DNA from: Variovorax paradoxus | Lineage (GTDB): Bacteria; Pseudomonadota; Gammaproteobacteria; Burkholderiales; Burkholderiaceae_C | Assembly: GCA_016806145.1 (NCBI GenBank) | Contig: CP063167.1 | Span: 926,501 to 990,500 of the forward strand | DNA: 64,000 nucleotides | Direction of reading: 5' to 3' | Part shown: piece after piece, positions 1 to 64,000 of the stretch | Position numbering within the stretch: position 1 is the first letter of the stretch | Layout: each line of letters opens with the position of its first letter | Notes under the pieces: generated by a model | Told to the model about the DNA's origin: nothing | Database searches by the model: none | What the model saw: only the letters and a program-made list of their open reading frames with translations | Translations under genes and position numbers: made by a program

Positions 1-189
1 ATCGACGTCCCAACACTCATCATTCACGGCGACGACGACCAGATCGTCCCTATCGAAGCAGTCGCACGCCGGTCATGCCAGCTCATACCCAATTCACGGC
101 TGCTTGTCTACGCAGGCGCCCCCCACGGTCTCATCGAGACCCACAAGGCCCGGCTTAACGCAGACTTGTTCGATTTCCTCTCGGAATAA
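1..189 (+). CDS. alpha/beta hydrolase, C-terminal fragment cut by the window edge
   Basis: Frame 1 is open from the first base to a TAA at 187-189 and gives the last 62 residues of an alpha/beta hydrolase. The visible part holds the acid-bearing stretch HGDDDQIVP and the catalytic-histidine stretch GAPHGL, in the order and spacing of the non-haem chloroperoxidase/arylesterase subfamily. The intact hydrolase at 2882-3865 on the other strand has the same pair (HGDDDQVVP, FPHGM), so the two belong to one subfamily. The nucleophile elbow and start lie outside the window, so the substrate cannot be judged. Confidence 0.8.
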
Positions 190-413
190 GCCAAACCGCG
201 CACCGGCTCTGGCCGCGGCGTTGGCTCGGACCTTCTTGCGCGCCACGCACATCCCATCATCCTGATATTTCCGGAGCCTTCCCGATGAACAGCACACCGG
301 ACGCGGCAAGAAGCCGAAGTGGCTGGCCGACCACGTACGGCGTACATCAAGGCTCGAATCACCCAAAATTGATAAGGTCCAGGCGTCTAAATCTTTCGAG
401 AATCAGTTCAGTC

Positions 414-1127
414 ATGTCGCTCCCACGCCTGTTCACTTGGAGAAAGGCGTTTATCGCCGTGCTTGGAGCATCGGCCTTCGGCGGGGTGCACACGCAGGCC
501 GCAGAAGACCTCGCGCGGCGCATGGCCGCTTGCATCACCTGCCACGGCCGCGACGGGCAGGCTACCAACTCGGACTACTTCCCACGGCTGGCGGGCAAGC
601 CGGCCGGCTACCTCTATAACCAGCTGCGCAGCTTCCGTGACGGGCGGCGCCAGCAGGCGGACATGAGCTACCTGCTAGCTAACCTGTCGGACGCGTACCT
701 CCACGAGATGGCTCACCACTTCGCATCACTCGACTTCCCCTACCCACCGCCAGCCGCTTCGGACCTGGCGCCGGTCACGCTGGCACGCGGGCGCGAACTG
801 GTGCGGAGCGGCGACGCGACGCGCGGCATCCCGGCCTGCGTACGATGCCACGGCGAGGCGCTGACGGGCGTGCAGCCCGGCATCCCGTCGCTGGTCGGCT
901 TGCCGCGGCTGTACATCGCATCGCAGCTGGGGGCCTGGGTTACCGGCGACCGGCGCGCGATGGCGCCGGACTGCATGGCCGACGTCGGCCGCCGGCTAGA
1001 CAGCCACGACATCATCGCCATCGCCGGCTGGTTGGCCGCGCAGCCGGTGCCTACAGGCGCCAAGCGCGCCACCTCGTTGCCCAGTGGCCCACCGGTCGCG
1101 TGCAGCGCGATGGAGGCTCACCAGTGA
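414..1127 (+). CDS. diheme cytochrome c (c4-like), exported
   Basis: This is a periplasmic electron-transfer protein of about 237 residues. A hydrophobic signal peptide (about residues 8-29) is followed by two cytochrome c domains, with haem-binding motifs CITCH near residue 40 and CVRCH near residue 141, the arrangement of c4-type diheme cytochromes. I chose the ATG at 414 because it puts the signal peptide at the N-terminus. An upstream in-frame ATG at 285 would add 43 polar residues. The stop overlaps the GTG start of the next gene (GTGA), so the two are translationally coupled. Together they look like the cytochrome subunits of a membrane-bound dehydrogenase whose catalytic subunits are not in the window. 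Confidence 0.85.
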   Translation: MSLPRLFTWRKAFIAVLGASAFGGVHTQAAEDLARRMAACITCHGRDGQATNSDYFPRLAGKPAGYLYNQLRSFRDGRRQQADMSYLLANLSDAYLHEMAHHFASLDFPYPPPAASDLAPVTLARGRELVRSGDATRGIPACVRCHGEALTGVQPGIPSLVGLPRLYIASQLGAWVTGDRRAMAPDCMADVGRRLDSHDIIAIAGWLAAQPVPTGAKRATSLPSGPPVACSAMEAHQ

Positions 1128-2398
1128 GCGCACGCCGCGTGCTGCTGCGCACGGTGCTAGGGCTGGGGCTGGCGGTCGCGTTGCTGGTCGGCATGGGGGT
1201 GGCGCTGAATCGACGCGGCGAGGACCAGGTCCCAAAGACCGCGACGCCCTTCGTCGCGGCGCCCGGCCAGGTTGAGCGTGGCCGCTACCTCGCCCTGGCG
1301 GGCAACTGCGCCGGCTGCCATACCGCGCGGGGCGGTGAGCCCTACGCAGGCGGGCGCAGCATCGACACGCCCTTCGGCTCGATCTTCACCAGCAATCTGA
1401 CGCCCGATCCCATCACGGGCATCGGGCTGTGGAACGCCGACCATTTCTGGCGCGCCATGCATAACGGCCGCTCGCGAGACGGGCGACTGCTCTACCCGGC
1501 CTTCCCGTACACCAGCTTCACGCAGATGACGCGCGAGGACGCCGACGCGATCTACGCCTGGCTGCGCACGCTGCCGCCGGTGGCGCGGGCCAACCAAGCG
1601 CACACGCTCGGCTTCCCCTACGACACGCAGGTCGCCCTGGCGGTGTGGCGCGCCCTCTTCTTCACACCCGGCCGCTTCGAGCCGCAGCCACAGCGCTCGG
1701 CCGAGTGGAACCGCGGCGCCTACCTGGTCGGCGGCTTGGGCCATTGCGTCGAATGCCACGGCAGCCGCAATTCGCTGGGCGCCACGGACACCGCCCGCGG
1801 CTTCGTTGGCGGCATGCTGCCGGGCGAGAGTTGGTACGCGCCAGCACTCGATGCGGCCGCCGAAGCCGGTGTCGCCGCATGGCCCGTGGAAGAGGTCGTC
1901 ACGCTGCTCAAGACGGGGCGCACGGCCCGCGCCTCGGTGCTCGGCCCGATGGCAGAGGTGGTGTTTCGCAGCACCCAGCACCTGAGCGATGCCGACCTGA
2001 GGGCCATAGCGACCTACCTGCAGGCGCTGCCCCCCGCGGCTCAGGCGCCGTCGGTGACGCCGGTGCGCCGCAGGGAGAATGTGATGCTGCGCGGCGAGAA
2101 AATCTACGCTCAGCAGTGCGCGTGGTGCCACGGCGAACGCGGCGAGGGCGTGCTCGACGTGTTCCCGCCGCTGGCGGGCAACCGCGCGGTGAACATGCAC
2201 AACGCCAGCAACCTCGTGCAGGTGGTGCGCCGCGGCGGCTTCCTGCCCGCGACCGAAGGCAACCCCCGCCCCTACGGCATGCCGCCTTTCGGCCACCTGC
2301 TGGACGACCAGGAGCTCGCAGCCGTACTGAGCTATGTGCGCGGAAGCTGGGGCAACACCGGCGCCGAGGTCACGCTGCGCGAGATGATGCAGCGCTGA
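1124..2398 (+). CDS. triheme cytochrome c subunit of a membrane-bound dehydrogenase
   Basis: This 424-residue protein has an N-terminal hydrophobic anchor or signal (about residues 8-25) and three cytochrome c domains, with CAGCH near 62, CVECH near 208 and CAWCH near 332. The layout and length match the triheme subunits of alcohol, gluconate and aldehyde dehydrogenases and the NicB-type cytochrome of molybdenum hydroxylases, which pass electrons from a periplasmic or membrane enzyme to quinone or oxidase. The GTG at 1124 overlaps the preceding cytochrome stop and directly precedes the signal sequence. No flavoprotein, PQQ or molybdenum subunit lies downstream, so the donor enzyme is either upstream of the window or unlinked. 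Confidence 0.88.
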   Translation: MSARRVLLRTVLGLGLAVALLVGMGVALNRRGEDQVPKTATPFVAAPGQVERGRYLALAGNCAGCHTARGGEPYAGGRSIDTPFGSIFTSNLTPDPITGIGLWNADHFWRAMHNGRSRDGRLLYPAFPYTSFTQMTREDADAIYAWLRTLPPVARANQAHTLGFPYDTQVALAVWRALFFTPGRFEPQPQRSAEWNRGAYLVGGLGHCVECHGSRNSLGATDTARGFVGGMLPGESWYAPALDAAAEAGVAAWPVEEVVTLLKTGRTARASVLGPMAEVVFRSTQHLSDADLRAIATYLQALPPAAQAPSVTPVRRRENVMLRGEKIYAQQCAWCHGERGEGVLDVFPPLAGNRAVNMHNASNLVQVVRRGGFLPATEGNPRPYGMPPFGHLLDDQELAAVLSYVRGSWGNTGAEVTLREMMQR

Positions 2399-2416
2399 GC
2401 AAGAACGAGTCACGCA

Positions 2417-2589
2417 ATGAAGCGGGTTCTCAAATCACTCAAGACCGTGCTCTGGGCGGCCGACGCGCCGACCCCGACCCGCACGCGGACCGTAATTCGA
2501 TCGGCATTGCGCTGGTCATCGCAGTATTCGCTGTTCTCGCGCTGGTCATCGGTCTCGCATTCTTGGCCCGCTTTTTCACTGGACATTGA
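2417..2589 (+). pseudogene. possible small membrane protein gene with a frameshift
   Basis: Directly after the triheme cytochrome, an ATG at 2417 opens a basic N-terminus (MKRVLKSLKTVLWAAD). A convincing transmembrane segment (IGIALVIAVFAVLALVIGL) ending in a TGA at 2587-2589 is read in a different frame that has no ATG. Joining the two with one frameshift near 2480-2500 gives a plausible single-pass protein of about 57 residues. It could be a decayed small subunit or two unrelated accidents; neither half is recognised. Confidence 0.3.
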
Positions 2590-2881
2590 CACGCTACGAG
2601 GCCCCATGCAGGCTTCGGACAGCACTTGGCTGGCATCAAGTGCATCTTCCGGGCACGGCGGCGCTGGTCGCGTGCTTACGGGAAGCTAAGCCGGAACGGC
2701 TTGGCCGTGCTTATTACAGGCATGCTCGCGACGTCCTCGGACGCAGAATCCGCCAGCGAGGGGCGTGCGCGATGCCATCAGGTCGCTCCGTCAGCTCGAA
2801 GCGGATTCGGGTCGCAGCTCAACAACGTTCCGGCCGGTGCCGTGCGGCGCGGCGCGCAGAGACGCGCCGCCCACATGACGA

Positions 2882-3865
2882 TCAGCTGCGGATAAAGGCG
2901 AGCATATCGGGGTTGATAACGTCGGCCTGCGTCGTGCACATGCCATGCGGGAATCTCGGATACACCTTGAGCGTTGCTTTTTTCAACAGCTTTGCAGCCA
3001 GCACGGACGCATCGGCAATGGGAACCACCTGGTCGTCGTCGCCATGCATGAGCAGTGTCGGCACGTCGATGCGCTTGAGGTCTTCCGTGAAGTCGGTCTC
3101 CGAGAAGGCCTTGATGCCGTCGTAGTGCGCCTTGGCACTGCCCGTCATCCCCTGCCGCCACCAGTTCTCGATGACCGCCTGGATCGGCTGCGCTCCCGGA
3201 CGGTTGAAGCCGTAGAACGGGCCGGATGCGACATCGACATAGAACTTGGAGCGATTCGCAGCAAGTCCGCTGCGGAATCCGTCGAAGACCTCCATCGGAA
3301 GGCCACCAGGGTTGGCAGGCGTTTTCAGCATGATCGGCGGAACTGCGCCCACCGTGATGAGCTTGGCGACACGGCCCTTGCCATGACGAGCGACATAGCC
3401 GACCGCTTCGCCACCGCCAGTGGAGTGACCGACATGCACGGCATTGCGAAGGTCTAGGTGTTCGAAAACCGCCGCGGCATCTGCCACATAGTGGTCCATG
3501 TCGTGACCATCACTGACCTGCGCGGAGCGGCCATGGCCCCGGCGATCGTGGGCCACGACTCGGTAGCCGTTGTTCAGGAAGAACAGCATCTGGGCATCCC
3601 AATCGTCGGAGCTCAGCGGCCAGCCGTGGTGGAAGACCACGGGCTGTGCGTTCTTGGGACCCCAGTCCTTGTAGAAGATCTCCACGCCATCCTTCGTGAC
3701 GATAGTGCTGCCGGCGTAGCGTGAGCCGGGAGAAGACTTCGCAGCAGGTGCGGCCGCGACCGTTGTGGACAGGGCACCCGCGGCGAAGACGCCTGTTACA
3801 GCGGCAGCGCCGCTCGCCATCAGGCTGCGACGCATTGCTTGGTTGGAGGCATTCATTTCGGGCAT
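2882..3865 (-). CDS. exported alpha/beta hydrolase (non-haem chloroperoxidase/arylesterase type)
   Basis: This 327-residue serine hydrolase starts with a likely Tat signal: twin arginine in AMRRSLMAS, then a hydrophobic alanine-rich stretch to about residue 40. The mature part has the oxyanion strand FHHGWPLSSDDW, the nucleophile elbow GHSTGGG near residue 150, the acid region HGDDDQVVP and the catalytic histidine in FPHGM near the C-terminus. The family hydrolyses esters and can show perhydrolase activity; the substrate cannot be read from sequence. It is divergent from the hydrolase at 4179 with about 310 bp between them and is related to the fragment at 1-189. It is most likely periplasmic. 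Confidence 0.87.
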   Translation of the reverse strand: MPEMNASNQAMRRSLMASGAAAVTGVFAAGALSTTVAAAPAAKSSPGSRYAGSTIVTKDGVEIFYKDWGPKNAQPVVFHHGWPLSSDDWDAQMLFFLNNGYRVVAHDRRGHGRSAQVSDGHDMDHYVADAAAVFEHLDLRNAVHVGHSTGGGEAVGYVARHGKGRVAKLITVGAVPPIMLKTPANPGGLPMEVFDGFRSGLAANRSKFYVDVASGPFYGFNRPGAQPIQAVIENWWRQGMTGSAKAHYDGIKAFSETDFTEDLKRIDVPTLLMHGDDDQVVPIADASVLAAKLLKKATLKVYPRFPHGMCTTQADVINPDMLAFIRS

Positions 3866-4178
3866 GGAAGTTTCCTTTCAGGGCAATGAGTGGGAGGACG
3901 TGAATGACGTACGCGAGTTGCGACGCTCGGACTGAAAGGTAGGCCGCATTCGATCGACACGCCCCCACTGTTCGGGGCGTCGATGCTCTACCTTTCGGAC
4001 GAGCGGCCTGCCACAACGGCCGGTCAGTCCCATGGCGCGTCGCCATCACGCGCGCGCCCCGATCAAACCCTATGAACTGATTGGCAAGACCGCTCCCACT
4101 TTTGAGGGGGCCCGCGACTGCGACGAGGGAGTAAGGTCACGACAACCACATCCCGGACTAATACCATCAGGAACACTC
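3866..4178. other. divergent intergenic region between two hydrolase genes
   Basis: This stretch of about 310 bp holds the upstream regions of the hydrolases at 2882-3865 and 4179-5033. In-frame codons run back from 4179 to 4032, but the N-terminal hydrophobic segment favours the start at 4179. I see no convincing operator or terminator. Confidence 0.5.
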
Positions 4179-5033
4179 ATGCCCCCAACCGCGCTGACCG
4201 TCAAGCTCTTCCAAAGACACGTGAGCGTCGATGTGGCAGGAGTCATCGGCACCTATATTGTCGCGGCGGCGCTCGCGCTGTACATGTCCATCATTGAGCC
4301 CGTCCACGCCGCCGAGCATGAAAACAAGTCTCGGCCCACCATCGTCATGGTCCACGGCGCCTTCGTGGAGTCCGCCAGTTGGGAAGGCGTCACCGCGCGT
4401 CTGCTGGACCAGGGATACCAAGTGGTCGCGGTCGCCAATCCGCTACGCGGGCTCGAGAACGACGCCACCTACGTACGCGACATCATCAAGGCCGTCGGAG
4501 GCACGACAGTTCTTGTGGGGCACTCGTACGGTGGTGCTGTCATCAGCAACGCAGCCTACGACAACCGACAGGTGAAGGCACTTGTCTATGTGTCCGCATT
4601 CGCGCCAGACGCCGGCGAGTCCGTGTCGGACTTGTTGAACCAATTCTCAGGGTACACGCTCGATACGGTCCTTGCCGCAGCTGTGGTGCAGTCTGGTGGC
4701 GGTCGCGACCTCTATATGTCGGCGTCACAGTTCCGCCGCCGCTTGGCAGAGGACATCCCGGTCGCACGAGCCGAACAGATGGCTGCATCGCAACGTCCGA
4801 TCTCCGAGAGCGCGCTCCGGGACCATGCCGGACCACCTGCGTGGAAGCAGAAGCCTTCCTGGTTCCTCTTTGGCTCCCGCGACAAACATGTGCCGCCGGC
4901 GGCGCTCCAGTTCATGGCCGACCGCGCACGCTCGCAAAGGACACAGAGCGTGCATGGCGCATCGCACCTCGTCATGGTCTCGAGGCCTGAGCTTGTGGCC
5001 AACATGATCGTCGAGGCGGCCCTGTCGAAGTAG
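4179..5033 (+). CDS. alpha/beta hydrolase with N-terminal membrane/signal segment
   Basis: The protein has 284 residues. A hydrophobic segment (about residues 17-38) ending in VHAAE is a signal peptide or anchor. The hydrolase fold follows, with the oxyanion strand VMVHGAFVES, the nucleophile elbow GHSYGGAV near residue 112, an acidic residue in FGSRDKHVPP and the catalytic histidine in GASHLVM. This pattern is typical of the EstC/methyl-esterase-like Abhydrolase_6 group. I chose the ATG at 4179 because a purine-rich GGAAC sits just upstream and the signal begins soon after. The substrate is unknown. It is the third exported-type hydrolase in the first 5 kb. Confidence 0.83.
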   Translation: MPPTALTVKLFQRHVSVDVAGVIGTYIVAAALALYMSIIEPVHAAEHENKSRPTIVMVHGAFVESASWEGVTARLLDQGYQVVAVANPLRGLENDATYVRDIIKAVGGTTVLVGHSYGGAVISNAAYDNRQVKALVYVSAFAPDAGESVSDLLNQFSGYTLDTVLAAAVVQSGGGRDLYMSASQFRRRLAEDIPVARAEQMAASQRPISESALRDHAGPPAWKQKPSWFLFGSRDKHVPPAALQFMADRARSQRTQSVHGASHLVMVSRPELVANMIVEAALSK

Positions 5034-5419
5034 CCTTGAGGCGGTGTTTTGATCGGTCGCAAGCAGGAAGCATGCAGGCGCTTCTTACTGCCTGAAGGTC
5101 CGGGCATGCATGGGCAACTGCCAGCCCGTGATCTCGGGCAGCATGACAAAGAAGCCAGTAACCCAGCCCCAACCTGATCCGAGCACTCCGGAGATTGCCA
5201 CGCGCGGGGACTTCTCCATTGCGGCTTGTCGACTGAATATCTCCAAGGCCACCGTCAGATAGTGTGTCGTCGAACCGGAGAAGCGGTTCCAGACTGGCCA
5301 TTCCAGCACGCCGGCGACGTGATCAATATCCAGATGATGAGTCCACTGGGGTCCGGAAGGTGCTCCGCTCTTTCAGGTTGCCCTTAAAGGCAGAGGAGTG
5401 ACCTATGTTCCGCGATTGG
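5034..5419. other. no clear gene; unrecognised reading frame on the minus strand
   Basis: Between the hydrolase and the decayed formate dehydrogenase I see no confident gene. A minus-strand open frame at 5085-5309 encodes a hydrophobic stretch (VTGFFVMLPEITGW) that might be a scrap of a membrane protein, but it matches no family I know and has no clear ribosome binding site. Confidence 0.35.
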
Positions 5420-7680
5420 TCGTGCAGTCACACATCGAAAATTGCGAGCTCGTCTGTGTCCAACTGCCGGCGAAGATCCAACAGCCGCTCATAGTCATTC
5501 CATCATCTCGCAACTGTGCAAAGCCAGAGACCTGCTCTCCTGCCTTGCGCACCAGCTTTGTGCAATCCGTCGGTCCGCGAAGGTCTTCCAGGGCACGTCC
5601 GTTGTACTCCTTGGCCACTTCGGCCGACATCGGCTCGCTCGCGTGGGCGTAGGGCCACCACAGGTTTTTGATCGGCTCGGGGAACTTACTGCCTTGCTTG
5701 GTGTAGAGCTTCCTCATGCGCAGGTGCAAACCCGACGTGATGCGGAGTCGGTCCAGGACTCGCCCCGCGGCTCGGCGGCCTTCCAGTGCCAGTGAAGCAC
5801 ACGGGACGAACTGACGACCGTCCCCTCTTCCTCGGCAAAGCAGGTGATGGGCAGGTGGCACACTTCGGTTTGGATCTTGAAGGGATCGACGTCGTTGTAC
5901 TCACCGTAGTTCCTCCAGAACTCCGAGATCTCCGTGGCCAGCGGGTCCATGATGACCAGAACTTTAGCTTGGCCAGAGCCTCGCGATTGCGGTTCTTACC
6001 GGACAACGCGGCCAGCAGGTTGAAGCCCTGGGCCAAGTAACCATTGACCTTACCTTCCCGTATGAGCTCGAAGGTCTGGAGCATGTCGTATTCCTTGTCG
6101 AGCTTGGGCAGGTAGTCGTAGGCCCAGTTGTTCTCGGCCGTAGCGGAAGGACCGTATCAGGCCCTCATGAGGCTCGAGAAACTTGAGGTAGTCTGCCAGT
6201 AGCTCATCTGGTTGGTGCGCAGGGGTTTCTGCGTGCGCGCGGTGATGTAGCCCTGATAGTCCTGTTCAGCCTCGCACGGCTTCGTGAGGTCGCCCGGGAG
6301 GCTGGCCGACAGTAGGCCCAGGTCGGTGACGCCCTAAATGTTGGAGCGGCAGTGCATTCATACCGCCGCCGTCCACGCCGATGTTGCCGCATAGCAGCTG
6401 CACCATGGCCGCGCAGCGCAGGATCTGCGCGCCGGTGGAGTGCTGCGTCCAGCCCAGCGCGTGCATGATGGTCGCAGCCCGGCCGGCGACGGCCGTGGAC
6501 GCGAACTTCTCGCACACGCGCAAGAACTTCGCCATGGGCGTGCCGCAGGCGCTCTCGACCTTCTCGGGCGTGCAGCCCGCGTAGTGCTTCCTCAGCAGCT
6601 GGTATGCGCAGCACGGGTCCTGTAGGGACGGGTCGGCCTTGACGAAACCGTCATCGCCGAACTGGTAGTCCCAGCTGCCCTTTTCGTAGGGCGCTGGTCC
6701 TCGCTGTAGCCGAGGAAGTAGCCCTCGTCGAAGTTGAAGTCCTCGCGCATAAGAATGGTGAAGTCGGTGTATGCCCTCACGTACTCGTGGTGGATCCTGT
6801 CGTTCGTCAGCAGGTAACCGATGACTCCCCCAAGGAAGCCGATGTCGCTGCCCGAACGGATCGGCGCATGGTAGTCGGCCACCGCCGCCAAGCGGTTGAA
6901 GCGCGGATCGACCACCATGCAATGCCCCTTGCTGTGCGCCCTCGCTTCAGTCACCCCTTTAAATCCGCAGGGGTGCGCCTCGGCGGCATTGCCACCCATG
7001 GTCAGAATTACATCCGCATTTTTGATGTCGATCCAATGGTTCGTCATCGCGCCACGGCCGAACGTCGGGGCAAGACCTGACACCGTCGGGCCGTGTCAGA
7101 CACGCGCTTGATTGTCGAAAAGAAGAAGGCCCCAGCTACAGGCGACCTTGTAGGTGATGTAGCCGGCTTCGTTGCTGCAGGCCGAGGCGGCCAGCATTCC
7201 GGTGAACGTCCAGCGGTTGACGCGCTCGCCGTCGGCCGTGGTCTCAAGAAAGTTCGCGTCGCGATTGACCCTCATGAGCTTCGCGATGCGGTCAACAGCA
7301 TCGCCCCGGGACAGGCGCTTCCACTCGATTGAACCAAGGCGCGGTGCTCGGGGTACAGCAGCCGTTTGAGGCTGTTAATAATGTCGAGTAGGCTCGCGCC
7401 TGTTGGACACAGCTTGCCGCGATTGACCGGGTGGTTGGGATCGCCCCCGACGTGGAACCGAGGCCTTGGCGTTTTTAGCGCCGTCGCCCAGCGAGTACAT
7501 GAGGATGCCGCAACCTACCGAACAGTAGGTGTTGGTCTGGCGCGTGACTGTCAAGCCCGCAAGTTTTGTACTGACGAAGTTCTGCCAGCGTGGCCGCTGG
7601 CGAGAAGCCCGTCTGTGCCAAGCTTGAGCCCGCCAGGTGGGGCCAGTCACTTTCATGAACTGGCGACGAGGGAGTTGCAT
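5420..7680 (-). pseudogene. fdnG: decayed selenocysteine-type formate dehydrogenase alpha subunit (fdnG/fdoG-like)
   Basis: On the minus strand, pieces of one formate dehydrogenase-N/O alpha subunit follow each other in order but in different frames. They are the N-terminus with the 4Fe-4S motif region (TNTYCSVGCGILMYSLGDGA, from 7680), FHVGGDPNHPVNRGKLCPTG after a frameshift near 7440, NRDANFLETTADGERVNRW, the active-site region DNQARV-UGA-HGPTVSGLAP, then HWIDIKNADVILTMGGNAAE, GDDGFVKADPSLQDP, VAGRAATIMHALGWTQHS, MDPLATEISEFWRNYGEY, and finally EYNGRALEDL and GCWIFAGSWTQT. At least four frameshifts are needed, and the last roughly 200 residues, as well as the fdnH and fdnI partner genes, are missing. 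The UGA at 7096-7098 is at the selenocysteine position, so it is not itself damage. This is a relic of respiratory or periplasmic formate oxidation and is no longer functional. Confidence 0.9.
7050..7098 (-). promoter_or_regulatory. relic selenocysteine UGA codon and SECIS-like hairpin
   Basis: In the minus-strand frame that reads DNQARV, the codon at 7098-7096 is TGA, and the same frame continues with HGPTVSGLAPTFGRG. This is the exact context of the selenocysteine in formate dehydrogenases. The following RNA can form a stem-loop whose apical part contains AGGUCU, like the bacterial SECIS element read by SelB, which must lie directly 3' of the UGA. The host gene is a pseudogene, so the element is a fossil. 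Confidence 0.7.
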
Positions 7681-7818
7681 CTGCTACACCTGATCGTGTC
7701 GTGTCGTTGGCGGCTGCCATCGCCTCAAGCGAGTGCGGACAGCGCCGCTGAAGAAGAGGCAGTAACCACATTTCATATGTTCTACCTCGCGACCCTTTCC
7801 CGTGACTTCTCTAGGACG

Positions 7819-8268
7819 TCAGGCCTTTGCTCGCGGCTTGAGCCGGAAGCTGATCCCCATGCGATTGATGGCGTTCATTGCTGCGATGACGAGCGTGAGA
7901 TCAACCAGATCCCGCTCTTCGAACTGCGTGGCGGCCGCGGCATACGCCTCATCCGAGGCATGCGTTTCGCTGACTCTGGTGACCTCTTCAGCCCAAGCCA
8001 GCGCCGCGCGTTCCTGATCGGAAAACAAATAGGTTGCTTCGTGCCAAACAGGGATCAACACGATTTTTTCCACCGACATACCTTCCTTGACAAGGTCGCG
8101 GGTATGGATGTCGATGCAGTGCGCACACCCGTTGATCTGCGAAACACGCAAGAAGACGAGATCGACAAGCAATGCTTTAAGTCTTGTGCCGGTGGTGACG
8201 TAGTGATGAAGCGCGCCAATCGCTTTGGCACCTTCCGGCGAAGCGGTAAACCAATTTGATCGATTCAT
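7819..8268 (-). CDS. carboxymuconolactone decarboxylase/AhpD-like protein
   Basis: This 149-residue all-helical protein belongs to the AhpD-like CMD family. The peroxidatic-type motif NGCAHCIDIH (CxxC plus the following histidine, near residues 46-55) is intact, and the C-terminal INRMGISFR is typical of the alkylhydroperoxidase-core subgroup. Such proteins reduce peroxides or act in ring cleavage; this subgroup is usually annotated only as antioxidant. It is a close paralogue of the protein at 30958-31407, and both end in KPRAKA. It lies alone between the formate dehydrogenase relic and IS debris. I found no ECF41-type promoter upstream, unlike its two plus-strand relatives. Confidence 0.88.
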   Translation of the reverse strand: MNRSNWFTASPEGAKAIGALHHYVTTGTRLKALLVDLVFLRVSQINGCAHCIDIHTRDLVKEGMSVEKIVLIPVWHEATYLFSDQERAALAWAEEVTRVSETHASDEAYAAAATQFEERDLVDLTLVIAAMNAINRMGISFRLKPRAKA

Positions 8269-9189
8269 GTGTAGACCTTTTCGTAAGATTCAAAAGCGCG
8301 CGGCAGTCACGCAATCGCACAAAACGGTGCGGCAATGCACCGCGCGATCCGATGATGGGTCGCATTCCCCCTTGGATGCATCGCCCGAACTGGATAGGTG
8401 GGGCATGCTCCAAAGAGGAGACCAATTTTTTGAAATGCGGAGTACTGTCTGGTGACGGAAACTCGGTACACCCACCAAATTTACCGCCAGCACATTCGAT
8501 TCCTCCAAAGGGGAAAAGTGGCTGCTTCGTCGCCTGATCCCAGCCGTAGGTCGCTCATCGACGCGATCGGCGCGGTTGGATCGCAACCGCAACGCGGTCG
8601 CAAAACGCCCTTCCTTCGAGACCAATCAGTTGAACCGTTCCCTGGCCAGCGGGTGGCGAAGCCGACTTCGTCGCCAGAACGCTGGCTGAAAAATGGATCC
8701 ACAAGAGACATTCAGCTTTATCCAAAGCTGAGAGTCATGTTGCTTCAATTCTGAACCCACGGTTCTTGACGCAGACCTGCAATGTTTCTTTCCCGTGCCA
8801 ATCTGCAGAGTCTCAGCGCATCGTCAAAGATCACGCGGTGCAGGTGCAAAGCGCCGGCAAGCTCGCGCTCGCATTCCGCATCGGCCCATTGCTCGAGCTT
8901 GACATGTCCGAGGCGATAGACGTAGACGACGAACAACAGCCCCTCGACGGTCCCGAAGCGAAGGAACGCGCCACGAAGCTTTTCCTAGGTCGCTCCGTTC
9001 AGTTGAGGTTCGTTCTCGATGAAGACCTGTCTGAGGGCGTCTTCCTAGTCGCGGTCTGACGGGTCAAAGATTTCGTCGTCAAATCGGCGGCTGATAAGAA
9101 GCGATTCACTCAAGCAAAGCCTCCTGACGGCCGGTAGCGGAAGTCTATCCACCACGTGCGCCACTCTCGACCAAGATTGGGATGGCCGG
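8269..9189. other. no intact gene; one decayed unrecognised reading frame
   Basis: I see no intact gene in this 0.9 kb. On the minus strand a frame from about 9100 to 8752 reads as a protein-like sequence (EIFDPSDRD, QVFIENEPQLNG, LRGAFLRFGTVEGLLFVVYV, RELAGALHLHRVIFDDALRL), but it is broken by two in-frame TAG codons. It looks like a pseudogene of unknown family. The rest holds nothing I recognise. Confidence 0.45.
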
Positions 9190-9249
9190 CCGCTTCACCT
9201 GCTTGACCGCCTCTTCCTTGAATTCGGGCGTAAACCTCTGGGTGCTCAT
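9190..9249 (-). mobile_element. IS3-family OrfA N-terminal scrap
   Basis: A minus-strand ATG at 9249, preceded by GGAGGGAGTGCC, opens MSTQRFTPEFKEEAVKQV, the standard start of IS3-family OrfA helix-turn-helix proteins. The similarity ends after about 20 residues (RPAIPILVE), where the sequence joins unrelated DNA. It is a remnant only. Confidence 0.75.
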
Positions 9250-9266
9250 GGCACTCCCTCCTACGC

Positions 9267-9449
9267 CTAAAGGATAGGTGGGGTTTGTCTACCGGACCAG
9301 GAGCAGTCCAGCTTCAAGCGACACAGCAACTCTGCGAGGTCGGCAGCGTTGTGCGCGACCTCCAGGCGTTCGCGCACACTGCCCTGTCCATCGATGATGC
9401 ACACCGCGTGCGACTGGCTGGCCCAATCCAGCCCGCCGAAGGAAGTACC
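9267..9449 (-). mobile_element. IS110-family transposase N-terminal fragment
   Basis: The minus strand encodes GGLDWASQSHAVCIIDGQG followed by VRERLEVAHNAADLAELL. This matches the start of the RuvC-like DEDD domain of IS110-family transposases, where the first catalytic Asp is in GLDWA. The frame ends shortly after (CSWSGRQTPPIL), so it is truncated. A C-terminal IS110 piece lies on the opposite strand at 13937-14206. Confidence 0.78.
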
Positions 9450-9966
9450 CACGGACAACCTCGCTGCTTTTGCGGTTTGACTTGCCGTGTCGGAAGCCCA
9501 AGCGGGTCGCTCAGTGATCGGCGCTCCTGGCGGTACACCCTGGGGCAACACCCTGTCCCGTGTCACCCGTTTGGGTCTTCCGGCACCCCAAGGGCCGCGG
9601 CCTCATACGGTACATCGCATGGTCAGCGTTACAGGCAGTCACTCCCGGGGGCACGGAAGTCGGATCGAACGTTCTGCCGCGCAACTCCCTCCGTCAAGCC
9701 AAAAGCCTATTCACGTCTCAACAGTGCCGCTCAGCACGGGTTGACCACCCTGCGTCGTGCCCAATCCAACGCATCGAGGGAACCGAGGGCAGGCCAGTGA
9801 GCGTTGGTGCTACTTACCCTAGATCGCCGTGGCCACGGCAACTTGACAAGCTGATCATCATTTTGCTTTGTCGTGCGGACTGGGCGTCAAAGAAGTACAA
9901 ACATAAATATGAAATCCGATTTCAAAAAAAATTGACACATCCTCAGATCGCAGATAGAGTTCGGCC
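9450..9966. other. no gene recognised; upstream region of the IclR regulator
   Basis: This 0.5 kb holds no convincing coding sequence. The last 100 bp become AT-rich (a run of AAAAAAAA near 9925-9935) and should hold the promoter of the IclR gene at 9967. Base composition changes visibly here, from the GC-rich flank to the AT-richer island. Confidence 0.45.
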
Positions 9967-10785
9967 ATGGCTGACAAATCGCCTTCATCTGACCAAGCTG
10001 GTACGGAGCGCGGCGCTGACACAGTGAGTGCGCTCGAACGAGGTTTCCGCGTACTCGACTGCTTTGCAGCAGCGAGGCGGCCATTGAGCAACAGCGAAGT
10101 CGCTGCAATGACTGGCATTCCTCGGCCAACGATGACACGTCTCATCGCGACGCTCCAGGAACTGGGACATCTCAGACTCGCCGGCATGCCCGATCGGTGG
10201 GAGATCGGATCCGGTGTGGTTCGTCTTGCAGAGGCGTTCCTCGGGGGATTGGACATCCGCGCTAGCGCCAGGCCGCACATGATCGAACTAGCTGAGACTG
10301 TGGGCAGTACATGCTTCCTCGGAATTCGGGATGCGGACGACATGCTGGTCGTGGAAACGGCTCGGTCAAGGGCGGTGATTGCAGTGATTGCGGCGGACGT
10401 GGGAACGCGAATGTCCATCACCCGTTCAGCCTTAGGTCGCGCTTGGCTTTCCGGAGCGGACGACGCAACCCGAAATGCGGTCCTTCGAAACTGCAATTGC
10501 GACGCCAAGACTAAACAGTCGCTAACTTCCGCCCTGGTTGACGCTCGTCGCAACGGCTACGCGTTATCTCTGGGAGATTGGCATCCTGCCATTAATGCCG
10601 CCGCAGTTGCGATCCGCACGCCCAAAGGTGAAGTGATATCGATCAACTCGGGCGGCCCTTCTTTCGTGATTTCCGCGGGAAAGCTCGTTGAAGAAGTGGT
10701 TCCCGCTCTTTTGACGGCAGCGGACGCAATCGCTCGAGAGATCGGCGGTAAATCAGGAAGAGAGATCGTGCAAGCCGGAGTCTAA
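9967..10785 (+). CDS. IclR-family transcriptional regulator
   Basis: This 272-residue regulator has the two-domain IclR layout. An N-terminal winged helix (about residues 22-85, with LSNSEVAAMTGIPRPTMTRL as the recognition part) is followed by a C-terminal effector-binding domain (GSTCFLGIRDADDMLVVET, then the conserved region around ALGRAWLSG). IclR proteins sense small organic acids and aromatics and usually control neighbouring catabolic genes. It is followed in the same direction by a Bug receptor, a TfdA-like dioxygenase and a second Bug receptor, so it is the likely regulator of that island. Confidence 0.9.
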   Translation: MADKSPSSDQAGTERGADTVSALERGFRVLDCFAAARRPLSNSEVAAMTGIPRPTMTRLIATLQELGHLRLAGMPDRWEIGSGVVRLAEAFLGGLDIRASARPHMIELAETVGSTCFLGIRDADDMLVVETARSRAVIAVIAADVGTRMSITRSALGRAWLSGADDATRNAVLRNCNCDAKTKQSLTSALVDARRNGYALSLGDWHPAINAAAVAIRTPKGEVISINSGGPSFVISAGKLVEEVVPALLTAADAIAREIGGKSGREIVQAGV

Positions 10786-10828
10786 GGCATCTGCTTTGCG
10801 ATAAGGCCTCGCTTCTGGAGAGCAATTG

Positions 10829-11836
10829 ATGAAATGCGGAGAACAAATGAGAGACCAAGTTGCTTTGAACCGCCGCGATCTGCTGAAACTGACAGCTTTG
10901 CTTGCGGCAAGCGTTCCTGGAGCGGATTGGGCGGCTTCGCCGCCTTGGCCGGAACGCCCGGTCAAACTGATCGTTCCGTTTTCATCTGGTGGGCCGACCG
11001 ATACGCTCGCACGTCTGATCGCAGATGGATTACGTGAGAAGTGGGGCCAGCCGATCGTAGTGGACTACAAGCCTGGCGCGGGTACGTTGCTAGGCACACA
11101 GTTTGTCGCCCGTGCACCAAGGGACGGTTACACGCTGGGGATGGCAACGAGTGCGCTGATGATCAACCCGGCGCTTCAGTCCCAGATGCCTTTTGACACG
11201 TTGCGAGATATCAGTGGCGTGTCGCAGCTCGCCTATACGCATTACGGAATCTTCGCGCACCCGTCTGTCCCATTTGATGACGCGGCGGGACTTCTTGAAT
11301 TCGCGCGCAAGAATCCTGGAAAGCTCAGCTATGCGTCGCCGGGTGTTGGCACCGGTACTCACTTGGCCGGCGAGCTTCTCAATCGAATGGGAAAAATTGA
11401 TCTCGTGCATGTGCCATACAAAGGGAGTGCGCCAGCGCAGCAGGATGTTCTAGGCGGTCAGGTGCCGCTGTTGTTTGACGTGCTCTTCTCCGCGATGCCG
11501 TTCGTGCGGGAAAAGCGTCTGAAGCCAATCGCTTTGGCCAGTCCTAAACGCGCTGCAATAGCGCCGGACATCGGGCTTATCTCAGACGCAGTCCCAGGGT
11601 TCGCAGCACTGAGCTATATGGGGATCATTGCTCCAAGTGGCGTACCACCTAACCTGCTCGAACGTATCAGTACGGACATCGCAGCAGTGATGCGAACTCC
11701 TGTTGTTGTGAATCGATTTATCCAACTTGGTAGCGACCCGCTCGGTTCATCGTCTCAAGAATACAACAAAGCCATAGCTTCAGAACTTGATAAGTGGTCA
11801 CATCTAATAAAAGCCTCTGGAATTAAGATTGAATAA
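10829..11836 (+). CDS. Bug-type tripartite tricarboxylate transporter substrate-binding protein
   Basis: This 335-residue periplasmic receptor belongs to the Bug/TctC family. A signal with a twin-arginine pattern (NRRDLLKLTALLAAS) spans about residues 12-30. The family signature follows: WPERPVKLIVPFSSGGPTD, then VVDYKPGAGTLLGTQFVA. The ATG at 10829 has GGAG about 8 bases upstream. Bug proteins bind carboxylates or aromatic acids and feed TctAB permeases or act as sensors. No TctA or TctB gene is present, which is common for orphan Bug genes in Burkholderiales. It is probably cotranscribed with the dioxygenase 22 bp downstream. Confidence 0.9.
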   Translation: MKCGEQMRDQVALNRRDLLKLTALLAASVPGADWAASPPWPERPVKLIVPFSSGGPTDTLARLIADGLREKWGQPIVVDYKPGAGTLLGTQFVARAPRDGYTLGMATSALMINPALQSQMPFDTLRDISGVSQLAYTHYGIFAHPSVPFDDAAGLLEFARKNPGKLSYASPGVGTGTHLAGELLNRMGKIDLVHVPYKGSAPAQQDVLGGQVPLLFDVLFSAMPFVREKRLKPIALASPKRAAIAPDIGLISDAVPGFAALSYMGIIAPSGVPPNLLERISTDIAAVMRTPVVVNRFIQLGSDPLGSSSQEYNKAIASELDKWSHLIKASGIKIE

Positions 11837-11858
11837 ATTCCGAAAAATAGGAAAGCGA

Positions 11859-12770
11859 ATGAATTCGAAACTTGAACTCACCCCTCTGACAGCTAGTATT
11901 GGCGCTCTTGCGCACGGTATTGATATCTCATCAGAACTCCGGCTTGACGAGGTGAAGGAAATCGAATCTGCTATGGACCGCTTTGCCGTTCTGGTTTTTA
12001 GAGATCAGCTTCTTGATCAAGACCAGCAGATCCGCTTCGCAAAGAACTTTGGTCCCCTAGATACAGGCCTACGTAAACTGCGGCGAGGCACGCACCGCTT
12101 CGCGTACAACGAACTGGCCGACATTTCGAACGTGACGGCAGAGGGTGAGGTTGCAGAGCGAAGTCACTCCAGAATCGTCAGCAATGTCGCCAACCAGCTT
12201 TGGCACAGCGATAGTTCATTCCAACAAGTACGCGCCAAGTACTCAATGCTGTCGGCGCATGTTGTACCTCAGTTTGGAGGCGATACAGAGTTCGCCGACC
12301 TGCGAGCTGCCTACGACGAGCTACCAGACTGGCGAAAAACCAAGATTGATAACTTAGTGGGAGTGCACTCATCGCTGCACTCACGATTCCTCCTTGGAGA
12401 CACGGGCTACGATGAAGCTCAGAAGACCGCGATTGCTCCGGCCCGCTGGCCGCTGGTGCAAACCGATCCGCGGTCAGGTCGCCGATGTTTGTACGTCGGC
12501 CATCACATTTGCGAAATCGAAGGCATGACTTTGCCTGAGGGACGCATGCTGGCGATGGACCTTATTGAGCATGCAACGCAGCGGCAGTTTGTTTATCAAC
12601 ACAAGTGGCGGGTCGGAGACCTTGTGATGTGGGACAACACGGCAACGCTGCACCGAGGAAAATGGTACGACTTCGCCGAGCGGAGGGAGTTGCGGCGCGC
12701 AACTACAGAAGAGGTTGTGCGCTCAAGCGAAGCCGCGCGTCTGCAACAAGAATTAGAACTGGCTCAATAA
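11859..12770 (+). CDS. TauD/TfdA-family Fe(II)/2-oxoglutarate dioxygenase
   Basis: This 303-residue enzyme is from the TauD/TfdA family, which uses Fe(II) and 2-oxoglutarate to hydroxylate sulfonates, aryloxyacids and similar acids. The iron ligands are visible as the HxD of LWHSDSSF (near residue 117) and the distal His of ATLHRGKW, and the 2-oxoglutarate-binding Arg is in RRELRRAT. The ATG at 11859 has AGGAAAG about 5 bases upstream. The neighbouring Bug receptors and IclR regulator suggest catabolism of an imported organic acid, possibly an aryloxyalkanoate. The substrate is inference only. Confidence 0.9.
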   Translation: MNSKLELTPLTASIGALAHGIDISSELRLDEVKEIESAMDRFAVLVFRDQLLDQDQQIRFAKNFGPLDTGLRKLRRGTHRFAYNELADISNVTAEGEVAERSHSRIVSNVANQLWHSDSSFQQVRAKYSMLSAHVVPQFGGDTEFADLRAAYDELPDWRKTKIDNLVGVHSSLHSRFLLGDTGYDEAQKTAIAPARWPLVQTDPRSGRRCLYVGHHICEIEGMTLPEGRMLAMDLIEHATQRQFVYQHKWRVGDLVMWDNTATLHRGKWYDFAERRELRRATTEEVVRSSEAARLQQELELAQ

Positions 12771-12919
12771 AATAATTCTCAGAAACGTAAGTTTATTCGC
12801 TTTGGGAGCTGTCTTTATTTGAGAGATCTGTGAGTGGCTGTATTGCCGACGCCCCAAAGCGATCACACGAACGCAGTGAACATCAGCCAAAGTTTATAAA
12901 TGAATAGGAGACTATAAAA

Positions 12920-13873
12920 ATGAAGCGCCGAAATTTGCTCGCTTTTGCATGTGCCTCAATGATAGCTTCCGCCGCGCTTGCGGACGATAGAACAATTCGC
13001 ATCATCGTCGGTTACTCACCGGGAGGTTCGGTGGATGCAGTGGCCAGATTGCTCGCAGAACGACTACGAGTCTCACTTGATCAAAATGTGATTGTTGACA
13101 ACAAGCCTGGGGCTGGTGGACGCCTTGCGCTTGTAGAGTTGAAGCGCTCGGCGCCTGATGGAAACACGCTTGTTTTTACCCCCAGTGGTGTACTTGTCAT
13201 TCATCCGTGGCTTTATCAGAACATCGGCTACGATCCTCTAAAAGACTTCACTCCACTGGCGCTGACGAACAAGTTCGACTTTGCCATCACGTCTGGGCCC
13301 GGTGCTCCCTCTGGCGACTTAAAAGCAGTCATGGAGTGGATGAAGAGCAACCCTCAAAAGGCAAATTACGCTACGTCTGGAGCGGGGACAGTTCCTCATT
13401 TTGTAGGGCAGTTGCTAGCACAAACAACCGGTGTACCACTGACGCACGTGGCCTATCGCGGCGGAGCGCCCGCTGCGCAGGATCTCATTGCTGGCCAGGT
13501 CCCGCTGATGATCGATACCGCTTCAGAAACTCTTGAACACCATAGGGCTGGTCGAGTCAAAATCTTGGCGATGACCGGCGATCGCCGCAATCGCGCTGTT
13601 CCCGACATTCCAACAGCAAAGGAGGCGGGGTTCGACTTCACGGCGGACGCGTTCTTCGGCCTGTACGGCCCGAGTGGCATGCAACCGGCAAGGGTTCAGC
13701 GTATTTCCCGGGCGGTAGAGCAAGCCGTGTCTGCACCTGCTTTTCAAGATCGAATCTACGCTCTTGGGCTGACACCTAGCTATGCGGGGCCCACCGAGCT
13801 GACGTCTTTGCAGGCAGAACAGTTCAGGCGCTGGGAGGCCCCTATCAAGAGTTCGGGCTTTAAGGCGGAGTAA
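12920..13873 (+). CDS. second Bug-type substrate-binding protein
   Basis: This 317-residue Bug/TctC-family receptor has a cleavable signal (about residues 1-21, ending ASAALADD). It carries the family motifs IIVGYSPGGSVDAVARLLAE, IVDNKPGAGGRLA and HVAYRGGAPAAQDLIAGQVP. It follows the dioxygenase by about 150 bp, and AGGAGACTATAAAA before the ATG supplies a ribosome binding site. It differs from the first Bug protein, so the two may bind different ligands or represent a receptor pair brought in together. Confidence 0.9.
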   Translation: MKRRNLLAFACASMIASAALADDRTIRIIVGYSPGGSVDAVARLLAERLRVSLDQNVIVDNKPGAGGRLALVELKRSAPDGNTLVFTPSGVLVIHPWLYQNIGYDPLKDFTPLALTNKFDFAITSGPGAPSGDLKAVMEWMKSNPQKANYATSGAGTVPHFVGQLLAQTTGVPLTHVAYRGGAPAAQDLIAGQVPLMIDTASETLEHHRAGRVKILAMTGDRRNRAVPDIPTAKEAGFDFTADAFFGLYGPSGMQPARVQRISRAVEQAVSAPAFQDRIYALGLTPSYAGPTELTSLQAEQFRRWEAPIKSSGFKAE

Positions 13874-13936
13874 TTTCGGCGCGAAAGCGCCAGGCAACTC
13901 TCAGCGTGGGTAGGGCTCGTTCCTCGACAACATTAA

Positions 13937-14206
13937 ACCGGCGGCAAAGCAACGTTGCTGGGCATCAGCAAGCGCGGCGACACATACCTTCGAACGCTTC
14001 TAATCCAAAGCCCATGGTCAGTAATTCTGGCTGACCAACGCAAGGCCACCAAAGAAGATAGTTGGGTGGGGAAACTGCTGCTGCGACGAAACCTCAACGT
14101 CGTGGCGGTAGCTCTCGCCAACAAGAACGCCCGTGTCGTATGGGCCTTGCTCGCGAAGGATCGGACATATAGCAACGAGTGTGTAGCGATGGCTGCCGGC
14201 GCATGA
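13937..14206 (+). mobile_element. IS110-family transposase C-terminal fragment
   Basis: The plus strand encodes LGISKRGDTYLRTLLIQ, ending in NLNVVAVALANKNARVVWAL and LLAKDRTYSNE. This is the conserved C-terminus of IS110/IS1111 transposases (the Tnp_2 domain with its helix-hairpin-helix GDxYLR block). The N-terminal two thirds are missing. With the fragment at 9267-9449 it brackets the IclR/Bug/TfdA island, but on the opposite strand. Confidence 0.8.
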
Positions 14207-14469
14207 GGCAAGAGACGAAATCGGCAAGACCGCAGCTTAGAGGAGAGAACTGAACCACCGATTGCTCAGGGGAGTAGGACATGATGGCACGATAGGTCAG
14301 ACCGAGGTAGGAAAACCCGAGAAGTACCTCGCACCTTCAGTGCACATCAGTGATTGGGGAACCAACATTCGAATTCATCAGCGACCGCAAGCATCGCCTG
14401 CACTGAAGTTCGGACGCATGTCTGCAATCGATAACTTCGAGTCATCGTGAACTGAAAGCTTGGCAAACC

Positions 14470-14929
14470 GGGGGCGTCCATGCATGGTACTTCGGTATGA
14501 AAGCTCATACCGGCGTGAATGCCGCGTCGGGGCTGGTGCACACGGTGGAGGGTACGGGGGTGAACATCAGCGATATCAACATCGCTGGGTCGCTGCTTCA
14601 CGTTGAAGAACACTCGGCCTTCGGCGACTCGGGCTATCAAGGGTTCACAAGCGTTCCGAGGCTGCAGGACCGACTTGGCAATGCGTAGGGGCGAACGTCG
14701 GGGGCTCATCCCGTTCATCGAGCCGGAGTTCGTGGCCGAGCGCGTGGAGAAGATGAAGGCCAGCATCAGAGCCAAGGTCGAACACCCGTTCCGAGTGTTC
14801 AAGCGGCAGTTCGGCTTAAACACGGTTCACTATCGAGGCCTGACGAAGAACACGGTGCAGATCGTCACGCTGTTTGCACTGTCGAATATGTGGATGGCGC
14901 GGCGGCGTTTGATGGAGGCCGAGGCATGA
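14470..14929 (+). mobile_element. IS5-family transposase C-terminal fragment with frameshifts
   Basis: Two overlapping plus-strand frames encode parts of an IS5-family DDE transposase. The first is FGMKAHTGVNAASGLVHTVE with FGDSGYQG. After a frameshift near 14640-14690 comes RIRAKVEHPFRVFKRQFGLN, followed by GLTKNTVQIVTLFALSNMWM, the standard C-terminus. The N-terminal half is absent, so the element is dead. Confidence 0.85.
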
Positions 14930-15135
14930 GTGCGGCCGCGACGCCCGATTCGGGCTTGCAGGGCCGCGAATACATACGGCCGCGGTGCCCAGAAGCCGAA
15001 CGTGCTCGAATGAGCAAAGCGGATGCATCGTCATCCGCGGGTTCATTCCATCGCGGCCGCAGATCACGTTCTGCAGACCATCCTTAGTCGAGCCAGCCGG
15101 CTGCCGGGCGACAGGCACCCGATCACCAGCACTGA

Positions 15136-15459
15136 CTACTTCGGTGTACCGCCCTGCGTCGAACGACGCTTGAGCGATCCATCCTTGTTGCGCCGGCGTT
15201 CGTCGCGCGACTCCGCACGCAGTTCGCCATTGACGGCGGATTTGTCCGCACCAATCGCGCCGCCCTCGGGCGTTTTGATGATGTCGCCGCCAGCTACCTT
15301 GACTTGGCCCCTCGCCTTGGCGTCACGCTTCGCCTGTGCCGCAAGTTGCCCCTTCGAGTCGGTCACGGACTGCTGCTCGGACGTGGTTCCCGGCGGATTC
15401 TGCGCATAAGCGCTGGCCGTAAGCATGGCAACGATCAGACTTGCTACGTACTTCTTCAT
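15136..15459 (-). CDS. small exported protein, function unknown
   Basis: This 107-residue protein has a clear Sec signal peptide (MKKYVASLIVAMLTASAYAQ) followed by a short hydrophilic, charged tail rich in K, R, D and G. The ATG at 15459 is preceded by GAGGTAA. I do not recognise the mature domain. It is probably a small periplasmic protein, possibly stress-related as many such lysine/arginine-rich secreted peptides are, but that is a guess. Confidence 0.65.
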   Translation of the reverse strand: MKKYVASLIVAMLTASAYAQNPPGTTSEQQSVTDSKGQLAAQAKRDAKARGQVKVAGGDIIKTPEGGAIGADKSAVNGELRAESRDERRRNKDGSLKRRSTQGGTPK

Positions 15460-15576
15460 ATTTACCTCTATGGTTGATAAGAACTTTGATGGAGTGGTGG
15501 ATGGACAATGGATCTCGACGTGCGGGCGGCGCCGCCGCGCGCATCCGAGGAACAATGTCGTGGCAGCGCCGATCGA

Positions 15577-16032
15577 TCAGCCACGCGCGACAAACCGGTC
15601 GACGCGTGCAACCCGTCGCAGTTCATCCACGTCTAGATCGATCCTGGAGAGCGGCGTGACATTTGCGAGTGCGACATGCGGGGTCACAAACCATTGCGCG
15701 ATCTCCCAGTCGTCCATCGCGCCCACCAGTTCGGCAAATATCTCCGACACACCTGGCCGAAGAGCCAGCGAGGCCGGGCAAAACTGGAACATCGGAACCC
15801 AAATGCTCTCGTGCCACTTGAAGCTTAACAGTTCCCTCGAAGCGATGCGACGGGCCATGGAAAGCACCGCGGTCTGGCGCTGTGCGCCTGCATCGTCGAT
15901 GAGCATCTCGGCACGTACGAGGCCGCCTCTGAGGCGATAGCCTTGTAGCAACTCAATAAACTCCGTATCGCGTCGGCAATAGGATGTCAGGTGCGCAGGC
16001 GCCTGGGCCTGCATCCGTGATGCGGCATACAT
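15577..16032 (-). CDS. hypothetical protein with weak similarity to an MbcA/ParS-type C-terminal region
   Basis: This 151-residue soluble protein has no signal peptide. The C-terminal 45 residues (WEIAQWFVTPHVALANVTPL, then ELRRVARVDRFVARG) resemble the toxin-binding region of MbcA/ParS-type antitoxins, where W-x-x-x-P-x-x-L-x-x-x-x-P is conserved. No toxin gene with a RES-like domain is adjacent, so a toxin-antitoxin role is unsupported. Similar stand-alone proteins without known function exist in Burkholderiales. I chose the ATG at 16032 for its GGTGAT upstream; an alternative start is at 16071. Confidence 0.55.
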   Translation of the reverse strand: MYAASRMQAQAPAHLTSYCRRDTEFIELLQGYRLRGGLVRAEMLIDDAGAQRQTAVLSMARRIASRELLSFKWHESIWVPMFQFCPASLALRPGVSEIFAELVGAMDDWEIAQWFVTPHVALANVTPLSRIDLDVDELRRVARVDRFVARG

Positions 16033-16176
16033 GTCATCACCTATTGCGACCGAATGCCAGCGAAAAGCCACTCCAGTCGCTGCAGGCGACCGGCACGGCG
16101 GGAAGAACGGGGTCTGATCATGTAACCTCCGACAGGGATTGGATCGGGTTGATGTGCAAGCTAGAAGGTTGGGTAT

Positions 16177-16374
16177 CTATTGGTTGCGCTGGCTCTCGGG
16201 CACCGAGGTACAGATCGCCGGCTCCGGCAGTTCAACCTTCACCGCGTTGCCGCCTCTTTTGGGCGGTATCGTCGAGGCGAATGCCCACGAAACCGCGGCC
16301 GCGACCAAAAGGATCGACGCTGCCACTGGCCACGCCGCATCTGCCATCGATCGATTACGAGACAGGCTTCTCAT
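16177..16374 (-). CDS. small single-pass membrane protein
   Basis: This 65-residue protein has one transmembrane helix (about residues 13-34, WPVAASILLVAAAVSWAFA) and a short polar tail. The ATG at 16374 is preceded by GGAGCAAACG, a good ribosome binding site, and it overlaps the end of the small upstream frame (16355-16519), so the two may be coupled. No family is recognised. Confidence 0.5.
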   Translation of the reverse strand: MRSLSRNRSMADAAWPVAASILLVAAAVSWAFASTIPPKRGGNAVKVELPEPAICTSVPESQRNQ

Positions 16375-16519
16375 CGTTTGCTCCGTTGGTTTGAGTCAAT
16401 TCGTTCGCAGGCGTCGTCTCGAAGGATTTGGCCGCGCTCTTCGTTTCATCAGTGGTTCAGGCGTCCTGCACGGGTTGGTTCCCCTGCGCCACTGCCGCCT
16501 GTTTCTTTGCGCGAGCCAC
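16355..16519 (-). pseudogene. small charged reading frame interrupted by an in-frame TGA
   Basis: A GTG at 16519, three bases after the AhpD-like stop, opens VARAKKQAAVAQGNQPVQDA. A TGA at 16457-16459 interrupts it, and the same frame then continues TDETKSAAKSFETTPANELT up to a TAA at 16355. Without the TGA it would be a charged, disordered peptide of about 54 residues between the AhpD-like and small membrane genes. It could be a nonsense mutation or chance. Confidence 0.35.
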
Positions 16520-16522
16520 CCA

Positions 16523-16981
16523 CTAGTCCAGGGGATGCGTGGATGGCGGGATACGCATCCCGATCGCGACGCGGTTCCACGTGTTGGTCGCGGCCACCAG
16601 CCAAGTGAGGTCCACGATGTCCTCGTCTGTGAAATAGGGCTTGAGCGCAAAGTACGCTTCGTCCTGGTCGCCGCATCCATCTCCCAGGCGAGTTAGCGCT
16701 TCGGCCCAACCGAGCGCTGCGCGCTCCTGCTCGTCATACAACCCCACCCCCCGCCATGTGGACACATTGTTGATCCGCTGCCAGCACTCCCCAAGATCTC
16801 GCAGGTCACGAACATGCAAGTCGAACCCGAACGCACAACCGTTCATCTGCGAGACTCGTGTCCGCACCAGCTCTCTCAGCACAGGGGTCAGTTGCGATCT
16901 GGCGATCGTCGTGTTGAGCGCAGTCATCGCTTGGAAGCTCTGGGGCGAGAGCTCTATCCAGGGAAGTCTTGGCTTGTCCAT
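16523..16981 (-). CDS. AhpD-like/carboxymuconolactone decarboxylase family protein lacking the second CxxC cysteine
   Basis: This 152-residue protein has the AhpD-like helical fold. The family motif appears as MNGCAFGFDLH: the first cysteine and the trailing histidine are kept, but the second cysteine of CxxC is a glycine. The C-terminus TWNRVAIGMR is family-typical. The missing cysteine argues against thiol peroxidase chemistry and would favour a carboxymuconolactone-type or non-redox role. The ATG at 16981 has GGGGAT upstream. It is followed by two tiny frames and preceded, 78 bp upstream, by a secreted cupin in the same direction. Confidence 0.83.
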   Translation of the reverse strand: MDKPRLPWIELSPQSFQAMTALNTTIARSQLTPVLRELVRTRVSQMNGCAFGFDLHVRDLRDLGECWQRINNVSTWRGVGLYDEQERAALGWAEALTRLGDGCGDQDEAYFALKPYFTDEDIVDLTWLVAATNTWNRVAIGMRIPPSTHPLD

Positions 16982-17059
16982 GGTGATCCCCAATTCAATG
17001 TTCCGTTCCGGTTGCATGGCGCTGCACCAGATGCTGCGCTCCTCCAAGCAATCGGGGCG

Positions 17060-17464
17060 CTACTTGGTTGGGGTGAAGAACGGCTTCTTCTCGTCCTTCA
17101 CAAGAAAGACCACGAATTTTGCGGGTGCCGTCGTGCTCGCATTGCGGCCGACGGTATGAATGTCGTCGGGGCCTTCGTAGAACGTCTGGCCCGGACCCAG
17201 AGTGACCTCTTTGCCTCCACGCAAGCCCATGACGATGGTACCTTCCAAGACATAGACGAAGGCATGCGCATCGTGCCGATGGACCGGATCCACGGCGCCG
17301 GGCGGGAAGTCTACCGTGATCATCAACACCTCCTTGCCCTTGATGTCCGGCAGCGGCTTGGTCAACAACGTGCTAACCACTGCGTCGCTGGCCAACGCGA
17401 CTTGCGCGCTAAAGCCCGCCGTCAAGATTGCCGCAGAGGCGACGAGCTTCTGAAACTTCCGCAT
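17060..17464 (-). CDS. exported cupin-domain protein
   Basis: This 134-residue protein has a signal peptide (about residues 1-25, ending QVALASDA) and one Cupin_2 domain. Metal-binding motif 1 reads VHRHDAHAFVYVLEGTIVMG, and the second motif carries its histidine in GPDDIHTVGRN. Small secreted cupins of this type bind a metal; their substrates are mostly unknown. It is probably cotranscribed with the AhpD-like gene downstream. The membrane-anchored protein at 53328-53942 has a related cupin domain. Confidence 0.85.
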   Translation of the reverse strand: MRKFQKLVASAAILTAGFSAQVALASDAVVSTLLTKPLPDIKGKEVLMITVDFPPGAVDPVHRHDAHAFVYVLEGTIVMGLRGGKEVTLGPGQTFYEGPDDIHTVGRNASTTAPAKFVVFLVKDEKKPFFTPTK

Positions 17465-18189
17465 GATTAACTCCTTTTTTGCATTGAACAGGCGATCTTT
17501 GGTAGTGCGCCGACACTGCCGGCACGAGGCGCTGCTGGCAAACTCATCGGTTCGACGCGGTGGCCACAGCGCAAGAACAAATTCTGGGATGCGACGGGAA
17601 TCGCTGGTACGTCTGAGGTGGTGAGAGCTGACTCTCCCTTTGTGTGGAGCAGCGGATGTCGAGCGGCCCGACCACGTTTTACCGGGACGCGGGTATCACC
17701 CCCGGGAACTGCTCAGCCTTGCTCAAGCTCGCGCCTGACGCTCGTCTTGGAGGTCGCTCGCTTCCTACCCATCCCTCGGCAAGACTCTGCCCGCTGCGGC
17801 GGGTACCTGCGACTAGCCACTTGGCGTGGCGGGTGGATAGGCGTCCCTTGGATCGCATAAAAATTCTAGGAGGCGCTGCGTTGCACGCTGGCCTGGCTTG
17901 CAATGGATGCCGTTGACGCTCAGGAATCGCGTTAACGGCGCTCGAGTAACCGCGCCCCGCCCGGCCCATTCATGCACTTGGAGGTACGAGTCGTGCGGCG
18001 CACTTTGGCTTCTGCGCGTCTTCTCCGCCCGTTCGAGGCGCGACGGCAATGAGGCGCGGCTCACTGACCCCGGCATCGGAAGATGGAACGGGACCATGTG
18101 CGAACAAGTCGCAAGTGTGTTTCTCCTGGGGCAACAGGGCTAGGCGGAAAGTGTGGCCGGCTCCGGTTCGCTGGTCGCGCGCGGCTGCG
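17465..18189. other. no gene recognised (725 bp)
   Basis: This stretch lies upstream of the cupin gene and downstream of the membrane protein gene (both minus strand). Open frames here are short, arginine/proline-rich and without ribosome binding sites. Nothing in it is recognised. Confidence 0.45.
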
Positions 18190-19260
18190 CTATCTGCCGC
18201 TGAAGTTCAGCCGCATTCCCGTCATCGCCAGCGTGATAAGCGTCATGAGGAGCAAGCCGAAGGCCGTGCCCCAGATCACCAGCGCGTCCGTGCGCCGCCG
18301 GCTCACTCCATGCCCGAGCAGCACGATGCGTGCGCCGGCAAAGGCGTGCGCGGTCACTGCAGCAACCGCCAGGGCGTAATAGGGAAGCAGACGAATGTTC
18401 CAAGGATCGACGATCAGCCCTGCCGGTGCCCCGATCGCGAATCCCCAGTCGGTCGGAATCTTCATGTGGACGCGGGCAAGCCAGAAAACAGCCTGCAGAT
18501 GGCTTGTCACCGCTACAGAGAGGTACACACCCGTCGCGACTTGAAATGCCCGGAAGCCATCGGACGAGCGCTCACTCCAGCGCCACGCCATGGCTAGGCC
18601 CGAACACACGAGGTAGGCGGCGGCTGCAAGCAGCAGGGGCTCGCCCAGCGGTGTGCGGTACCACTTGCGCAAGACCTCTATGACCGCATGGTGCATGTCC
18701 ACACTGATCAGGGCAAGCAAGTGGTTGCTGAAGTGCAATGCCAGAAATCCCGCGATAAATAGCAGGGCCACCGTGCCATGCAGCACTCGCCAGACCGGCT
18801 TGATCAGCGGCTTCGGCGGATCTGCGGGCGCGTTAGGATCAGCCAGCCCTATGGCTACGGCAAGCGCGCACCAGAAGATGGCTAGGATCCAGAAGTCAAC
18901 CTTCGGCAGTCCGGCCACAAAGGTTCCGACGCCAACAAGCACGAACAGCGGCGGGGCAGTCACCGAGAACAGCGCCACTCGCCTGGCCAGGAGCTCTGCG
19001 CGGGTAGGCCCTGGCTGGCGCATTAGCTTGGCGAACACCCAAAGCGCGAGCATTGGCACAAAGAAGGCCAGACACAGGCAGACAGCCGCGCCCAGCCAGT
19101 GCGCCGCGTTTCCCCCAGCCATGAACCTCGCGACGCTTCCGTGGAACCCCACCAGGGACAGCGGATAGAGAGCCGCAGCAAGCGGTGGTAGAAACCAGTA
19201 GAGCCGGGCAGACTGATGACGTGTCGCGCTCGTCGCGCCATTGATTGGGATAGCGTTCAT
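18190..19260 (-). CDS. multi-pass inner-membrane protein of unknown function
   Basis: This 356-residue protein has about eight to nine hydrophobic helices. Several histidines lie in or beside helices (LHFSNHLLALISVDMHHAVI), and this helical hairpin recalls b-haem-binding membrane anchors such as those of succinate dehydrogenase, but I cannot assign the family. The ATG at 19260 is preceded by GGAGAAATTCG; a further in-frame ATG at 19281 lacks this. It is divergent from the MFS gene at 19727. A respiratory or haem role is only a suggestion. Confidence 0.7.
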   Translation of the reverse strand: MNAIPINGATSATRHQSARLYWFLPPLAAALYPLSLVGFHGSVARFMAGGNAAHWLGAAVCLCLAFFVPMLALWVFAKLMRQPGPTRAELLARRVALFSVTAPPLFVLVGVGTFVAGLPKVDFWILAIFWCALAVAIGLADPNAPADPPKPLIKPVWRVLHGTVALLFIAGFLALHFSNHLLALISVDMHHAVIEVLRKWYRTPLGEPLLLAAAAYLVCSGLAMAWRWSERSSDGFRAFQVATGVYLSVAVTSHLQAVFWLARVHMKIPTDWGFAIGAPAGLIVDPWNIRLLPYYALAVAAVTAHAFAGARIVLLGHGVSRRRTDALVIWGTAFGLLLMTLITLAMTGMRLNFSGR

Positions 19261-19726
19261 CGAATTTCTCCGTGGGGTCACTGACAGTTCTTCGGGGACA
19301 TTTCGCTACGAGCCGCTTGCTGGCCAACACGCTCCTGGCGCGCCAGCCCCGGGCTAGGCGCCAAGGAGAGTGTTCAGTGCTCGCGGGCATTCGCGGGCAC
19401 TCCATGGAAGGAGTGCCGCCTCTACTTTTTGTCGGCCAACACTGCCGCCACTAGCGTCGTGCCACCGGTGAATGACGCCCGAAATGGATAGAGGGCAGAC
19501 GCCGAACGGGCGATGGATGCAGGCGAAGCTGCGCCTAGGCTTGGCGGATGAACACGTGCTGCTGTTGCCGCGCGAATCGATCGGGCGCCGTCCGGCTGAC
19601 TCGCCGGTCCATGCATCAACCGAGCGCGCCGCCACGGTTTGACGACCAGTCGTTGCCGCACACGGTGACCGACGGAAATGCCATGGCGCGTAGATCAATC
19701 CAACCGGGCAATGCCCCTAATCTTCG
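19261..19726. other. divergent intergenic region (466 bp)
   Basis: This stretch separates the membrane protein (minus) from the MFS gene (plus) and must carry both promoters. Around 19375-19400 the heptamer GCGGGCA occurs twice (GCGGGCATTCGCGGGCAC), which may be chance. No gene is recognised here. Confidence 0.4.
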
Positions 19727-21265
19727 ATGAACGACAGGCCCGCTGCCCACCGGATCTGGCTCTTTCTGCTCGTTGGCGCTCTGCCGTTCAGCGATTTCCT
19801 GCAGATCGGGATCTTCGCCTTCAACGCCGCGCCCGTGATGGGCGATCTTGGCGCTAGTCCGGAGGAATACAGTGTGGTGGCGACCCTTTATGCTGTCACC
19901 GCCATCGGGATCATCTTCAACCATCGCTGGCTCGTCGAGCGCATGGGCTGGCGATGGTTCATCCGGCTTTCGTGCGCATTCTTCGTCGCCGGCTCCCTCA
20001 CATGTGCGGCAAGCCAGTCTCTCGGGGGCTTTACCATCGGACGACTCCTGACTGCACTCGGATGTGCGTCTTTTATGACCGCTGCCCGCGTGCTGGTCAA
20101 TCTCTTGCCTCCATCGCCCCTGCGCTTCACCGGCATCCGATTCCTTGCCTCGGGAATTGCCTGGGGAGTGACATGCGGGCCGCTGGCTGCATCGATGGCG
20201 TTGGCATCATCCGACTGGCGGATGGCATACCTTGCGCAACTCATTCCTGCCTTTGTCATTGCCGTTCTGGGAGAGCTTGCGCTCCCATGTGAGCGCTTAG
20301 CGACGCGCACACCCTTCGATCTAAGAGGCTTACTGGCCCTGGCAGGTGGCAGCGCTCTCTTGCTGTTTGCCGAGCAACGAAGTACGTTCGATTTCTTCTC
20401 GATGCGCTCTCCGCTGTATGGCTACGTCGCACTAGGCCTCATGACCCTCGTTCTCACAGTGTGGCTGGTTCTGTCGAGCAAGCAACCCGCCCTCCGTTTG
20501 CATGACATGTCGCAGCGACGATATCTGATCGGCCTTGCTGTGTTCGGGCTGTGCTACGGCATTCTCGGCGCCAACAACACCGCCATTCCGATGCTGCTTC
20601 GCAGTCTAGACCTGCCGCTTTACATCGCCGCCCGCTACGTGGCCATTGGATCCTCGGGCGGTATAGTGGCATGGATCATCCTGTCCCGCCTAGTTCCGCG
20701 CAACCAAGGACCTGCGCGGTACTACTTCGCCGGCTTTCTCCTTCTCACCACCGCGGGCGTACTTATCGGCCGCATGAGTGAGACGGCAAGTATCGAGTAC
20801 GGCATCCTTCCGGCGCTGTTCTGTGCAGGCGCCTTCGTCATCACAGTGCTGTCGACTACCGCGGTTCAAACATTCCGGGACGTACAGCGCGACGAGACCG
20901 TTTTCTCCCACGCCAACCAGATCAAGAACGTGCTGGCGCAATTGGGTATCGCTTCGGGCATCTGCGCGGCGACGCTCTTCTCCCAATGGCGCCTGGCGCA
21001 GCACTATGTGCGGTTCAGCGAAGTCCTCGGGCCGGATAGCCTCGCTCTTCAGGGCACCTTGCGCATTCTGACCCAGCGTTACGGTGCCAGCGCTGATCCC
21101 GCCAAGGCGTTGCAGATGGCCTATTCCACCATCAACGGCATCATGGTGCAGCAGGCCAGCTTCATGGCATCTCTCGACTACTTCACCGCGATCGCGGCAA
21201 TGGCCGCACTGTGCCTGCTGGCCGTTCTGGGCGAACGCGCGTGGCGCATCTCACGCAAACGCTGA
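19727..21265 (+). CDS. MFS transporter, DHA2/EmrB-like (14-helix type)
   Basis: This 512-residue integral membrane protein has about 14 hydrophobic segments, the size of drug:H+ antiporter family 2 exporters. Recognisable features are the start FLLVGALPFSDFLQIGIF, the loop after helix 2 (NHRWLVERMGWRWFIRLSC, a variant of motif A), and the helix 4-5 region (GRLLTALGCASFMTAARVLV). It is convergent with the large regulator at 21383, with about 117 bp between them. That regulator or its paralogue may control it; the substrate is unknown. Confidence 0.85.
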   Translation: MNDRPAAHRIWLFLLVGALPFSDFLQIGIFAFNAAPVMGDLGASPEEYSVVATLYAVTAIGIIFNHRWLVERMGWRWFIRLSCAFFVAGSLTCAASQSLGGFTIGRLLTALGCASFMTAARVLVNLLPPSPLRFTGIRFLASGIAWGVTCGPLAASMALASSDWRMAYLAQLIPAFVIAVLGELALPCERLATRTPFDLRGLLALAGGSALLLFAEQRSTFDFFSMRSPLYGYVALGLMTLVLTVWLVLSSKQPALRLHDMSQRRYLIGLAVFGLCYGILGANNTAIPMLLRSLDLPLYIAARYVAIGSSGGIVAWIILSRLVPRNQGPARYYFAGFLLLTTAGVLIGRMSETASIEYGILPALFCAGAFVITVLSTTAVQTFRDVQRDETVFSHANQIKNVLAQLGIASGICAATLFSQWRLAQHYVRFSEVLGPDSLALQGTLRILTQRYGASADPAKALQMAYSTINGIMVQQASFMASLDYFTAIAAMAALCLLAVLGERAWRISRKR

Positions 21266-21382
21266 AGAGCCTGCGACTAAGTTGACATGGGACATCCGCA
21301 GTGCATCGACGTACGAAACTCTGACAAGCGACCAAGCTCAACGCCTGACATTGAACCCGTGCGCCTCGCGCCGAACACCTTG

Positions 21383-24253
21383 TCACTGCGCATTCCCAGC
21401 TCGCATTAAGAGCGCATTCGCCTCGCGCCAGTCCGGGAAGTCTTGACCCGGCAGGCAGCGACCGAGCGCGCCCTCCAACGCGTTCTTGGCATCCCCTTGC
21501 CGGCCAGCGCGAAGCCAAAGCCGCGCCTGCGCGAGCGCTGCGCGAAGCTCCCAGACCCTGGCACCTTGTCGACGGCTTACTTCGGCGGCCCGTAGATAGT
21601 GGGCCTGAGCTTCCTCGAGGTCACCGTCCATCTCTCGGCGATGACCTGCTGCCCGCCAGACCTCGGCGGCACACCACTGGCTCTCGCCCTGCCAGACTGC
21701 GCAGACCATGCGGTCATCGATGAATTTCGGACTGAAGGTAACCAACATTTCCCGCCGCGGTTGATCCATTTGGCCCCAGGCAGCACGATCGACCTCCAAC
21801 TGAACGTCGTTCATCTCCCCAGCAAGGATCTTCACACCCAGCTCGAAGCACCGCGCCCACTGGTTCCAATACACAAGACCTCGCCGCTCGCTCTCCAGCA
21901 ACATGAGGTCGACAAGTTCCCTGGCACGCGGCAGGTCTCCGGCCCATATCGCAACAGGACAAGCGCCGAACAGGGCGAAGCACAACGAAAGCGCCTGGCC
22001 CGTCTGCTGCGCTTCACGCATCGCACCTTCGGCCGTCGCAATGGCTTCATTGGCCGCACCCTGAATCCAGAGTGTCCGGGCAAGGAAGACGCGAGAGGCG
22101 ACATTGGCCGCGATCTGAAGCATGTTGCCGCGCATGCGTGGCGTGCCTCCCGACGTCCCGAGCGCTTCCTCGCCATGGAGCCTTGAGAGTTCGAATTCGC
22201 CGCAGAAATGGCTCGACAGCGCCATCATCCGATGGGCCAGGTTTTTGGCGGCAGGATCGTTGTTCCGCAAGGCGAACACGTGAAGTTCATCGGCTTGCCG
22301 CTTGCCGGTTGAGTAGGCACCGCTGGCGACAAGGAAAATGCAGCGCGCCCATCTTGCCTGCAGTTCAAGCAGCGGCGAGCCCGAACTCAGCGAAGAACTA
22401 AATGCCCGCTCGCATGCCTGCTGCATCTCCGGAACGGGCCCCCGGGTATGCCACAGCGTATTGCTCAGGGCGATCTGCAACCAAGTGACCGTCTCGGCAT
22501 CAGCGCCGCCGCGCGCCTCCTCGTTACGCAAGGCAGCGAGCACCCGATCACGGAACTCCTCGATCTGCGATGCGTGGAACCACAGCGGCGCCGAGGCAAC
22601 CGTCAGTTCGCCCGACAAAGATCGCTGTCCCGGCTGGGAAGTGTCCTGGCCGTCCAGGGCGAAACGCACGTCGTCCAAACAGTGACCGTAGCGCTCGTTC
22701 CAGCGCTCGACATTCATTGTCGAAAGATCGGACACGGCCGTGTTCATGACCTCGATCATGTGGCGGGCATGTACTGAATACACGGCATCACTCTCGCCGC
22801 TATCCACCAACAAGCCGGTCGCATAGACCCTCGTGGTGTCGAGCAGCCGATAGGGAGCCGCAGTGCTGAAGGAGACGAAGCGCACGAGAGACTTGCCGAC
22901 CAAGTTGGTAAGCACGTCCAGCGCTCGATCAGGCGGTACTTGGTCAGAGAGCAGGTTTAGGGCCGAAGCCGCATCGAACTGGCCCCTGAAGACCGACAAT
23001 CTTCGGAACAGGCATTGCTCCAACGGACTGAGCAGTGCCACGCTCCAATTGAGTGCGGCAGCCAAGGTCCGATGTCGCGCCGCACCGGAGCGCGTGCTCA
23101 TCGAATACCACTGCAGGTGATCGTCCAGGCGAAGCATCAGATCGGCTATGGACTGCACGCTCAGCCGGCTGGCGATCAATTCAATCGCGAGCGGAATCCC
23201 GTCAAGCGCGCGCGAAATTCGAACCAATGCCTCGGTGTCAGCGTCGCCGAAGGTGGGCGCGCCAGCCGCTTCGGCGCGCTCGACGAGCAAGCGAACTGCA
23301 GAAAACTGAAGTGCCTCGCGAAGGCCGATTGGCTCATGGGGCGGCACGACCAGTGTCGGAAGTCGGTAGACGAATTCGCCACCGATGCGCAGAGCTTCCC
23401 GACTCGTTGCCAGCACCTGCAATTCCGGCAGATTGCTCAGCAACCTGGCAACGATCGGAGCGACAGTGTCGATCACATGTTCGCAGTTGTCGAACATCAA
23501 TAGGACGCGCCGCCCATCCAGACGTTGCTCGATCAGTCGAAGGGTGTCGGTGGCATCGATTGGCACGGCCAGAGACCGCGCCAGCGCGGCAAGCACGCGA
23601 TCTCCCGATGCGAGCGGCGCCAAATCGGCGAAGGCCACCTCGCGCGGAAATTCACCCTCGGACATGCCATGGGCGCTGGCAACCTTGATGGCAAGGCTGG
23701 TCTTTCCCATGCCGGCGGTTCCAACAACTGACACCAGACGTCGCTGGGCAAGCGCGGCCAAAAGGCGCTCGCTGTCCTCGTCGCGCCCGACCAGGCTGGC
23801 CAGGCGCACGGGCGGTCGAACAAAGGACGACGGCACCCTGGTCGCCGGTTGCTGCAGGAGGACGACATCGCCCTGTTCGCTCTGGAGCGAGACCGGCCCA
23901 ATGAAGCTGTAGCCCTTCAGTGGAACACTGGTAATCCACTCGCGAGTCTCACCTTGCCCGGCCGTCGCGGCCTGCAGCGCCTTGCGCAGCGTGGAGATGT
24001 GGGTCCTGACACTCGCATCCTCGACCACAAGACCCGCCCAGACTACCGCCAGAAGATCCTCCTTGCCAACGACTTCTCCGGCATGGCGCACGAGGTGCAA
24101 TAGGATGTCAAACGATCGAGATCCCAACCTCACCTGCGCGCCGTTGCAGTCGAGGCGCCTTCGGGCCTCGCAAAGCAAAAACGGACCGAAGATCCATCGA
24201 GACCTCACGCGCTCAACCGGCGCCGGGATGCCCTTGGGGGGGGGTTGCGGCAT
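21383..24253 (-). CDS. large signal-transduction regulator: winged helix, NTPase and helical repeats
   Basis: This 956-residue cytosolic protein begins with an OmpR/PhoB-type winged helix (about 18-118: LGSRSFDILLHLVRHAGEVV, then SVRTHISTLRKAL and PLKGYSF). An NTPase of the STAND/AAA class follows, with Walker A GTAGMGKTS near 178-186, Walker B VLLMFDNCEHV near 250-260 and the sensor ATSREALRI. The C-terminal roughly 450 residues are helical TPR-like. Such proteins act as ATP-dependent transcription regulators like AfsR/MalT relatives. The ATG at 24253 with GGTGGA upstream was chosen over 24388. The gene is divergent from a full-length paralogue at 24770. Confidence 0.88.
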   Translation of the reverse strand: MPQPPPKGIPAPVERVRSRWIFGPFLLCEARRRLDCNGAQVRLGSRSFDILLHLVRHAGEVVGKEDLLAVVWAGLVVEDASVRTHISTLRKALQAATAGQGETREWITSVPLKGYSFIGPVSLQSEQGDVVLLQQPATRVPSSFVRPPVRLASLVGRDEDSERLLAALAQRRLVSVVGTAGMGKTSLAIKVASAHGMSEGEFPREVAFADLAPLASGDRVLAALARSLAVPIDATDTLRLIEQRLDGRRVLLMFDNCEHVIDTVAPIVARLLSNLPELQVLATSREALRIGGEFVYRLPTLVVPPHEPIGLREALQFSAVRLLVERAEAAGAPTFGDADTEALVRISRALDGIPLAIELIASRLSVQSIADLMLRLDDHLQWYSMSTRSGAARHRTLAAALNWSVALLSPLEQCLFRRLSVFRGQFDAASALNLLSDQVPPDRALDVLTNLVGKSLVRFVSFSTAAPYRLLDTTRVYATGLLVDSGESDAVYSVHARHMIEVMNTAVSDLSTMNVERWNERYGHCLDDVRFALDGQDTSQPGQRSLSGELTVASAPLWFHASQIEEFRDRVLAALRNEEARGGADAETVTWLQIALSNTLWHTRGPVPEMQQACERAFSSSLSSGSPLLELQARWARCIFLVASGAYSTGKRQADELHVFALRNNDPAAKNLAHRMMALSSHFCGEFELSRLHGEEALGTSGGTPRMRGNMLQIAANVASRVFLARTLWIQGAANEAIATAEGAMREAQQTGQALSLCFALFGACPVAIWAGDLPRARELVDLMLLESERRGLVYWNQWARCFELGVKILAGEMNDVQLEVDRAAWGQMDQPRREMLVTFSPKFIDDRMVCAVWQGESQWCAAEVWRAAGHRREMDGDLEEAQAHYLRAAEVSRRQGARVWELRAALAQARLWLRAGRQGDAKNALEGALGRCLPGQDFPDWREANALLMRAGNAQ

Positions 24254-24769
24254 TGAGATTCCACCATCTATGGCTTCGACGAACCGCATCGGCACTCGAC
24301 GACCCGTGTCGCCAAGCTCCCTCCGGTGCACTCGCGCTCCCGAATTCGCGGAGCAAAGCTCGCAAGCCAGACCATGCGCATACCACATGCGCCCTCACGC
24401 AGCAGCCACGCAGATACATGCGAAGACGCGGAAATCGAAGTGAACACTAATGTAACGCCTTCGCAGCGAATGCGCGTCGACCGAGGGCAAATGCGCAAGC
24501 AGCAACGGCCCCTCGATTTTCCATGAAACGAGTTGCTGAGCCTAGGTCGACCTACGACCGATGAGGCCAAAGCGCGTTTTGCGACGGTGTGTAAGACTGC
24601 GCGCCGCAGGACACTCGCGGGTTCCACGCCTTCATGGCGAGAATCGCGCATAAGAACGCACAAGCGTCGCAGACGCACCCGATGCTTGGCCAGCCGAGCC
24701 ACAGGGCCGTCCCGAGATGGCGTGGATGAATCAAGAAAAGTGCGCTGACGCGCTCAGGACAATACACTT
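24254..24769. other. divergent promoter region between two paralogous regulators (516 bp)
   Basis: This half-kilobase separates the two divergent regulators and must hold both promoters. A run of nine G lies at 24237-24245, just inside the minus-strand gene. No third gene is recognised; the open frames here are arginine-rich and lack ribosome binding sites. Confidence 0.5.
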
Positions 24770-27511
24770 ATGGACCTAAAGGTTGCGGATGCTGCGTCCC
24801 CAGATCGCTGGCGCTTCGGCCGCTTCGAGTTGATCGCAGCAGAGCGTCGTCTCGAACACGAGGGGCAGCCAGTGCGGCTGGGCGGACGATCCATTGACGT
24901 GCTGGTGGCGTTGGTACGGTGTGCCGGTCAACCAGTGACGAATGCTGAACTGCTCGCCAGCATCTGGGGCAGTGGCAGTGGGGATGAGGGCAAATTGCGC
25001 GTGCACATGTCGGCCCTGCGCAAGGCTCTCGATGGCGTGGACGGGCGGCAAGGGCCAACCCCCTGGATCGTGAACATCCCGATGCGCGGGTATCAGTTTA
25101 CAGGCGCAGTATCTACCGGCGCCAGGGAGGGCGTGCCGAAGGCGTCGTCCGCCGCGGCGCTCGTCGATCAGACGCCGGCCGAGTTCGCGCGGCCGCCATC
25201 GCGCCTGACCCGACTCGTCGGACGCCAGGACGAAGTTGCCCGGCTCGCAGCACTGACTGCCGAAAACGCCCTCGTCTCAGTCGTCGGGCCAGGCGGAATG
25301 GGCAAAACAACGGTCGCCGTTCATGTGGCGCAGGAGCGCTTGCGCGTCGCCGGCAGTGGCTCGAAGTATCTCGCGTTCGTCGACTTCGCGTCACTCAACT
25401 CGGCCGACTTCGTCCTGAGCGCAATCGCTCAGGCCCTTCGCGCGCCGCTGGACGACGGACGAGGCACGGCTGCCATCATCGATCGACTTGCGGATAGCGA
25501 CACCCTGCTTATCTTCGACAACTGCGAGCATGTGATCGACGCCTTGGCTGGCATCTGCAGCGCACTCCTGTCTGCGCTTCCCCGCTTGTCTATACTGGTC
25601 ACCAGTCGCCAGCCGCTGGGCGTCAATGGCGAATTCGTGTTCCGGCTGCCCGCGCTCGGACTGGCCGATGAACAGCCCGCATCGCTTGCCGAAGCCCTGC
25701 GCTCGCCTGCCATCGAATTGATGGTCGATTTGGCGACTGCCGCTGGCGCGCCGGCGTTTGCCGACGAGCATGCCAGCCTGCTTGCCAGGCTCTGCCGTCG
25801 ACTCGACGGGATTCCCTTGGCGATCGAACTCGTGGCGGCCCGCCTGGGCGTGCAGTCGCTGGAAGACACCGACCACCACTTGGCGGATCACATCCGGCTT
25901 CGTTCTGGCCGCATCCTCGCATCATCAGCCCGCCACCGCAGCCTGAGGGCTACGCTCGACTGGAGCATGGACCTACTCGATGCCAAGGAAGCACGGCTGT
26001 TCTCGCTGCTGTCCGTTTTCAGGGGTCCATTCGACATAGCGGCAGCGCAAGCGATGGCTGGCGACCTGATGGACGCGGATGTCGCCATGCGCGCGCTCCT
26101 GTCACTGACCACCAAGTCATTGGTGGCGTTCGATCGCGCCAACCCATCCGCGCCTTACAGGCTCCTGGACACAACGCGCGCTTATGCGCAGGATGTCCTG
26201 AAGGCCCAGGGCCAGTGGGACGTGGCCGTACATGCGCACGCCCAACTCATGCTTGAGGCCATGGCAACCGCGGCCGCCGACCTTGCCCTCGTTGACGGCC
26301 CGCTCTGGCTCGATCGCTATGCCCATCGGCTCGATGATGTGCGCTTCGCGATCGAATCATGCATCGCCCATACGCATGGGGTTGCACTTGCGTCCCTGCT
26401 GACGCAGGCATCGGCCCCACTGTGGTTTCGACTGTCGCAGGTCGAAGAGTATCGGGACCGAGTGATGCAATCGCTTGACCGACTTCCAGCCGCCTCGGAC
26501 CCCGACGGGCATACAGAGGCCGCGCTGAACATAGCACTCTATAACGCGCTATGGCACACCGGAGGCGCGATGACAGACATGGTCCTTGCCTGCGAGCGCG
26601 CGCTTGGCCTCGCACTGGCGCTGAATGCACGACTGCTGGAGTTCCAATCCCGATGGGGACTGTGCGCCCTGTGCATCACACGTGGCGAGTATCAACAGGC
26701 GCTCACGCATGCGCGTCTCCTGCACACCTTCGCGCAGGAGTCCAGAGACGCCACGTCATTGAACCTGGCCCACCGGATGATTGCACTGAGCGCACACTTC
26801 CGCGGCGAGTTCGGGCTGGCACGGCAGCACGCGCAGATGGCGTGCGACGCCGACCGCAGCATCCGTCAAGCGCGTGGCAACCAGTTGCAACCCGATGCAC
26901 GGCTGATAGCGCAGGCCATCCTTGCGCGCTCGCTGTGGATCTCCGACGATGCCGACCATCATGCCATGGCCATCGCGCAGCAGGCCGTCGCCGAGGCTGA
27001 GGCCGGCGGCCATGTGCTGACCATCTGCATGGTCCTGTTCTGGGTCTGTCCGGTCGCCATCTGGTCAGGCCAATGGAACACCGCCGGAGCATGGGTCACC
27101 ACAATGTTCAGAGAGACGCAGTCGCGTGGCCTCGCCTACTGGCATGGCTGGGCCCAATGCTACGCGTTCGCGGTGAACCTGAATGCCTCGGCGCAACGGG
27201 ATGACATGCTGGAGCGGACCGCGGCGATTGTGGCCGACCTTGACGCGCCCAGGCGCGAAATGATGGTCACATTCGACGACCGCTTCCTGGACGCCGATCT
27301 CGTCGCACGAGCCGAATCCGGGCTCGGCGAATGGAGTGCCGCCGAGGTCTGGCGGGTCGCTGGCACCCGCGCCGAGGCAGGCGGCGACGTGCAGCAAGCC
27401 AGTTCAATGTATTACCGAGCATTAACGACGGCAGAGTCGCAGGAAGCAGGCGCGTGGTCCAGACGAGCAAGACGTGCCTTGGAGACACTTCATTCTCGCC
27501 CTTTCGGATGA
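24770..27511 (+). CDS. large signal-transduction regulator, paralogue of the divergent neighbour
   Basis: This 913-residue protein has the same architecture as the divergent gene: an N-terminal winged helix (RFGRFELIAAERRLEHEGQP, then RVHMSALRKALDG and PMRGYQFTG), an NTPase domain with Walker A GPGGMGKTT near 174 and Walker B LLIFDNCEHVID near 245, the sensor VTSRQPLGV, and about 450 helical C-terminal residues. Blocks such as RLDGIPLAIELVAARLGVQS and YRLLDTTRAYA match the paralogue closely. The ATG at 24770 has AGGACAAT upstream. It is followed after 76 bp by a short-chain dehydrogenase, a likely target or co-transcribed partner. Confidence 0.88.
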   Translation: MDLKVADAASPDRWRFGRFELIAAERRLEHEGQPVRLGGRSIDVLVALVRCAGQPVTNAELLASIWGSGSGDEGKLRVHMSALRKALDGVDGRQGPTPWIVNIPMRGYQFTGAVSTGAREGVPKASSAAALVDQTPAEFARPPSRLTRLVGRQDEVARLAALTAENALVSVVGPGGMGKTTVAVHVAQERLRVAGSGSKYLAFVDFASLNSADFVLSAIAQALRAPLDDGRGTAAIIDRLADSDTLLIFDNCEHVIDALAGICSALLSALPRLSILVTSRQPLGVNGEFVFRLPALGLADEQPASLAEALRSPAIELMVDLATAAGAPAFADEHASLLARLCRRLDGIPLAIELVAARLGVQSLEDTDHHLADHIRLRSGRILASSARHRSLRATLDWSMDLLDAKEARLFSLLSVFRGPFDIAAAQAMAGDLMDADVAMRALLSLTTKSLVAFDRANPSAPYRLLDTTRAYAQDVLKAQGQWDVAVHAHAQLMLEAMATAAADLALVDGPLWLDRYAHRLDDVRFAIESCIAHTHGVALASLLTQASAPLWFRLSQVEEYRDRVMQSLDRLPAASDPDGHTEAALNIALYNALWHTGGAMTDMVLACERALGLALALNARLLEFQSRWGLCALCITRGEYQQALTHARLLHTFAQESRDATSLNLAHRMIALSAHFRGEFGLARQHAQMACDADRSIRQARGNQLQPDARLIAQAILARSLWISDDADHHAMAIAQQAVAEAEAGGHVLTICMVLFWVCPVAIWSGQWNTAGAWVTTMFRETQSRGLAYWHGWAQCYAFAVNLNASAQRDDMLERTAAIVADLDAPRREMMVTFDDRFLDADLVARAESGLGEWSAAEVWRVAGTRAEAGGDVQQASSMYYRALTTAESQEAGAWSRRARRALETLHSRPFG

Positions 27512-27587
27512 CCGCCTTGCACTGCCGCGCACGAAACTGTACGTGTCAGGCGACGCACGTCGCCATCCTGCATCCACGGACCCGGCC

Positions 27588-28523
27588 ATGAAGCTGTCAA
27601 CACCATTCGGATTTCACTCCACCGCCGACGAGGTGCTTCAGGGCGTCGATCTTTCGGGTCGGCGCGCCGTCGTGACGGGCGCTTCATCGGGCATTGGGAT
27701 CGAGACCGCCCGCGCGCTCGCTCGCGCGGGCGCCGAAGTCACGCTGGCCGTGCGTCGCCGCGACGCCGGCGACTCGGCAGCAAATACCATCCGCACCAGC
27801 GTCCCATTTGCGCGCATCGACGTCGCAGTGCTCGACCTAGAAGACCTCGGATCCGTCAACCGATTCGGCGCGGAGTGGAGCGGCCCCCTGCATATCCTGG
27901 TCAACAACGCCGGCATCATGGCCCTGCCCCAACTCGAGCGGACAAGCAAGGGGTGGGAAAGGCAATTTGCCACGAATTTTCTTGGCCACTTTGCGTTGAC
28001 CCTGAGCCTTCGCGGTGCGTTGAGATCTGGTGCGAACGCGCGCGTCGTCTTTCTCAGTTCGAGCGCCAATATGTTCGCTCCTGTGTTCTTCGACGACCCC
28101 CATTTCCAGTTCATCCCCTACGATCCATTCCTGGCCTACGGCCAAAGCAAGACTGCACTGGCGTTGGCTGCGGTCGCATTCACTCAGCACTGGGTCGGCT
28201 ACGGCATCACCGCCAATGCGCTGAACCCCGGCGCCATCGCAACTAACCTGCAGAAATACACCGGCGGGCTGAAGACCCCGCCCGAGCGCCAGAAAAGCAT
28301 CGCCCAGGGGGCAGCCACCTCCGTGCTCCTGGCAGCCTCTCCCCTGTTGTCAGGCATCGGCGGACGATATTTCGAGGACTGCAACGAGGCCCAGATCGTC
28401 CAGCAACGCCCGGGCAATTTCGGCGGAGGTGTCGCTCCGTACGCGGTCGACGTCAACAATGCCGAGCGTCTCTGGGCGTTGGGTCACCGACTGCTCGCAG
28501 AGGCCGGGATGCCGAACCTTTAG
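27588..28523 (+). CDS. short-chain dehydrogenase/reductase (retinol-dehydrogenase-like)
   Basis: This 311-residue SDR has a complete Rossmann and active-site set: TGASSGIGIETARAL (dinucleotide binding, near 30), NNAGIM near 103, the catalytic serine in VVFLSSSANMF, and YGQSK (Tyr-x-x-x-Lys) near 185. The length and the NFLGHFALT block fit the WW-domain/retinol-dehydrogenase-like subgroup. The ATG at 27588 was chosen because the fold begins soon after it; the frame is open back to 27474. It probably reduces or oxidises a ketone or alcohol with NAD(P); the substrate is unknown. It shares the strand with the upstream regulator. Confidence 0.87.
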   Translation: MKLSTPFGFHSTADEVLQGVDLSGRRAVVTGASSGIGIETARALARAGAEVTLAVRRRDAGDSAANTIRTSVPFARIDVAVLDLEDLGSVNRFGAEWSGPLHILVNNAGIMALPQLERTSKGWERQFATNFLGHFALTLSLRGALRSGANARVVFLSSSANMFAPVFFDDPHFQFIPYDPFLAYGQSKTALALAAVAFTQHWVGYGITANALNPGAIATNLQKYTGGLKTPPERQKSIAQGAATSVLLAASPLLSGIGGRYFEDCNEAQIVQQRPGNFGGGVAPYAVDVNNAERLWALGHRLLAEAGMPNL

Positions 28524-29422
28524 AGGACTTCGACGCGACATCGAGCGGCATCGTCTGCACGCTCCACGCACGGTGCCGCCAGCGACCGCGGGTTGATCGG
28601 CTTCATGTCGAGGGCTTGTTCACCCTCGAGTTCGACTTCGACCAACCGCAACCATCGCTTTGCCTGGGCCGCTTGCTCGGTAAGCTTCGCCACCACGTCT
28701 GGGCAGTACATCATGACGACATGCGATGCACCGATGCACCTTCATCTGCAACTTTCTTCCTAGCCACAGCACGCTCGGCCATGAATCGGCCTGCCGCGGG
28801 CGAGATGTTCCTGTAGCGCGAGCCGAATTCAAACCCATCCAGCTGGACCGGCGCGGTCGCTCAATGCGGCCTCCGTGATCGGCCGCGTAAGCGCGCGGCG
28901 AACATATCTAGACAGGAGTGACAGTGCCTCCTGCTGCCCTACGATGCTGCGGGAGTTCGCCGCGCGAGGCATCATCGCGTTAGTTCCTCCTGCGCCTGGC
29001 CGCATTACTTGCATCGCGAACGAACGGGGCAGGACGCCCTTCCCCGTCCATCGAGACACCATGGCGTAGACCAAGAAAAACCCGTCAGCCGGGGGCCCAA
29101 CTGACGGGTTAACGGCCCGGAGGGCCGCGACGAGGAGACATCTGACGGCAGCAGACGCGGTCCAGATCCGTCGACCCGCAAACTTCCCGGATGCCGGGGG
29201 TTCGAAACAGATCGAGATCACCGCGAATACCTGCCCGTTACCTGAATCTACGCACGTGGCAAGAGGCGCTCGCCGTGCGAAGGGGACAGCAGCGCCTCTC
29301 TCAAAAGGCGCCTTGCGCCAACCAGCCCTCGTTAGCAACTGCATCAAGCCCTGAAATCAGGACATTGGTAAGAGGCGGTGCAGCGATGTTCAAGGCACAC
29401 TGCCTCCAAGGAGCAAAAGGCC
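28524..29422. other. no confident gene; possible decayed small gene and a minus-strand terminator
   Basis: On the minus strand, two short frames read protein-like in succession: FEFGSRYRNISPAAGRFMAE to a stop near 28705, then MMYCPDVVAKLTEQAAQAKR down to 28520. They overlap at ATGATG and could be a broken small helical protein; similarity to phasins is too weak to claim. A strong hairpin lies at 29076-29110. The rest holds nothing recognisable. Confidence 0.35.
29076..29110 (-). terminator. intrinsic terminator (attenuator-like) on the minus strand
   Basis: Read on the minus strand, AACCCGTCAG, a 12-base loop and CTGACGGGTT form a perfect 10-bp stem that runs into a T-tract (TTTTTC). This is a textbook rho-independent terminator. 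Just upstream (29113-29125) GGCCCTCCGGGCC forms a second hairpin, as in transcription attenuators. No well-supported gene lies directly upstream or downstream on this strand, so its client transcript is unknown. Confidence 0.65.
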
Positions 29423-29662
29423 ATGACCGACGATCTTCAAGACATCTATGCATTGAGTGATTGCGACCTTGCCGTGATCGCACAACAGCAACGCCGTAAG
29501 GCACTGCGCGGCGATCGCCATGCCCATGGGCTGGCCCACGAGGCGGAGAAGGAGCTGCGCCGGCGTGGGGGGTACCACATCCACTACTCGCCCCTGGCTG
29601 GCCCGATCACGCTTGCTTCCTTGGAAGGCGTCCAGAGGCCATGGTGGCGGTTCTGGGCATGA
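29423..29662 (+). CDS. small conserved-looking hypothetical protein
   Basis: This 79-residue soluble protein has an excellent ribosome binding site (AAGGAG about 9 bases before the ATG at 29423). It is charged in its first half (IAQQQRRKALRGDRHAHGLA, EKELRRRGGY) and ends in the aromatic tail RPWWRFWA. No known domain. It sits about 240 bp before the ECF sigma factor gene in the same direction. Confidence 0.6.
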   Translation: MTDDLQDIYALSDCDLAVIAQQQRRKALRGDRHAHGLAHEAEKELRRRGGYHIHYSPLAGPITLASLEGVQRPWWRFWA

Positions 29663-29902
29663 CGGCGCAGGACGCTCATCAAGAGGGGAAAGCAGTCCGA
29701 TCTCGCCGAACCCTCAGCATGTGAAGATAGGCGGCGATCGACGCGACTTCCCCGCTGGGATGGCATTCCTCCCCCACGCCATGCGCAACGTAGAGTCTCG
29801 AGGCGACGCCCGAAATCGCAAGCGACCCCGAAGGGAAGGTGCGTCACCTGGCCACGCCCACCGAGGAGCTTGACCTTCATACTGGTACTAGACTTGCTCG
29901 CA

Positions 29903-30811
29903 ATGTCATCCGCATCTACCGAATTGTTCTCGAACGTGCGTCCCAGGCTGATGGCTATTGGCTACCGCATGCTTTCATCTGTGCAGGAAGCAGAAGATTT
30001 AGTGCAAGACGCATGGCTGCGCTGGCATGAGGAGGCAAAGTCGTCCCAGACCCAAGTCTTGAATGCTGAAGCCTGGCTCGTGACCGTGACTACGCGGATG
30101 GCAATTGACCGTCTTCGGGCCGCCAAACTGCGAAGAACCACGTACGCGGGCGCGTGGTTTCCCGAGCCGTTGTTGGAACAGGCGCCGACCACGCCTGAGC
30201 AAGCGTATGAAACCGCCAACGATGTGTCCATCGCCTTCTTGCTACTTCTAGACTGCCTGTCGCCGGAAGCGCGGGCCGCATTTTTGCTGCGTGAGGTGTT
30301 CGACGCTGAGTACGAAGAAGTAGCCCGGGCCATTGGCCGAAGCAAAGCTTCCGCCCGGCAGATTGTTCATAGAGCCAAGCAACGGCTTGAGAACGCGCGC
30401 GAATCAATGGGCATGAAGGCTTTGCCAATGCCAGCAGCGGCTCAGCTGGAACTGTTGCGACGACTTGTTCAGGCAATTTCGAGCGGCAACCTTGAAGGCA
30501 TAAAGAGGCTGCTCGCAGAGGAATCGCAGATGATGGGCGACTTTGGCGACGTCAGGCCAAGCTTTGCGAGGCCTTTGTTTGGCGCTCAACGCATCGCCCA
30601 ACTTTACTACGCAATGCACCTTCGCCACGGCAACGCTATGCGACTTGAGCTGGCCACGCTGAATGGCGAGTGGTCACTCCTGCGCTACCTCGAAGGTGCG
30701 CTTGACTCGGTGCAGGCATTCGAGTTCACCGATGTTCAGATCTTTCGGGTTCGCATCCAGCGGAATCCTGAGAAATTGGCAGCGTTGAAGGAAAAGCTGC
30801 TCCTTGCATGA
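29903..30811 (+). CDS. ECF RNA polymerase sigma factor, ECF41/SigJ-like with C-terminal SnoaL-type domain
   Basis: This sigma factor of about 302 residues has sigma region 2 (LVQDAWLRWHEEAKSSQ, AWLVTVTTRMAIDRLRAAK), the WxPEPL block between domains (GAWFPEPLLE) that marks the SigJ/ECF41 group, sigma region 4 (YEEVARAIGRSKASARQIVH) and a C-terminal extension of about 110 residues of the SnoaL/NTF2 type. In ECF41 proteins that extension carries a DGGGK motif and controls activity in place of an anti-sigma factor. Here the matching stretch reads GDFGDVRP, so the motif is degenerate. No anti-sigma gene is adjacent. The AhpD-like gene 147 bp downstream has an ECF41-consensus promoter. The start could be 29870 (TTG) or 29903 (ATG). 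Confidence 0.88.
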   Translation: MSSASTELFSNVRPRLMAIGYRMLSSVQEAEDLVQDAWLRWHEEAKSSQTQVLNAEAWLVTVTTRMAIDRLRAAKLRRTTYAGAWFPEPLLEQAPTTPEQAYETANDVSIAFLLLLDCLSPEARAAFLLREVFDAEYEEVARAIGRSKASARQIVHRAKQRLENARESMGMKALPMPAAAQLELLRRLVQAISSGNLEGIKRLLAEESQMMGDFGDVRPSFARPLFGAQRIAQLYYAMHLRHGNAMRLELATLNGEWSLLRYLEGALDSVQAFEFTDVQIFRVRIQRNPEKLAALKEKLLLA

Positions 30812-30874
30812 GCTGCGGGCCAACCGCGCCGCCATCAGGAGCCTGAGGCCTGGTCGATATTTTTTTCCTGCGAC

Positions 30875-30901
30875 TGTCACAACGCGATCACGTCAAACGT
30901 C
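30875..30901 (+). promoter_or_regulatory. ECF41-consensus promoter upstream of the AhpD-like gene
   Basis: TGTCACA at 30875-30881 and CGTC at 30898-30901 are separated by exactly 16 bases. As I recall, the published ECF41 target promoter is TGTCACA in the -35 region and CGTC in the -10 region with this spacing. It lies 57 bp before the start of the AhpD-like gene and just after the sigma factor gene. An identical arrangement occurs at 34479-34505. Confidence 0.8.
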
Positions 30902-30957
30902 TTGGTACCAGGCTGCTCTTGCAGCCGCTTCCAACCTCAACTTGAAGAAAGCGTTTC

Positions 30958-31407
30958 ATGACCCGCACAGTTTGGTTTCAAGCATCCCCAGAGGGCGCCA
31001 AGGCCATCGGTGGCCTCCATCACTTCGTCACCTCTGGCACGTCCTTGCCCAGCCAGCTTGTTCATCTGGTGTTCCTGCGAGTCTCGCAGATCAATGGCTG
31101 TGCCCACTGCATCGACATCCACACCCGTGACCTGATGACCGGCGGAATGTCGGTAGAGAAAGTAGTCCTAGTGCCGGTGTGGCACGAAGCGGAGTACCTG
31201 TTCTCGAAGCAAGAGCAAGCGGCCCTCGCCTGGTCCGAGGAAGTCACCCGCGTCAGCGAAACACACGCGTCTGATGAAGCCTACGAGGCGGCGTTGGCGG
31301 TGTTTGGCGAGAAGGACTTAGTCGACCTGACCCTAACCATCGCCGCGATGAACGCCATTAACCGTATGGGCATCAGCTTCCGAATGAAGCCGCGGGCGAA
31401 AGCTTAA
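30958..31407 (+). CDS. carboxymuconolactone decarboxylase/AhpD-like protein, likely ECF41 target
   Basis: This 149-residue AhpD-like protein has an intact NGCAHCIDIH (CxxC and histidine) near residues 46-55 and the C-terminus INRMGISFRMKPRAKA. It is highly similar to 7819-8268. It lies directly after the ECF41-like sigma factor and has an ECF41-consensus promoter, matching the known pairing of ECF41 with carboxymuconolactone decarboxylases, oxidoreductases and epimerases. Its probable role is peroxide or thiol redox defence in the cytoplasm, by family. A GAAGAAAG sequence precedes the ATG. Confidence 0.9.
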   Translation: MTRTVWFQASPEGAKAIGGLHHFVTSGTSLPSQLVHLVFLRVSQINGCAHCIDIHTRDLMTGGMSVEKVVLVPVWHEAEYLFSKQEQAALAWSEEVTRVSETHASDEAYEAALAVFGEKDLVDLTLTIAAMNAINRMGISFRMKPRAKA

Positions 31408-31410
31408 CGG

Positions 31411-31616
31411 CTGCGAAGCGCAGCTCTGTTCGCTAAGCTCGTGAGTTCTATCCACTGATGCGGCATCAACTGCCCGCTCCGGCAGGCCGGCTGCGTCGGC
31501 AGGCGCTTAAGCGCGTCGCGCAGGTACGCACATGGGTCGAGCTCGTTGAGCTTGGCCGAGCGGATGAGGCTCATCATGGCTGCGGCCCGCTTGTCCGAAC
31601 GCAAACTGCCAGCCAA
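31411..31616 (-). mobile_element. IS66-family TnpC C-terminal remnant
   Basis: The minus strand encodes SDKRAAAMMSLIRSAKLNEL, DPCAYLRDALKRLPTQPACR and SGQLMPHQW, which match the C-terminus of IS66 TnpC transposases. The intact element at 39123-42239 has the same part as AAIVMSLVQSARMNGRDPWA and YLRDVLQRLPTQ. No upstream half is in frame. The remaining roughly 250 bp up to DedA contain nothing recognisable and may be further IS66 debris. Confidence 0.75.
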
Positions 31617-31901
31617 GCCAGTTCTGCCACCCTAGCGCGATTGGCCGGACGCAGACTTCGCTTAGATACGCGCCGGCTACCGACGTCAGGGCCAGTCGGT
31701 CCGAGTTCATCGGGCCAGCGCAGGCCTTGGGCTAACTGCAGCGCACGGCTACTGCAGCCTGCGGGCAGGCGTCGTGGCCGTCGAATCGGGCGATGGCGAT
31801 GCACGACTCGACCCGCGAGGAAGTAGCGTGAAGCTGCTGAACGTTTCAGGCGACTCGGAACCGATGGATTGGGCCGACCTCACCGTGTATGCGCGATGAC
31901 C

Positions 31902-32543
31902 TCAAGTCTCTGCGCCGGCATCGGCTTCCTCCTTGGCGAATGAGGAGCGGCGCCCAATGCAGTGTTTGCTGATCAGGCGTCCGGCGATGGCCACAGCCGC
32001 AAGGCAGACGAGCGCCACGATGCCCCAGGCCCCCATGGTCTCGAACACGTGGATGATGTCGTCCAGGGAGGCATGGAACTTCCATCCGAGAAGCAGCGCG
32101 CTGCCTGCCCAGAGCGCCGATCCCACCAAATCGAGCACGATGAACACCCGGGCACGCATGCCCATGACGCCTGCCATGCAAGTCATGAGTGATGAGAACC
32201 CAGGGATGAACTTCGCGAACAGCAGGGTCGGCAGTCCGAAACGGCGAAAGACCGCCTCGGTAGCCCGCAGACAACCTGCGGACGACCCTGCCAAATGACA
32301 GATCCTCTTGAGCACGCGCTCCCCATACACCCTTCCGGCAAGGTACAGCAATCCGTCCGACAGCAGGCATGCGAGCAGCACCGAGGGCATCAGGTGGAGC
32401 AGTTGCATCTCGCCGCGGCCGAGCAACGCTCCAGCAACGATCAGCACGGGGTAGGCCGGCAGTGGCACGCCGACTTGTTCGAGGAGGATCCAGACGAACA
32501 GTAGCGCCACGCCATAGGTCGAGAGTAATTCCAGTGTCTCCAT
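31902..32543 (-). CDS. DedA-family inner-membrane protein
   Basis: This 213-residue protein has the DedA (SNARE-associated) pattern: GVALLFVWILLEQVGVPLPA with the conserved E and PxP, the re-entrant region LAGRVYGERVLKRICH, and the block FAKFIPGFSSLMTCMAGVMG, then ARVFIVLDLVGSALWAGSA. DedA proteins help flip or recycle membrane lipid carriers and support membrane potential and envelope integrity. It lies 91 bp after two response regulators on the same strand, next to other envelope functions (phospholipase D, PagL). Confidence 0.9.
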   Translation of the reverse strand: METLELLSTYGVALLFVWILLEQVGVPLPAYPVLIVAGALLGRGEMQLLHLMPSVLLACLLSDGLLYLAGRVYGERVLKRICHLAGSSAGCLRATEAVFRRFGLPTLLFAKFIPGFSSLMTCMAGVMGMRARVFIVLDLVGSALWAGSALLLGWKFHASLDDIIHVFETMGAWGIVALVCLAAVAIAGRLISKHCIGRRSSFAKEEADAGAET

Positions 32544-32633
32544 CGGGCATCCAGGGCAGGGTCGCAGCTTTCTTGGCTCGCGCCATGAGCGAGCCCAGCC
32601 CGGCGCTGGGCGCAGCGCCGGCGGCGTGCTCGC

Positions 32634-33314
32634 TCAATGGCTGGTGACGTTTGGTGGCAAATATTGGCGAGCCCCCGTGTGACGTGGGCCGGCAGTTCTA
32701 TCGAGCGTGATGAGTCCGCGCTGGTTGACCAGCATGGCGATCTGCGACCTAGATTCGGCCTGGAGCTTGGCGCAGATGGTCGAGATATGAGATTTGACGG
32801 TGTGGGCGGAAATGTTCAGCTGTCGCGCGATGCCCTTGTTGCACTCGCCTGCGACAAGGAATCGGAGAATGTCCTCCTCGCGGCTCGTGAAATTCGCTGG
32901 CGGTCCGCCACGCTCGAGGATGACGGTCGACTGGCGGCACAGGTATCGGACCCCCCCGTTGGTCACATAGCGCACCGCGTCTATAAGCTCGCCGGGATCC
33001 GAGTGGCGAAGCAGGTAGCCCCTGGCGCCCTGCGCAAGCGCTCGGGAGATCTCCATCTCGCCCGCACGTCGAGTGACGATGATCACCGTGGGAATCTGCG
33101 CGGCAAGGTCGGGGGGATTTTTTGCTCCCGTGGGCGCGAGCATCGCGAGCCCTCGGGAATAGTTAGCCACGACCACGTCGCTGACGCGGGTGTCAGGTGC
33201 CTCTCCTGACATGCCCTCGACGCCTGGCGCCCGCTCCAGGATATCCAAAAGCCCGGCGCTGACCATGGCATCGTCATGGCAGACACGCACGGATATCGTT
33301 CTCGACGGAGTCAT
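32634..33314 (-). CDS. LuxR/NarL-type response regulator with atypical receiver domain
   Basis: This 226-residue protein has an N-terminal receiver-like domain and a C-terminal LuxR helix-turn-helix (FTSREEDILRFLVAGECNKG, then NISAHTVKSHISTICAKLQA). In the receiver, the usual phosphoacceptor Asp in V-V-L-L-D is replaced (SDVVVANYSRG), and the conserved Lys before the last helix is Arg (GYLLRHSD), so it is unlikely to be switched by normal phosphotransfer. It lies 18 bp after a second LuxR-type regulator on the same strand; no histidine kinase is nearby. Confidence 0.85.
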   Translation of the reverse strand: MTPSRTISVRVCHDDAMVSAGLLDILERAPGVEGMSGEAPDTRVSDVVVANYSRGLAMLAPTGAKNPPDLAAQIPTVIIVTRRAGEMEISRALAQGARGYLLRHSDPGELIDAVRYVTNGGVRYLCRQSTVILERGGPPANFTSREEDILRFLVAGECNKGIARQLNISAHTVKSHISTICAKLQAESRSQIAMLVNQRGLITLDRTAGPRHTGARQYLPPNVTSH

Positions 33315-33332
33315 GTCCTTGCAACGCCTCCG

Positions 33333-34019
33333 TCAGGCGGCCAAGGAGCGGCCGGCCCCCATGGCCATACCGCCGGCGGCGCGCGAGAGCATGCCCAGGC
33401 GCTGGGCGGCCGCGACAGCTGCGGTCCGACTGGGGACTTGGAGCTTGTTGAAGAGTGCCTTGACATGGGTCTTGACGGTGCCCTCGCCAATCGACAGTTG
33501 CTGGCTGATAGCCCGGTTGTTCAAGCCGTCGGCTAGCAAGTTGAGCACCGCCAGCTCCCGATGCGTGGGCGCGTGGATTGCCAGGCTGTCTGCAAGTTGC
33601 TGTGCCACGGCGACCGGAAAATACCGCTGCCCCAGGGCCACAGTCCGCAACGCCGCCAGCATCTCCTCGGCGCTGCAGTTCTCAGTGAGGTAGCTCATGA
33701 CACCTGCATCGATCGCCTTGCGTACCTGCCAGCTCGTGCAGCGGTCAGCCACGACCATCACCCGCGGCTGCGGCCGGCCTCGTGCATAGCCTTTGGCCTG
33801 GGCCTGGGCCTGGCGCTGGAGAATGAAGCCGGCAGAGAAAAGCGTGTCGTAGTCGATCAGAACCAGGTCCGGGTGCGCGACCTCGCCCGCAGGATCGCAA
33901 CAGACCGAAACCTCGTAGTTGCCATGTGCCCGCAGCAGGGCCCGAATGCCACACGCCAAGTACCGGTCGGGATGATCGATCCGAACATGTGTCGCCCTGT
34001 TTTGAACCTGTGATTGCAT
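33333..34019 (-). CDS. LuxR/NarL-type response regulator, tandem partner
   Basis: This protein of about 228 residues has a receiver-like domain and a C-terminal LuxR helix-turn-helix (THRELAVLNLLADGLNNRAI, then SIGEGTVKTHVKALFNKLQV). The candidate phosphoacceptor Asp is kept (DLVLIDYDT), but the acidic pocket at the N-terminus is reduced (VRIDHPDR) and the conserved Lys position reads SYLTEN, so the receiver is only partly canonical. The ATG at 34019 has GGAG upstream. It heads a probable operon with the next response regulator and perhaps dedA. Confidence 0.85.
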   Translation of the reverse strand: MQSQVQNRATHVRIDHPDRYLACGIRALLRAHGNYEVSVCCDPAGEVAHPDLVLIDYDTLFSAGFILQRQAQAQAKGYARGRPQPRVMVVADRCTSWQVRKAIDAGVMSYLTENCSAEEMLAALRTVALGQRYFPVAVAQQLADSLAIHAPTHRELAVLNLLADGLNNRAISQQLSIGEGTVKTHVKALFNKLQVPSRTAAVAAAQRLGMLSRAAGGMAMGAGRSLAA

Positions 34020-34478
34020 GCGGCAGACTCCGAAATGGTGAGTGGCAGCCAGTGTGGGCGTGTTAGCGCCTCGCATCCAGTCATTCGTTGTCAAGCGTTG
34101 TTAAGCCGGCGTTCAGAACGCATAACAACCGGGTCGAGCACCTGCCGCGTCCCTGGCAGCGAAAGCGCAACTCCTGAACGCCCCGCGCCAACAGCGCGTC
34201 CAGCAAGCCCTACGGGTACTGAGGCCCAAGGCTGTCGGCCCCGGCCCGGCAATGATCACAGGGCCCAGGCGGGCACCGGGTCGGCCTGCCCCGGGAAGCA
34301 CGGGAGGAACCGGGCCGAAATTTGGGATACGACTCCCTCGTTGGAGTGATAGCTCAGCCCACCGCAGCACAGACCATCGATCACCCCTTGCCCGCGGTGC
34401 CGGACCGGCCGACCAGCCGGACGGTCCAAGCCGAAGGCAGACGGGGTGGGGAAATATTGTCAATTCCAGTTCTCATCC
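34020..34478. other. divergent intergenic region (459 bp)
   Basis: This stretch lies between the response-regulator operon (minus) and the AhpD-like/epimerase genes (plus). Several inverted GC-rich runs occur here, but none forms a clear terminator. No gene is recognised. Confidence 0.4.
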
Positions 34479-34505
34479 TGTCACAACGATGCATCCCGAT
34501 GCGTC
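34479..34505 (+). promoter_or_regulatory. second ECF41-consensus promoter
   Basis: TGTCACA at 34479-34485 and CGTC at 34502-34505 are separated by exactly 16 bases, the same arrangement as at 30875-30901. It lies 37 bp before the AhpD-like start at 34542. Two perfect copies, each in front of an AhpD-family gene, are very unlikely by chance and point to a small ECF41 regulon in this region. Confidence 0.8.
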
Positions 34506-34541
34506 TTGAGAGGGTAACTGGCAACCAACCAAGGAATAATC

Positions 34542-35021
34542 ATGAGCCAACGTCTCAGCGCCATGCAACAGTCACCGGAAATCTTCAAGAAGCTGGTGGA
34601 TTTCAGCCTCTCGGCGGCCAAGGGCACCCTTGAGACAGGACTGCTCCATCTCATCGAGATTCGTGCCTCCCAGATCAACGGCTGCGGCTTCTGCGTCGAC
34701 ATGCACGTGAAGCAGGCCAAGCTGCACGGCGAGGGCGAGCAGCGCCTGCACCATCTGGCGATCTGGCGCGAGTCGCCCCTGTTCACCTCCCGCGAACGCG
34801 CCGCGCTCGCCTGGACCGAAGCCCTCACGACGCTGCCTGCGCACGGCGTGGCGGATGCCGACTATGAAGCGGCGCGAGCAATCTTCGAGGAAAAGGAACT
34901 GATCCAGCTGACCTACAACGTGATGGGAATCAACGCATGGAACCGGCTGAACGTCGCTTTCCGTACTGAGCCGGGCTCAGCCGACAAGGCCTTCGGCCTG
35001 GACAAGGCGAAGTTCGCCTGA
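34542..35021 (+). CDS. AhpD-like/carboxymuconolactone decarboxylase family protein
   Basis: This 159-residue protein has the AhpD-like motif INGCGFCVDMH (CxxC and histidine intact) near residues 45-55 and the C-terminal block AWNRLNVAFR. It is a more distant paralogue of 7819-8268 and 30958-31407. The ATG at 34542 has AAGGAAT upstream. It is followed after 21 bp by an NAD(P)-binding epimerase-like gene, so the pair forms an operon of carboxymuconolactone decarboxylase plus epimerase/oxidoreductase as reported for ECF41 loci. An ECF41 promoter lies just upstream. Confidence 0.9.
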   Translation: MSQRLSAMQQSPEIFKKLVDFSLSAAKGTLETGLLHLIEIRASQINGCGFCVDMHVKQAKLHGEGEQRLHHLAIWRESPLFTSRERAALAWTEALTTLPAHGVADADYEAARAIFEEKELIQLTYNVMGINAWNRLNVAFRTEPGSADKAFGLDKAKFA

Positions 35022-35042
35022 GCCGATCGCAGGAGCAGCAGC

Positions 35043-35792
35043 ATGAAAATCGTCGTGATCGGCGGCTCCGGGCTGATCGGCTCGCGCCTGTCCAATATCC
35101 TGCGTCTGCGAGGCCACGAGATCGTCGCGGCCTCGCAGGCCAGTGGCGTCGACCTCATGAGCGGACAAGGCCTGGACGCCGCCCTAGAGGGTGCGCAGGT
35201 CGTGGTCGACGTGTCCAACACGCCCTACACGTCCGACGAGGCCGTGATGGAATTCTTCCGCACCGCAGGCCACAACCTGCTCGCCGCCGAGGAGAGGGCC
35301 GGGGTGGCACACCATGTCCTGCTGTCGATCATCGGCACGAACCGCCTCCAGGACAGCGGGTATTTTCGCGCCAAGCAGGCGCAAGAGGATCTGGTCATCG
35401 GCACCAACCGCCCCTACAGCATCGTGCAGGCCACCCAGTTCATGGAGTTCCTGGAGGCTATCGCGCAGTCCTGCGTGGTCGGTAACGAGATCCACGTGCC
35501 TGCAGCCGACATGCAGCCCATGGCTGCGCAGGATGTGGCGACGCTGCTGGCCGACGCCGCTCTCGGTAAGCTCAGCGGATTCCTCGAGGTCGCCGGTCCC
35601 GAGCGGATGTCCATGGCCAGCGCAATCCAGCAGGTGCTGCGGCACAAGGGCGATACGCGCCCGGTCAAGCCGGATCCGCAGGCGCGCTATTTTGGCATGC
35701 CGCTGGAGGTCGACACGCTGGTCCCTACGCTTCCCCCCCGCCTCGGATCGACGACGCTGCAAGCGTGGCTTTCGGGTCCGCCGGCACGATGA
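35043..35792 (+). CDS. NmrA/SDR-type NAD(P)-binding protein (epimerase-like)
   Basis: This 249-residue atypical short-chain dehydrogenase starts with the dinucleotide-binding motif IGGSGLIGSRL (GxxGxxG) and contains VVDVSNTPYTSDE, HHVLLSIIGTNR, GYFRAKQAQEDL and YSIVQATQFMEFL, typical of the NmrA-like/NAD(P)H-binding group. AGGAGCAGCAG precedes the ATG. It is cotranscribed with the AhpD-like gene and is probably an ECF41-controlled oxidoreductase or redox sensor. The substrate is unknown. Confidence 0.88.
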   Translation: MKIVVIGGSGLIGSRLSNILRLRGHEIVAASQASGVDLMSGQGLDAALEGAQVVVDVSNTPYTSDEAVMEFFRTAGHNLLAAEERAGVAHHVLLSIIGTNRLQDSGYFRAKQAQEDLVIGTNRPYSIVQATQFMEFLEAIAQSCVVGNEIHVPAADMQPMAAQDVATLLADAALGKLSGFLEVAGPERMSMASAIQQVLRHKGDTRPVKPDPQARYFGMPLEVDTLVPTLPPRLGSTTLQAWLSGPPAR

Positions 35793-35813
35793 GCGTGCTA
35801 GCCGGCAGCAGGA

Positions 35814-37418
35814 ATGCCGACGGCTGGTATAGCGGGGTACCGGCGGCGGGATCGAACCCGGCTCGTCGCCACCCTGGCTCTGGGAGTGCTCGCCGGTTGC
35901 ACCTCGCTTCCGTTGCCACCGGTGCGTGCCACCAGCCACGCGGTGGCGGACGTGGGTCAGACCACGCTCGGTAAGCTCTCCCGCCAGGGGGCACCCCCGG
36001 CACCGCTCGGTCGGGCCGGTCCGATCTCGAGCTTCCGGCTACTGCCCGATGCGGCCTTCGCCTTCGACGCCCGCATCTCGCTGGCGCGCAACGCTGAGAA
36101 CACGCTCGACGTCCAGTACTACCACATCGCCAACGACGACGTGGGCCTGCTGCTGCTGCGCGAACTGCGCGACGCGTCCGAACGCGGCGTGCGGGTGAGG
36201 CTGCTGGTGGACGACCTCTACACGGCCGGGGAGGACGAGCTATTCGCCACGCTAGACGCGTTCCCGACCGTGGAGGTGCGCCTGTTCAACCCACTGCCCT
36301 CGCGCGCGGGCTCGCTGGAGGCCCGGCTGCTGATGTCGCTGCCCGACTTCCGCCGCATCAACCACCGCATGCACAACAAGATGCTGCTGGCCGACAACAG
36401 CTTCGCGGTGACCGGCGGGCGCAACATCGCCAACGAGTACTTCATGCGCAGCACCGCGGCCAACTTCATCGACATGGACGTGGTGAGCAACGGGCCAGTG
36501 GTGCGCGAGATGTCGGTCGCGTTCGACCGCTACTGGAACAGCGAGCATGCGTGGACGATCCGTCACATCGTGCCCACGCGGCTAGCGCCGGAAGCGGCCC
36601 AGGCGCGCTTCAACGAACTGGCGCGGCGGGCGCGGCCCGACGTGCCGATCCAGCCGCGCGACTCGCTGGGCCAGGTCCCGGTGGGGCAGGAATTCGCGAC
36701 AGGGAAGGTTCGGCGCTATTGGGCACCGGCGCGCTTCTACGCCGACGACCCGGACAAGATCGAGCGCAATGCACAGGCTGCCTTTGCAGGAAGCGTCTCC
36801 GAGCATGCGCTCGCTGCATTCGGCAGCGCACGCAGAACTGCACGCATCTACTCGCCCTATTTCATTCCCGGTCCGAAGGGCATGCAGATGCTTTGGGCAA
36901 ACCGCATGCGCGGCGTAGAAACGGAGGTAGTCACCAATTCCCTGGGCGCCACCGATGAACCCCTTGCGTATGCTGGCTACGAGCGATACCGGGCGGAGAT
37001 GCTTCGAGCGGGGGTAATCATCCACGAGATCGCACCCGATTACACCGCGCGCTCGGGTCACTTCGGCAACTTCGGAAAGACCATCAGCCGACTGCATGGC
37101 AAGGTTGCTTTCATCGACGACGAGCGCATCTTCATCGGCTCGATGAACCTGGACCATCGGTCTGCGACGTTGAACACCGAAGCGGGACTGCTGATCGAAA
37201 GCCGCGATCTCATGGCGGACTACCTCTCGGTTCTGTCAGCCAAGCGTGCCCATCCAGGATACCGCCTGCAACTCGCGCCTGATGGCCGACGTACGCAATG
37301 GGTCGAACTCGACGAGAGAGGCGCGAACGTCGTGCACGAGGACATTCCGGGCGAGTTCCTGTGGCTGCGGCTGAAGAACTGGCTGCTGCTACCGCTGGTG
37401 GGCGAAGAGTTGCTCTAG
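35814..37418 (+). CDS. phospholipase D family lipoprotein (cardiolipin synthase C-like)
   Basis: This 534-residue protein has a lipoprotein signal (VATLALGVLAGCTSL, lipobox LAGC near residue 28) and two PLD catalytic motifs: HNKMLLADNSFAVTGGRN and LHGKVAFIDDERIFIGSMNL (HxKxxxxD twice). Size and motif spacing match ClsC-type cardiolipin synthases and related periplasmic phospholipases, which transfer phosphatidyl groups between lipids. It starts 22 bp after the epimerase-like gene and may extend that operon. The ribosome binding site is weak (AGGA directly against the ATG). Confidence 0.88.
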   Translation: MPTAGIAGYRRRDRTRLVATLALGVLAGCTSLPLPPVRATSHAVADVGQTTLGKLSRQGAPPAPLGRAGPISSFRLLPDAAFAFDARISLARNAENTLDVQYYHIANDDVGLLLLRELRDASERGVRVRLLVDDLYTAGEDELFATLDAFPTVEVRLFNPLPSRAGSLEARLLMSLPDFRRINHRMHNKMLLADNSFAVTGGRNIANEYFMRSTAANFIDMDVVSNGPVVREMSVAFDRYWNSEHAWTIRHIVPTRLAPEAAQARFNELARRARPDVPIQPRDSLGQVPVGQEFATGKVRRYWAPARFYADDPDKIERNAQAAFAGSVSEHALAAFGSARRTARIYSPYFIPGPKGMQMLWANRMRGVETEVVTNSLGATDEPLAYAGYERYRAEMLRAGVIIHEIAPDYTARSGHFGNFGKTISRLHGKVAFIDDERIFIGSMNLDHRSATLNTEAGLLIESRDLMADYLSVLSAKRAHPGYRLQLAPDGRRTQWVELDERGANVVHEDIPGEFLWLRLKNWLLLPLVGEELL

Positions 37419-37658
37419 CGACACCTTACGACGCTCCGGCAGAGAAGGGGGCCTACATGTAGCGCCAGGACCCCGCGGCTGAATGAGAGGAAGGTATCTA
37501 TTTCGAGCGATGACCAACGAACACGCGCCAACGAAGATCGATGCAGACGGGATTCAGCCCTAGGTACCTCCATCAGCGGCCTTCGCCTTGCATCCGTCGC
37601 TTCGCCTTCGCGCTACGCGCGCGGTACCAATGTCCAGCGCAACCCCGACCCACCTTCA

Positions 37659-38426
37659 GTGATGACACGTCCAGCCGACCACGCCCCCCAGACGAGACAC
37701 CACGCCCGCGTCCTCGCGAGCGACCATACACCAGCCCGCCCAGCCGCTCCTGCCTTCGCACCCGGGCACATGACTGGCTGTCCTGCGCAGTCGGTCGGGC
37801 CGCGAGACGCCGCGCCGGCCGCACCTGCCAAGTCATCGAAGCCACGGACATTCTGCCGGTTGGGCAGGCCATGGCTGGAACTGGCTGTCCTTGCTTTGAC
37901 GGCCTGCATGACCGTCGCAAGTCCCTCGGCTTGGGCAAACGGCGACAGGCAATGGGGCGGCTATGTCGAGGCGGGCCAGACACTGCACGGTGGTGACAAC
38001 ACCAACGTCGCAGCTGCAGGTGCACTGGTTCCCTGGTCACCTATGGCGCGGCTGCGCGAGGGTCCGCTGTCATTCAACTGGGACCTGTTCGTCAGCCAGT
38101 GGCGTGCCCCAGCAATGGAGGGTCACCGCAGCTTTTCTCAGCTCGGTGCGATCGCTACCTTACGCTATCGCTTCAGCGACGGCGCCTCCCGCTGGTTCGC
38201 CGAGGCAGGCATCGGTGCCACCATGATGGATCGGGTCTACCGAACACCAACGCGCGAGTTCAGCACCACCTTCCAGTTCACTGAGGTCCTCGGGATGGGC
38301 TACAGCTTCGGCGCACGCCAGGAGCACGAGTTGTCTCTTCGCTTGCAGCACTTCTCCAACGCAGGGATCAAGAAGCCCAACCCGGGCGAGAATTTCGTTC
38401 GCTTGCGATACGCCTATCGGTTCTGA
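37659..38426 (+). CDS. PagL-like lipid A 3-O-deacylase
   Basis: This outer-membrane beta-barrel enzyme is 255 residues long from the first ATG, but the true start may be 37770 or later, since the signal peptide (ELAVLALTACMTVASPSAWA) begins near residue 75. The C-terminal catalytic signature of PagL is present: LRLQHFSNAGIKKPNPGENF, with the catalytic His and Ser in HFSN and the Glu in GEN, ending in VRLRYAYRF with a terminal Phe. PagL removes an acyl chain from lipid A and so remodels the outer membrane. It follows the phospholipase D gene in the same direction. Confidence 0.85.
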   Translation: MMTRPADHAPQTRHHARVLASDHTPARPAAPAFAPGHMTGCPAQSVGPRDAAPAAPAKSSKPRTFCRLGRPWLELAVLALTACMTVASPSAWANGDRQWGGYVEAGQTLHGGDNTNVAAAGALVPWSPMARLREGPLSFNWDLFVSQWRAPAMEGHRSFSQLGAIATLRYRFSDGASRWFAEAGIGATMMDRVYRTPTREFSTTFQFTEVLGMGYSFGARQEHELSLRLQHFSNAGIKKPNPGENFVRLRYAYRF

Positions 38427-38509
38427 GACGCCCCGCCGGGCTCGAACGGCGGCAGCCCTTGATCGAAGGCTCAATGCCCTCAGCGCATCGGCGTGGGTTC
38501 GCCCTACGA

Positions 38510-38938
38510 CGGTGATTTGGGCCAGGGGCCTCACCTTGGGCTGCGCGATCCGCAGGTAGTCGAGCGAGTCGAAAACGATCGAGCGATCCAGGCGCCCCGC
38601 ATTGAATACGATCTCCTCGTTGGTCGCAACAAGCAATGGATCGACGAAAAGTTCGACCGCCTCAGTTACGGCGAGCGCAACCCCGACGAGGCCCACGGCC
38701 TCGGCGACCCGGCGATACTCGAGGCGACGATCGCCCGGCAGCACGGACAGCACGTACTTCTGTGCGTCGCGCTGCTGCGGCAGAGCGTGGCCTTGGCGCT
38801 CTGCTGTGAAAGTCTGCCTCGGATCGCTGCGACGGCGCCGGACTGGCCCGCCGCAGCATGCTCGACCATCCGGAATCTCGCGCCGGGGGTTTGCAGGCGC
38901 GCCTAAAGATATTCGAAGATCGACGGGAGATCCGTCAC
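38510..38938 (-). pseudogene. broken YbaK/EbsC-family deacylase gene
   Basis: The minus strand from a GTG at 38938 reads VTDLPSIFEYL, then TAG, then ARLQTPGARFRMVEHAAAGQ and AVAAIRGRLSQQSAKA. After a frameshift it reads QKYVLSVLPGDRRLEYRRVA, ATNEEIVFNAGRLDRSIV and FDSLDYLRIAQPKV. These blocks are the YbaK/aminoacyl-tRNA deacylase fold, which hydrolyses mischarged tRNA. The stop replaces an expected Gln codon, and the frameshift lies near 38800. The gene is dead. Confidence 0.8.
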
Positions 38939-39114
38939 TTCGGCGCGCCTGGTTCGCTTCGGCCGGCGCATCGCTGGGCCTTGCGATTACGCGCTTGAGC
39001 GTTGCATTCATCGGAAGGCCGACGCTGGTACCGCGCGGCGGGATCGGCAGCAAGAACCATTTGTCGTAGAGCACATGGACTCGCCGCGCTTCATCATCGA
39101 CGCAATCTACTTGC

Positions 39115-39122
39115 CAAGGACC
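39115..39122 (+). repeat. 8-bp target site duplication, left copy
   Basis: CAAGGACC directly precedes the left inverted repeat and recurs exactly at 42240-42247 after the right one. Eight base pairs is the usual IS66-family duplication length, and the perfect match indicates a recent insertion that has not rearranged. Confidence 0.92.
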
Positions 39123-39148
39123 GTGAGCGTCCAGTCATCCCATCTTGA
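39123..39148 (+). repeat. IS66 left terminal inverted repeat
   Basis: These 26 bases start with GTGAGCGTCCAGTCATCC and end in CTTGA. They are identical to the reverse complement of 42214-42239. Confidence 0.92.
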
Positions 39149-39200
39149 GTTTCGGAAAGAGGTATAGGAGTCTCGAATCCACTTAACTCTAGGTGGATTC

Positions 39201-39605
39201 GTGAACACTATGCCTGCAGCTTTTGAGGGGGGCCGCCGTCGGCGCCGCCACAGCGAAGAGTTCAAGGCGGATGCGGTGGCTGCCTGCATGCAGCCTGGCA
39301 TGTCGATGGCCGCAGTGGCGATGGCCCATGGCATCAACGCCAATCTGCTCCGGCGATGGGTGCACGAGGCGGAGATGAAGCCAGCGAGCGACGCCGTGCG
39401 CGCGCAGGTCGATGATGGAGCCAAGGCGCAAGAGCCCAAGACCGTCTTCGTCCCGGTTAGCTTACCGACGTCGGCACCGACGCCATCTGCGCAGGCCCCA
39501 GACATTCGCATCGAACTGCGACGTGGACCGACGACGGTCACGGTGACCTGGCCGGGCGGCGCGGCCAGCGAGTGCGCGGCCTGGATGCGCGAGTTGCTTC
39601 GATGA
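39201..39605 (+). CDS. tnpA: IS66 TnpA (helix-turn-helix protein)
   Basis: This 134-residue protein has an N-terminal helix-turn-helix of the IS66/IS3 OrfA kind (RRRHSEEFKADAVAACMQPG, SMAAVAMAHGINANLLRRWV). A linker and a C-terminal IS66-specific tail (IELRRGPTTVTVTWPG) follow. The GTG at 39201 is preceded by AGGTGG; an ATG three codons further on is the alternative start. In IS66 elements TnpA is needed for transposition together with TnpB and TnpC. Its stop overlaps the tnpB start (ATGA). Confidence 0.9.
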   Translation: MNTMPAAFEGGRRRRRHSEEFKADAVAACMQPGMSMAAVAMAHGINANLLRRWVHEAEMKPASDAVRAQVDDGAKAQEPKTVFVPVSLPTSAPTPSAQAPDIRIELRRGPTTVTVTWPGGAASECAAWMRELLR

Positions 39606-39940
39606 TCCGCATCGACGCGATGTGGCTGGCGGCCGAACCCATCGATATGCGCGCTGGCGCCGAGCGCCTGTTGGCGCGCGTCGTGCAAGTCTTCGGCGCA
39701 GCGCAGGCGCACCATGGCTATCTGTTCGCGAACGCCCGCGGCACGCGCGTCAAGCTGCTGGTGCACGACGGCTTCGGCGTGTGGTGCGCGGCGCGCCGGC
39801 TCAACGCGGGGCGCTTCGTCTGGCCGGGCACGAGCGACGCAGCGCCCTTGCTGTCGCTCACACCTGCGCAGTTCGATGCCTTGGTCCTGGGCCTGCCGTG
39901 GCAGCGTCTGCCCGAACTGAGCGCCATCACGCGGGCCTGA
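39602..39940 (+). CDS. tnpB: IS66 TnpB (Orf2 protein)
   Basis: This 112-residue protein is the conserved small IS66 Orf2: MWLAAEPIDMRAGAERLLAR, YLFANARGTRVKLLVHDGFG and WCAARRLNAGRFVWPG. The start at 39602 overlaps the tnpA stop. Its exact biochemical role is unknown, but it is required for IS66 transposition. Confidence 0.92.
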   Translation: MIRIDAMWLAAEPIDMRAGAERLLARVVQVFGAAQAHHGYLFANARGTRVKLLVHDGFGVWCAARRLNAGRFVWPGTSDAAPLLSLTPAQFDALVLGLPWQRLPELSAITRA

Positions 39941-40015
39941 GGGCTTAACGCCCAGGCCGCGTGCCCCGCGTTGACAGTGCATGTGCCGATGGCTCCATCG
40001 GCACGCTCTGGCACC

Positions 40016-41698
40016 ATGCACAGCATGCTTGGCGCGCGCGCTCTTCCTTCTGCGATTCCATCCGAGCTGTCCGCAGAGACAGCCGCGCTGATTGCCCAGC
40101 TACGCCAGCGCCTGCAAGACCAGGACAAGCAGCTTGCCGAGCGCGACGCGCTGCTACAGCGCAAGGACCGTGAGATCGCGCTGCGCGAGGCCAAGATCGA
40201 GAAGATCACCTTCGAGCTGGCCAGGCTCAAGCGCTGGAAGTTCGGCGCCAAGTCCGAGGCCATGAATGCCGAGCAGCGCCGCCTGTTCGAGGAGACGCTG
40301 GCCGAGGACGAGGCGGGCCTGCGTGAGCAGCTCGAGCGGCTGCGGCGTGAAGCCGCCACGGCCGCAGCCGGCGCAGCTGCCTCGGACACGGCGACCAAGG
40401 CGCCCCCGCGCCGGCCGCGCCGCAACCCGTTCCCCGATCACTTGCGCCGTGTGGAACACCACCATGAGCCCGAGCGCACCGACTGCCTGGAGCCCGGCTG
40501 CGGGCGCCCAATGACGCGCATCGGCCAGGAGGTCAGCGAGCGCCTGGACATCGTGCCTGCCGAGTTCTTCGTACATCGCCACATCTACGGCAAGTGGGCC
40601 TGCCGCTGCTGCCAGGTGCTGCGCCAGGCGCCCAGCGTGGCAGAGGTCATCGAAGGCGGTATCGCTGCCAGTGGCTTCGTCGCACACACGCTGATCAGTC
40701 GCTTCGTGGACCACATGCCCTACTACCGGCAAGCGACCATCAACGCCCGCAGCGGCGTGCACACACCGCGCTCCACGCTGGCATCCATCACCGGCCAGGC
40801 CGGTGCGGCGCTGGAGCCGCTGCACGAGGCGCACAGGCGCTTCATCCTCAGCTGTGCAGTGCTGCACGCCGATGAGACCCCAGTGGCCCTGCTGGACCCG
40901 GGTGCGGGCAAGACGCGCCGAGCCTACATCTGGGCCTACGCCAGAAGCTGGCACGACAAGGTGCCTGGTGTGATCTACCAGTTCTGCCCGGGACGCGGAG
41001 CGCAGTACCCGTTGGAATTCCTGGGAGGCCAGGATCGATACGGCAAGCGATGGTCGGGCACGTTGCTGACCGACCGCTACAGCGCCTACGAGACTGTGGT
41101 CGATCCGCGGCTGTATCCGGACCGCTTGGGCGCAGCCTGCGCCGCGCACGCGCGCCGCAACTTCGAAGAGCTGACGCACGACGGCACCAGCGTGGTGGGC
41201 CTGGAGGCGGTGCGTCGCTTCGCGCGCATCTACGGGGTCGAGGCACAGCTCAAAGAGCTCAGCGATGACGAGCGCCGGGCGCAGCGCCAGCGGCTTGCCA
41301 AGCCGCTGTGGGAAGAGCTCAAACACTGGCTACAACTGGAGCGCCGGCTGGTAGCCGACGGCGGCCCGACGGCCAAGGCCATCGACTACGCGCTGGGGCA
41401 TTGGGCCGCGCTGACGCGGCACTTGGACGACGGCGCGGTCGCCATCGACAACAACCACCTGGAGCGCCAAATCAAGCCGTGGGCGATGGGACGCAAGGCA
41501 TGGATGTTCGTGGGCAGCGAACTGGCTGGCCAGCGCGCGGCCATCGTGATGAGCCTGGTGCAGTCGGCGCGCATGAACGGGCGCGATCCCTGGGCCTACC
41601 TGCGCGACGTGCTGCAGCGCCTGCCGACGCAGCGCAGCAGTCGGATCGAGGAACTGCTGCCACACCGATGGCAGCCAGAATCCAGCGCGGCACCATGA
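40016..41698 (+). CDS. tnpC: IS66 TnpC (DDE transposase)
   Basis: This 560-residue transposase has an N-terminal coiled coil (AALIAQLRQRLQDQDKQLAE), the zinc-finger-like segment (TDCLEPGCGRPM and KWACRCCQVLRQAP) and the catalytic domain with HADETPVALLDPG, LTDRYSAYETVVD and NNHLERQIKPWAMGRKAWMF supplying D, D and E. The start at 40016 gives MHSMLGA; an in-frame TTG at 39971 could add 15 residues. The stop overlaps the accessory gene by ATGA. Confidence 0.93.
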   Translation: MHSMLGARALPSAIPSELSAETAALIAQLRQRLQDQDKQLAERDALLQRKDREIALREAKIEKITFELARLKRWKFGAKSEAMNAEQRRLFEETLAEDEAGLREQLERLRREAATAAAGAAASDTATKAPPRRPRRNPFPDHLRRVEHHHEPERTDCLEPGCGRPMTRIGQEVSERLDIVPAEFFVHRHIYGKWACRCCQVLRQAPSVAEVIEGGIAASGFVAHTLISRFVDHMPYYRQATINARSGVHTPRSTLASITGQAGAALEPLHEAHRRFILSCAVLHADETPVALLDPGAGKTRRAYIWAYARSWHDKVPGVIYQFCPGRGAQYPLEFLGGQDRYGKRWSGTLLTDRYSAYETVVDPRLYPDRLGAACAAHARRNFEELTHDGTSVVGLEAVRRFARIYGVEAQLKELSDDERRAQRQRLAKPLWEELKHWLQLERRLVADGGPTAKAIDYALGHWAALTRHLDDGAVAIDNNHLERQIKPWAMGRKAWMFVGSELAGQRAAIVMSLVQSARMNGRDPWAYLRDVLQRLPTQRSSRIEELLPHRWQPESSAAP

Positions 41699-42198
41699 CC
41701 TTGCTCACACAGGCTGTGATGGTTCGGGCGAACATCGACGTCGACCGCATGAGCGCGCAGCAGAGGGTTGAGCTGGCTGACGAAATCTACGTCCAGCAAC
41801 CGAACCTGCTGGCCTCCATCCTCGTGTTGCCTCGCTACGGAGTCGACATGCTGCAGCTTGAGGTCCCGATCTATGTTCTGCTGGTCGCCTTCCAGGCCAT
41901 GAAGCACTGCGGGCACGCCTTGCCGACAATCTCTGAAGACGTCCAGGAAACCTGTTTGCAGCGGCTGACTGCGACGATGAGGTTCACCGAGGGCGTGCCG
42001 CCAGACCTCGTCGAGCAGATGATCACGAAGTCCTGCGTCGAACACCCCGAGCGCTACCTGCTGGCGTTCGTGTACGGCTACCTCAGCGAGCACGACCTGC
42101 TGGCCGTGAGAACCGACGCCGAGAAATACCTGCTGCTGGCCTGCCTCAATCTCGTGCAGTGCGTTGCCTACGTCGGAGCGCAGCTACAGTCCAAGTGA
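41695..42198 (+). CDS. IS66-associated accessory protein, function unknown
   Basis: This 167-residue, mostly helical protein overlaps the tnpC stop by four bases and ends 15 bp before the right inverted repeat, so it is part of the element. It contains YGVDMLQLEVPIYVLLVAFQ and VPPDLVEQMITKSCVEHPER, with no domain I can name. Canonical IS66 has three genes; a fourth passenger or accessory gene of this kind occurs in some members. Confidence 0.8.
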   Translation: MTLLTQAVMVRANIDVDRMSAQQRVELADEIYVQQPNLLASILVLPRYGVDMLQLEVPIYVLLVAFQAMKHCGHALPTISEDVQETCLQRLTATMRFTEGVPPDLVEQMITKSCVEHPERYLLAFVYGYLSEHDLLAVRTDAEKYLLLACLNLVQCVAYVGAQLQSK

Positions 42199-42213
42199 CA
42201 CGCGTGCGGCCGG

Positions 42214-42239
42214 TCAAGATGGGATGACTGGACGCTCAC
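42214..42239 (-). repeat. IS66 right terminal inverted repeat
   Basis: This is the perfect 26-base reverse complement of the left end at 39123-39148. Confidence 0.92.
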
Positions 42240-42247
42240 CAAGGACC
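42240..42247 (+). repeat. 8-bp target site duplication, right copy
   Basis: CAAGGACC, identical to 39115-39122. Confidence 0.92.
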
Positions 42248-42382
42248 TGCTTAAAGGGTGCGTCGTTCTTGCGCAGATGATGGCAATCGGCTCGACCGAC
42301 AGTAACTCGCCCAGGAGTTGGAAGAACTTCGGGTCCTTCGTTAGAGATGAGGCCGGTCGATCGCGCAAGGCATTGCGCTCTT

Positions 42383-43267
42383 TCACGCGACTATGTCCTG
42401 CATCGTGCTCCAGTTCGCTGACCGGCTCTCGCGGACACGCCCTTCGGGATTGAGGACAAGGTCGAAGTCGATCGCATAGCCCCCGTCTGGCTGAACCACC
42501 CAGTCCCCGACCAGCGATTCGCGCACGCCAAACACGGCGTCCGAATCCAGGTAAGGGTCGCCACGCCGGAACACATGGGTGACCAGGGTCTCGTAGCCCG
42601 CAGCCTGGACCCGGAAATGCAGATGGGCGGGACGCCACGGATGACGCGCGGTGGCCCGCAACATCTCCCCCACTGGCCCATCCACGGGAATGGGATAGGC
42701 AACGGCTGCGACTGTGCGAAAGTGAAATCGACCTTGCGAATCGCTGCGCAGCACGCCCCGGTTCTGCGGCCCATCCAGCCCTTCGTACTGGACGTCGTAA
42801 TGCCCGGTGGCATCGGCCTGCCACACGTCGAGGACCGCGTTCGGCACGAGTTCACCATCTACCCCGCGCACCGTGCCACTGACCTCGCAAGGGTCGCCCG
42901 CGGCACCGTTGGCAATGTCGGCCCCGTTGTCGTAGCGCGGCGCACCCTCGACATGAAACGGACCGAACACCGTCGCTTCTGTACATCCAAGCGGCTTGTC
43001 GTGGTTCATGGCCACCGTCAGCATCGACAGGCCCAGGGTGTCGCTCAGTAATATAAATTCCTGGCGCTTGTCGTCGCACATCTGGCCAGTCCTCGTAAGG
43101 AACTCGATGCCCTTCGTCCACTCGGCTTCGGTCAACTCGACCTCCCGGGCAAACGCATGTAGGTGTTCGACCAGTCGCGTCAGCACCAGTTTCAGGCGAG
43201 GATCCGGCGTATCGGCCAGACGGTCGATGACGGCAGCGGTGATGGAATGCTGATTAACGTCGCGCAT
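42383..43267 (-). CDS. hydroxyquinol 1,2-dioxygenase (intradiol)
   Basis: This 294-residue enzyme has the N-terminal helical dimerisation domain of intradiol dioxygenases (about 1-95) and a beta-sandwich with the Fe(III) ligands: Tyr in ATGHYDVQ, Tyr in AYPIPVDGPVG, and two His in HPWRPAHLHF. The family opens hydroxyquinol (1,2,4-trihydroxybenzene) or catechol between the hydroxyls. The pairing with maleylacetate reductase and an HpaB-type monooxygenase strongly favours hydroxyquinol, giving maleylacetate. It is the last gene of the minus-strand operon; the IS66 element lies just beyond. Confidence 0.9.
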   Translation of the reverse strand: MRDVNQHSITAAVIDRLADTPDPRLKLVLTRLVEHLHAFAREVELTEAEWTKGIEFLTRTGQMCDDKRQEFILLSDTLGLSMLTVAMNHDKPLGCTEATVFGPFHVEGAPRYDNGADIANGAAGDPCEVSGTVRGVDGELVPNAVLDVWQADATGHYDVQYEGLDGPQNRGVLRSDSQGRFHFRTVAAVAYPIPVDGPVGEMLRATARHPWRPAHLHFRVQAAGYETLVTHVFRRGDPYLDSDAVFGVRESLVGDWVVQPDGGYAIDFDLVLNPEGRVRESRSANWSTMQDIVA

Positions 43268-43300
43268 GGTGTCTCCTTGGATCAGTTGAGTGTGGGCCGA

Positions 43301-44380
43301 CTACTGGCTCGATGGCATGGCTGCTGGCCGAACGCCGTCGAAGGCGTCCTGGAGCAACCCGCGTATGGCACGCGCCTCGAGCTTGCGGGGATTCGGGTAT
43401 GGCGTGCTCATCGCCAGGTCGCACGCGACGTCCAGATCGGCCTCTCGCATGCCGATGTCCTTGAGGGCCAATGGAGCACCAACGCGTCTGACGAGCTCGT
43501 AGACACCCTGCGCCGCATCCTTCGCGCCGAGTGCCGAGGCGATTGGCATCATTGCCTCAGGGACCGCGGATGCGTTGTAAGCCAGGGCGTGCGGCAGCAC
43601 GATCGCGTGCGTCTGCGCATGCGGCAGGTTGAAGCTGCCTCCAAGGGTATGGCACAGCTTGTGATGCAAGGACATCGTCACGCTGCCGAGCACGGTGCCG
43701 CAAAGCCAGGCACCGTACAACGCCTCGGCACGCCCTGAGGTCGAGCCCTCGCGGCTGTCTCGGAGCAGGGGAAGCGCGGCGCCCATCGCTCGGATACCCT
43801 CCTGGGCCAACAAGGAGATGACAGGACTCCCATCCCGGGCGTACAGACTCTCGGCCGCATGTGCGATGGCATTCAAGCCACTGGACACGCTCAGATCCAG
43901 CGGCAGCGATTGCGTCAGATCCACGTCGTAGATGACGGTCCGCGGCCGCACGCGCGGGTCGAGCCCGGTGCGCTTGATGCCGGCCTCCGTCAGTCCGAAG
44001 ATGCTGGTCATCTCGGATCCCGAGTAGGTCGTGGGAACCGCCAGAATGGGCAAGCTGGTCTCCAACCCGATGGCCTTGCCAAGCCCGATGGTCGAGCCGC
44101 CACCGAACGCCACGGCGCAATCGGAACCAAGGTCGCCCGCCGCCATCCGAGCTTCCCGTGCCACCTCGACGGGCACATGCATCGCCGCCCCGGCGAATAC
44201 GCCTGCACAACGTGTGCCGAGCGCCTCGGCCAGGCGTTGCACGGGCTCCTTCTGACCGTCCGTGCACAGCAACAAGGCTCGGCTCGCACCCATCGCGTCG
44301 ATCTCGTCGCCGATTCTTGCAGCCGTGCCGCTGCCGAAGATGACACGCTGGGCGTGGTTCGTGTGGATGAACTCTTTCAT
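43301..44380 (-). CDS. maleylacetate reductase
   Basis: This 359-residue protein is of the iron-containing alcohol dehydrogenase superfamily, maleylacetate reductase branch. It shows the nucleotide-binding block AFGGGSTIGLGKAI, the family stretch AVPTTYSGSEMTSIFG, and SGLNAIAHAAESLYA followed by HHKLCHTLGGSFNLPHAQTH. It reduces maleylacetate to 3-oxoadipate with NAD(P)H, the step after hydroxyquinol ring cleavage. Its ATG overlaps the stop of the RibF-like gene (ATGA), so it is translationally coupled, and the dioxygenase follows 33 bp later. Confidence 0.92.
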   Translation of the reverse strand: MKEFIHTNHAQRVIFGSGTAARIGDEIDAMGASRALLLCTDGQKEPVQRLAEALGTRCAGVFAGAAMHVPVEVAREARMAAGDLGSDCAVAFGGGSTIGLGKAIGLETSLPILAVPTTYSGSEMTSIFGLTEAGIKRTGLDPRVRPRTVIYDVDLTQSLPLDLSVSSGLNAIAHAAESLYARDGSPVISLLAQEGIRAMGAALPLLRDSREGSTSGRAEALYGAWLCGTVLGSVTMSLHHKLCHTLGGSFNLPHAQTHAIVLPHALAYNASAVPEAMMPIASALGAKDAAQGVYELVRRVGAPLALKDIGMREADLDVACDLAMSTPYPNPRKLEARAIRGLLQDAFDGVRPAAMPSSQ

Positions 44381-45294
44381 AAGTAGGTCCTGTCGGGGTG
44401 TGCATCGTGGCGGGCGACGCGATCCAAAAATCGCAGGCGCAGCTGCTCGCCCGCCCGGGCTTCGATCGAGTCGGCTGGCACCAAGTGCACGGTATCCTGC
44501 CCCTGCCGCCCCACCCGCAGCAGCGCCGGGGTCCAGGCCGCGCCAGATCCAGTGGCTCGGACCTCGCCGACGTAGTCAGCCGCGGCCGGGGCACACATGG
44601 TTGGAGGCAGCTTGACCTCAATGACGCGCGATCGGTCGACGCCCATCGCGCAACGGCTCACCGTGCAGCTCAGCTCATGCGCGCGTTCGAGCACCGCACG
44701 CGCGCCAGCCAGATCGCCAAGCGCGATCAGGCGCCGCGCCTCCGTCGACGAACTGCGCACGGGAGGATGCTGCGAGGGCACGCACGACGCGGGGACAGTC
44801 GCCAAGGGCACGGGATCGACGGTGAACCCGCTAGAGGCGCCGAGCTGGGCAAGGAACCCGACGGTGCCTTGCCTGCCTTGGCCGCATGCGAAGTTCTCGC
44901 CGACCACCAGATGCTTCATGCGCAGTTGCCGAAGCAAAGTACCTTCGGTGAATTCCCGTGCCGACTGAGCTGCGCGCGCGCCATCGAAGCGCAGGACCAT
45001 CGCGAAGTCCACCGCGCCTGTGAGCGCTAGCAGCTGCAGCCGGTCCGAGAGGCTGCTGATCAAGCGCGGCGCATGCGCACTGCCCCTGAGCAAGGCACGC
45101 GGATGGGGATCGAATGTCACCAGCGCGGTGGGCACGCCCAGGCGATCGCCGTGCGCCCTGAGCGTAGCCAGCACGTGGCGATGGCCCCGGTGCACGCCGT
45201 CGAACATGCCGATCGTCACGGCAGCGCCGCGCTCAAGGCCCCGAGGCGGCAGCGCCCCGAGACCCTGGAGATCGGCTTCGTCGATGAGCTTCAT
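44377..45294 (-). CDS. RibF-like FAD synthetase with degenerate riboflavin kinase domain
   Basis: This 305-residue protein has the nucleotidyltransferase domain of bacterial RibF: TIGMFDGVHRGHRHV, VTFDPHPRALL and VVGENFACGQGRQGT. The C-terminal kinase part is poorly conserved: after RSSSTEARRLIALGDLAGAR the usual Gly-x-Pro-Thr-Ala-Asn motif of riboflavin kinase is not visible. It may therefore adenylylate FMN to FAD but not phosphorylate riboflavin. The ATG at 45294 was chosen at the domain start. Placement inside an operon for an FADH2-dependent monooxygenase and its flavin reductase suggests a dedicated FAD supply. Confidence 0.85.
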   Translation of the reverse strand: MKLIDEADLQGLGALPPRGLERGAAVTIGMFDGVHRGHRHVLATLRAHGDRLGVPTALVTFDPHPRALLRGSAHAPRLISSLSDRLQLLALTGAVDFAMVLRFDGARAAQSAREFTEGTLLRQLRMKHLVVGENFACGQGRQGTVGFLAQLGASSGFTVDPVPLATVPASCVPSQHPPVRSSSTEARRLIALGDLAGARAVLERAHELSCTVSRCAMGVDRSRVIEVKLPPTMCAPAAADYVGEVRATGSGAAWTPALLRVGRQGQDTVHLVPADSIEARAGEQLRLRFLDRVARHDAHPDRTYL

Positions 45295-45328
45295 GGTCGC
45301 GAAACGATGCTGCGCATGCTCGCGCCGA

Positions 45329-46882
45329 TCAGATGGCCATGGTCCCGCTGAGCGAGAGCTGCTCTTGGTGGCGGGCAGCGTCCATTGCCTTGGCATAGTC
45401 AGCCGTGGCTTTGTACTCGGTTTCGTCGTCGACGACGGAGTCGATGCCACAGACCCGCCGAGCCAGCTTGCCGTAGCTGCCGGAGCCGGAGAACTCCGCG
45501 CGCTGCATCGTGAGCATCCGGATGCTCTGCAGCGGCGTGCCGTTGAAGTTCTCGAAGACGAACAGGCGGCTGCCCCAGTCCGTGAGAAACAGATCGCGGA
45601 TCACACGGCCGATCTTGAGTCGGTCCTTGGGTCGGCCCACGGGACCGCTGTTCATCTTCTCGAAGACAGTGTTGAGCTTCGAGTCCTCCCACTGGTCCTC
45701 CGTTGCGAACAGCAGCGCGCTGCGCCCGGACAGGTCCACGAGCTCGTAGATCATGTGGGAGAAGTTCTCCAGGTACAGGGCTCGCCCGAAGTCGTAGATC
45801 AGGATGTTGGGCTTGTACAGTCCGCCTGGAGTGTGGAAGCCGAGCTCCTCGCTGGCGATCACGTGGGCAAGCATGGCCTGATGGAACCCGATGAGCTTGG
45901 CAACCCGCGTCTGCACGGCCGGAATCTTGCTGGTTCCGATGTGCTCGGTGATCAGCACGGCCAGGCCGGCCATGAGTTCGGAGCGAACCATCTGGCGCAC
46001 GAGCGCGTGGTAGTGCAGCCAGTCGAAGACGCGCTGAGGGTAGAGCTTCGCGTGTTCGGGATTGCCGAGGTGGAAGACGTGCGACCAGGGGATGAAGACC
46101 TTATCGAAGACAGTCATGCCGTCGAGTTCGTCGCCCTGCGATGCAAGAGGATGCTCGACACGGTCTTCCTTGACCAGGCTCTCGCGGCAGACCACCGACA
46201 CGCCCTTGGTGGCCAGGGGCACTGCCGCGAAGATGATCTGGTCTCCCGGTATGCCTGGGCGGAAGCAGACGCCGATGTGCACCCAGTCGGCAAACGCGGT
46301 GCCAGTGGAGACTGCCTTCACGCCGTCCACGACGATGCCCTTGTCGTTGCGCTCGATGACGCGCAAGGCCGGCGAGCGGGCTTGCGCTTCCGGCGTGGAA
46401 CGGTCCATCTGCGGGTCAACGAAGTTGGGCGCGCAGTTGTGGTCCAGGTCGCGCACCGACTGCCAGAAGTCCACGATGTTGCGTGCAAGCTCCTTCCCCT
46501 CGGTGCCCACCGACTGCTTCTGCCAGGGCATGGGATCGTCCGTGTAGGTCGTGAGCACGTAGTTGTTGACGTCGGGCGTGCGCGGAAACGATGCGCCGGC
46601 CATCTCGCGCATCACGAACTCGTGGTAACGGCGCTTGCGCTTGAGGTCTTCCTTCGTACGATGGTTGAACCACATCATCGAGCGACGCTCGCCGTCGTCG
46701 TCCACGAACGTCATGATGTCCTGCAGGTCCGACCGATGGTGCAGGTCATAGAACTCTGCGTGCCTGCGGGCATAGTCTCGAGTCTTCGGATGAGTGGCGA
46801 CGTTGTCGATCTTCTCGTTGCCGACCCAGACGACCCGACCGTCGTCGAGTGAGTCGAGATATTGCTGACCTGTGCGGAGCAT
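45329..46882 (-). CDS. FADH2-dependent phenol monooxygenase (HpaB/TftD family)
   Basis: This 517-residue protein belongs to the 4-hydroxyphenylacetate 3-monooxygenase oxygenase family, which also includes chlorophenol, nitrophenol and resorcinol hydroxylases (TftD, TcpA, HadA, GraD). Visible blocks are LRTGQQYLDSLDDGRVVWVG, MMWFNHRTKEDLKRKRR, FPRTPDVNNYVLTTYTDDPM, VVDGVKAVSTGTAFADWVHI and IPWSHVFHLGNPEHA. It uses FADH2 from the flavin reductase to hydroxylate a phenol. With the downstream ring-cleavage genes the expected product is hydroxyquinol; a substituted phenol or resorcinol would be the substrate. The ATG at 46882 is preceded by AAGGAAA. Confidence 0.92.
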   Translation of the reverse strand: MLRTGQQYLDSLDDGRVVWVGNEKIDNVATHPKTRDYARRHAEFYDLHHRSDLQDIMTFVDDDGERRSMMWFNHRTKEDLKRKRRYHEFVMREMAGASFPRTPDVNNYVLTTYTDDPMPWQKQSVGTEGKELARNIVDFWQSVRDLDHNCAPNFVDPQMDRSTPEAQARSPALRVIERNDKGIVVDGVKAVSTGTAFADWVHIGVCFRPGIPGDQIIFAAVPLATKGVSVVCRESLVKEDRVEHPLASQGDELDGMTVFDKVFIPWSHVFHLGNPEHAKLYPQRVFDWLHYHALVRQMVRSELMAGLAVLITEHIGTSKIPAVQTRVAKLIGFHQAMLAHVIASEELGFHTPGGLYKPNILIYDFGRALYLENFSHMIYELVDLSGRSALLFATEDQWEDSKLNTVFEKMNSGPVGRPKDRLKIGRVIRDLFLTDWGSRLFVFENFNGTPLQSIRMLTMQRAEFSGSGSYGKLARRVCGIDSVVDDETEYKATADYAKAMDAARHQEQLSLSGTMAI

Positions 46883-46926
46883 GGGTATTTCCTTTTGACA
46901 ATGGTTGGGGAGATGTCGCCTTCCGC

Positions 46927-47523
46927 TCAATGAGCAGTCGGCCGGGTGGTTGCATAGCTTCGCCTGCAGTAGACAAGCGGCTCACGGTGCTCTTCTTCAT
47001 GCGTCTTGCTTGCCAGCACGCGTGCCAGGAAGACGCTGTGCGTTCCGACTTCCATGGACTCGATGACGCGGCAGTCCAGCGCGATCGTGGCGTCCTCGCT
47101 GCAAGGCGAGCCAGTGGCCAGCGTGTGCCACCGGCCCGAGCCGAAGCGTTCGGGCATCGACAGCTTTCCCACGCCGGCGAACATGTCCGAAGTGGATCGT
47201 TGCTGCGAACTCAGCCAGTTAACGCAAAGCACGTCGTTCTGCTTGATGACGCTGTTCACGTAGCTTCGTCTGTTCATGCAGACCAGCACCGTGGGCGGCG
47301 TGTCGCACACGGAGGCGACGGCCGAGCAGGTCACGCCTGCCATGCCGCCAGGGCCATCCGTCGTCACCACCGTCACGGCGGTCACAGCTCTTGCCAGTGC
47401 ATCGCGGAATTCGGCAACCGAGATGCCGGGCTCCAGGAGGTCATCGAGCGCATCAGGCGCACCCGTTCCTTCGGACGCCGCCAGGATGGCAGCTGCTTTC
47501 TCATTCATTTCCTCTGCGTTCAT
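46927..47523 (-). CDS. flavin reductase (HpaC/TftC-type) of the two-component monooxygenase
   Basis: This 198-residue flavin reductase domain protein shows FRDALARAVTAVTVVTTDGP, GMAGVTCSAVASVCDTPPTV, VCMNRRSYVNSVIKQNDVLC and VNWLSSQQ, the standard flavin-binding blocks of the HpaC/DIM6 family. It reduces FAD with NAD(P)H and passes it to the monooxygenase encoded 44 bp downstream. The ATG at 47523 with GGAG upstream was chosen over an upstream in-frame ATG at 47676. Confidence 0.9.
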   Translation of the reverse strand: MNAEEMNEKAAAILAASEGTGAPDALDDLLEPGISVAEFRDALARAVTAVTVVTTDGPGGMAGVTCSAVASVCDTPPTVLVCMNRRSYVNSVIKQNDVLCVNWLSSQQRSTSDMFAGVGKLSMPERFGSGRWHTLATGSPCSEDATIALDCRVIESMEVGTHSVFLARVLASKTHEEEHREPLVYCRRSYATTRPTAH

Positions 47524-47623
47524 CGTTGCACTCCAGTTCCGTCGTGGATAGCGGGGTTCGGCGAGTAAGGAAAACTTTACGCGCCGCATCTGTTGATGAA
47601 CATGCCTCGCGAAGGCATACACA

Positions 47624-49057
47624 CTATTCCCCGAGTGACCTGGAGGCAGGCGTGCCCTGCACCGCCAGCGTTGCAACTACGTCCGAGCGCTTAGTTCCGA
47701 GTTCGGGAGAAGCCGGCGCAGCGCCGGTTCTGCGCGCGGTATGCAACAGGAGCGCGATGCCAAGAGACGCAAAGCCACTGAGCACGTACTGCAGTTGCAG
47801 TGAAAGGCCTGCCGCCACGAACGCCGTGCCCATGATTGCGCCACAGATGGCTCCGCCGCGCCCGAGCCCGATGATCACGCCCAGGCCGGTCGAGCGCACA
47901 TCCGTCGGATAGACCGTCGCGCAGTAGGCGCTGAGATTGACTTGCGCGCCGACGATGAATCCGCCGGCCAGACCGACCACCGTGAAGAGCATGAGCCGAT
48001 TGGCAGGTGCGAGACCGACCGTGGCAATGGCTGCGGCGGCGAGCAGGAATGCCGCGGTCAGGGGCCACCACGACTGCACCCGATCAACGACACGCGCAAG
48101 CACCAATGAGCCAACGATGCCGCCCAGGGAGAACGTCGAGGACACCAGGATGGCATCGCCAAGTCCGAAGCCTCCGGCCACCAGGAGCGTGGGCAGCCAG
48201 GTGATGATGTAGACGATCACCAGCTGGTTCAAGAACGAGGCCGCGCCGAGCAGCACGCTGGTCCGCAGATGCTCACCACCGAAGATGCGGCGCAGTGTGC
48301 CGGCGTCCTTGGCAGCGTGCTCTGCCAACACGAACCGCTCGGCATGCGCGACGTTCAATTCCGGGTTAAGCCGCTGCAAGGTCCGCGCGATGGCTTTCGG
48401 ATCCGCGCCACGCGCGACCAGGAAGCGGACGGACTCCGGCAGGGCTGCGCACAGCATCACCAGCAGCAGCATCGGCGCGATGCCACCGGCAATGAACACC
48501 GCCTCCCAACCATGGCTCGCCAGAAGGTACGTGGAGAGCGGGCCGCCGAGGACGCCCCCAAGCGGAAAGGCGGCGTACATGACACTGACCATCGTCGCGC
48601 GAGAGCGCCTTGGCGCGAACTCCGACACCATCGCGATGACGTTGGAGAGAGCACCACCCAGTCCAGCGCCCGTGAGGGCGCGAAGCACGAACAGCGAGCT
48701 GAAGCCGCCGGCCAGCGGCGTGAGCAAGGCGAAGACGGCGAACGTCGCGGTCGCCCAGAGAATGGCCGGCCGGCGCCCGACGCGGTCCGCCATGAGGCCA
48801 AAAAGCGCTGCGCCAGCGGCCGCCCCGGCATAGTGCGCCGCAAAGATTGGTCCAAATGCCTCGCGCGGCAGTTGCCATGCGCGTGCGATGACGGGCGCGG
48901 CGTAGGTGATGGCGAGCGTATCGAAGCCATCGAGCAGCGCGACCAGCGCGCACAGGGCGACGATGGCAAGCAACAACGGACTGCTGCGTGATGCGTCGAT
49001 CGCCTCATCAACATCGATGACATACGGTGCGGGCGATCCAGAGGTGGTGTTGTTCAT
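47624..49057 (-). CDS. MFS transporter, AAHS family (aromatic acid:H+ symporter)
   Basis: This 477-residue permease has 12 helices. It carries the AAHS signature in helix 1 (ALVALLDGFDTLAITYAAP), motif A after helix 2 (GLMADRVGRRPAI) and the helix 4 block RALTGAGLGGALSNVIAM. AAHS carriers such as PcaK and BenK import protonated aromatic acids. It lies first or second in the catabolic operon and should import the substrate, which hints at an aromatic carboxylate such as a hydroxybenzoate rather than a neutral phenol. Confidence 0.9.
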   Translation of the reverse strand: MNNTTSGSPAPYVIDVDEAIDASRSSPLLLAIVALCALVALLDGFDTLAITYAAPVIARAWQLPREAFGPIFAAHYAGAAAGAALFGLMADRVGRRPAILWATATFAVFALLTPLAGGFSSLFVLRALTGAGLGGALSNVIAMVSEFAPRRSRATMVSVMYAAFPLGGVLGGPLSTYLLASHGWEAVFIAGGIAPMLLLVMLCAALPESVRFLVARGADPKAIARTLQRLNPELNVAHAERFVLAEHAAKDAGTLRRIFGGEHLRTSVLLGAASFLNQLVIVYIITWLPTLLVAGGFGLGDAILVSSTFSLGGIVGSLVLARVVDRVQSWWPLTAAFLLAAAAIATVGLAPANRLMLFTVVGLAGGFIVGAQVNLSAYCATVYPTDVRSTGLGVIIGLGRGGAICGAIMGTAFVAAGLSLQLQYVLSGFASLGIALLLHTARRTGAAPASPELGTKRSDVVATLAVQGTPASRSLGE

Positions 49058-49131
49058 TGCAGCGTCCTTGTCGAGTTACAGGGCACGGGACCGCTTGGGT
49101 CCCGACGAAAAAAAGCTGACGAGGTAGACGA

Positions 49132-50148
49132 CTAGAGCGGCATCCGCGCCTGCAGCCACAGGCGCATGCCTTCAGGCTTGTTGCGTGCGCCGAACTCCTG
49201 CTGGAGCTTCGCGACCAGCGCCAGACGGGGAGTCAGGTTGTAGGTGAGGTAGGGCCCGAACGAGTTGACGCGTCCACGGTTGCCATTGCCGCTCGCGACC
49301 CTTCCGGCCTGCTCGTCGTCCGTCGTCTGTCGATAGACATAGCCATTGAATCCGACCACCAACTGGGGGTTGACGCGATAGCCACCGCTGAACTCGATGC
49401 TCGCCTCGTTGCCAGAGCGGTAGTCCGTAGCCTTGTTGCGCTGGTTCGCGGCGTAGCGAAGCTTCGCGTTGAGGTCGAAGCCAGTTGCCGGGAACCAAGT
49501 AAAGGCATAGAACACCGCGGCCTGCGCATAGTTGCGCCCCGTGTTGACCCGCTCCGACACATCGTAGGTACCGGTTTTCAGGTGCAGATCGATGCCGGTG
49601 GTCTGATGGAAGGTCTCGGAATGCCACCCCAGGATGACCGGCGACAGTGCCATGTCGGCCAGGCCTGTTCGGTTGCCGCCGCGGTTCAGCGGGACCTGGG
49701 CGTCGGGTCGCGCAACAGCAGCCTCGAGATCGCTGGCCACGATCGCTTGCACGACGCGAGTCTCGATCTTGGCTCCGAACAGGCGTGCACCAGGCCAGAC
49801 ATAGGACAGGCGCGGCGCGACCGTGTTCACAGCAAGACGAAACCGAGCGAGTTGCGGGTTGTCTTCGCCGGCGTGGTTCTTCGAGTGAGTCGCGCCGTAG
49901 TGCGAGTAGTAGACGAACCAATGCGCGCCCTCGGGGAGCATGACACCGTTGAAGTTCGTCTCTACGCCCATCGGGTAGGAATTGCCACCACCTTCCGTGG
50001 CGAACGCAGGACTGGCCAGCAGGAAGACTGCGACGGACAGCCATCGCCTACCCGGCGCGCGTGCGTTCGAAGAAGTCTGCGTTGATGTGGAATGCCCCGC
50101 GGAATCTGGACCGACGTGCTTGCCGCTAGCCGTTTCGAATGCGCCCAT
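49132..50148 (-). CDS. outer-membrane protein of the phenol-degradation MetA family
   Basis: This 338-residue protein has a signal peptide after an extended N-terminus (RRWLSVAVFLLASPAFATEG) and a beta-barrel-like sequence of alternating residues ending in RLWLQARMPL. Blocks such as GVETNFNGVMLPEGAHWFVY and HLKTGTYDVSERVNTGRNYA are typical of the MetA-pathway outer-membrane family found beside aromatic catabolic genes. It probably helps substrates cross the outer membrane. It is the most upstream gene of the operon and is divergent from the LysR gene. Confidence 0.85.
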   Translation of the reverse strand: MGAFETASGKHVGPDSAGHSTSTQTSSNARAPGRRWLSVAVFLLASPAFATEGGGNSYPMGVETNFNGVMLPEGAHWFVYYSHYGATHSKNHAGEDNPQLARFRLAVNTVAPRLSYVWPGARLFGAKIETRVVQAIVASDLEAAVARPDAQVPLNRGGNRTGLADMALSPVILGWHSETFHQTTGIDLHLKTGTYDVSERVNTGRNYAQAAVFYAFTWFPATGFDLNAKLRYAANQRNKATDYRSGNEASIEFSGGYRVNPQLVVGFNGYVYRQTTDDEQAGRVASGNGNRGRVNSFGPYLTYNLTPRLALVAKLQQEFGARNKPEGMRLWLQARMPL

Positions 50149-50409
50149 GCTCTAGCTCCTCGTAGTGGGAGCCCGGACATTAGGTTTGCAGGGCAACAAA
50201 GGACATTGGCGAAAAAGCATTCGCAGTATTCCGCTGCGTCATGGACTTTCAGGCACGTATGGCATCGCTCTTGCGACAGAGCCATGGCCAGGGCATCGTA
50301 TGCGCGCTGTTGGTGCAGAGCCGATGGCGAAAGGCGTAGTCGCCCGGATTGCGAAAAACCAGCTTCAACTCTAATCTGCGCAACGGATCGCCACTATGAG
50401 GTTGAAGAC

Positions 50410-51363
50410 ATGACCACCATGCCCCGCGAACATACAGAAGGCCTCGATCTGAACCAGTTGCGAGTGATGGATGTGCTGCTGCGCGAGCGCAGCGTCACGC
50501 GCAGCTCGATGGTGCTCAACACTAGCCAGCCCGCGCTAAGCAAGGCGCTGAGCAAGCTTCGCTGCTACTTCGACGACCCCTTGTTCATTCGCGTCGGATT
50601 GCAGATGGAGCCGACACCCAAGGCACTCGGGATGGCACCCGCCGTGCGGGCAATCCTCGACGGGGTGCAATCCCTGCATGTGGACCAGGTGCCCTTCGCT
50701 CCTCACGTGTCCAACCGCAACTTCAGCTTCCTCGCGGTGGATGCCGCGATCGTGGTGATGCTCCCGCCCATCGTGCGGGCATTGGAGTCCGAGGCACCAA
50801 ATGTGCACGTGAGTGCTATGCCATTGGAAGCCGAGCACCTCCATGGTTGGCTGCAGACCGGCAAGGCGGACATCGCCATCGGCTCCTACCCGCTGCTGAC
50901 GCAGGGGATCCGCCGCCAGATCCTGTTCAACGCTACATACATGAGCGTGATGCGTCGTGGACACCCCCGGCTGTCGACGACACCTACGACGGCCGAGTTC
51001 ACCGCCGAGCGACATGTGCTGGTGGCCGCGGAGCGCACGGGCCATGCGATGCAGATGGCGCAGGAGGCCCTTGAGGCAGTCATTCCCCAGAACAACATCG
51101 CCATCCGGGTGCCCGGCTTCACCGCCGCTGTGCTAGCGGCCAAGCAGACGGACGCGCTCGTGACACTGCCCTCCCCACTCGCTGCCGTCCTGGCGCGCGA
51201 ACTCGACCTCGAACTGGTCAAGCCGCCCGTGCGGCTTCCCAAGTTCGAGATCGCCCAGTACTGGCACGAGCGTTACCACCGCGAGCCTGGGAACATGTGG
51301 ATGCGCTCCATGCTCCACCGCCTCTTCCACTCCGGTTCACGCTTTGCTGCGAGCCTTCCCTAG
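50410..51363 (+). CDS. LysR-family transcriptional regulator of the hydroxyquinol operon
   Basis: This 317-residue LysR protein has an N-terminal winged helix (LDLNQLRVMDVLLRERSVTR, TSQPALSKALSKLRCYFDDP) and a periplasmic-binding-like effector domain (NFSFLAVDAAIVVMLPPIVR onward). It is divergent from the MetA/AAHS/monooxygenase operon, the usual position of the activator. About 260 bp separate the two starts and should hold the LysR binding site. I could not fix a single clear T-N11-A box. The effector is probably the substrate or a pathway intermediate. Confidence 0.9.
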   Translation: MTTMPREHTEGLDLNQLRVMDVLLRERSVTRSSMVLNTSQPALSKALSKLRCYFDDPLFIRVGLQMEPTPKALGMAPAVRAILDGVQSLHVDQVPFAPHVSNRNFSFLAVDAAIVVMLPPIVRALESEAPNVHVSAMPLEAEHLHGWLQTGKADIAIGSYPLLTQGIRRQILFNATYMSVMRRGHPRLSTTPTTAEFTAERHVLVAAERTGHAMQMAQEALEAVIPQNNIAIRVPGFTAAVLAAKQTDALVTLPSPLAAVLARELDLELVKPPVRLPKFEIAQYWHERYHREPGNMWMRSMLHRLFHSGSRFAASLP

Positions 51364-51639
51364 AGATTCTGTTTGGGTACGTCGTTATTCTTGCGCTGGA
51401 ATCGTCCGGGGTGACGCAGTATTGCTAGACGCCGGCGCAAGTCCGCGCGATGGGCGCGACGCGCGGCATCGTGCGCGGGCCAGCGACGCCTCTTCCGCGT
51501 GGTGAGCCCCACGTGCAGCTTGATCAAGTAGGCGACCATACAGACTCATGGTCAGGGAGCGAGAGATGGGATCGCCCGGTCTCGGCAATAAAGTCGCCAG
51601 GACGACGTAAACGCGACCTCATCACCCCCTTGACGGAGC

Positions 51640-52490
51640 GACTCAGATGTCCACGACGTGGCGCAGCAGGCCCAACGCCACGCGCCACGTCGTGCCGTCA
51701 CCCGAATCGATGATCAGATCTCGAAGCTGCACCAGCACGCGGTTTGGTTGGGAATGCATTCGTTCGACAAGACGGAAGGCCCAGTACTGCCCGCCGACGC
51801 CTGGTGCTGCTACGCAGCGCCATCAAGCAACTCTGCCAGTGCGCCGGCTACCACGCCACCGTCATGTGCCGCGCGCGCATTTCCAAACGTGATGTCTAGT
51901 GGCTGACACCTGCACCAGTCGCCGCGGCGCATGAGCGATGGCGTGAACGCCTTCATGCCCTTGGTGGTCGGTGAAGATCTCAGTCAGCTCGGCCCGGGAT
52001 ATCTGGGCGGCCTCAAAGAACACGCATGCGACGCCGCGGTACTCGCGAGTTCCACGATCAAAGGCTCTCGACGCTACCGTCCCTTTTTCACTCGCGTCCG
52101 ATCGCGCGAACTGGGCACGGGACTACCGAGGCGGCATGCTGCGGGTCCTTCGCGGCGCGGGGCAGAACGCGACCCGCATCGGGAACGCGTCGGCGAGCCC
52201 ACGGCCAACCGGTATTTGTACCTCGCGTCGAAGCTGTTCACTGAGCTGGATAGCATACGTTGCAATATCGACCCGGGACCGTCTGCCGACGCGCCTTTCG
52301 ACCTCCCGCCGACTCTCTTCCGCGTTTACTGCCGGAAGTGCTGGCCCGCCTGTGAGCCTACGAGATGCTCAAGGCACAGCTGGGGACAGGCTTCATCGAC
52401 TAGCTCTGCCGCATCAAGGAAGCCGAGATCAAACGCTTCAACCTCGGAGTCAGCGAGTGAGAACACCGCAAGTACTCCGACTTGTTCTGA
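51640..52490 (+). pseudogene. decayed glutamine-synthetase-family gene (C-terminal part)
   Basis: Plus-strand fragments in several frames line up with the C-terminal half of a glutamine synthetase-type ligase: RSAIKQLCQCAGYHATVMCR, FPNVMSSGWHLHQS, GGLKEHACDAAVLASSTIKG, SRRYRPF, SLASDRANWARDYRGGMLRV, RVGEPTANRYLYLASKLFTE and DPGPSADAPFDLP. Near the end EMLKAQLGTGFID-TAG-LCRIKEAEI and RFNLGVSE-TGA-EHRKYSDLF show two in-frame stops where Tyr and Trp are expected. The stop at 52490 lies 8 bp before the ferredoxin start, so the original operon was synthetase plus ferredoxin. Such ligases make gamma-glutamyl amides in some amine and aromatic-amine pathways. Confidence 0.85.
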
Positions 52491-52498
52491 GTCACGCC

Positions 52499-52807
52499 AT
52501 GCCCGCCATCCACGCCATCCAGAAAGACGGCAGCACGCGCGACATCGAGGCGAAGCTTGGCTCGAGCGTGTTGGAAGAGGCGATCCGAGGCAATGTCCAC
52601 GGCATCGACGCCGAATGCTGCGGTCGCTGCTCCTGCGCCACCTGCCATGTCTACGTCGACGACGCCTTTGTCGACCTGCTCCCACCTCCGGACGACATGG
52701 AGAATGAGATGCTCGACGGCGTTGCGGCCGAACGCCGACCAGGCAGCCGCCTGACGTGTCAGGTCACTGCTTTGAATCCGGAGGAAGGGAGTGAGTTCGA
52801 AGGTTAG
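52499..52807 (+). CDS. [2Fe-2S] ferredoxin (adrenodoxin/putidaredoxin type)
   Basis: This 102-residue ferredoxin has the vertebrate-type cluster motif C-x5-C-x2-C in DAECCGRCSCATCHVYV (near residues 38-49) and the fourth cysteine in RLTCQVTAL (near 87). Such ferredoxins serve cytochrome P450 or Rieske oxygenases. It starts 8 bp after the broken glutamine-synthetase-like gene and overlaps the convergent acetyltransferase by four bases. The FAD-dependent reductase at 53962-55323 is a plausible electron donor, although that cluster has its own Rieske ferredoxin. Confidence 0.88.
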   Translation: MPAIHAIQKDGSTRDIEAKLGSSVLEEAIRGNVHGIDAECCGRCSCATCHVYVDDAFVDLLPPPDDMENEMLDGVAAERRPGSRLTCQVTALNPEEGSEFEG

Positions 52808-53271
52808 GTCGATCTTGAGCGGATCAATCGATGACGGTACTGAACAAATCCTGAGCGCTCTGCTATGCGGTCGTACAGCCGCATCGCCGGCGCATTGCTC
52901 TCGAGTGTGAGCCAATACACACGCACCGCCTGATGGTTCTGCGCCTGCTCATAGACATGCCGAATCAGTTTCTCGGCGATGCCATGACACCGCATGACCG
53001 GATCGACGAAGAGATCCTGGAGGTAGCAGTAGTCCCCGTCCGTCCAAGTCGAAGGATGGTAGAGATAGTGCACCAGACCAACAACACGTTCGTCCACCTG
53101 CGCTACCGCACCGTGCACAGGCTGCGCCGCGTCATGCAGTTGCGTCCATGTCCTAAGGACTTGAGCGTCGGTGAAGCTAACCTTATAGAACTCCTGGTAT
53201 CCCCTCCACAGTACCCGCCAGCGATCGAAATCCCCGACCTCCACCGATCGAACTTGCAGATTCGAATTCAT
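52804..53271 (-). CDS. GNAT-family N-acetyltransferase
   Basis: This 155-residue GNAT protein has VRSVEVGDFDRWRVLWRGYQ at the N-terminus, the core beta-strand DYCYLQDLFVDPVMRCHGIA followed by EKLIRHV (acetyl-CoA-binding motif A, here RCHGIA for the usual RGxGxG/A), and the C-terminal VYWLTLESNAPAMRLYDRIA. It transfers an acetyl group from acetyl-CoA to an amine; the substrate is unknown. It is convergent with the ferredoxin gene, overlapping by four bases. Confidence 0.87.
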   Translation of the reverse strand: MNSNLQVRSVEVGDFDRWRVLWRGYQEFYKVSFTDAQVLRTWTQLHDAAQPVHGAVAQVDERVVGLVHYLYHPSTWTDGDYCYLQDLFVDPVMRCHGIAEKLIRHVYEQAQNHQAVRVYWLTLESNAPAMRLYDRIAERSGFVQYRHRLIRSRST

Positions 53272-53327
53272 TCAGTCTACCTCCCTCGGACCGTCTAGAT
53301 ACACGATTAGATCCTTCCGCGCACCGC

Positions 53328-53942
53328 TCAGGGCGGCAGCACCAGCGGGCCACAGTTCTCGTCTGTCACAAACACCGCGACCAACTTTGCGTGACGCACC
53401 GGGTCCGGGTTCTCCGCGAATATGTGCAGCGTGCCCGGCGGCTCAAAAAACGTCTGCCCGAAGTGATAGTCGCCTGGTGGCGTGCCTGCGAGCTGAGACC
53501 GGATCGTGCCCTCCAGGATGATTGCCGTGACGGAGCCTGGATGCCGGTGCGCCGGTGAATAGGCCAACGGCGGGAAATCCACCATCAACGTCGTGACGGA
53601 CTTACCGGGCACATTGGGCAACGGCTCGCACGAGATCACCTTCGGGACGGTAGCAGGCCGTGCGGCACCTGATGCATCGGTCTGCGAGGCAGATGACGAG
53701 AACATCGGCCTTTTCACGGCACTGCATAGGTCCTCGAACCACTCGATGGTCTCGCTCTTCCCTGCGTTCGGCATCGTTGCCCATCCCGCGGCGAGTATCA
53801 GCGACGCCATGGCCACGGCGGTGGCGAGCTGCTGGCGAGCATTCAGGTGCCTCCACGCAGCAGGGCCTCGCGCAGCGAAAGACAGTGCAAACGCGCTGAA
53901 GAATCCGGCTGCACCGTCTCGGATCGATCGATTTCTATTCAT
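53328..53942 (-). CDS. membrane-anchored cupin-domain protein
   Basis: This protein of about 204 residues has one N-terminal transmembrane helix (LATAVAMASLILAAGWATM, near 37-55) and a C-terminal cupin. Motif 1 reads SPAHRHPGSVTAIILEGTIR and the second motif has PPGTLHIFAENPD. The ATG at 53942 with AAGGAAAAG upstream was chosen over 53996. It follows the reductase gene by 19 bp in the same direction, so it may be the last gene of the Rieske operon. The cupin domain is related to the secreted protein at 17060-17464. Confidence 0.85.
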   Translation of the reverse strand: MNRNRSIRDGAAGFFSAFALSFAARGPAAWRHLNARQQLATAVAMASLILAAGWATMPNAGKSETIEWFEDLCSAVKRPMFSSSASQTDASGAARPATVPKVISCEPLPNVPGKSVTTLMVDFPPLAYSPAHRHPGSVTAIILEGTIRSQLAGTPPGDYHFGQTFFEPPGTLHIFAENPDPVRHAKLVAVFVTDENCGPLVLPP

Positions 53943-53961
53943 GGTCTTTTCCTTCATGGTT

Positions 53962-55323
53962 TCAAGAGCAGAGGGCCGGCTCGGCATGTGCGACATCGAA
54001 GCCCTCGGCGATCAATGCATCACGCTGCAGGTCGGAACGCTCCGCCAGCAGCTTTCGCAGGCGGCGCATCTCGCGTGGTCGGTTGATTCCTACGGCACCG
54101 ATCACCGCATCGCCGCGCAGGTAGATGAACAGTGGCGAATCCACTGTCGCGTTGCCACCTGCGCCCGCCAGGACCGTGTCGCCGCACAGTGGAGCGCCAA
54201 TCACCTGGAGGTTCACGCCGTACTGATCCGACCAGAACCAAGGTGGCGCTGTGCAGGACCTGTCCGAAGCGCCTTCTAAAGGGCCCTGCAGGTCATCGCC
54301 CAGCGCCTGGACCGGCTTCACGAGCTGTAGAGCGGCCCCACTTCCGGCGATCTGCCTGGCCGCGATCGCTCCCTGGCGATTGGCGTTGTCCCAGGTCTCG
54401 ATACGCACGGGCACACGGTGCCAAGGGCAGACGTGCTCGGCCACATCTCCGGCCGCAAAGATCTCGGGCACCGAGGTTCGACAATTTCGATCCACCACGA
54501 TTCCCGAACGTACCTGCAGCCCCATTTGCTCGGCCAGCGACGTGCTGGGATCGATGCCAATGCCAACCACCACCGCGCCGACCGGCAAAGCGCTGCCGTC
54601 CGACAACTGCGCGCTACGAACGTCAGCGTCGCCGTCGAGGCGAAGTACCGAGCAGCCTAGCCGCACGTCGACGCCGCGCGACACATGAAACCGCCGCAGC
54701 CAGTCTGCTGCCGCAATGGGCAGCGTGCGGCTGCACAACCGTCCGCCTTGCTCCACCAGCGTCACGTCGAGTCCGGCCGCCTGCGCCCCGGCCGCGACCT
54801 CCAAGCCGATCCAGCTTCCGCCCACAATCAACAAGGTGCGCCGCTCCTGTCTGCAGCGTTCGATCGAACGACGCAGCGACAGCGCGTCGCCCGCACTGCG
54901 CAAAGCATGAACGCCACCCAGCTCCGCGCCTGGCACCCGCAACCGCCGAGGGACTCCGCCCGTGGCCAGCAGCAACGCGCTGTAGGACAGAGTCGAGCCA
55001 TCGCTACAAAACAGCGTCCTCGAGGCCACATCGCCCGAGACAACCCGACGGTCCAGCCGCAGCTGTTCGTTTGACCGCTCATCTGGCGCGACCGCGCGCA
55101 AGTCTTGCCCCATGCCCCAGAGGTACTCCTTGGACAGGGGAGGGCGCTCATAGGGCGCAAAGGCTTCGTCGCTCACGAGAACGATGGAACCCATGTAGTC
55201 AAGCTGGCGCAGGGTTTTCAATGCCGCCCCTGCCGCTTGGCCGCCCCCCACGATAACGAGGCGCGCGTCAGGCGAGCCGACCGCAGCAGACGGCAACACC
55301 GATGTCGACCCAAGGGGCGTCAT
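53962..55323 (-). CDS. FAD-dependent ferredoxin reductase of a Rieske oxygenase system
   Basis: This 453-residue flavoprotein of the glutathione-reductase-like family has the FAD-binding start RLVIVGGGQAAGAALKTLRQ, the YERPPLSKEYL block typical of BphA4/AndAa-type reductases, the NAD-binding GGSWIGLEVAAGAQ, and the C-terminal FAD motif TSVPEIFAAGDVAEH. It takes electrons from NADH and passes them to the Rieske ferredoxin. Its ATG overlaps the ferredoxin stop by four bases, showing coupling. The C-terminal roughly 50 residues are longer than in the shortest homologues. Confidence 0.9.
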   Translation of the reverse strand: MTPLGSTSVLPSAAVGSPDARLVIVGGGQAAGAALKTLRQLDYMGSIVLVSDEAFAPYERPPLSKEYLWGMGQDLRAVAPDERSNEQLRLDRRVVSGDVASRTLFCSDGSTLSYSALLLATGGVPRRLRVPGAELGGVHALRSAGDALSLRRSIERCRQERRTLLIVGGSWIGLEVAAGAQAAGLDVTLVEQGGRLCSRTLPIAAADWLRRFHVSRGVDVRLGCSVLRLDGDADVRSAQLSDGSALPVGAVVVGIGIDPSTSLAEQMGLQVRSGIVVDRNCRTSVPEIFAAGDVAEHVCPWHRVPVRIETWDNANRQGAIAARQIAGSGAALQLVKPVQALGDDLQGPLEGASDRSCTAPPWFWSDQYGVNLQVIGAPLCGDTVLAGAGGNATVDSPLFIYLRGDAVIGAVGINRPREMRRLRKLLAERSDLQRDALIAEGFDVAHAEPALCS

Positions 55324-55661
55324 GGCTCGGCCACACCCTGGGGGATTTCCACCAGGAGTGCATCGTCCTCGACGCGCACTGCATAAGTGGCCAAGTCAAC
55401 ATTGGCCACCGCCAGACACTTCCCGCTGCGGATGTCGAACATGGCCCCATGCAGGGGACACTCGACTGCCTCCCCCTCGATATAGCCATCGGAGAGCAGC
55501 GCATAGGCGTGCGTGCACACGTCATGCGTGGCGTGGATGCCGTCGTCCAGCCGATAAAGCGCGATCGGGATACCTGCGAGCTTCACGCCCTTGGGTTCCC
55601 CCTTCTTCACTTCAGACGCCGCGCACGCGCGCACCCATTGCTTCGAAGCACCGTGTTCCAT
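55320..55661 (-). CDS. Rieske-type [2Fe-2S] ferredoxin
   Basis: This 113-residue Rieske ferredoxin has the cluster ligands in CTHAYALLSDG (Cys and His) and CPLHGAMFDI (Cys and His), in the order C-x-H and C-x2-H with 17 residues between. It carries electrons from the reductase encoded directly downstream to the terminal oxygenase encoded 13 bp upstream. The compact order oxygenase, ferredoxin, reductase defines a three-component system. Confidence 0.92.
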   Translation of the reverse strand: MEHGASKQWVRACAASEVKKGEPKGVKLAGIPIALYRLDDGIHATHDVCTHAYALLSDGYIEGEAVECPLHGAMFDIRSGKCLAVANVDLATYAVRVEDDALLVEIPQGVAEP

Positions 55662-55674
55662 GGACGGCTCTCCC

Positions 55675-56898
55675 TCAACGCGGCAAGGTGCGCCAGTCGT
55701 CTTCGATCGACCTCATTCGGCCACCAGTCGCGGTGATTCCGGCATAGTCGCGGCCTTCAGGCATCGCGCTGGGCGGCGTCTCATTTGCCATGAACTTCCT
55801 GACGGATTGCAGCAGGTGGCGGCGCAGGCGAATGATGGCCTGGTCCGCGGAGCAAAGGTATTCCTCCGAGCGGTCGACGATCGGACCCATGCTGACCTGG
55901 GTGACAAAGTCCTCGACGACGATCTCGTTGAAGCCCGTGTGGTTGCCGTGCTTCATCAGCTGGCGGTTCTGCCCCCAAGCGCGGTCGGGATCATGGCAGA
56001 CACCGCCGGCCATCGGCCAGGTGTTCGCGCGTTGCGCGCGTTTCATCGAATCCGTCGGACGCTTCGTGTTGTAGTAGATGTACCACTGGATCAGGTGCGT
56101 GTCATCGACGGGTACGGCGATGATGACCGTGCGATCCTGGTCGTCGCCCGTGTTGATCGGTGGAATCAGGCCGTAGTAAGGCATAACGAACTCTGTCACC
56201 CGTGCCACGCACTGGCCGTCAGGCGCTTCCCGCAGCGCGGCTGCGCGATAGCCGTAGGCTGTGTCCTCGAACTTGTAACGCACGGCGTTGTTCACTCGCG
56301 CCGCGGCCATGTCCATCTTCGAGTTTTCCAGATGGCTCTGGTGCAGCAGTGCGATGTGTGAGGAGTCGATCGTCGCCTCCACACCCTGCAGCCAGTTCGA
56401 GTTGAGCTCGAGGCCGCACGAGTAGGCCTGTTCCGGGCCAAGTCCCATCCACTCGAAGTTGGGCGCCGCGGGCGCCTCGCCCTCGCCCAACCAGACCCAG
56501 ACCAGACCCGCGCCTTCGACAGCCGGGTAGTGCTTGACGTTGATCGTCTTGCGGAAGCACTCTGGATTGGCCGCCTCGTTAGGCACTTCGAGCACTTCGC
56601 CAGATACACAGATCTTCCACCCGTGGAAGATGCAGCGCAGTGCATTGTCTTCGTTGCGCGCAAGGGCGAGCGAGACGCCGCGGTGCGGGCAGGCTTCATT
56701 CAGGAAACCCACCCGACCGTCATGCGTGCGATAGGCGACATAGCGGTGGCCGAACAACTTCACCCGAACCGGCGCCCCGCCCGCTTCGAGGCGCGAACTC
56801 AGCACCGCGGGTATCCAGTAAAGCTGCCGCAGCATCTGCCCCATTGGAGCGTCGCCCTCGATGCGGGTGAGAAGTTCGTTGTCTTCCTTGGTGGTCAT
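55675..56898 (-). CDS. Rieske terminal oxygenase (phthalate 4,5-dioxygenase/O-demethylase type)
   Basis: This 407-residue oxygenase subunit has the Rieske cluster ligands C70-x-H72 (ACPHRG) and C89-x2-H92 (CIFHGW) and a mononuclear iron site in WLQGVEATIDSSHIALLHQS (Asp and two His). The length and the absence of a beta subunit gene fit the homomultimeric phthalate dioxygenase, vanillate and dehydrodivanillate O-demethylase group. It hydroxylates or demethylates an aromatic acid. The promoter faces the divergent MarR-type regulator and carries a TTGGGTAAA copy at 56925-56933. Confidence 0.9.
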   Translation of the reverse strand: MTTKEDNELLTRIEGDAPMGQMLRQLYWIPAVLSSRLEAGGAPVRVKLFGHRYVAYRTHDGRVGFLNEACPHRGVSLALARNEDNALRCIFHGWKICVSGEVLEVPNEAANPECFRKTINVKHYPAVEGAGLVWVWLGEGEAPAAPNFEWMGLGPEQAYSCGLELNSNWLQGVEATIDSSHIALLHQSHLENSKMDMAAARVNNAVRYKFEDTAYGYRAAALREAPDGQCVARVTEFVMPYYGLIPPINTGDDQDRTVIIAVPVDDTHLIQWYIYYNTKRPTDSMKRAQRANTWPMAGGVCHDPDRAWGQNRQLMKHGNHTGFNEIVVEDFVTQVSMGPIVDRSEEYLCSADQAIIRLRRHLLQSVRKFMANETPPSAMPEGRDYAGITATGGRMRSIEDDWRTLPR

Positions 56899-56924
56899 GG
56901 GTGCACCTGTTCAGTTGTAGGTGG

Positions 56925-56933
56925 TTGGGTAAA
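56925..56933 (+). repeat. TTGGGYAAA copy upstream of the Rieske operon
   Basis: TTGGGTAAA at 56925-56933, 27 bp before the Rieske oxygenase start. It is the same 9-mer as the tandem copies at 57013-57102 and 58042-58050. Confidence 0.6.
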
Positions 56934-56946
56934 AGATGTCCAACTA

Positions 56947-56960
56947 TCTTCTTTGGAAGA
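56947..56960. promoter_or_regulatory. small palindrome in the divergent promoter
   Basis: TCTTC-TTTG-GAAGA is a perfect 5-bp inverted repeat between the Rieske operon and the MarR-type gene. It could be half of a MarR operator, but it is short. Confidence 0.3.
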
Positions 56961-57012
56961 CATATGGTCAATCTATTAGCGGGTTTCCACTACTGAATTC
57001 TTCGAAAAGGTG

Positions 57013-57030
57013 TTAGGCAAATTGGGCAAA
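57013..57030 (+). repeat. tandem TTRGGCAAA iteron pair
   Basis: TTAGGCAAA (57013-57021) and TTGGGCAAA (57022-57030) lie head to tail with a 9-bp period in the regulator's upstream region. Confidence 0.7.
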
Positions 57031-57084
57031 AAGCGGTTTACGAGCTTCTCTTCGGACCAGGAAGACGTCGCCGCAAGATTGATA

Positions 57085-57116
57085 TTGGGTAAATTGGGTA
57101 AACTAAATTGGACAAA
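57085..57116 (+). repeat. tandem TTGGGTAAA iteron pair plus a variant at the regulator start
   Basis: TTGGGTAAA occurs twice head to tail (57085-57093, 57094-57102), followed by the variant TTGGACAAA (57108-57116), which overlaps the possible alternative TTG start. The site lies 13-44 bp before the ATG at 57129, where a repressor would block transcription or translation of the regulator gene. Confidence 0.7.
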
Positions 57117-57128
57117 ACCAGAATCACC

Positions 57129-57974
57129 ATGGCCCAGCCCTTCGCATCAATCGACCTCTCGTCCACGCAATCCCGGCGAGCGCTGGCTCCGCGCGGCAAG
57201 CCCTACTGGCACATCCATTCGCCACGAGTGCACCTCGGCTACTACAAGGGCAGCCGCGGTGCCGTCTGGTACGGCCGAGTATTCATTGGAGAGGGCAAAT
57301 ACAAGCAGACAAAGCTCGGGCCCAGCCATGGCGAGCACGGCGCCGGCGACCAAGGCCTGAGCTACGAAGCGGCGATCCAGGCGCTGCTGCAGTGGGCCGC
57401 CAGTGAACCGACGAGCGCGGACAGCCCAAGCGACGCACTCCAGAGCGAGCTAGCGGCCAAGGAGGCAAAGGCTGCGAACGCGCTCAAACCTCAACGCCTC
57501 GATGCCATCTCGCTGGCCTGGGCTCACGAGCGCCCCGACGTTGACTTCTGGCTCGCCGGCTTCTTCTTGCGGCTCGAGCATGCGCACTACCTGCACGAGC
57601 GACGCGTGCAGGAGATCGCCAAGCAGGCCGACACCACCGTCGGCGATCTGCACGTGCTCTTGGCCCTGCGGCGCAACGGTGCCGACAACGCCATGCGGCC
57701 GACCGATCTGTACAAGGAACTGCTCGTCACATCGGGAGCGATCACCAAGCGGCTTGACAGCCTGCGCGCTCAGAAGCTCATTGCACGCGCCGCAGCGGCG
57801 GAAGACCGTCGCTCCGAGTTGGTGAAGCTCACCAAGCGCGGCCAAGCCGTTGCCGACACCGCGATGACTCGCATTGCGCAATCACTGGAAGGCATCGTCA
57901 AGGCCAGTGGAGTCAGCCGAGCGGAACTACGGCAGATGGATGAATGCTTCCGGCGACTGATAGCCGCCATGTAG
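57129..57974 (+). CDS. MarR-type regulator fused to a tyrosine-recombinase-like N-terminal domain
   Basis: This 281-residue protein has two parts. Residues about 13-90 (RRALAPRGKPYWHIHSPRVH, LGYYKGSRGAVWYGRVFIGE, GKYKQTKLGPS) resemble the N-terminal domain of a group of phage-type integrases, recalled as LPPSGKPYWRAI, LGYRKG and GGRWVVRWYLGDGRY. That is normally the part before the core-binding and catalytic domains. Residues about 150-265 form a MarR winged helix: LHVLLALRRNGADNAMRPTD, SGAITKRLDSLRAQKLIAR and EDRRSELVKLTKRGQAV. No recombinase catalytic domain is present. The gene is divergent from the Rieske operon, is followed by an ABC operon, and has TTGGGYAAA copies on both sides. I infer a regulator that uses a recombinase-type DNA-binding module. 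The start at 57129 is the first ATG; the frame is open back to a TTG at 57108. Confidence 0.85.
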   Translation: MAQPFASIDLSSTQSRRALAPRGKPYWHIHSPRVHLGYYKGSRGAVWYGRVFIGEGKYKQTKLGPSHGEHGAGDQGLSYEAAIQALLQWAASEPTSADSPSDALQSELAAKEAKAANALKPQRLDAISLAWAHERPDVDFWLAGFFLRLEHAHYLHERRVQEIAKQADTTVGDLHVLLALRRNGADNAMRPTDLYKELLVTSGAITKRLDSLRAQKLIARAAAAEDRRSELVKLTKRGQAVADTAMTRIAQSLEGIVKASGVSRAELRQMDECFRRLIAAM

Positions 57975-58026
57975 CGCTACGACAGGGTTTACGCTAGTGA
58001 CGTTTATCTTGCCAGGAAGATAATCA

Positions 58027-58050
58027 TTGGGCAGAAAGTAGTTGGGCAAA
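58027..58050 (+). repeat. TTGGGCARA pair upstream of the ABC operon
   Basis: TTGGGCAGA (58027-58035) and TTGGGCAAA (58042-58050), starts 15 bp apart, lie 56-79 bp before the substrate-binding protein start. This places the same putative operator in the third promoter of the cluster. Confidence 0.6.
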
Positions 58051-58105
58051 CGTGCCCCACTGCGCGCGCCGAGCGCGGCACTTGTCTCAGTGAACTGGAA
58101 CCACG

Positions 58106-59311
58106 ATGAATGTCCCCAAGCTCCCGATATCGCGCCGCAGCCTGCTGAAGGCATCGCTGGCGCCCTTGACGCTCTCCTTCGATCGCGTGCTGGCTCAACC
58201 CCAGCCGAGCTTCAAGGGAGAGATCCGACTCGGGCAGACGATGCCTTACAGCGGCCCTTTGTCAGCGCTGAGCGCGATCGGAAAGGTGCAGGCGCGCTAC
58301 TTCAAGATGCTCAACGACAACGGGGGCATCAACGGGCGCAGCGTCACGCTGCTGTCGCTGGACGACGCCTACAACCCCGCCAAGGCCGTGGAGCAGACAC
58401 GCAACCTCGTCGAGCGCGAGGGCGTCAAGGCCATGTTCGCCAGCATGGGCACGGCGCAGAACGTGGCGGTCCAGAAGTACCTCAACGGCAAGAAGGTCCC
58501 TCAGCTTTTCGTCTACGCCGGCAGCGATCGCTTTGCGGACCCGAAGAACTTTCCCTGGACGGTGCCGGGTTTGCCGACGTTTTCGACCGAGGCTTCGGTC
58601 TACGCCGAGTACATCCACAAGACCAAGCCAAGCGCCAAGGTCGCGGTGCTCTACCAGAACGACGATTTCGGCAAGGAGTACTTGGCCGCGTTCAAGCGAC
58701 AGTTGCAAACGCTGGGCAGCCAGGTCCAGGTTGTGATGGCCACGGGCTACGAGGTGACGGCTCCCACGATCGATTCACAGATCATCAGCCTCGCGGCCAC
58801 GGGCGCCGACGTCTTCATGGATATCACGAGCCCCAAGTTCACCATCCAAGCGATTCGCAAGGTCAGCGAGTTGCCCTGGAAGCCGCTACACATCATTCCC
58901 ATCACCAGCAATTTCATCGCCACGGTGCTGCGGGTCGCAGGCCTGGACAAGTCCACCGGCCTCGTATCCGCCACGCCGAGCAAATCCGCCGGCGATGCCG
59001 AATGGGTGAATGACGCGGCCTACAAGGACTGGCTCGCGTTCATGAAGAAATACTACCCCGAGGGTGACACCACCGAGCAGCTCAATCTCGTGGGCTACAG
59101 CATGGGGTTCCTGATGACCGAGGTGCTCAGGCGCTGCGGCGACGACCTGAGCGCCGAACGCATCCTCAAGGAAGCCACCTCACTCAAGAATGTGGCGCTG
59201 CCCGCGCTGGTGCCGGGCATCACGGTGAACACCTCGCTCACCGACTACCGTATCGTGCAGCAGCTTCGCCTGCAGCGCTTCGACGGCGCCCGCTGGCTCC
59301 CGGTGGTCTGA
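58106..59311 (+). CDS. ABC transporter substrate-binding protein, Liv/aromatic type
   Basis: This 401-residue periplasmic binding protein has a signal (NVPKLPISRRSLLKASLAPL, with twin arginine RRSLLK) and a type I receptor fold: IRLGQTMPYSGPLSALSAIG, NDNGGINGRSVTLLSLDDAY, NPAKAVEQTRNLVEREGVKA and VAVLYQNDDFGKEY. The subgroup serves urea, amides, branched-chain amino acids or aromatic acids. Its stop and the next start overlap (TGATG). With the Rieske cluster and an SDR gene, it probably binds the aromatic substrate of that pathway. Confidence 0.9.
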   Translation: MNVPKLPISRRSLLKASLAPLTLSFDRVLAQPQPSFKGEIRLGQTMPYSGPLSALSAIGKVQARYFKMLNDNGGINGRSVTLLSLDDAYNPAKAVEQTRNLVEREGVKAMFASMGTAQNVAVQKYLNGKKVPQLFVYAGSDRFADPKNFPWTVPGLPTFSTEASVYAEYIHKTKPSAKVAVLYQNDDFGKEYLAAFKRQLQTLGSQVQVVMATGYEVTAPTIDSQIISLAATGADVFMDITSPKFTIQAIRKVSELPWKPLHIIPITSNFIATVLRVAGLDKSTGLVSATPSKSAGDAEWVNDAAYKDWLAFMKKYYPEGDTTEQLNLVGYSMGFLMTEVLRRCGDDLSAERILKEATSLKNVALPALVPGITVNTSLTDYRIVQQLRLQRFDGARWLPVV

Positions 59312-60132
59312 TGAGCGCGCTGCATTCTTCGTCTCCCGCTGCCCGCGGGCGGGACCCAGCGCGCGCCGCGCCGCTGCTACGCATCGATGGCCTGGGCTTG
59401 CGCTTCGGCGGCATCCGCGCGTTGTCCGACGTTTCGTTTTCGGTCGGCCGCGGCGTGATCTGCGGCGTCATCGGTCCGAACGGCGCCGGCAAGACCACCT
59501 TGTTCAACTGCCTGAGCCGTCTCTACGAGCCAAATGAAGGTGCGATCCACTTTGCCGAGCGCGACCTGCGAACGGTACGCGCGCACGAAGTGCCCGCCCT
59601 CGGCATTGCTCGCACCTTCCAGAACGTCGCGCTGTTCGATCGTCAAACAGTGCGCAAGAACGTCGAGACCGGCTGCTTCCTGCAGTTCGGTGGTCGGCAT
59701 TTCGCGGCGCTGATGCGCAATCGCCGAGGCCGCCAGGACCGCGAGCAGGTCAACGCATGCGTCGACGAACTGCTCGCCTTTGCCCGCCTGCGCGAGGTGG
59801 CCGACATCCCAGTCGCCCAACTGTCCTTTGGCACGCGCAAACGCGTAGAGCTGGCCCGCGCCCTCGCGATGAAGCCACAGATGCTGCTGCTGGACGAACC
59901 GGCCGCGGGCCTCAACCACGAGGAGGTGGAAGAGCTCCTCGGCTGGATCCTCGAGATCCGGAACCGGCGGGGCACCTCGGTCCTGCTGATCGAGCATCAC
60001 ATGAACCTCGTGATGCGCGTGTCTGACCAGGTCGTGGTGCTCGAGTTCGGCCGAAAGATCGCTGAAGGTCGGCCCGATGCCGTGGCGGCCAACCCCGAGG
60101 TGGTGCGCGCCTACCTGGGAGGTGAATCATGA
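59311..60132 (+). CDS. livG: ABC transporter ATP-binding protein (LivG-like)
   Basis: This 273-residue ATPase has Walker A GPNGAGKTT (near residue 56), the family signature LSFGTRKRVELARAL (LSxG-like), and Walker B QMLLLDEPAAGLNHEE. The length and the LivG-type insert after Walker A mark it as LivG. It overlaps the LivF gene by four bases (ATGA). It energises uptake with LivF, LivH and LivM. Confidence 0.92.
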   Translation: MSALHSSSPAARGRDPARAAPLLRIDGLGLRFGGIRALSDVSFSVGRGVICGVIGPNGAGKTTLFNCLSRLYEPNEGAIHFAERDLRTVRAHEVPALGIARTFQNVALFDRQTVRKNVETGCFLQFGGRHFAALMRNRRGRQDREQVNACVDELLAFARLREVADIPVAQLSFGTRKRVELARALAMKPQMLLLDEPAAGLNHEEVEELLGWILEIRNRRGTSVLLIEHHMNLVMRVSDQVVVLEFGRKIAEGRPDAVAANPEVVRAYLGGES

Positions 60133-60848
60133 GCGGCCCGCTGCTGCAGGTCCGCGGCCTCTTCGCGGCGTACCAGGCTTCGCCCGTGCTCAAGTCGGTC
60201 GATCTCGATGTAGCTAACGGGGGCATCACCGCCCTGCTGGGTGCGAATGGCGCCGGCAAGACCACGCTGCTGCGATCGATCAGCCACGCCTTGGTCAGCA
60301 CGCGCGGACAGATCCTCCTGGACGGCCAATCCATTGCGGGTCTCACCAGCGATGCCATCGCCCGGCTGGGTGTGGCCCATGTACCGGACGGCCGCGGCAC
60401 CTTCACGCAGTTGACTGTCGAGGAAAACCTGCTGGTCGGTGCGATCACTCGCCGACGCGGTGCCGATGTGCGGCGCGACATCGAGCGGATGTATGCCCTC
60501 TTTCCGCGGCTTGCGGACTACCGCAGCAAGCCGGCCGGGCTGCTGAGCGGCGGCGAGCAGCAGATGGTCGCGATCGCGCGCGCATTGATGCTCAAGCCCC
60601 GCTTGCTGATGCTCGATGAGCCGTCCTTCGGGCTGGCCCCCCTGGTGGTTCGACAGATCTTCGAGGTGCTGGCCCAGATCAACCGTGACAGCGGCCTGGG
60701 CATCCTCGTCGTCGAGCAAAACGCCCGCCTTGCGCTCGACCTGGCGCACACAGCCTACGTGCTGGAAGCAGGGAGCGTTGCCATCAGCGGAAACGCACAG
60801 GCCCTGCGCGACGACCCGCGCGTGAAGAAGGCCTACCTCGGCATCTGA
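60129..60848 (+). CDS. livF: ABC transporter ATP-binding protein (LivF-like)
   Basis: This 239-residue ATPase has Walker A GANGAGKTTLLRSIS, the signature LLSGGEQQMVAIARAL and Walker B LLMLDEPSFGLAPLVV. The compact size and the block FPRLADYRSKPAGLLSG are LivF-typical. Together with LivG it forms the nucleotide-binding pair; the permease gene follows 23 bp later. Confidence 0.92.
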   Translation: MSGPLLQVRGLFAAYQASPVLKSVDLDVANGGITALLGANGAGKTTLLRSISHALVSTRGQILLDGQSIAGLTSDAIARLGVAHVPDGRGTFTQLTVEENLLVGAITRRRGADVRRDIERMYALFPRLADYRSKPAGLLSGGEQQMVAIARALMLKPRLLMLDEPSFGLAPLVVRQIFEVLAQINRDSGLGILVVEQNARLALDLAHTAYVLEAGSVAISGNAQALRDDPRVKKAYLGI

Positions 60849-60871
60849 GAAGAAGAAGGAGACACAGACAC

Positions 60872-61744
60872 ATGACGGAATTTGTCCAACAGGTGGTCGC
60901 GGGTTTTGTGAACGGGTGCATCTACGCCATGCTGGCGCTGGCCCTGGTCATGATCTATCGCGCGACCCATCACGTGAATTTTGCGCAAGGCGAGATGGCG
61001 ATGTTCTCCACCTACATCGCCTGGTCGCTGCTCGAGGCCGGCGTGCCGTACTGGGCCGCAGGCATTGCAGCCATCGCTTTCGGTTTCGTCGCCGGCGCCC
61101 TGATCGAACGCGTCGCCTTGCGGCCGCTGCATAACGCGCCGTTGCTGTCGATCGTGACGGTCTTCGTGGCACTGATGATCATCATCCAGAGCGCGGCCGG
61201 GCTGCTGTTTGGCCACGAAAGCCATAGCTTCGCGAGCCCGTTCGAGGCCTGGAGCCCGCTGGGCCAGGGCATGTTGTCGGGCCACGCGCTCGGTACCGTC
61301 GCGGTCACGCTTGCCGTGCTGCTGGCGATGAGTGCCTTCTTCCGTTTCACACGTCTCGGCCTGGCAATGCGCGCAGCGGCCCTGAATCCGCTTTCGAGCG
61401 CGCTGTCCGGGGTCAGCGTGAGCCGGCTGCTGATGATCGGCTGGGGCGTCGCAGGCGCGATCGGGGCGGTCGCGGGCCTGCTGGCCACTCCGGTGGTTTT
61501 CCTCGGCCCGCACATGATGGCCGGCATCATGATCTATGGCTTCGCCGCCGCAGTCGTGGGCGGTGTCGACAGCCCGCCCGGCGCCATCCTGGGAGGCCTC
61601 GTGCTGGGGATTGGCGAGAACCTGCTGGGTGCCTACGTGACCGGCAATGAGCTCAAGCTCACGATCGCGCTGGTTTTGATGTTTGCCATCCTTGTGGTGC
61701 GGCCCCAAGGCCTGCTCGGCGGAAAGGCGGTTCAGCGTGTCTGA
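60872..61744 (+). CDS. livH: ABC transporter permease (LivH-like)
   Basis: This 290-residue membrane protein of the LivH group has about eight helices: VNGCIYAMLALALVMIYRAT, HHVNFAQGEMAMFSTYIAWS, and the cytoplasmic coupling segment RFTRLGLAMRAAALNP. AGAAGGAGACACAG precedes the ATG. It forms the membrane channel with LivM, whose GTG start overlaps its stop. Confidence 0.92.
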   Translation: MTEFVQQVVAGFVNGCIYAMLALALVMIYRATHHVNFAQGEMAMFSTYIAWSLLEAGVPYWAAGIAAIAFGFVAGALIERVALRPLHNAPLLSIVTVFVALMIIIQSAAGLLFGHESHSFASPFEAWSPLGQGMLSGHALGTVAVTLAVLLAMSAFFRFTRLGLAMRAAALNPLSSALSGVSVSRLLMIGWGVAGAIGAVAGLLATPVVFLGPHMMAGIMIYGFAAAVVGGVDSPPGAILGGLVLGIGENLLGAYVTGNELKLTIALVLMFAILVVRPQGLLGGKAVQRV

Positions 61745-62774
61745 GTCCACCCACATCTCTTCCACGCCGAGCGTGCGACCCCTGCGCCTACTTGTCGCGC
61801 CGGCAACGGCGTGGCTGGCCGTGCTCGCCATTGCCTGCGTGGCAGTCGCGTCGCTGCTCCCGAGCTATTGGGCCTTCAAGCTGTCGAGCGTGCTGATCCT
61901 GGCGCTGGCCGTGCGAGGCTTGCAACTGCTGATCGGCTCCAGCGGGCAAATCTCGCTGGGCCACGGCGCCTTCTTTGCCGTCGGCGCTTACACCGCGGGC
62001 ATCTTGCTCTCCCATCAGTGGCTGCCTTTCTATGTCATCGTGCCCGCAGCCATGGCAGTCTGCGGACTCTTCGGCTTCCTCTTCGGTCTGCCAGCGACCC
62101 GATTGGCGGGACCCTATCTCGCTTTGGCCACCTTCACACTCGCTGTCGCGCTGCCGCAGCTTCTGAAGCATCCGCTGCTGGAGCCCTGGACTGGCGGCGT
62201 CAGTGGGCTGAGCCTGGACCCGCCGGCTGCACCTTTCGGCATCGAGTTCCTGCAACCCGATGCGTGGAACCTGCTCCTGACGGCTGCCTGGACCGCACTG
62301 ATCTACGGCGTGCTGCGGCGACTGCTCAACGGCCCGGCGGGTCTTGCCTGGATCACCTTGCGCGACCATCCGACAGCCGCCCTGGCCGTCGGCGTCGACG
62401 TCCGCAAGTGGCGAGCGACCGCGTTCGCGGTCAGTGCTGCCACCGTCGGTGCGGCCGGCGCACTCAACACGGGCCTGACCCACTTCGTCTCTCCGGACAG
62501 CTTCCCGATCTTCCTCTCGCTGAGCCTGCTGGTCGGCGTGGCGCTTGCTGGTCCGAGCTCGAGCGTGGGTACCTTTGTGGCCGCGGTCTTTCTCTCCTTC
62601 GTGCCCGACGTCGCCGAAAAGCTGTCGCAAGAGCTCACGGGCGTTCTCTACGGCGCCGTGATGCTCGGGGCCGTGTTCGTGCTGCCGCTGCTGTCCAAGT
62701 GGCGCGGACGCATGGCTGTGTCCGATCGCGCTGCGGCACCGCCCCTGAATCCCATCGATATCAAGGAGAAATGA
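61737..62774 (+). CDS. livM: ABC transporter permease (LivM-like)
   Basis: This 345-residue LivM-group permease has about ten helices, the RGLQLLIGSSGQISLGHGAF region and the coupling loop HPTAALAVGVDVRKWRATAF. I chose the GTG at 61737, which overlaps the LivH stop; the frame is open further back to 61683. The C-terminus ends just before the SDR gene start, so all six genes from 58106 to 63623 look like one operon. Confidence 0.9.
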   Translation: MSESTHISSTPSVRPLRLLVAPATAWLAVLAIACVAVASLLPSYWAFKLSSVLILALAVRGLQLLIGSSGQISLGHGAFFAVGAYTAGILLSHQWLPFYVIVPAAMAVCGLFGFLFGLPATRLAGPYLALATFTLAVALPQLLKHPLLEPWTGGVSGLSLDPPAAPFGIEFLQPDAWNLLLTAAWTALIYGVLRRLLNGPAGLAWITLRDHPTAALAVGVDVRKWRATAFAVSAATVGAAGALNTGLTHFVSPDSFPIFLSLSLLVGVALAGPSSSVGTFVAAVFLSFVPDVAEKLSQELTGVLYGAVMLGAVFVLPLLSKWRGRMAVSDRAAAPPLNPIDIKEK

Positions 62775-62777
62775 AGC

Positions 62778-63623
62778 ATGCTGAATCGCAACAGGCCGCT
62801 TGAGGGCCAGGTGGCCGTGGTGACGGGCGCAACGCGAGGCGTCGGCAAGGGCGTCGCGCTGGCACTCGGTGAAGCCGGGGCGCTGGTCTATGCGACCGGG
62901 CGCACGCTCGAGGCCGGCGCGTCAAATTGGCCGGGGTCCCTTCAGGAAACCGCCGATGAAATCGCCCAGCGCGGCGGCCTATGCATCCCGATCGTCTGCG
63001 ACCATGGCGACGACGCCAGTGTGAAGCGCGTGTTCGAGCGTGTGCACGATGAACAAGACGCAGCGATCGACATCCTGGTGAACAACGTGTTTGCGGCCCC
63101 GTCCCACATGCCGGTCAACGTGCCCTTCTGGGAGCTCGAAGACGGTCTTTGGGAAAACCTGCTGCGCGTGGGGCTGCGCTCGCACTACATTGCCAGCCGC
63201 TGCGCGGCGCCGAAGATGGTTGCCCGCCGCAAAGGACTGATCGTCAATACCTCCTCGGGCGGCGCTGTGCGCTACACCTTCAACGTGCCCTTCGGAGTGC
63301 AGAAGGCCGGCGTCGACAAAATGGCCAAGGACATGGCTCACGACCTCAAGCCCTTCAACGTGGCCGCGGTCGTGATTTGGCCGGGTTTTATCAAGAGCGA
63401 GAAGTTCCTCGTTCAGCCGGACCGGGTCCCTGCACCACTGGCCAAGCGGATCATGGAAAGCGGGGAGTCCTCCGAGTTCGCGGGGCGGGCTGTGGTGGGC
63501 TTGGCGGCCGATCCAGCGATCATGGAAAAGAGCGGTCGACTGCATCTGGTTGCAGAACTGGCGCAAGAGTACGGGTTCACGGACATCGATGGCAGGATGC
63601 CCGCGGCGCCTTCGCGGGTCTGA
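62778..63623 (+). CDS. short-chain dehydrogenase/reductase with Phe in place of the catalytic Tyr
   Basis: This 281-residue SDR resembles the DHRS1 group: VAVVTGATRGVGKGVALALG (NADP-binding), ILVNNVFAAP and VNTSSGGAVRY. The usual catalytic Y-x-x-x-K appears as VPFGVQKAGVDK, with Phe at the tyrosine position; a single base (TTC for TAC) would account for the change. The lysine is kept. The protein may therefore be inactive as a dehydrogenase or use another residue. It follows the LivM gene by three bases. Confidence 0.87.
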   Translation: MLNRNRPLEGQVAVVTGATRGVGKGVALALGEAGALVYATGRTLEAGASNWPGSLQETADEIAQRGGLCIPIVCDHGDDASVKRVFERVHDEQDAAIDILVNNVFAAPSHMPVNVPFWELEDGLWENLLRVGLRSHYIASRCAAPKMVARRKGLIVNTSSGGAVRYTFNVPFGVQKAGVDKMAKDMAHDLKPFNVAAVVIWPGFIKSEKFLVQPDRVPAPLAKRIMESGESSEFAGRAVVGLAADPAIMEKSGRLHLVAELAQEYGFTDIDGRMPAAPSRV

Positions 63624-64000
63624 TTGCCGGGGGGCGAGAGAAGGCATGCCCGGCTCGGGTGAGCCAAGCCACAGAAAGCCTTCGAGAGCCAGTCAGGCTA
63701 GGTTTTCGGAGCGGGTTTCGCTGTCTGTCGGCTGAGCAGAGGACCGCGCTGCGCTGAAGGGGGACGGCGGCGGAAATCGGCACGAGTCTCGCTCATCCGA
63801 AAGGTTTAAGAGGGTGGGTTCCATCGGACCGACGATCAGGCGGTTATTGGGGAGCGTGCGCGGTGAGCAGCTAAGCCACGCTGGCGTCGGAACTTTGGTG
63901 TGATGCTGTGGCCCGCCTCATGCGGCTTTCAGCTTGCGAATGCCTGGAACCTACGGGCCGATCCCAGCCGTGCTACGGCCCTCTCACTATCCACCCCGAA
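63624..64000. other. no gene recognised at the right edge
   Basis: The last 377 bp hold short, arginine-rich open frames without ribosome binding sites. No repeat, tRNA or terminator stands out. Confidence 0.4.

Follow-up and report, generated by a model that had tools for sequence, protein, structure and literature searches.

Eukaryotes have well-known transcription factors whose DNA-binding domains stem from transposases. In the bacterial setting considered here, the closest described systems are MftR and PecS, which we take to be UrtR-type MarR repressors, and the integrases with arm-type domains. The solved chains of MftR and PecS (PDB 8ylg and 8yli) have 169 and 170 residues and lack an arm domain, unlike the present protein, which is also set in an oxygenase and transporter cluster. 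The arm-type domains of P4-like, HPI and HAI7 integrases (PDB 3rmp, 3jtz and 3ju0) have the fold predicted for its N-terminal domain in a structure model, with identities of only 11–22%, but here no catalytic domain follows the arm domain. Extracts of PMC11963761 describe IntS of the Mesorhizobium element ICEMlSymR7A as having five arm sites in attP and repressing its own gene. In the open-licence literature, no description of an arm-MarR regulator was found among the matches listed.

The gene occupies positions 57129..57974 (+) of the window, meaning the whole stretch of 64,000 nucleotides analyzed. It is an intact ORF with an ATG start, coding for 281 aa, and was assigned as an arm-domain/MarR fusion regulator from the ORF call, domain searches, homologues and the structure model. 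The motifs GKPYW, LGYYKG, WYGRV and GKYKQ, on which the original prediction drew for the first half, were all found in this order. Residues 9–95 (57153..57413, +) correspond to an integrase arm-type DNA-binding domain by alignment, structure model, and structure and profile comparison, with modelled helices at 13–18 and 79–92 flanking strands at 26–31, 34–40, 45–54 and 57–66. After a variable linker of about residues 96–120 comes a MarR half of the MftR/PecS type (residues 121–281; 57489..57971, +), assigned from a Pfam match and the model. MarR_2 (PF12802) matches residues 169–229 with an E-value of 1.8e-9 and 38.1 bits, the Pfam cut-off being 27, and the modelled residues 121–281 align to MftR residues 1–160 with the extra N-terminal helix present as in MftR and PecS. 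The winged helix expected in the second half was found, with the modelled MarR fold starting near residue 121 rather than at the expected 150. Searches up to E 10 detected no PF00589 catalytic domain in the protein, as had been anticipated; the fusion protein is not a recombinase.

The likeness of the first half to tyrosine-recombinase N-terminal domains was borne out by profile methods. Comparison with one integrase N-terminus by hhalign gave 99.1%, with 33% identity over 92 columns, and an HMM of the domain found matches in whole genomes down to E 2.7e-24. PF00589 was present in 61 of the 70 ORFs counted (from a total of 71; L032, flagged with stops, was left out). In VIA-align of the modelled domain, three arm domains ranked top, in line with the predicted fold. 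The domain could instead be an ordinary MarR N-terminal extension with a chance likeness to integrases, as residues 1–124 alone gave no match to Pfam or NCBIfam at E-values up to 10, the domain profile matched no PDB sequence up to E 1, and the Foldseek E-value was only 0.063. Against the hhalign, HMM and VIA-align results this is extremely improbable, and chance resemblance was rejected on VIA-align, hhalign and the PF00589 count. Residues 1–124 alone gave a weak match to phrog_1 'integrase' (E 0.0029), a family not listed for the full-length protein, and a protein search with residues 1–105 only returned 11 proteins, all fusions. The N-domain was not found in phage records up to E 5, and none of 18 pattern matches in viral contigs was confirmed. 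Three plasmid records carried it, two annotated as site-specific integrase and one without annotation. Matches in L020–L022 ('ASWYGRKFHG', E about 0.005), presumably RlpA-like proteins, were taken as chance.

The search for homologues with the same two-domain order, proposed with the original prediction, was positive. The N-domain was carried by 49 of 115 homologues, obtained from a protein search scoring the best 8000 candidates; one of the 49 (P0044) ends inside the MarR half. Since the same N-domain recurs in these proteins and 17 columns are invariant among 20 aligned domains, the architecture is, judged from sequence, not a product of chance. Between the window and eight relatives, pN/pS was 0.25–0.63 in the N-domain, 0.66–0.96 in the linker and 0.11–0.39 in the MarR half, with synonymous sites near saturation. 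The faster evolution of the N-domain relative to the MarR half would suit a passive relic or dimer spacer. In that case DNA would be bound by the MarR half alone, and the TTGGGYAAA repeats described below would be sites of this half or of some other factor. However, the N-domain core is conserved across the 49 proteins and its pN/pS lies below that of the linker in all eight comparisons; by these measures the arm domain is under constraint.

Fusions made up 11 of the 70 relatives found in the genome collection. The named hosts are Variovorax, Xenophilus, Hydrogenophaga, Pigmentiphaga, Cupriavidus and Paraburkholderia, together with one Burkholderiales MAG. Within the genus of the window the distribution is patchy, with fusions in 5 of 101 genomes (G000, G680, G698, G762 and G764) and only integrase-length ORFs carrying the N-domain in two others. 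G698 and the Variovorax paradoxus locus L039 have 600 consecutive bases in common without a difference, which makes Variovorax the most likely genus. The tree groups the fusions into no more than a few lineages, with two label changes or possibly one, and therefore the association between domain and repeats rests on few events. The fusion set compared below (n = 14) includes two loci of one genome, L039 and L044, which are paralogous arm-MarR genes on one contig of Variovorax paradoxus ISL-79; the L044 copy is frameshifted after the arm domain, giving a split gene, and the protein record P0048, whose contig has the same length, contains the MarR half only. The arm-less control set comprised 57 of 59 relatives, L084 and L085 being left out because they were without the anchor motif.

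The regulator lies between two sets of genes assigned by domain search. Upstream and divergent are a Rieske oxygenase of the LigXa_C type (407 aa; 55675..56898, −), which is the likely target, a Rieske ferredoxin (113 aa; 55320..55661, −) and a ferredoxin reductase (453 aa; 53962..55323, −). Downstream are the periplasmic binding protein of a branched-chain-type ABC transporter (58106..59311, +), LivG, LivF, LivH and LivM-like transporter genes (59311..62774, +) and a short-chain dehydrogenase (62778..63623, +). Elsewhere in the window, a large ORF at 39971–41698 reads like an IS66-type transposase, as judged from its sequence. Oxygenase, ferredoxin, reductase, transporter and short-chain dehydrogenase genes are all present at fusion loci L039–L041, L043 and L046. 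At L042 the ferredoxin, oxygenase and binding protein are present, the reductase was unmatched and the contig ends downstream, while L045 has the transporter side only. The Paraburkholderia loci L047, L048 and L049 are deep-branching fusions where the oxygenase and transporter genes of the window were not matched within about 6 kb; boxes lie upstream of their genes, and a palindrome follows about 940 bp 3' of the start. By the tree, the arm-less loci L050–L065, mostly from Bradyrhizobium, fall in the arm-less clade closest to the fusions, and all 16 have oxygenase, ferredoxin, short-chain dehydrogenase and binding-protein genes nearby. Sharing these neighbors and the palindrome with the fusions, they provide a natural control. 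That such relatives keep this setting without an arm domain would also agree with a passive, relic-like N-domain.

Two classes of candidate operator are new here, the palindrome TATCTTCNNNNGAAGATA and direct repeats of TTGGGYAAA. The MarR-type palindromes TATCTTCTTTGGAAGACA (56945..56962) and TATCTTGCCAGGAAGATA (58005..58022) each overlap a predicted promoter at its spacer and −10, the first that of the divergent oxygenase gene and the second that of the transporter operon. A promoter scan of 56850–58150 gave 2 promoter-like sites against 0.3 expected, both overlapping the palindromes, and reported none for the fusion gene itself. With up to one mismatch, the palindrome pattern has two sites in the whole 9.44-Mb genome, both at the regulator locus. 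With up to two mismatches, TATCTTCNNNNGAAGATA was present at 14/14 fusion loci and 14/17 of the nearest arm-less loci (L050–L066), and at 26/57 of all arm-less relatives.

The direct repeats were found by pattern search at four places around the regulator gene in the window, all on the same strand. Its own promoter region has boxes at −44, −35 and −21 from the ATG and no palindrome near, the first two being a tandem pair of TTGGGTAAA (57085..57093 and 57094..57102, +) and the third TTGGACAAA (57108..57116, +); all three were also recovered by k-mer comparison. Further upstream lies a second tandem pair, TTAGGCAAA (57013..57021, +) and TTGGGCAAA (57022..57030, +). Both target promoters combine box and palindrome: TTGGGTAAA (56925..56933, +; also by matrix score) adjoins the palindrome of the oxygenase promoter, and TTGGGCAGA (58027..58035, +) and TTGGGCAAA (58042..58050, +; also by matrix score) adjoin that of the transporter side. 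Single TTGGGCAAA matches, not in tandem, occur at 36893 and 37931 in other ORFs, away from the regulator. The idea that the boxes encode an extended N-terminus was rejected: the one at 57108 is in frame with the ATG, whereas the pair at 57085 and 57094 is not, and therefore they do not share one reading frame.

Across loci, the repeats accompany the arm domain. In a k-mer comparison of 350 bp upstream, TTGGGTAA was present in 10/14 fusions and 0/57 arm-less relatives. Using the pattern TTGG[GA][TC][AG][AG] from −400 to +1200 around the gene, 55 boxes were counted in 22.4 kb for fusions versus 24 in 90.0 kb for arm-less relatives, whereas densities further away were 0.375 and 0.25 per kb. Two or more boxes close to the gene were found in 11/14 fusions versus 8/57 arm-less relatives, and tandem boxes in 9/14 versus 1/57. 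Box spacing in the fusions was 9 and 13–19 bp, and the variable linker together with the variable box distances suggests a flexible tether. For the neighborhood of palindromes, a matrix was built from boxes in the fusions' own promoters, and scores of 6 or more were counted. A box lay within 40 bp of 14/23 fusion palindromes versus 1/31 others (Mann–Whitney p 2.9e-5). The nine fusion palindromes without a good box are both of L042, those of L045 and L047–L049, and one side in L040, L043 and L110; L045 and L047–L049 have boxes in their own upstream region, while L042 has none matching the pattern. The palindrome goes with the MarR half and the repeats go with the arm domain. The weakness of the repeats in some fusions would be expected of a relic arm domain, but their tracking of the arm domain rather than of the MarR half would not.

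The repeats might also bind neither half and instead form part of the promoter, or be recognized by a host regulator that accompanies the gene cluster. The second box of the pair overlaps a possible −10 (TAAACT, TAGAAT or TAATAT, seen by eye and not reported by the promoter scan), and clade-wide conservation could come from descent alone. This is quite improbable in view of the boxes at four places on one strand and of the tandem form, which at up to one mismatch occurs nowhere else in the 9.44-Mb genome: both matches lie at the regulator locus. Since a reversed control pattern gave nine matches, it is the co-location of the two real ones, not their number, that constitutes the evidence.

Integrases sharing the N-domain were surveyed for comparable repeats (L006–L036, L113–L143 and L148–L163). 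From 77 matches, six were removed by eye (L017, L020, L021, L022, L038 and L141) and two for short upstream sequence, leaving 69. In 47 of these, a direct repeat with at least 8/9 identities lies within 60 bp ahead of the chosen start codon; control windows taken farther upstream at these loci gave 20/276, and shuffled sequences 22/1380. The spacing was 11 bp in 37 of the 47. Such tandem repeats upstream of int are predicted to be arm sites and to serve autoregulation in this integrase group. Their occurrence at integrases with the same N-domain is a further point against a passive arm domain, which is altogether an unlikely explanation.

Three of the six integrases with the N-domain closest to the fusion have fusion-like boxes, TTGGGGAAA (L149), TTGGGGAAG (L026) and TTGGACAAA (L027); L025, the closest, has no such repeat in the 60 bp upstream. 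In box similarity these six outscore the other 63 (p 0.002, with the cut chosen after looking), and over all 69 the trend between N-domain similarity and box score is weak (Spearman 0.20, p 0.09). In a Mantel test on 44 of the 47 repeat-positive integrases, repeat similarity correlated with the N-domain (rho 0.425; partial given the catalytic part 0.194, p 0.002) and with the catalytic part (rho 0.439; partial 0.229, p 0.003). Since the catalytic part correlates equally well, this test cannot part recognition from descent. In L025, L026, L027 and L028, sequence resembling a tRNA 3' end was seen by eye about 150–220 bp upstream of the integrase, as expected for islands in tRNA genes.

Computation on the sequences shows the two-domain protein, its family, the two repeat classes and how these are associated with having or lacking the arm domain. 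From these we infer which half binds which repeat, as well as repression, ligand release and cooperativity. The protein is probably a repressor that responds to a ligand and combines two DNA-binding modules of separate origins, the MarR half reading the palindrome and the arm domain the repeats. The MarR half would dimerize, bind TATCTTCNNNNGAAGATA at two promoters, one for the divergent oxygenase genes and one for the transporter operon downstream, and repress them until released by a small aromatic ligand. The arm domain would bind the TTGGGYAAA direct repeats, providing autoregulation at the regulator's own promoter, where only repeats are present, and beside the palindromes it would add affinity and specificity or tie the promoters together. 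The original proposal of a mobile-element DNA-binding module in a regulator is supported as an interpretation.

As to its origin, the fusion may have captured an integrase arm domain plus the arm sites just upstream of int, the repeats later spreading to target promoters beside palindromes. This is a tentative scenario that we hold to be somewhat doubtful. If true, the hybrid received an autoregulatory promoter already in place, together with a second operator code made of direct repeats, so that the recombination code of a mobile element became the operator code of a metabolic regulator. The arm-less relatives, which have the gene neighborhood and the palindrome in common with the fusions, make it directly testable how a bacterial operator with two specificities arose.

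Compared with known systems, this would be a bacterial, probably metabolic, repressor carrying an integrase arm domain and a probable switch for aromatic-compound genes. The integrases L025–L028, L148–L151 and others have an N-domain homologous to that of the fusion and share upstream tandem repeats in the proportion given above; they differ in being PF00589 recombinases, with mostly 11-bp spacing and a repeat sequence usually unlike that of the fusion. Solved MarR proteins with indole-3-acetic acid (7kua and 7l1i, from other genera) match the MarR half of the fusion only. The MarR regulators of Variovorax auxin catabolism come from the same genus and likewise exert MarR control of catabolic clusters (PMC9613470, extracts), and the words 'integrase' and 'fused' are absent from the text of that paper. 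According to the extracts of PMC11963761, Mesorhizobium IntS resembles the proposal made here in having several arm sites in attP upstream of its own gene and negative autoregulation, but it is a working recombinase and its arm-site consensus is TGKTGGTATC.
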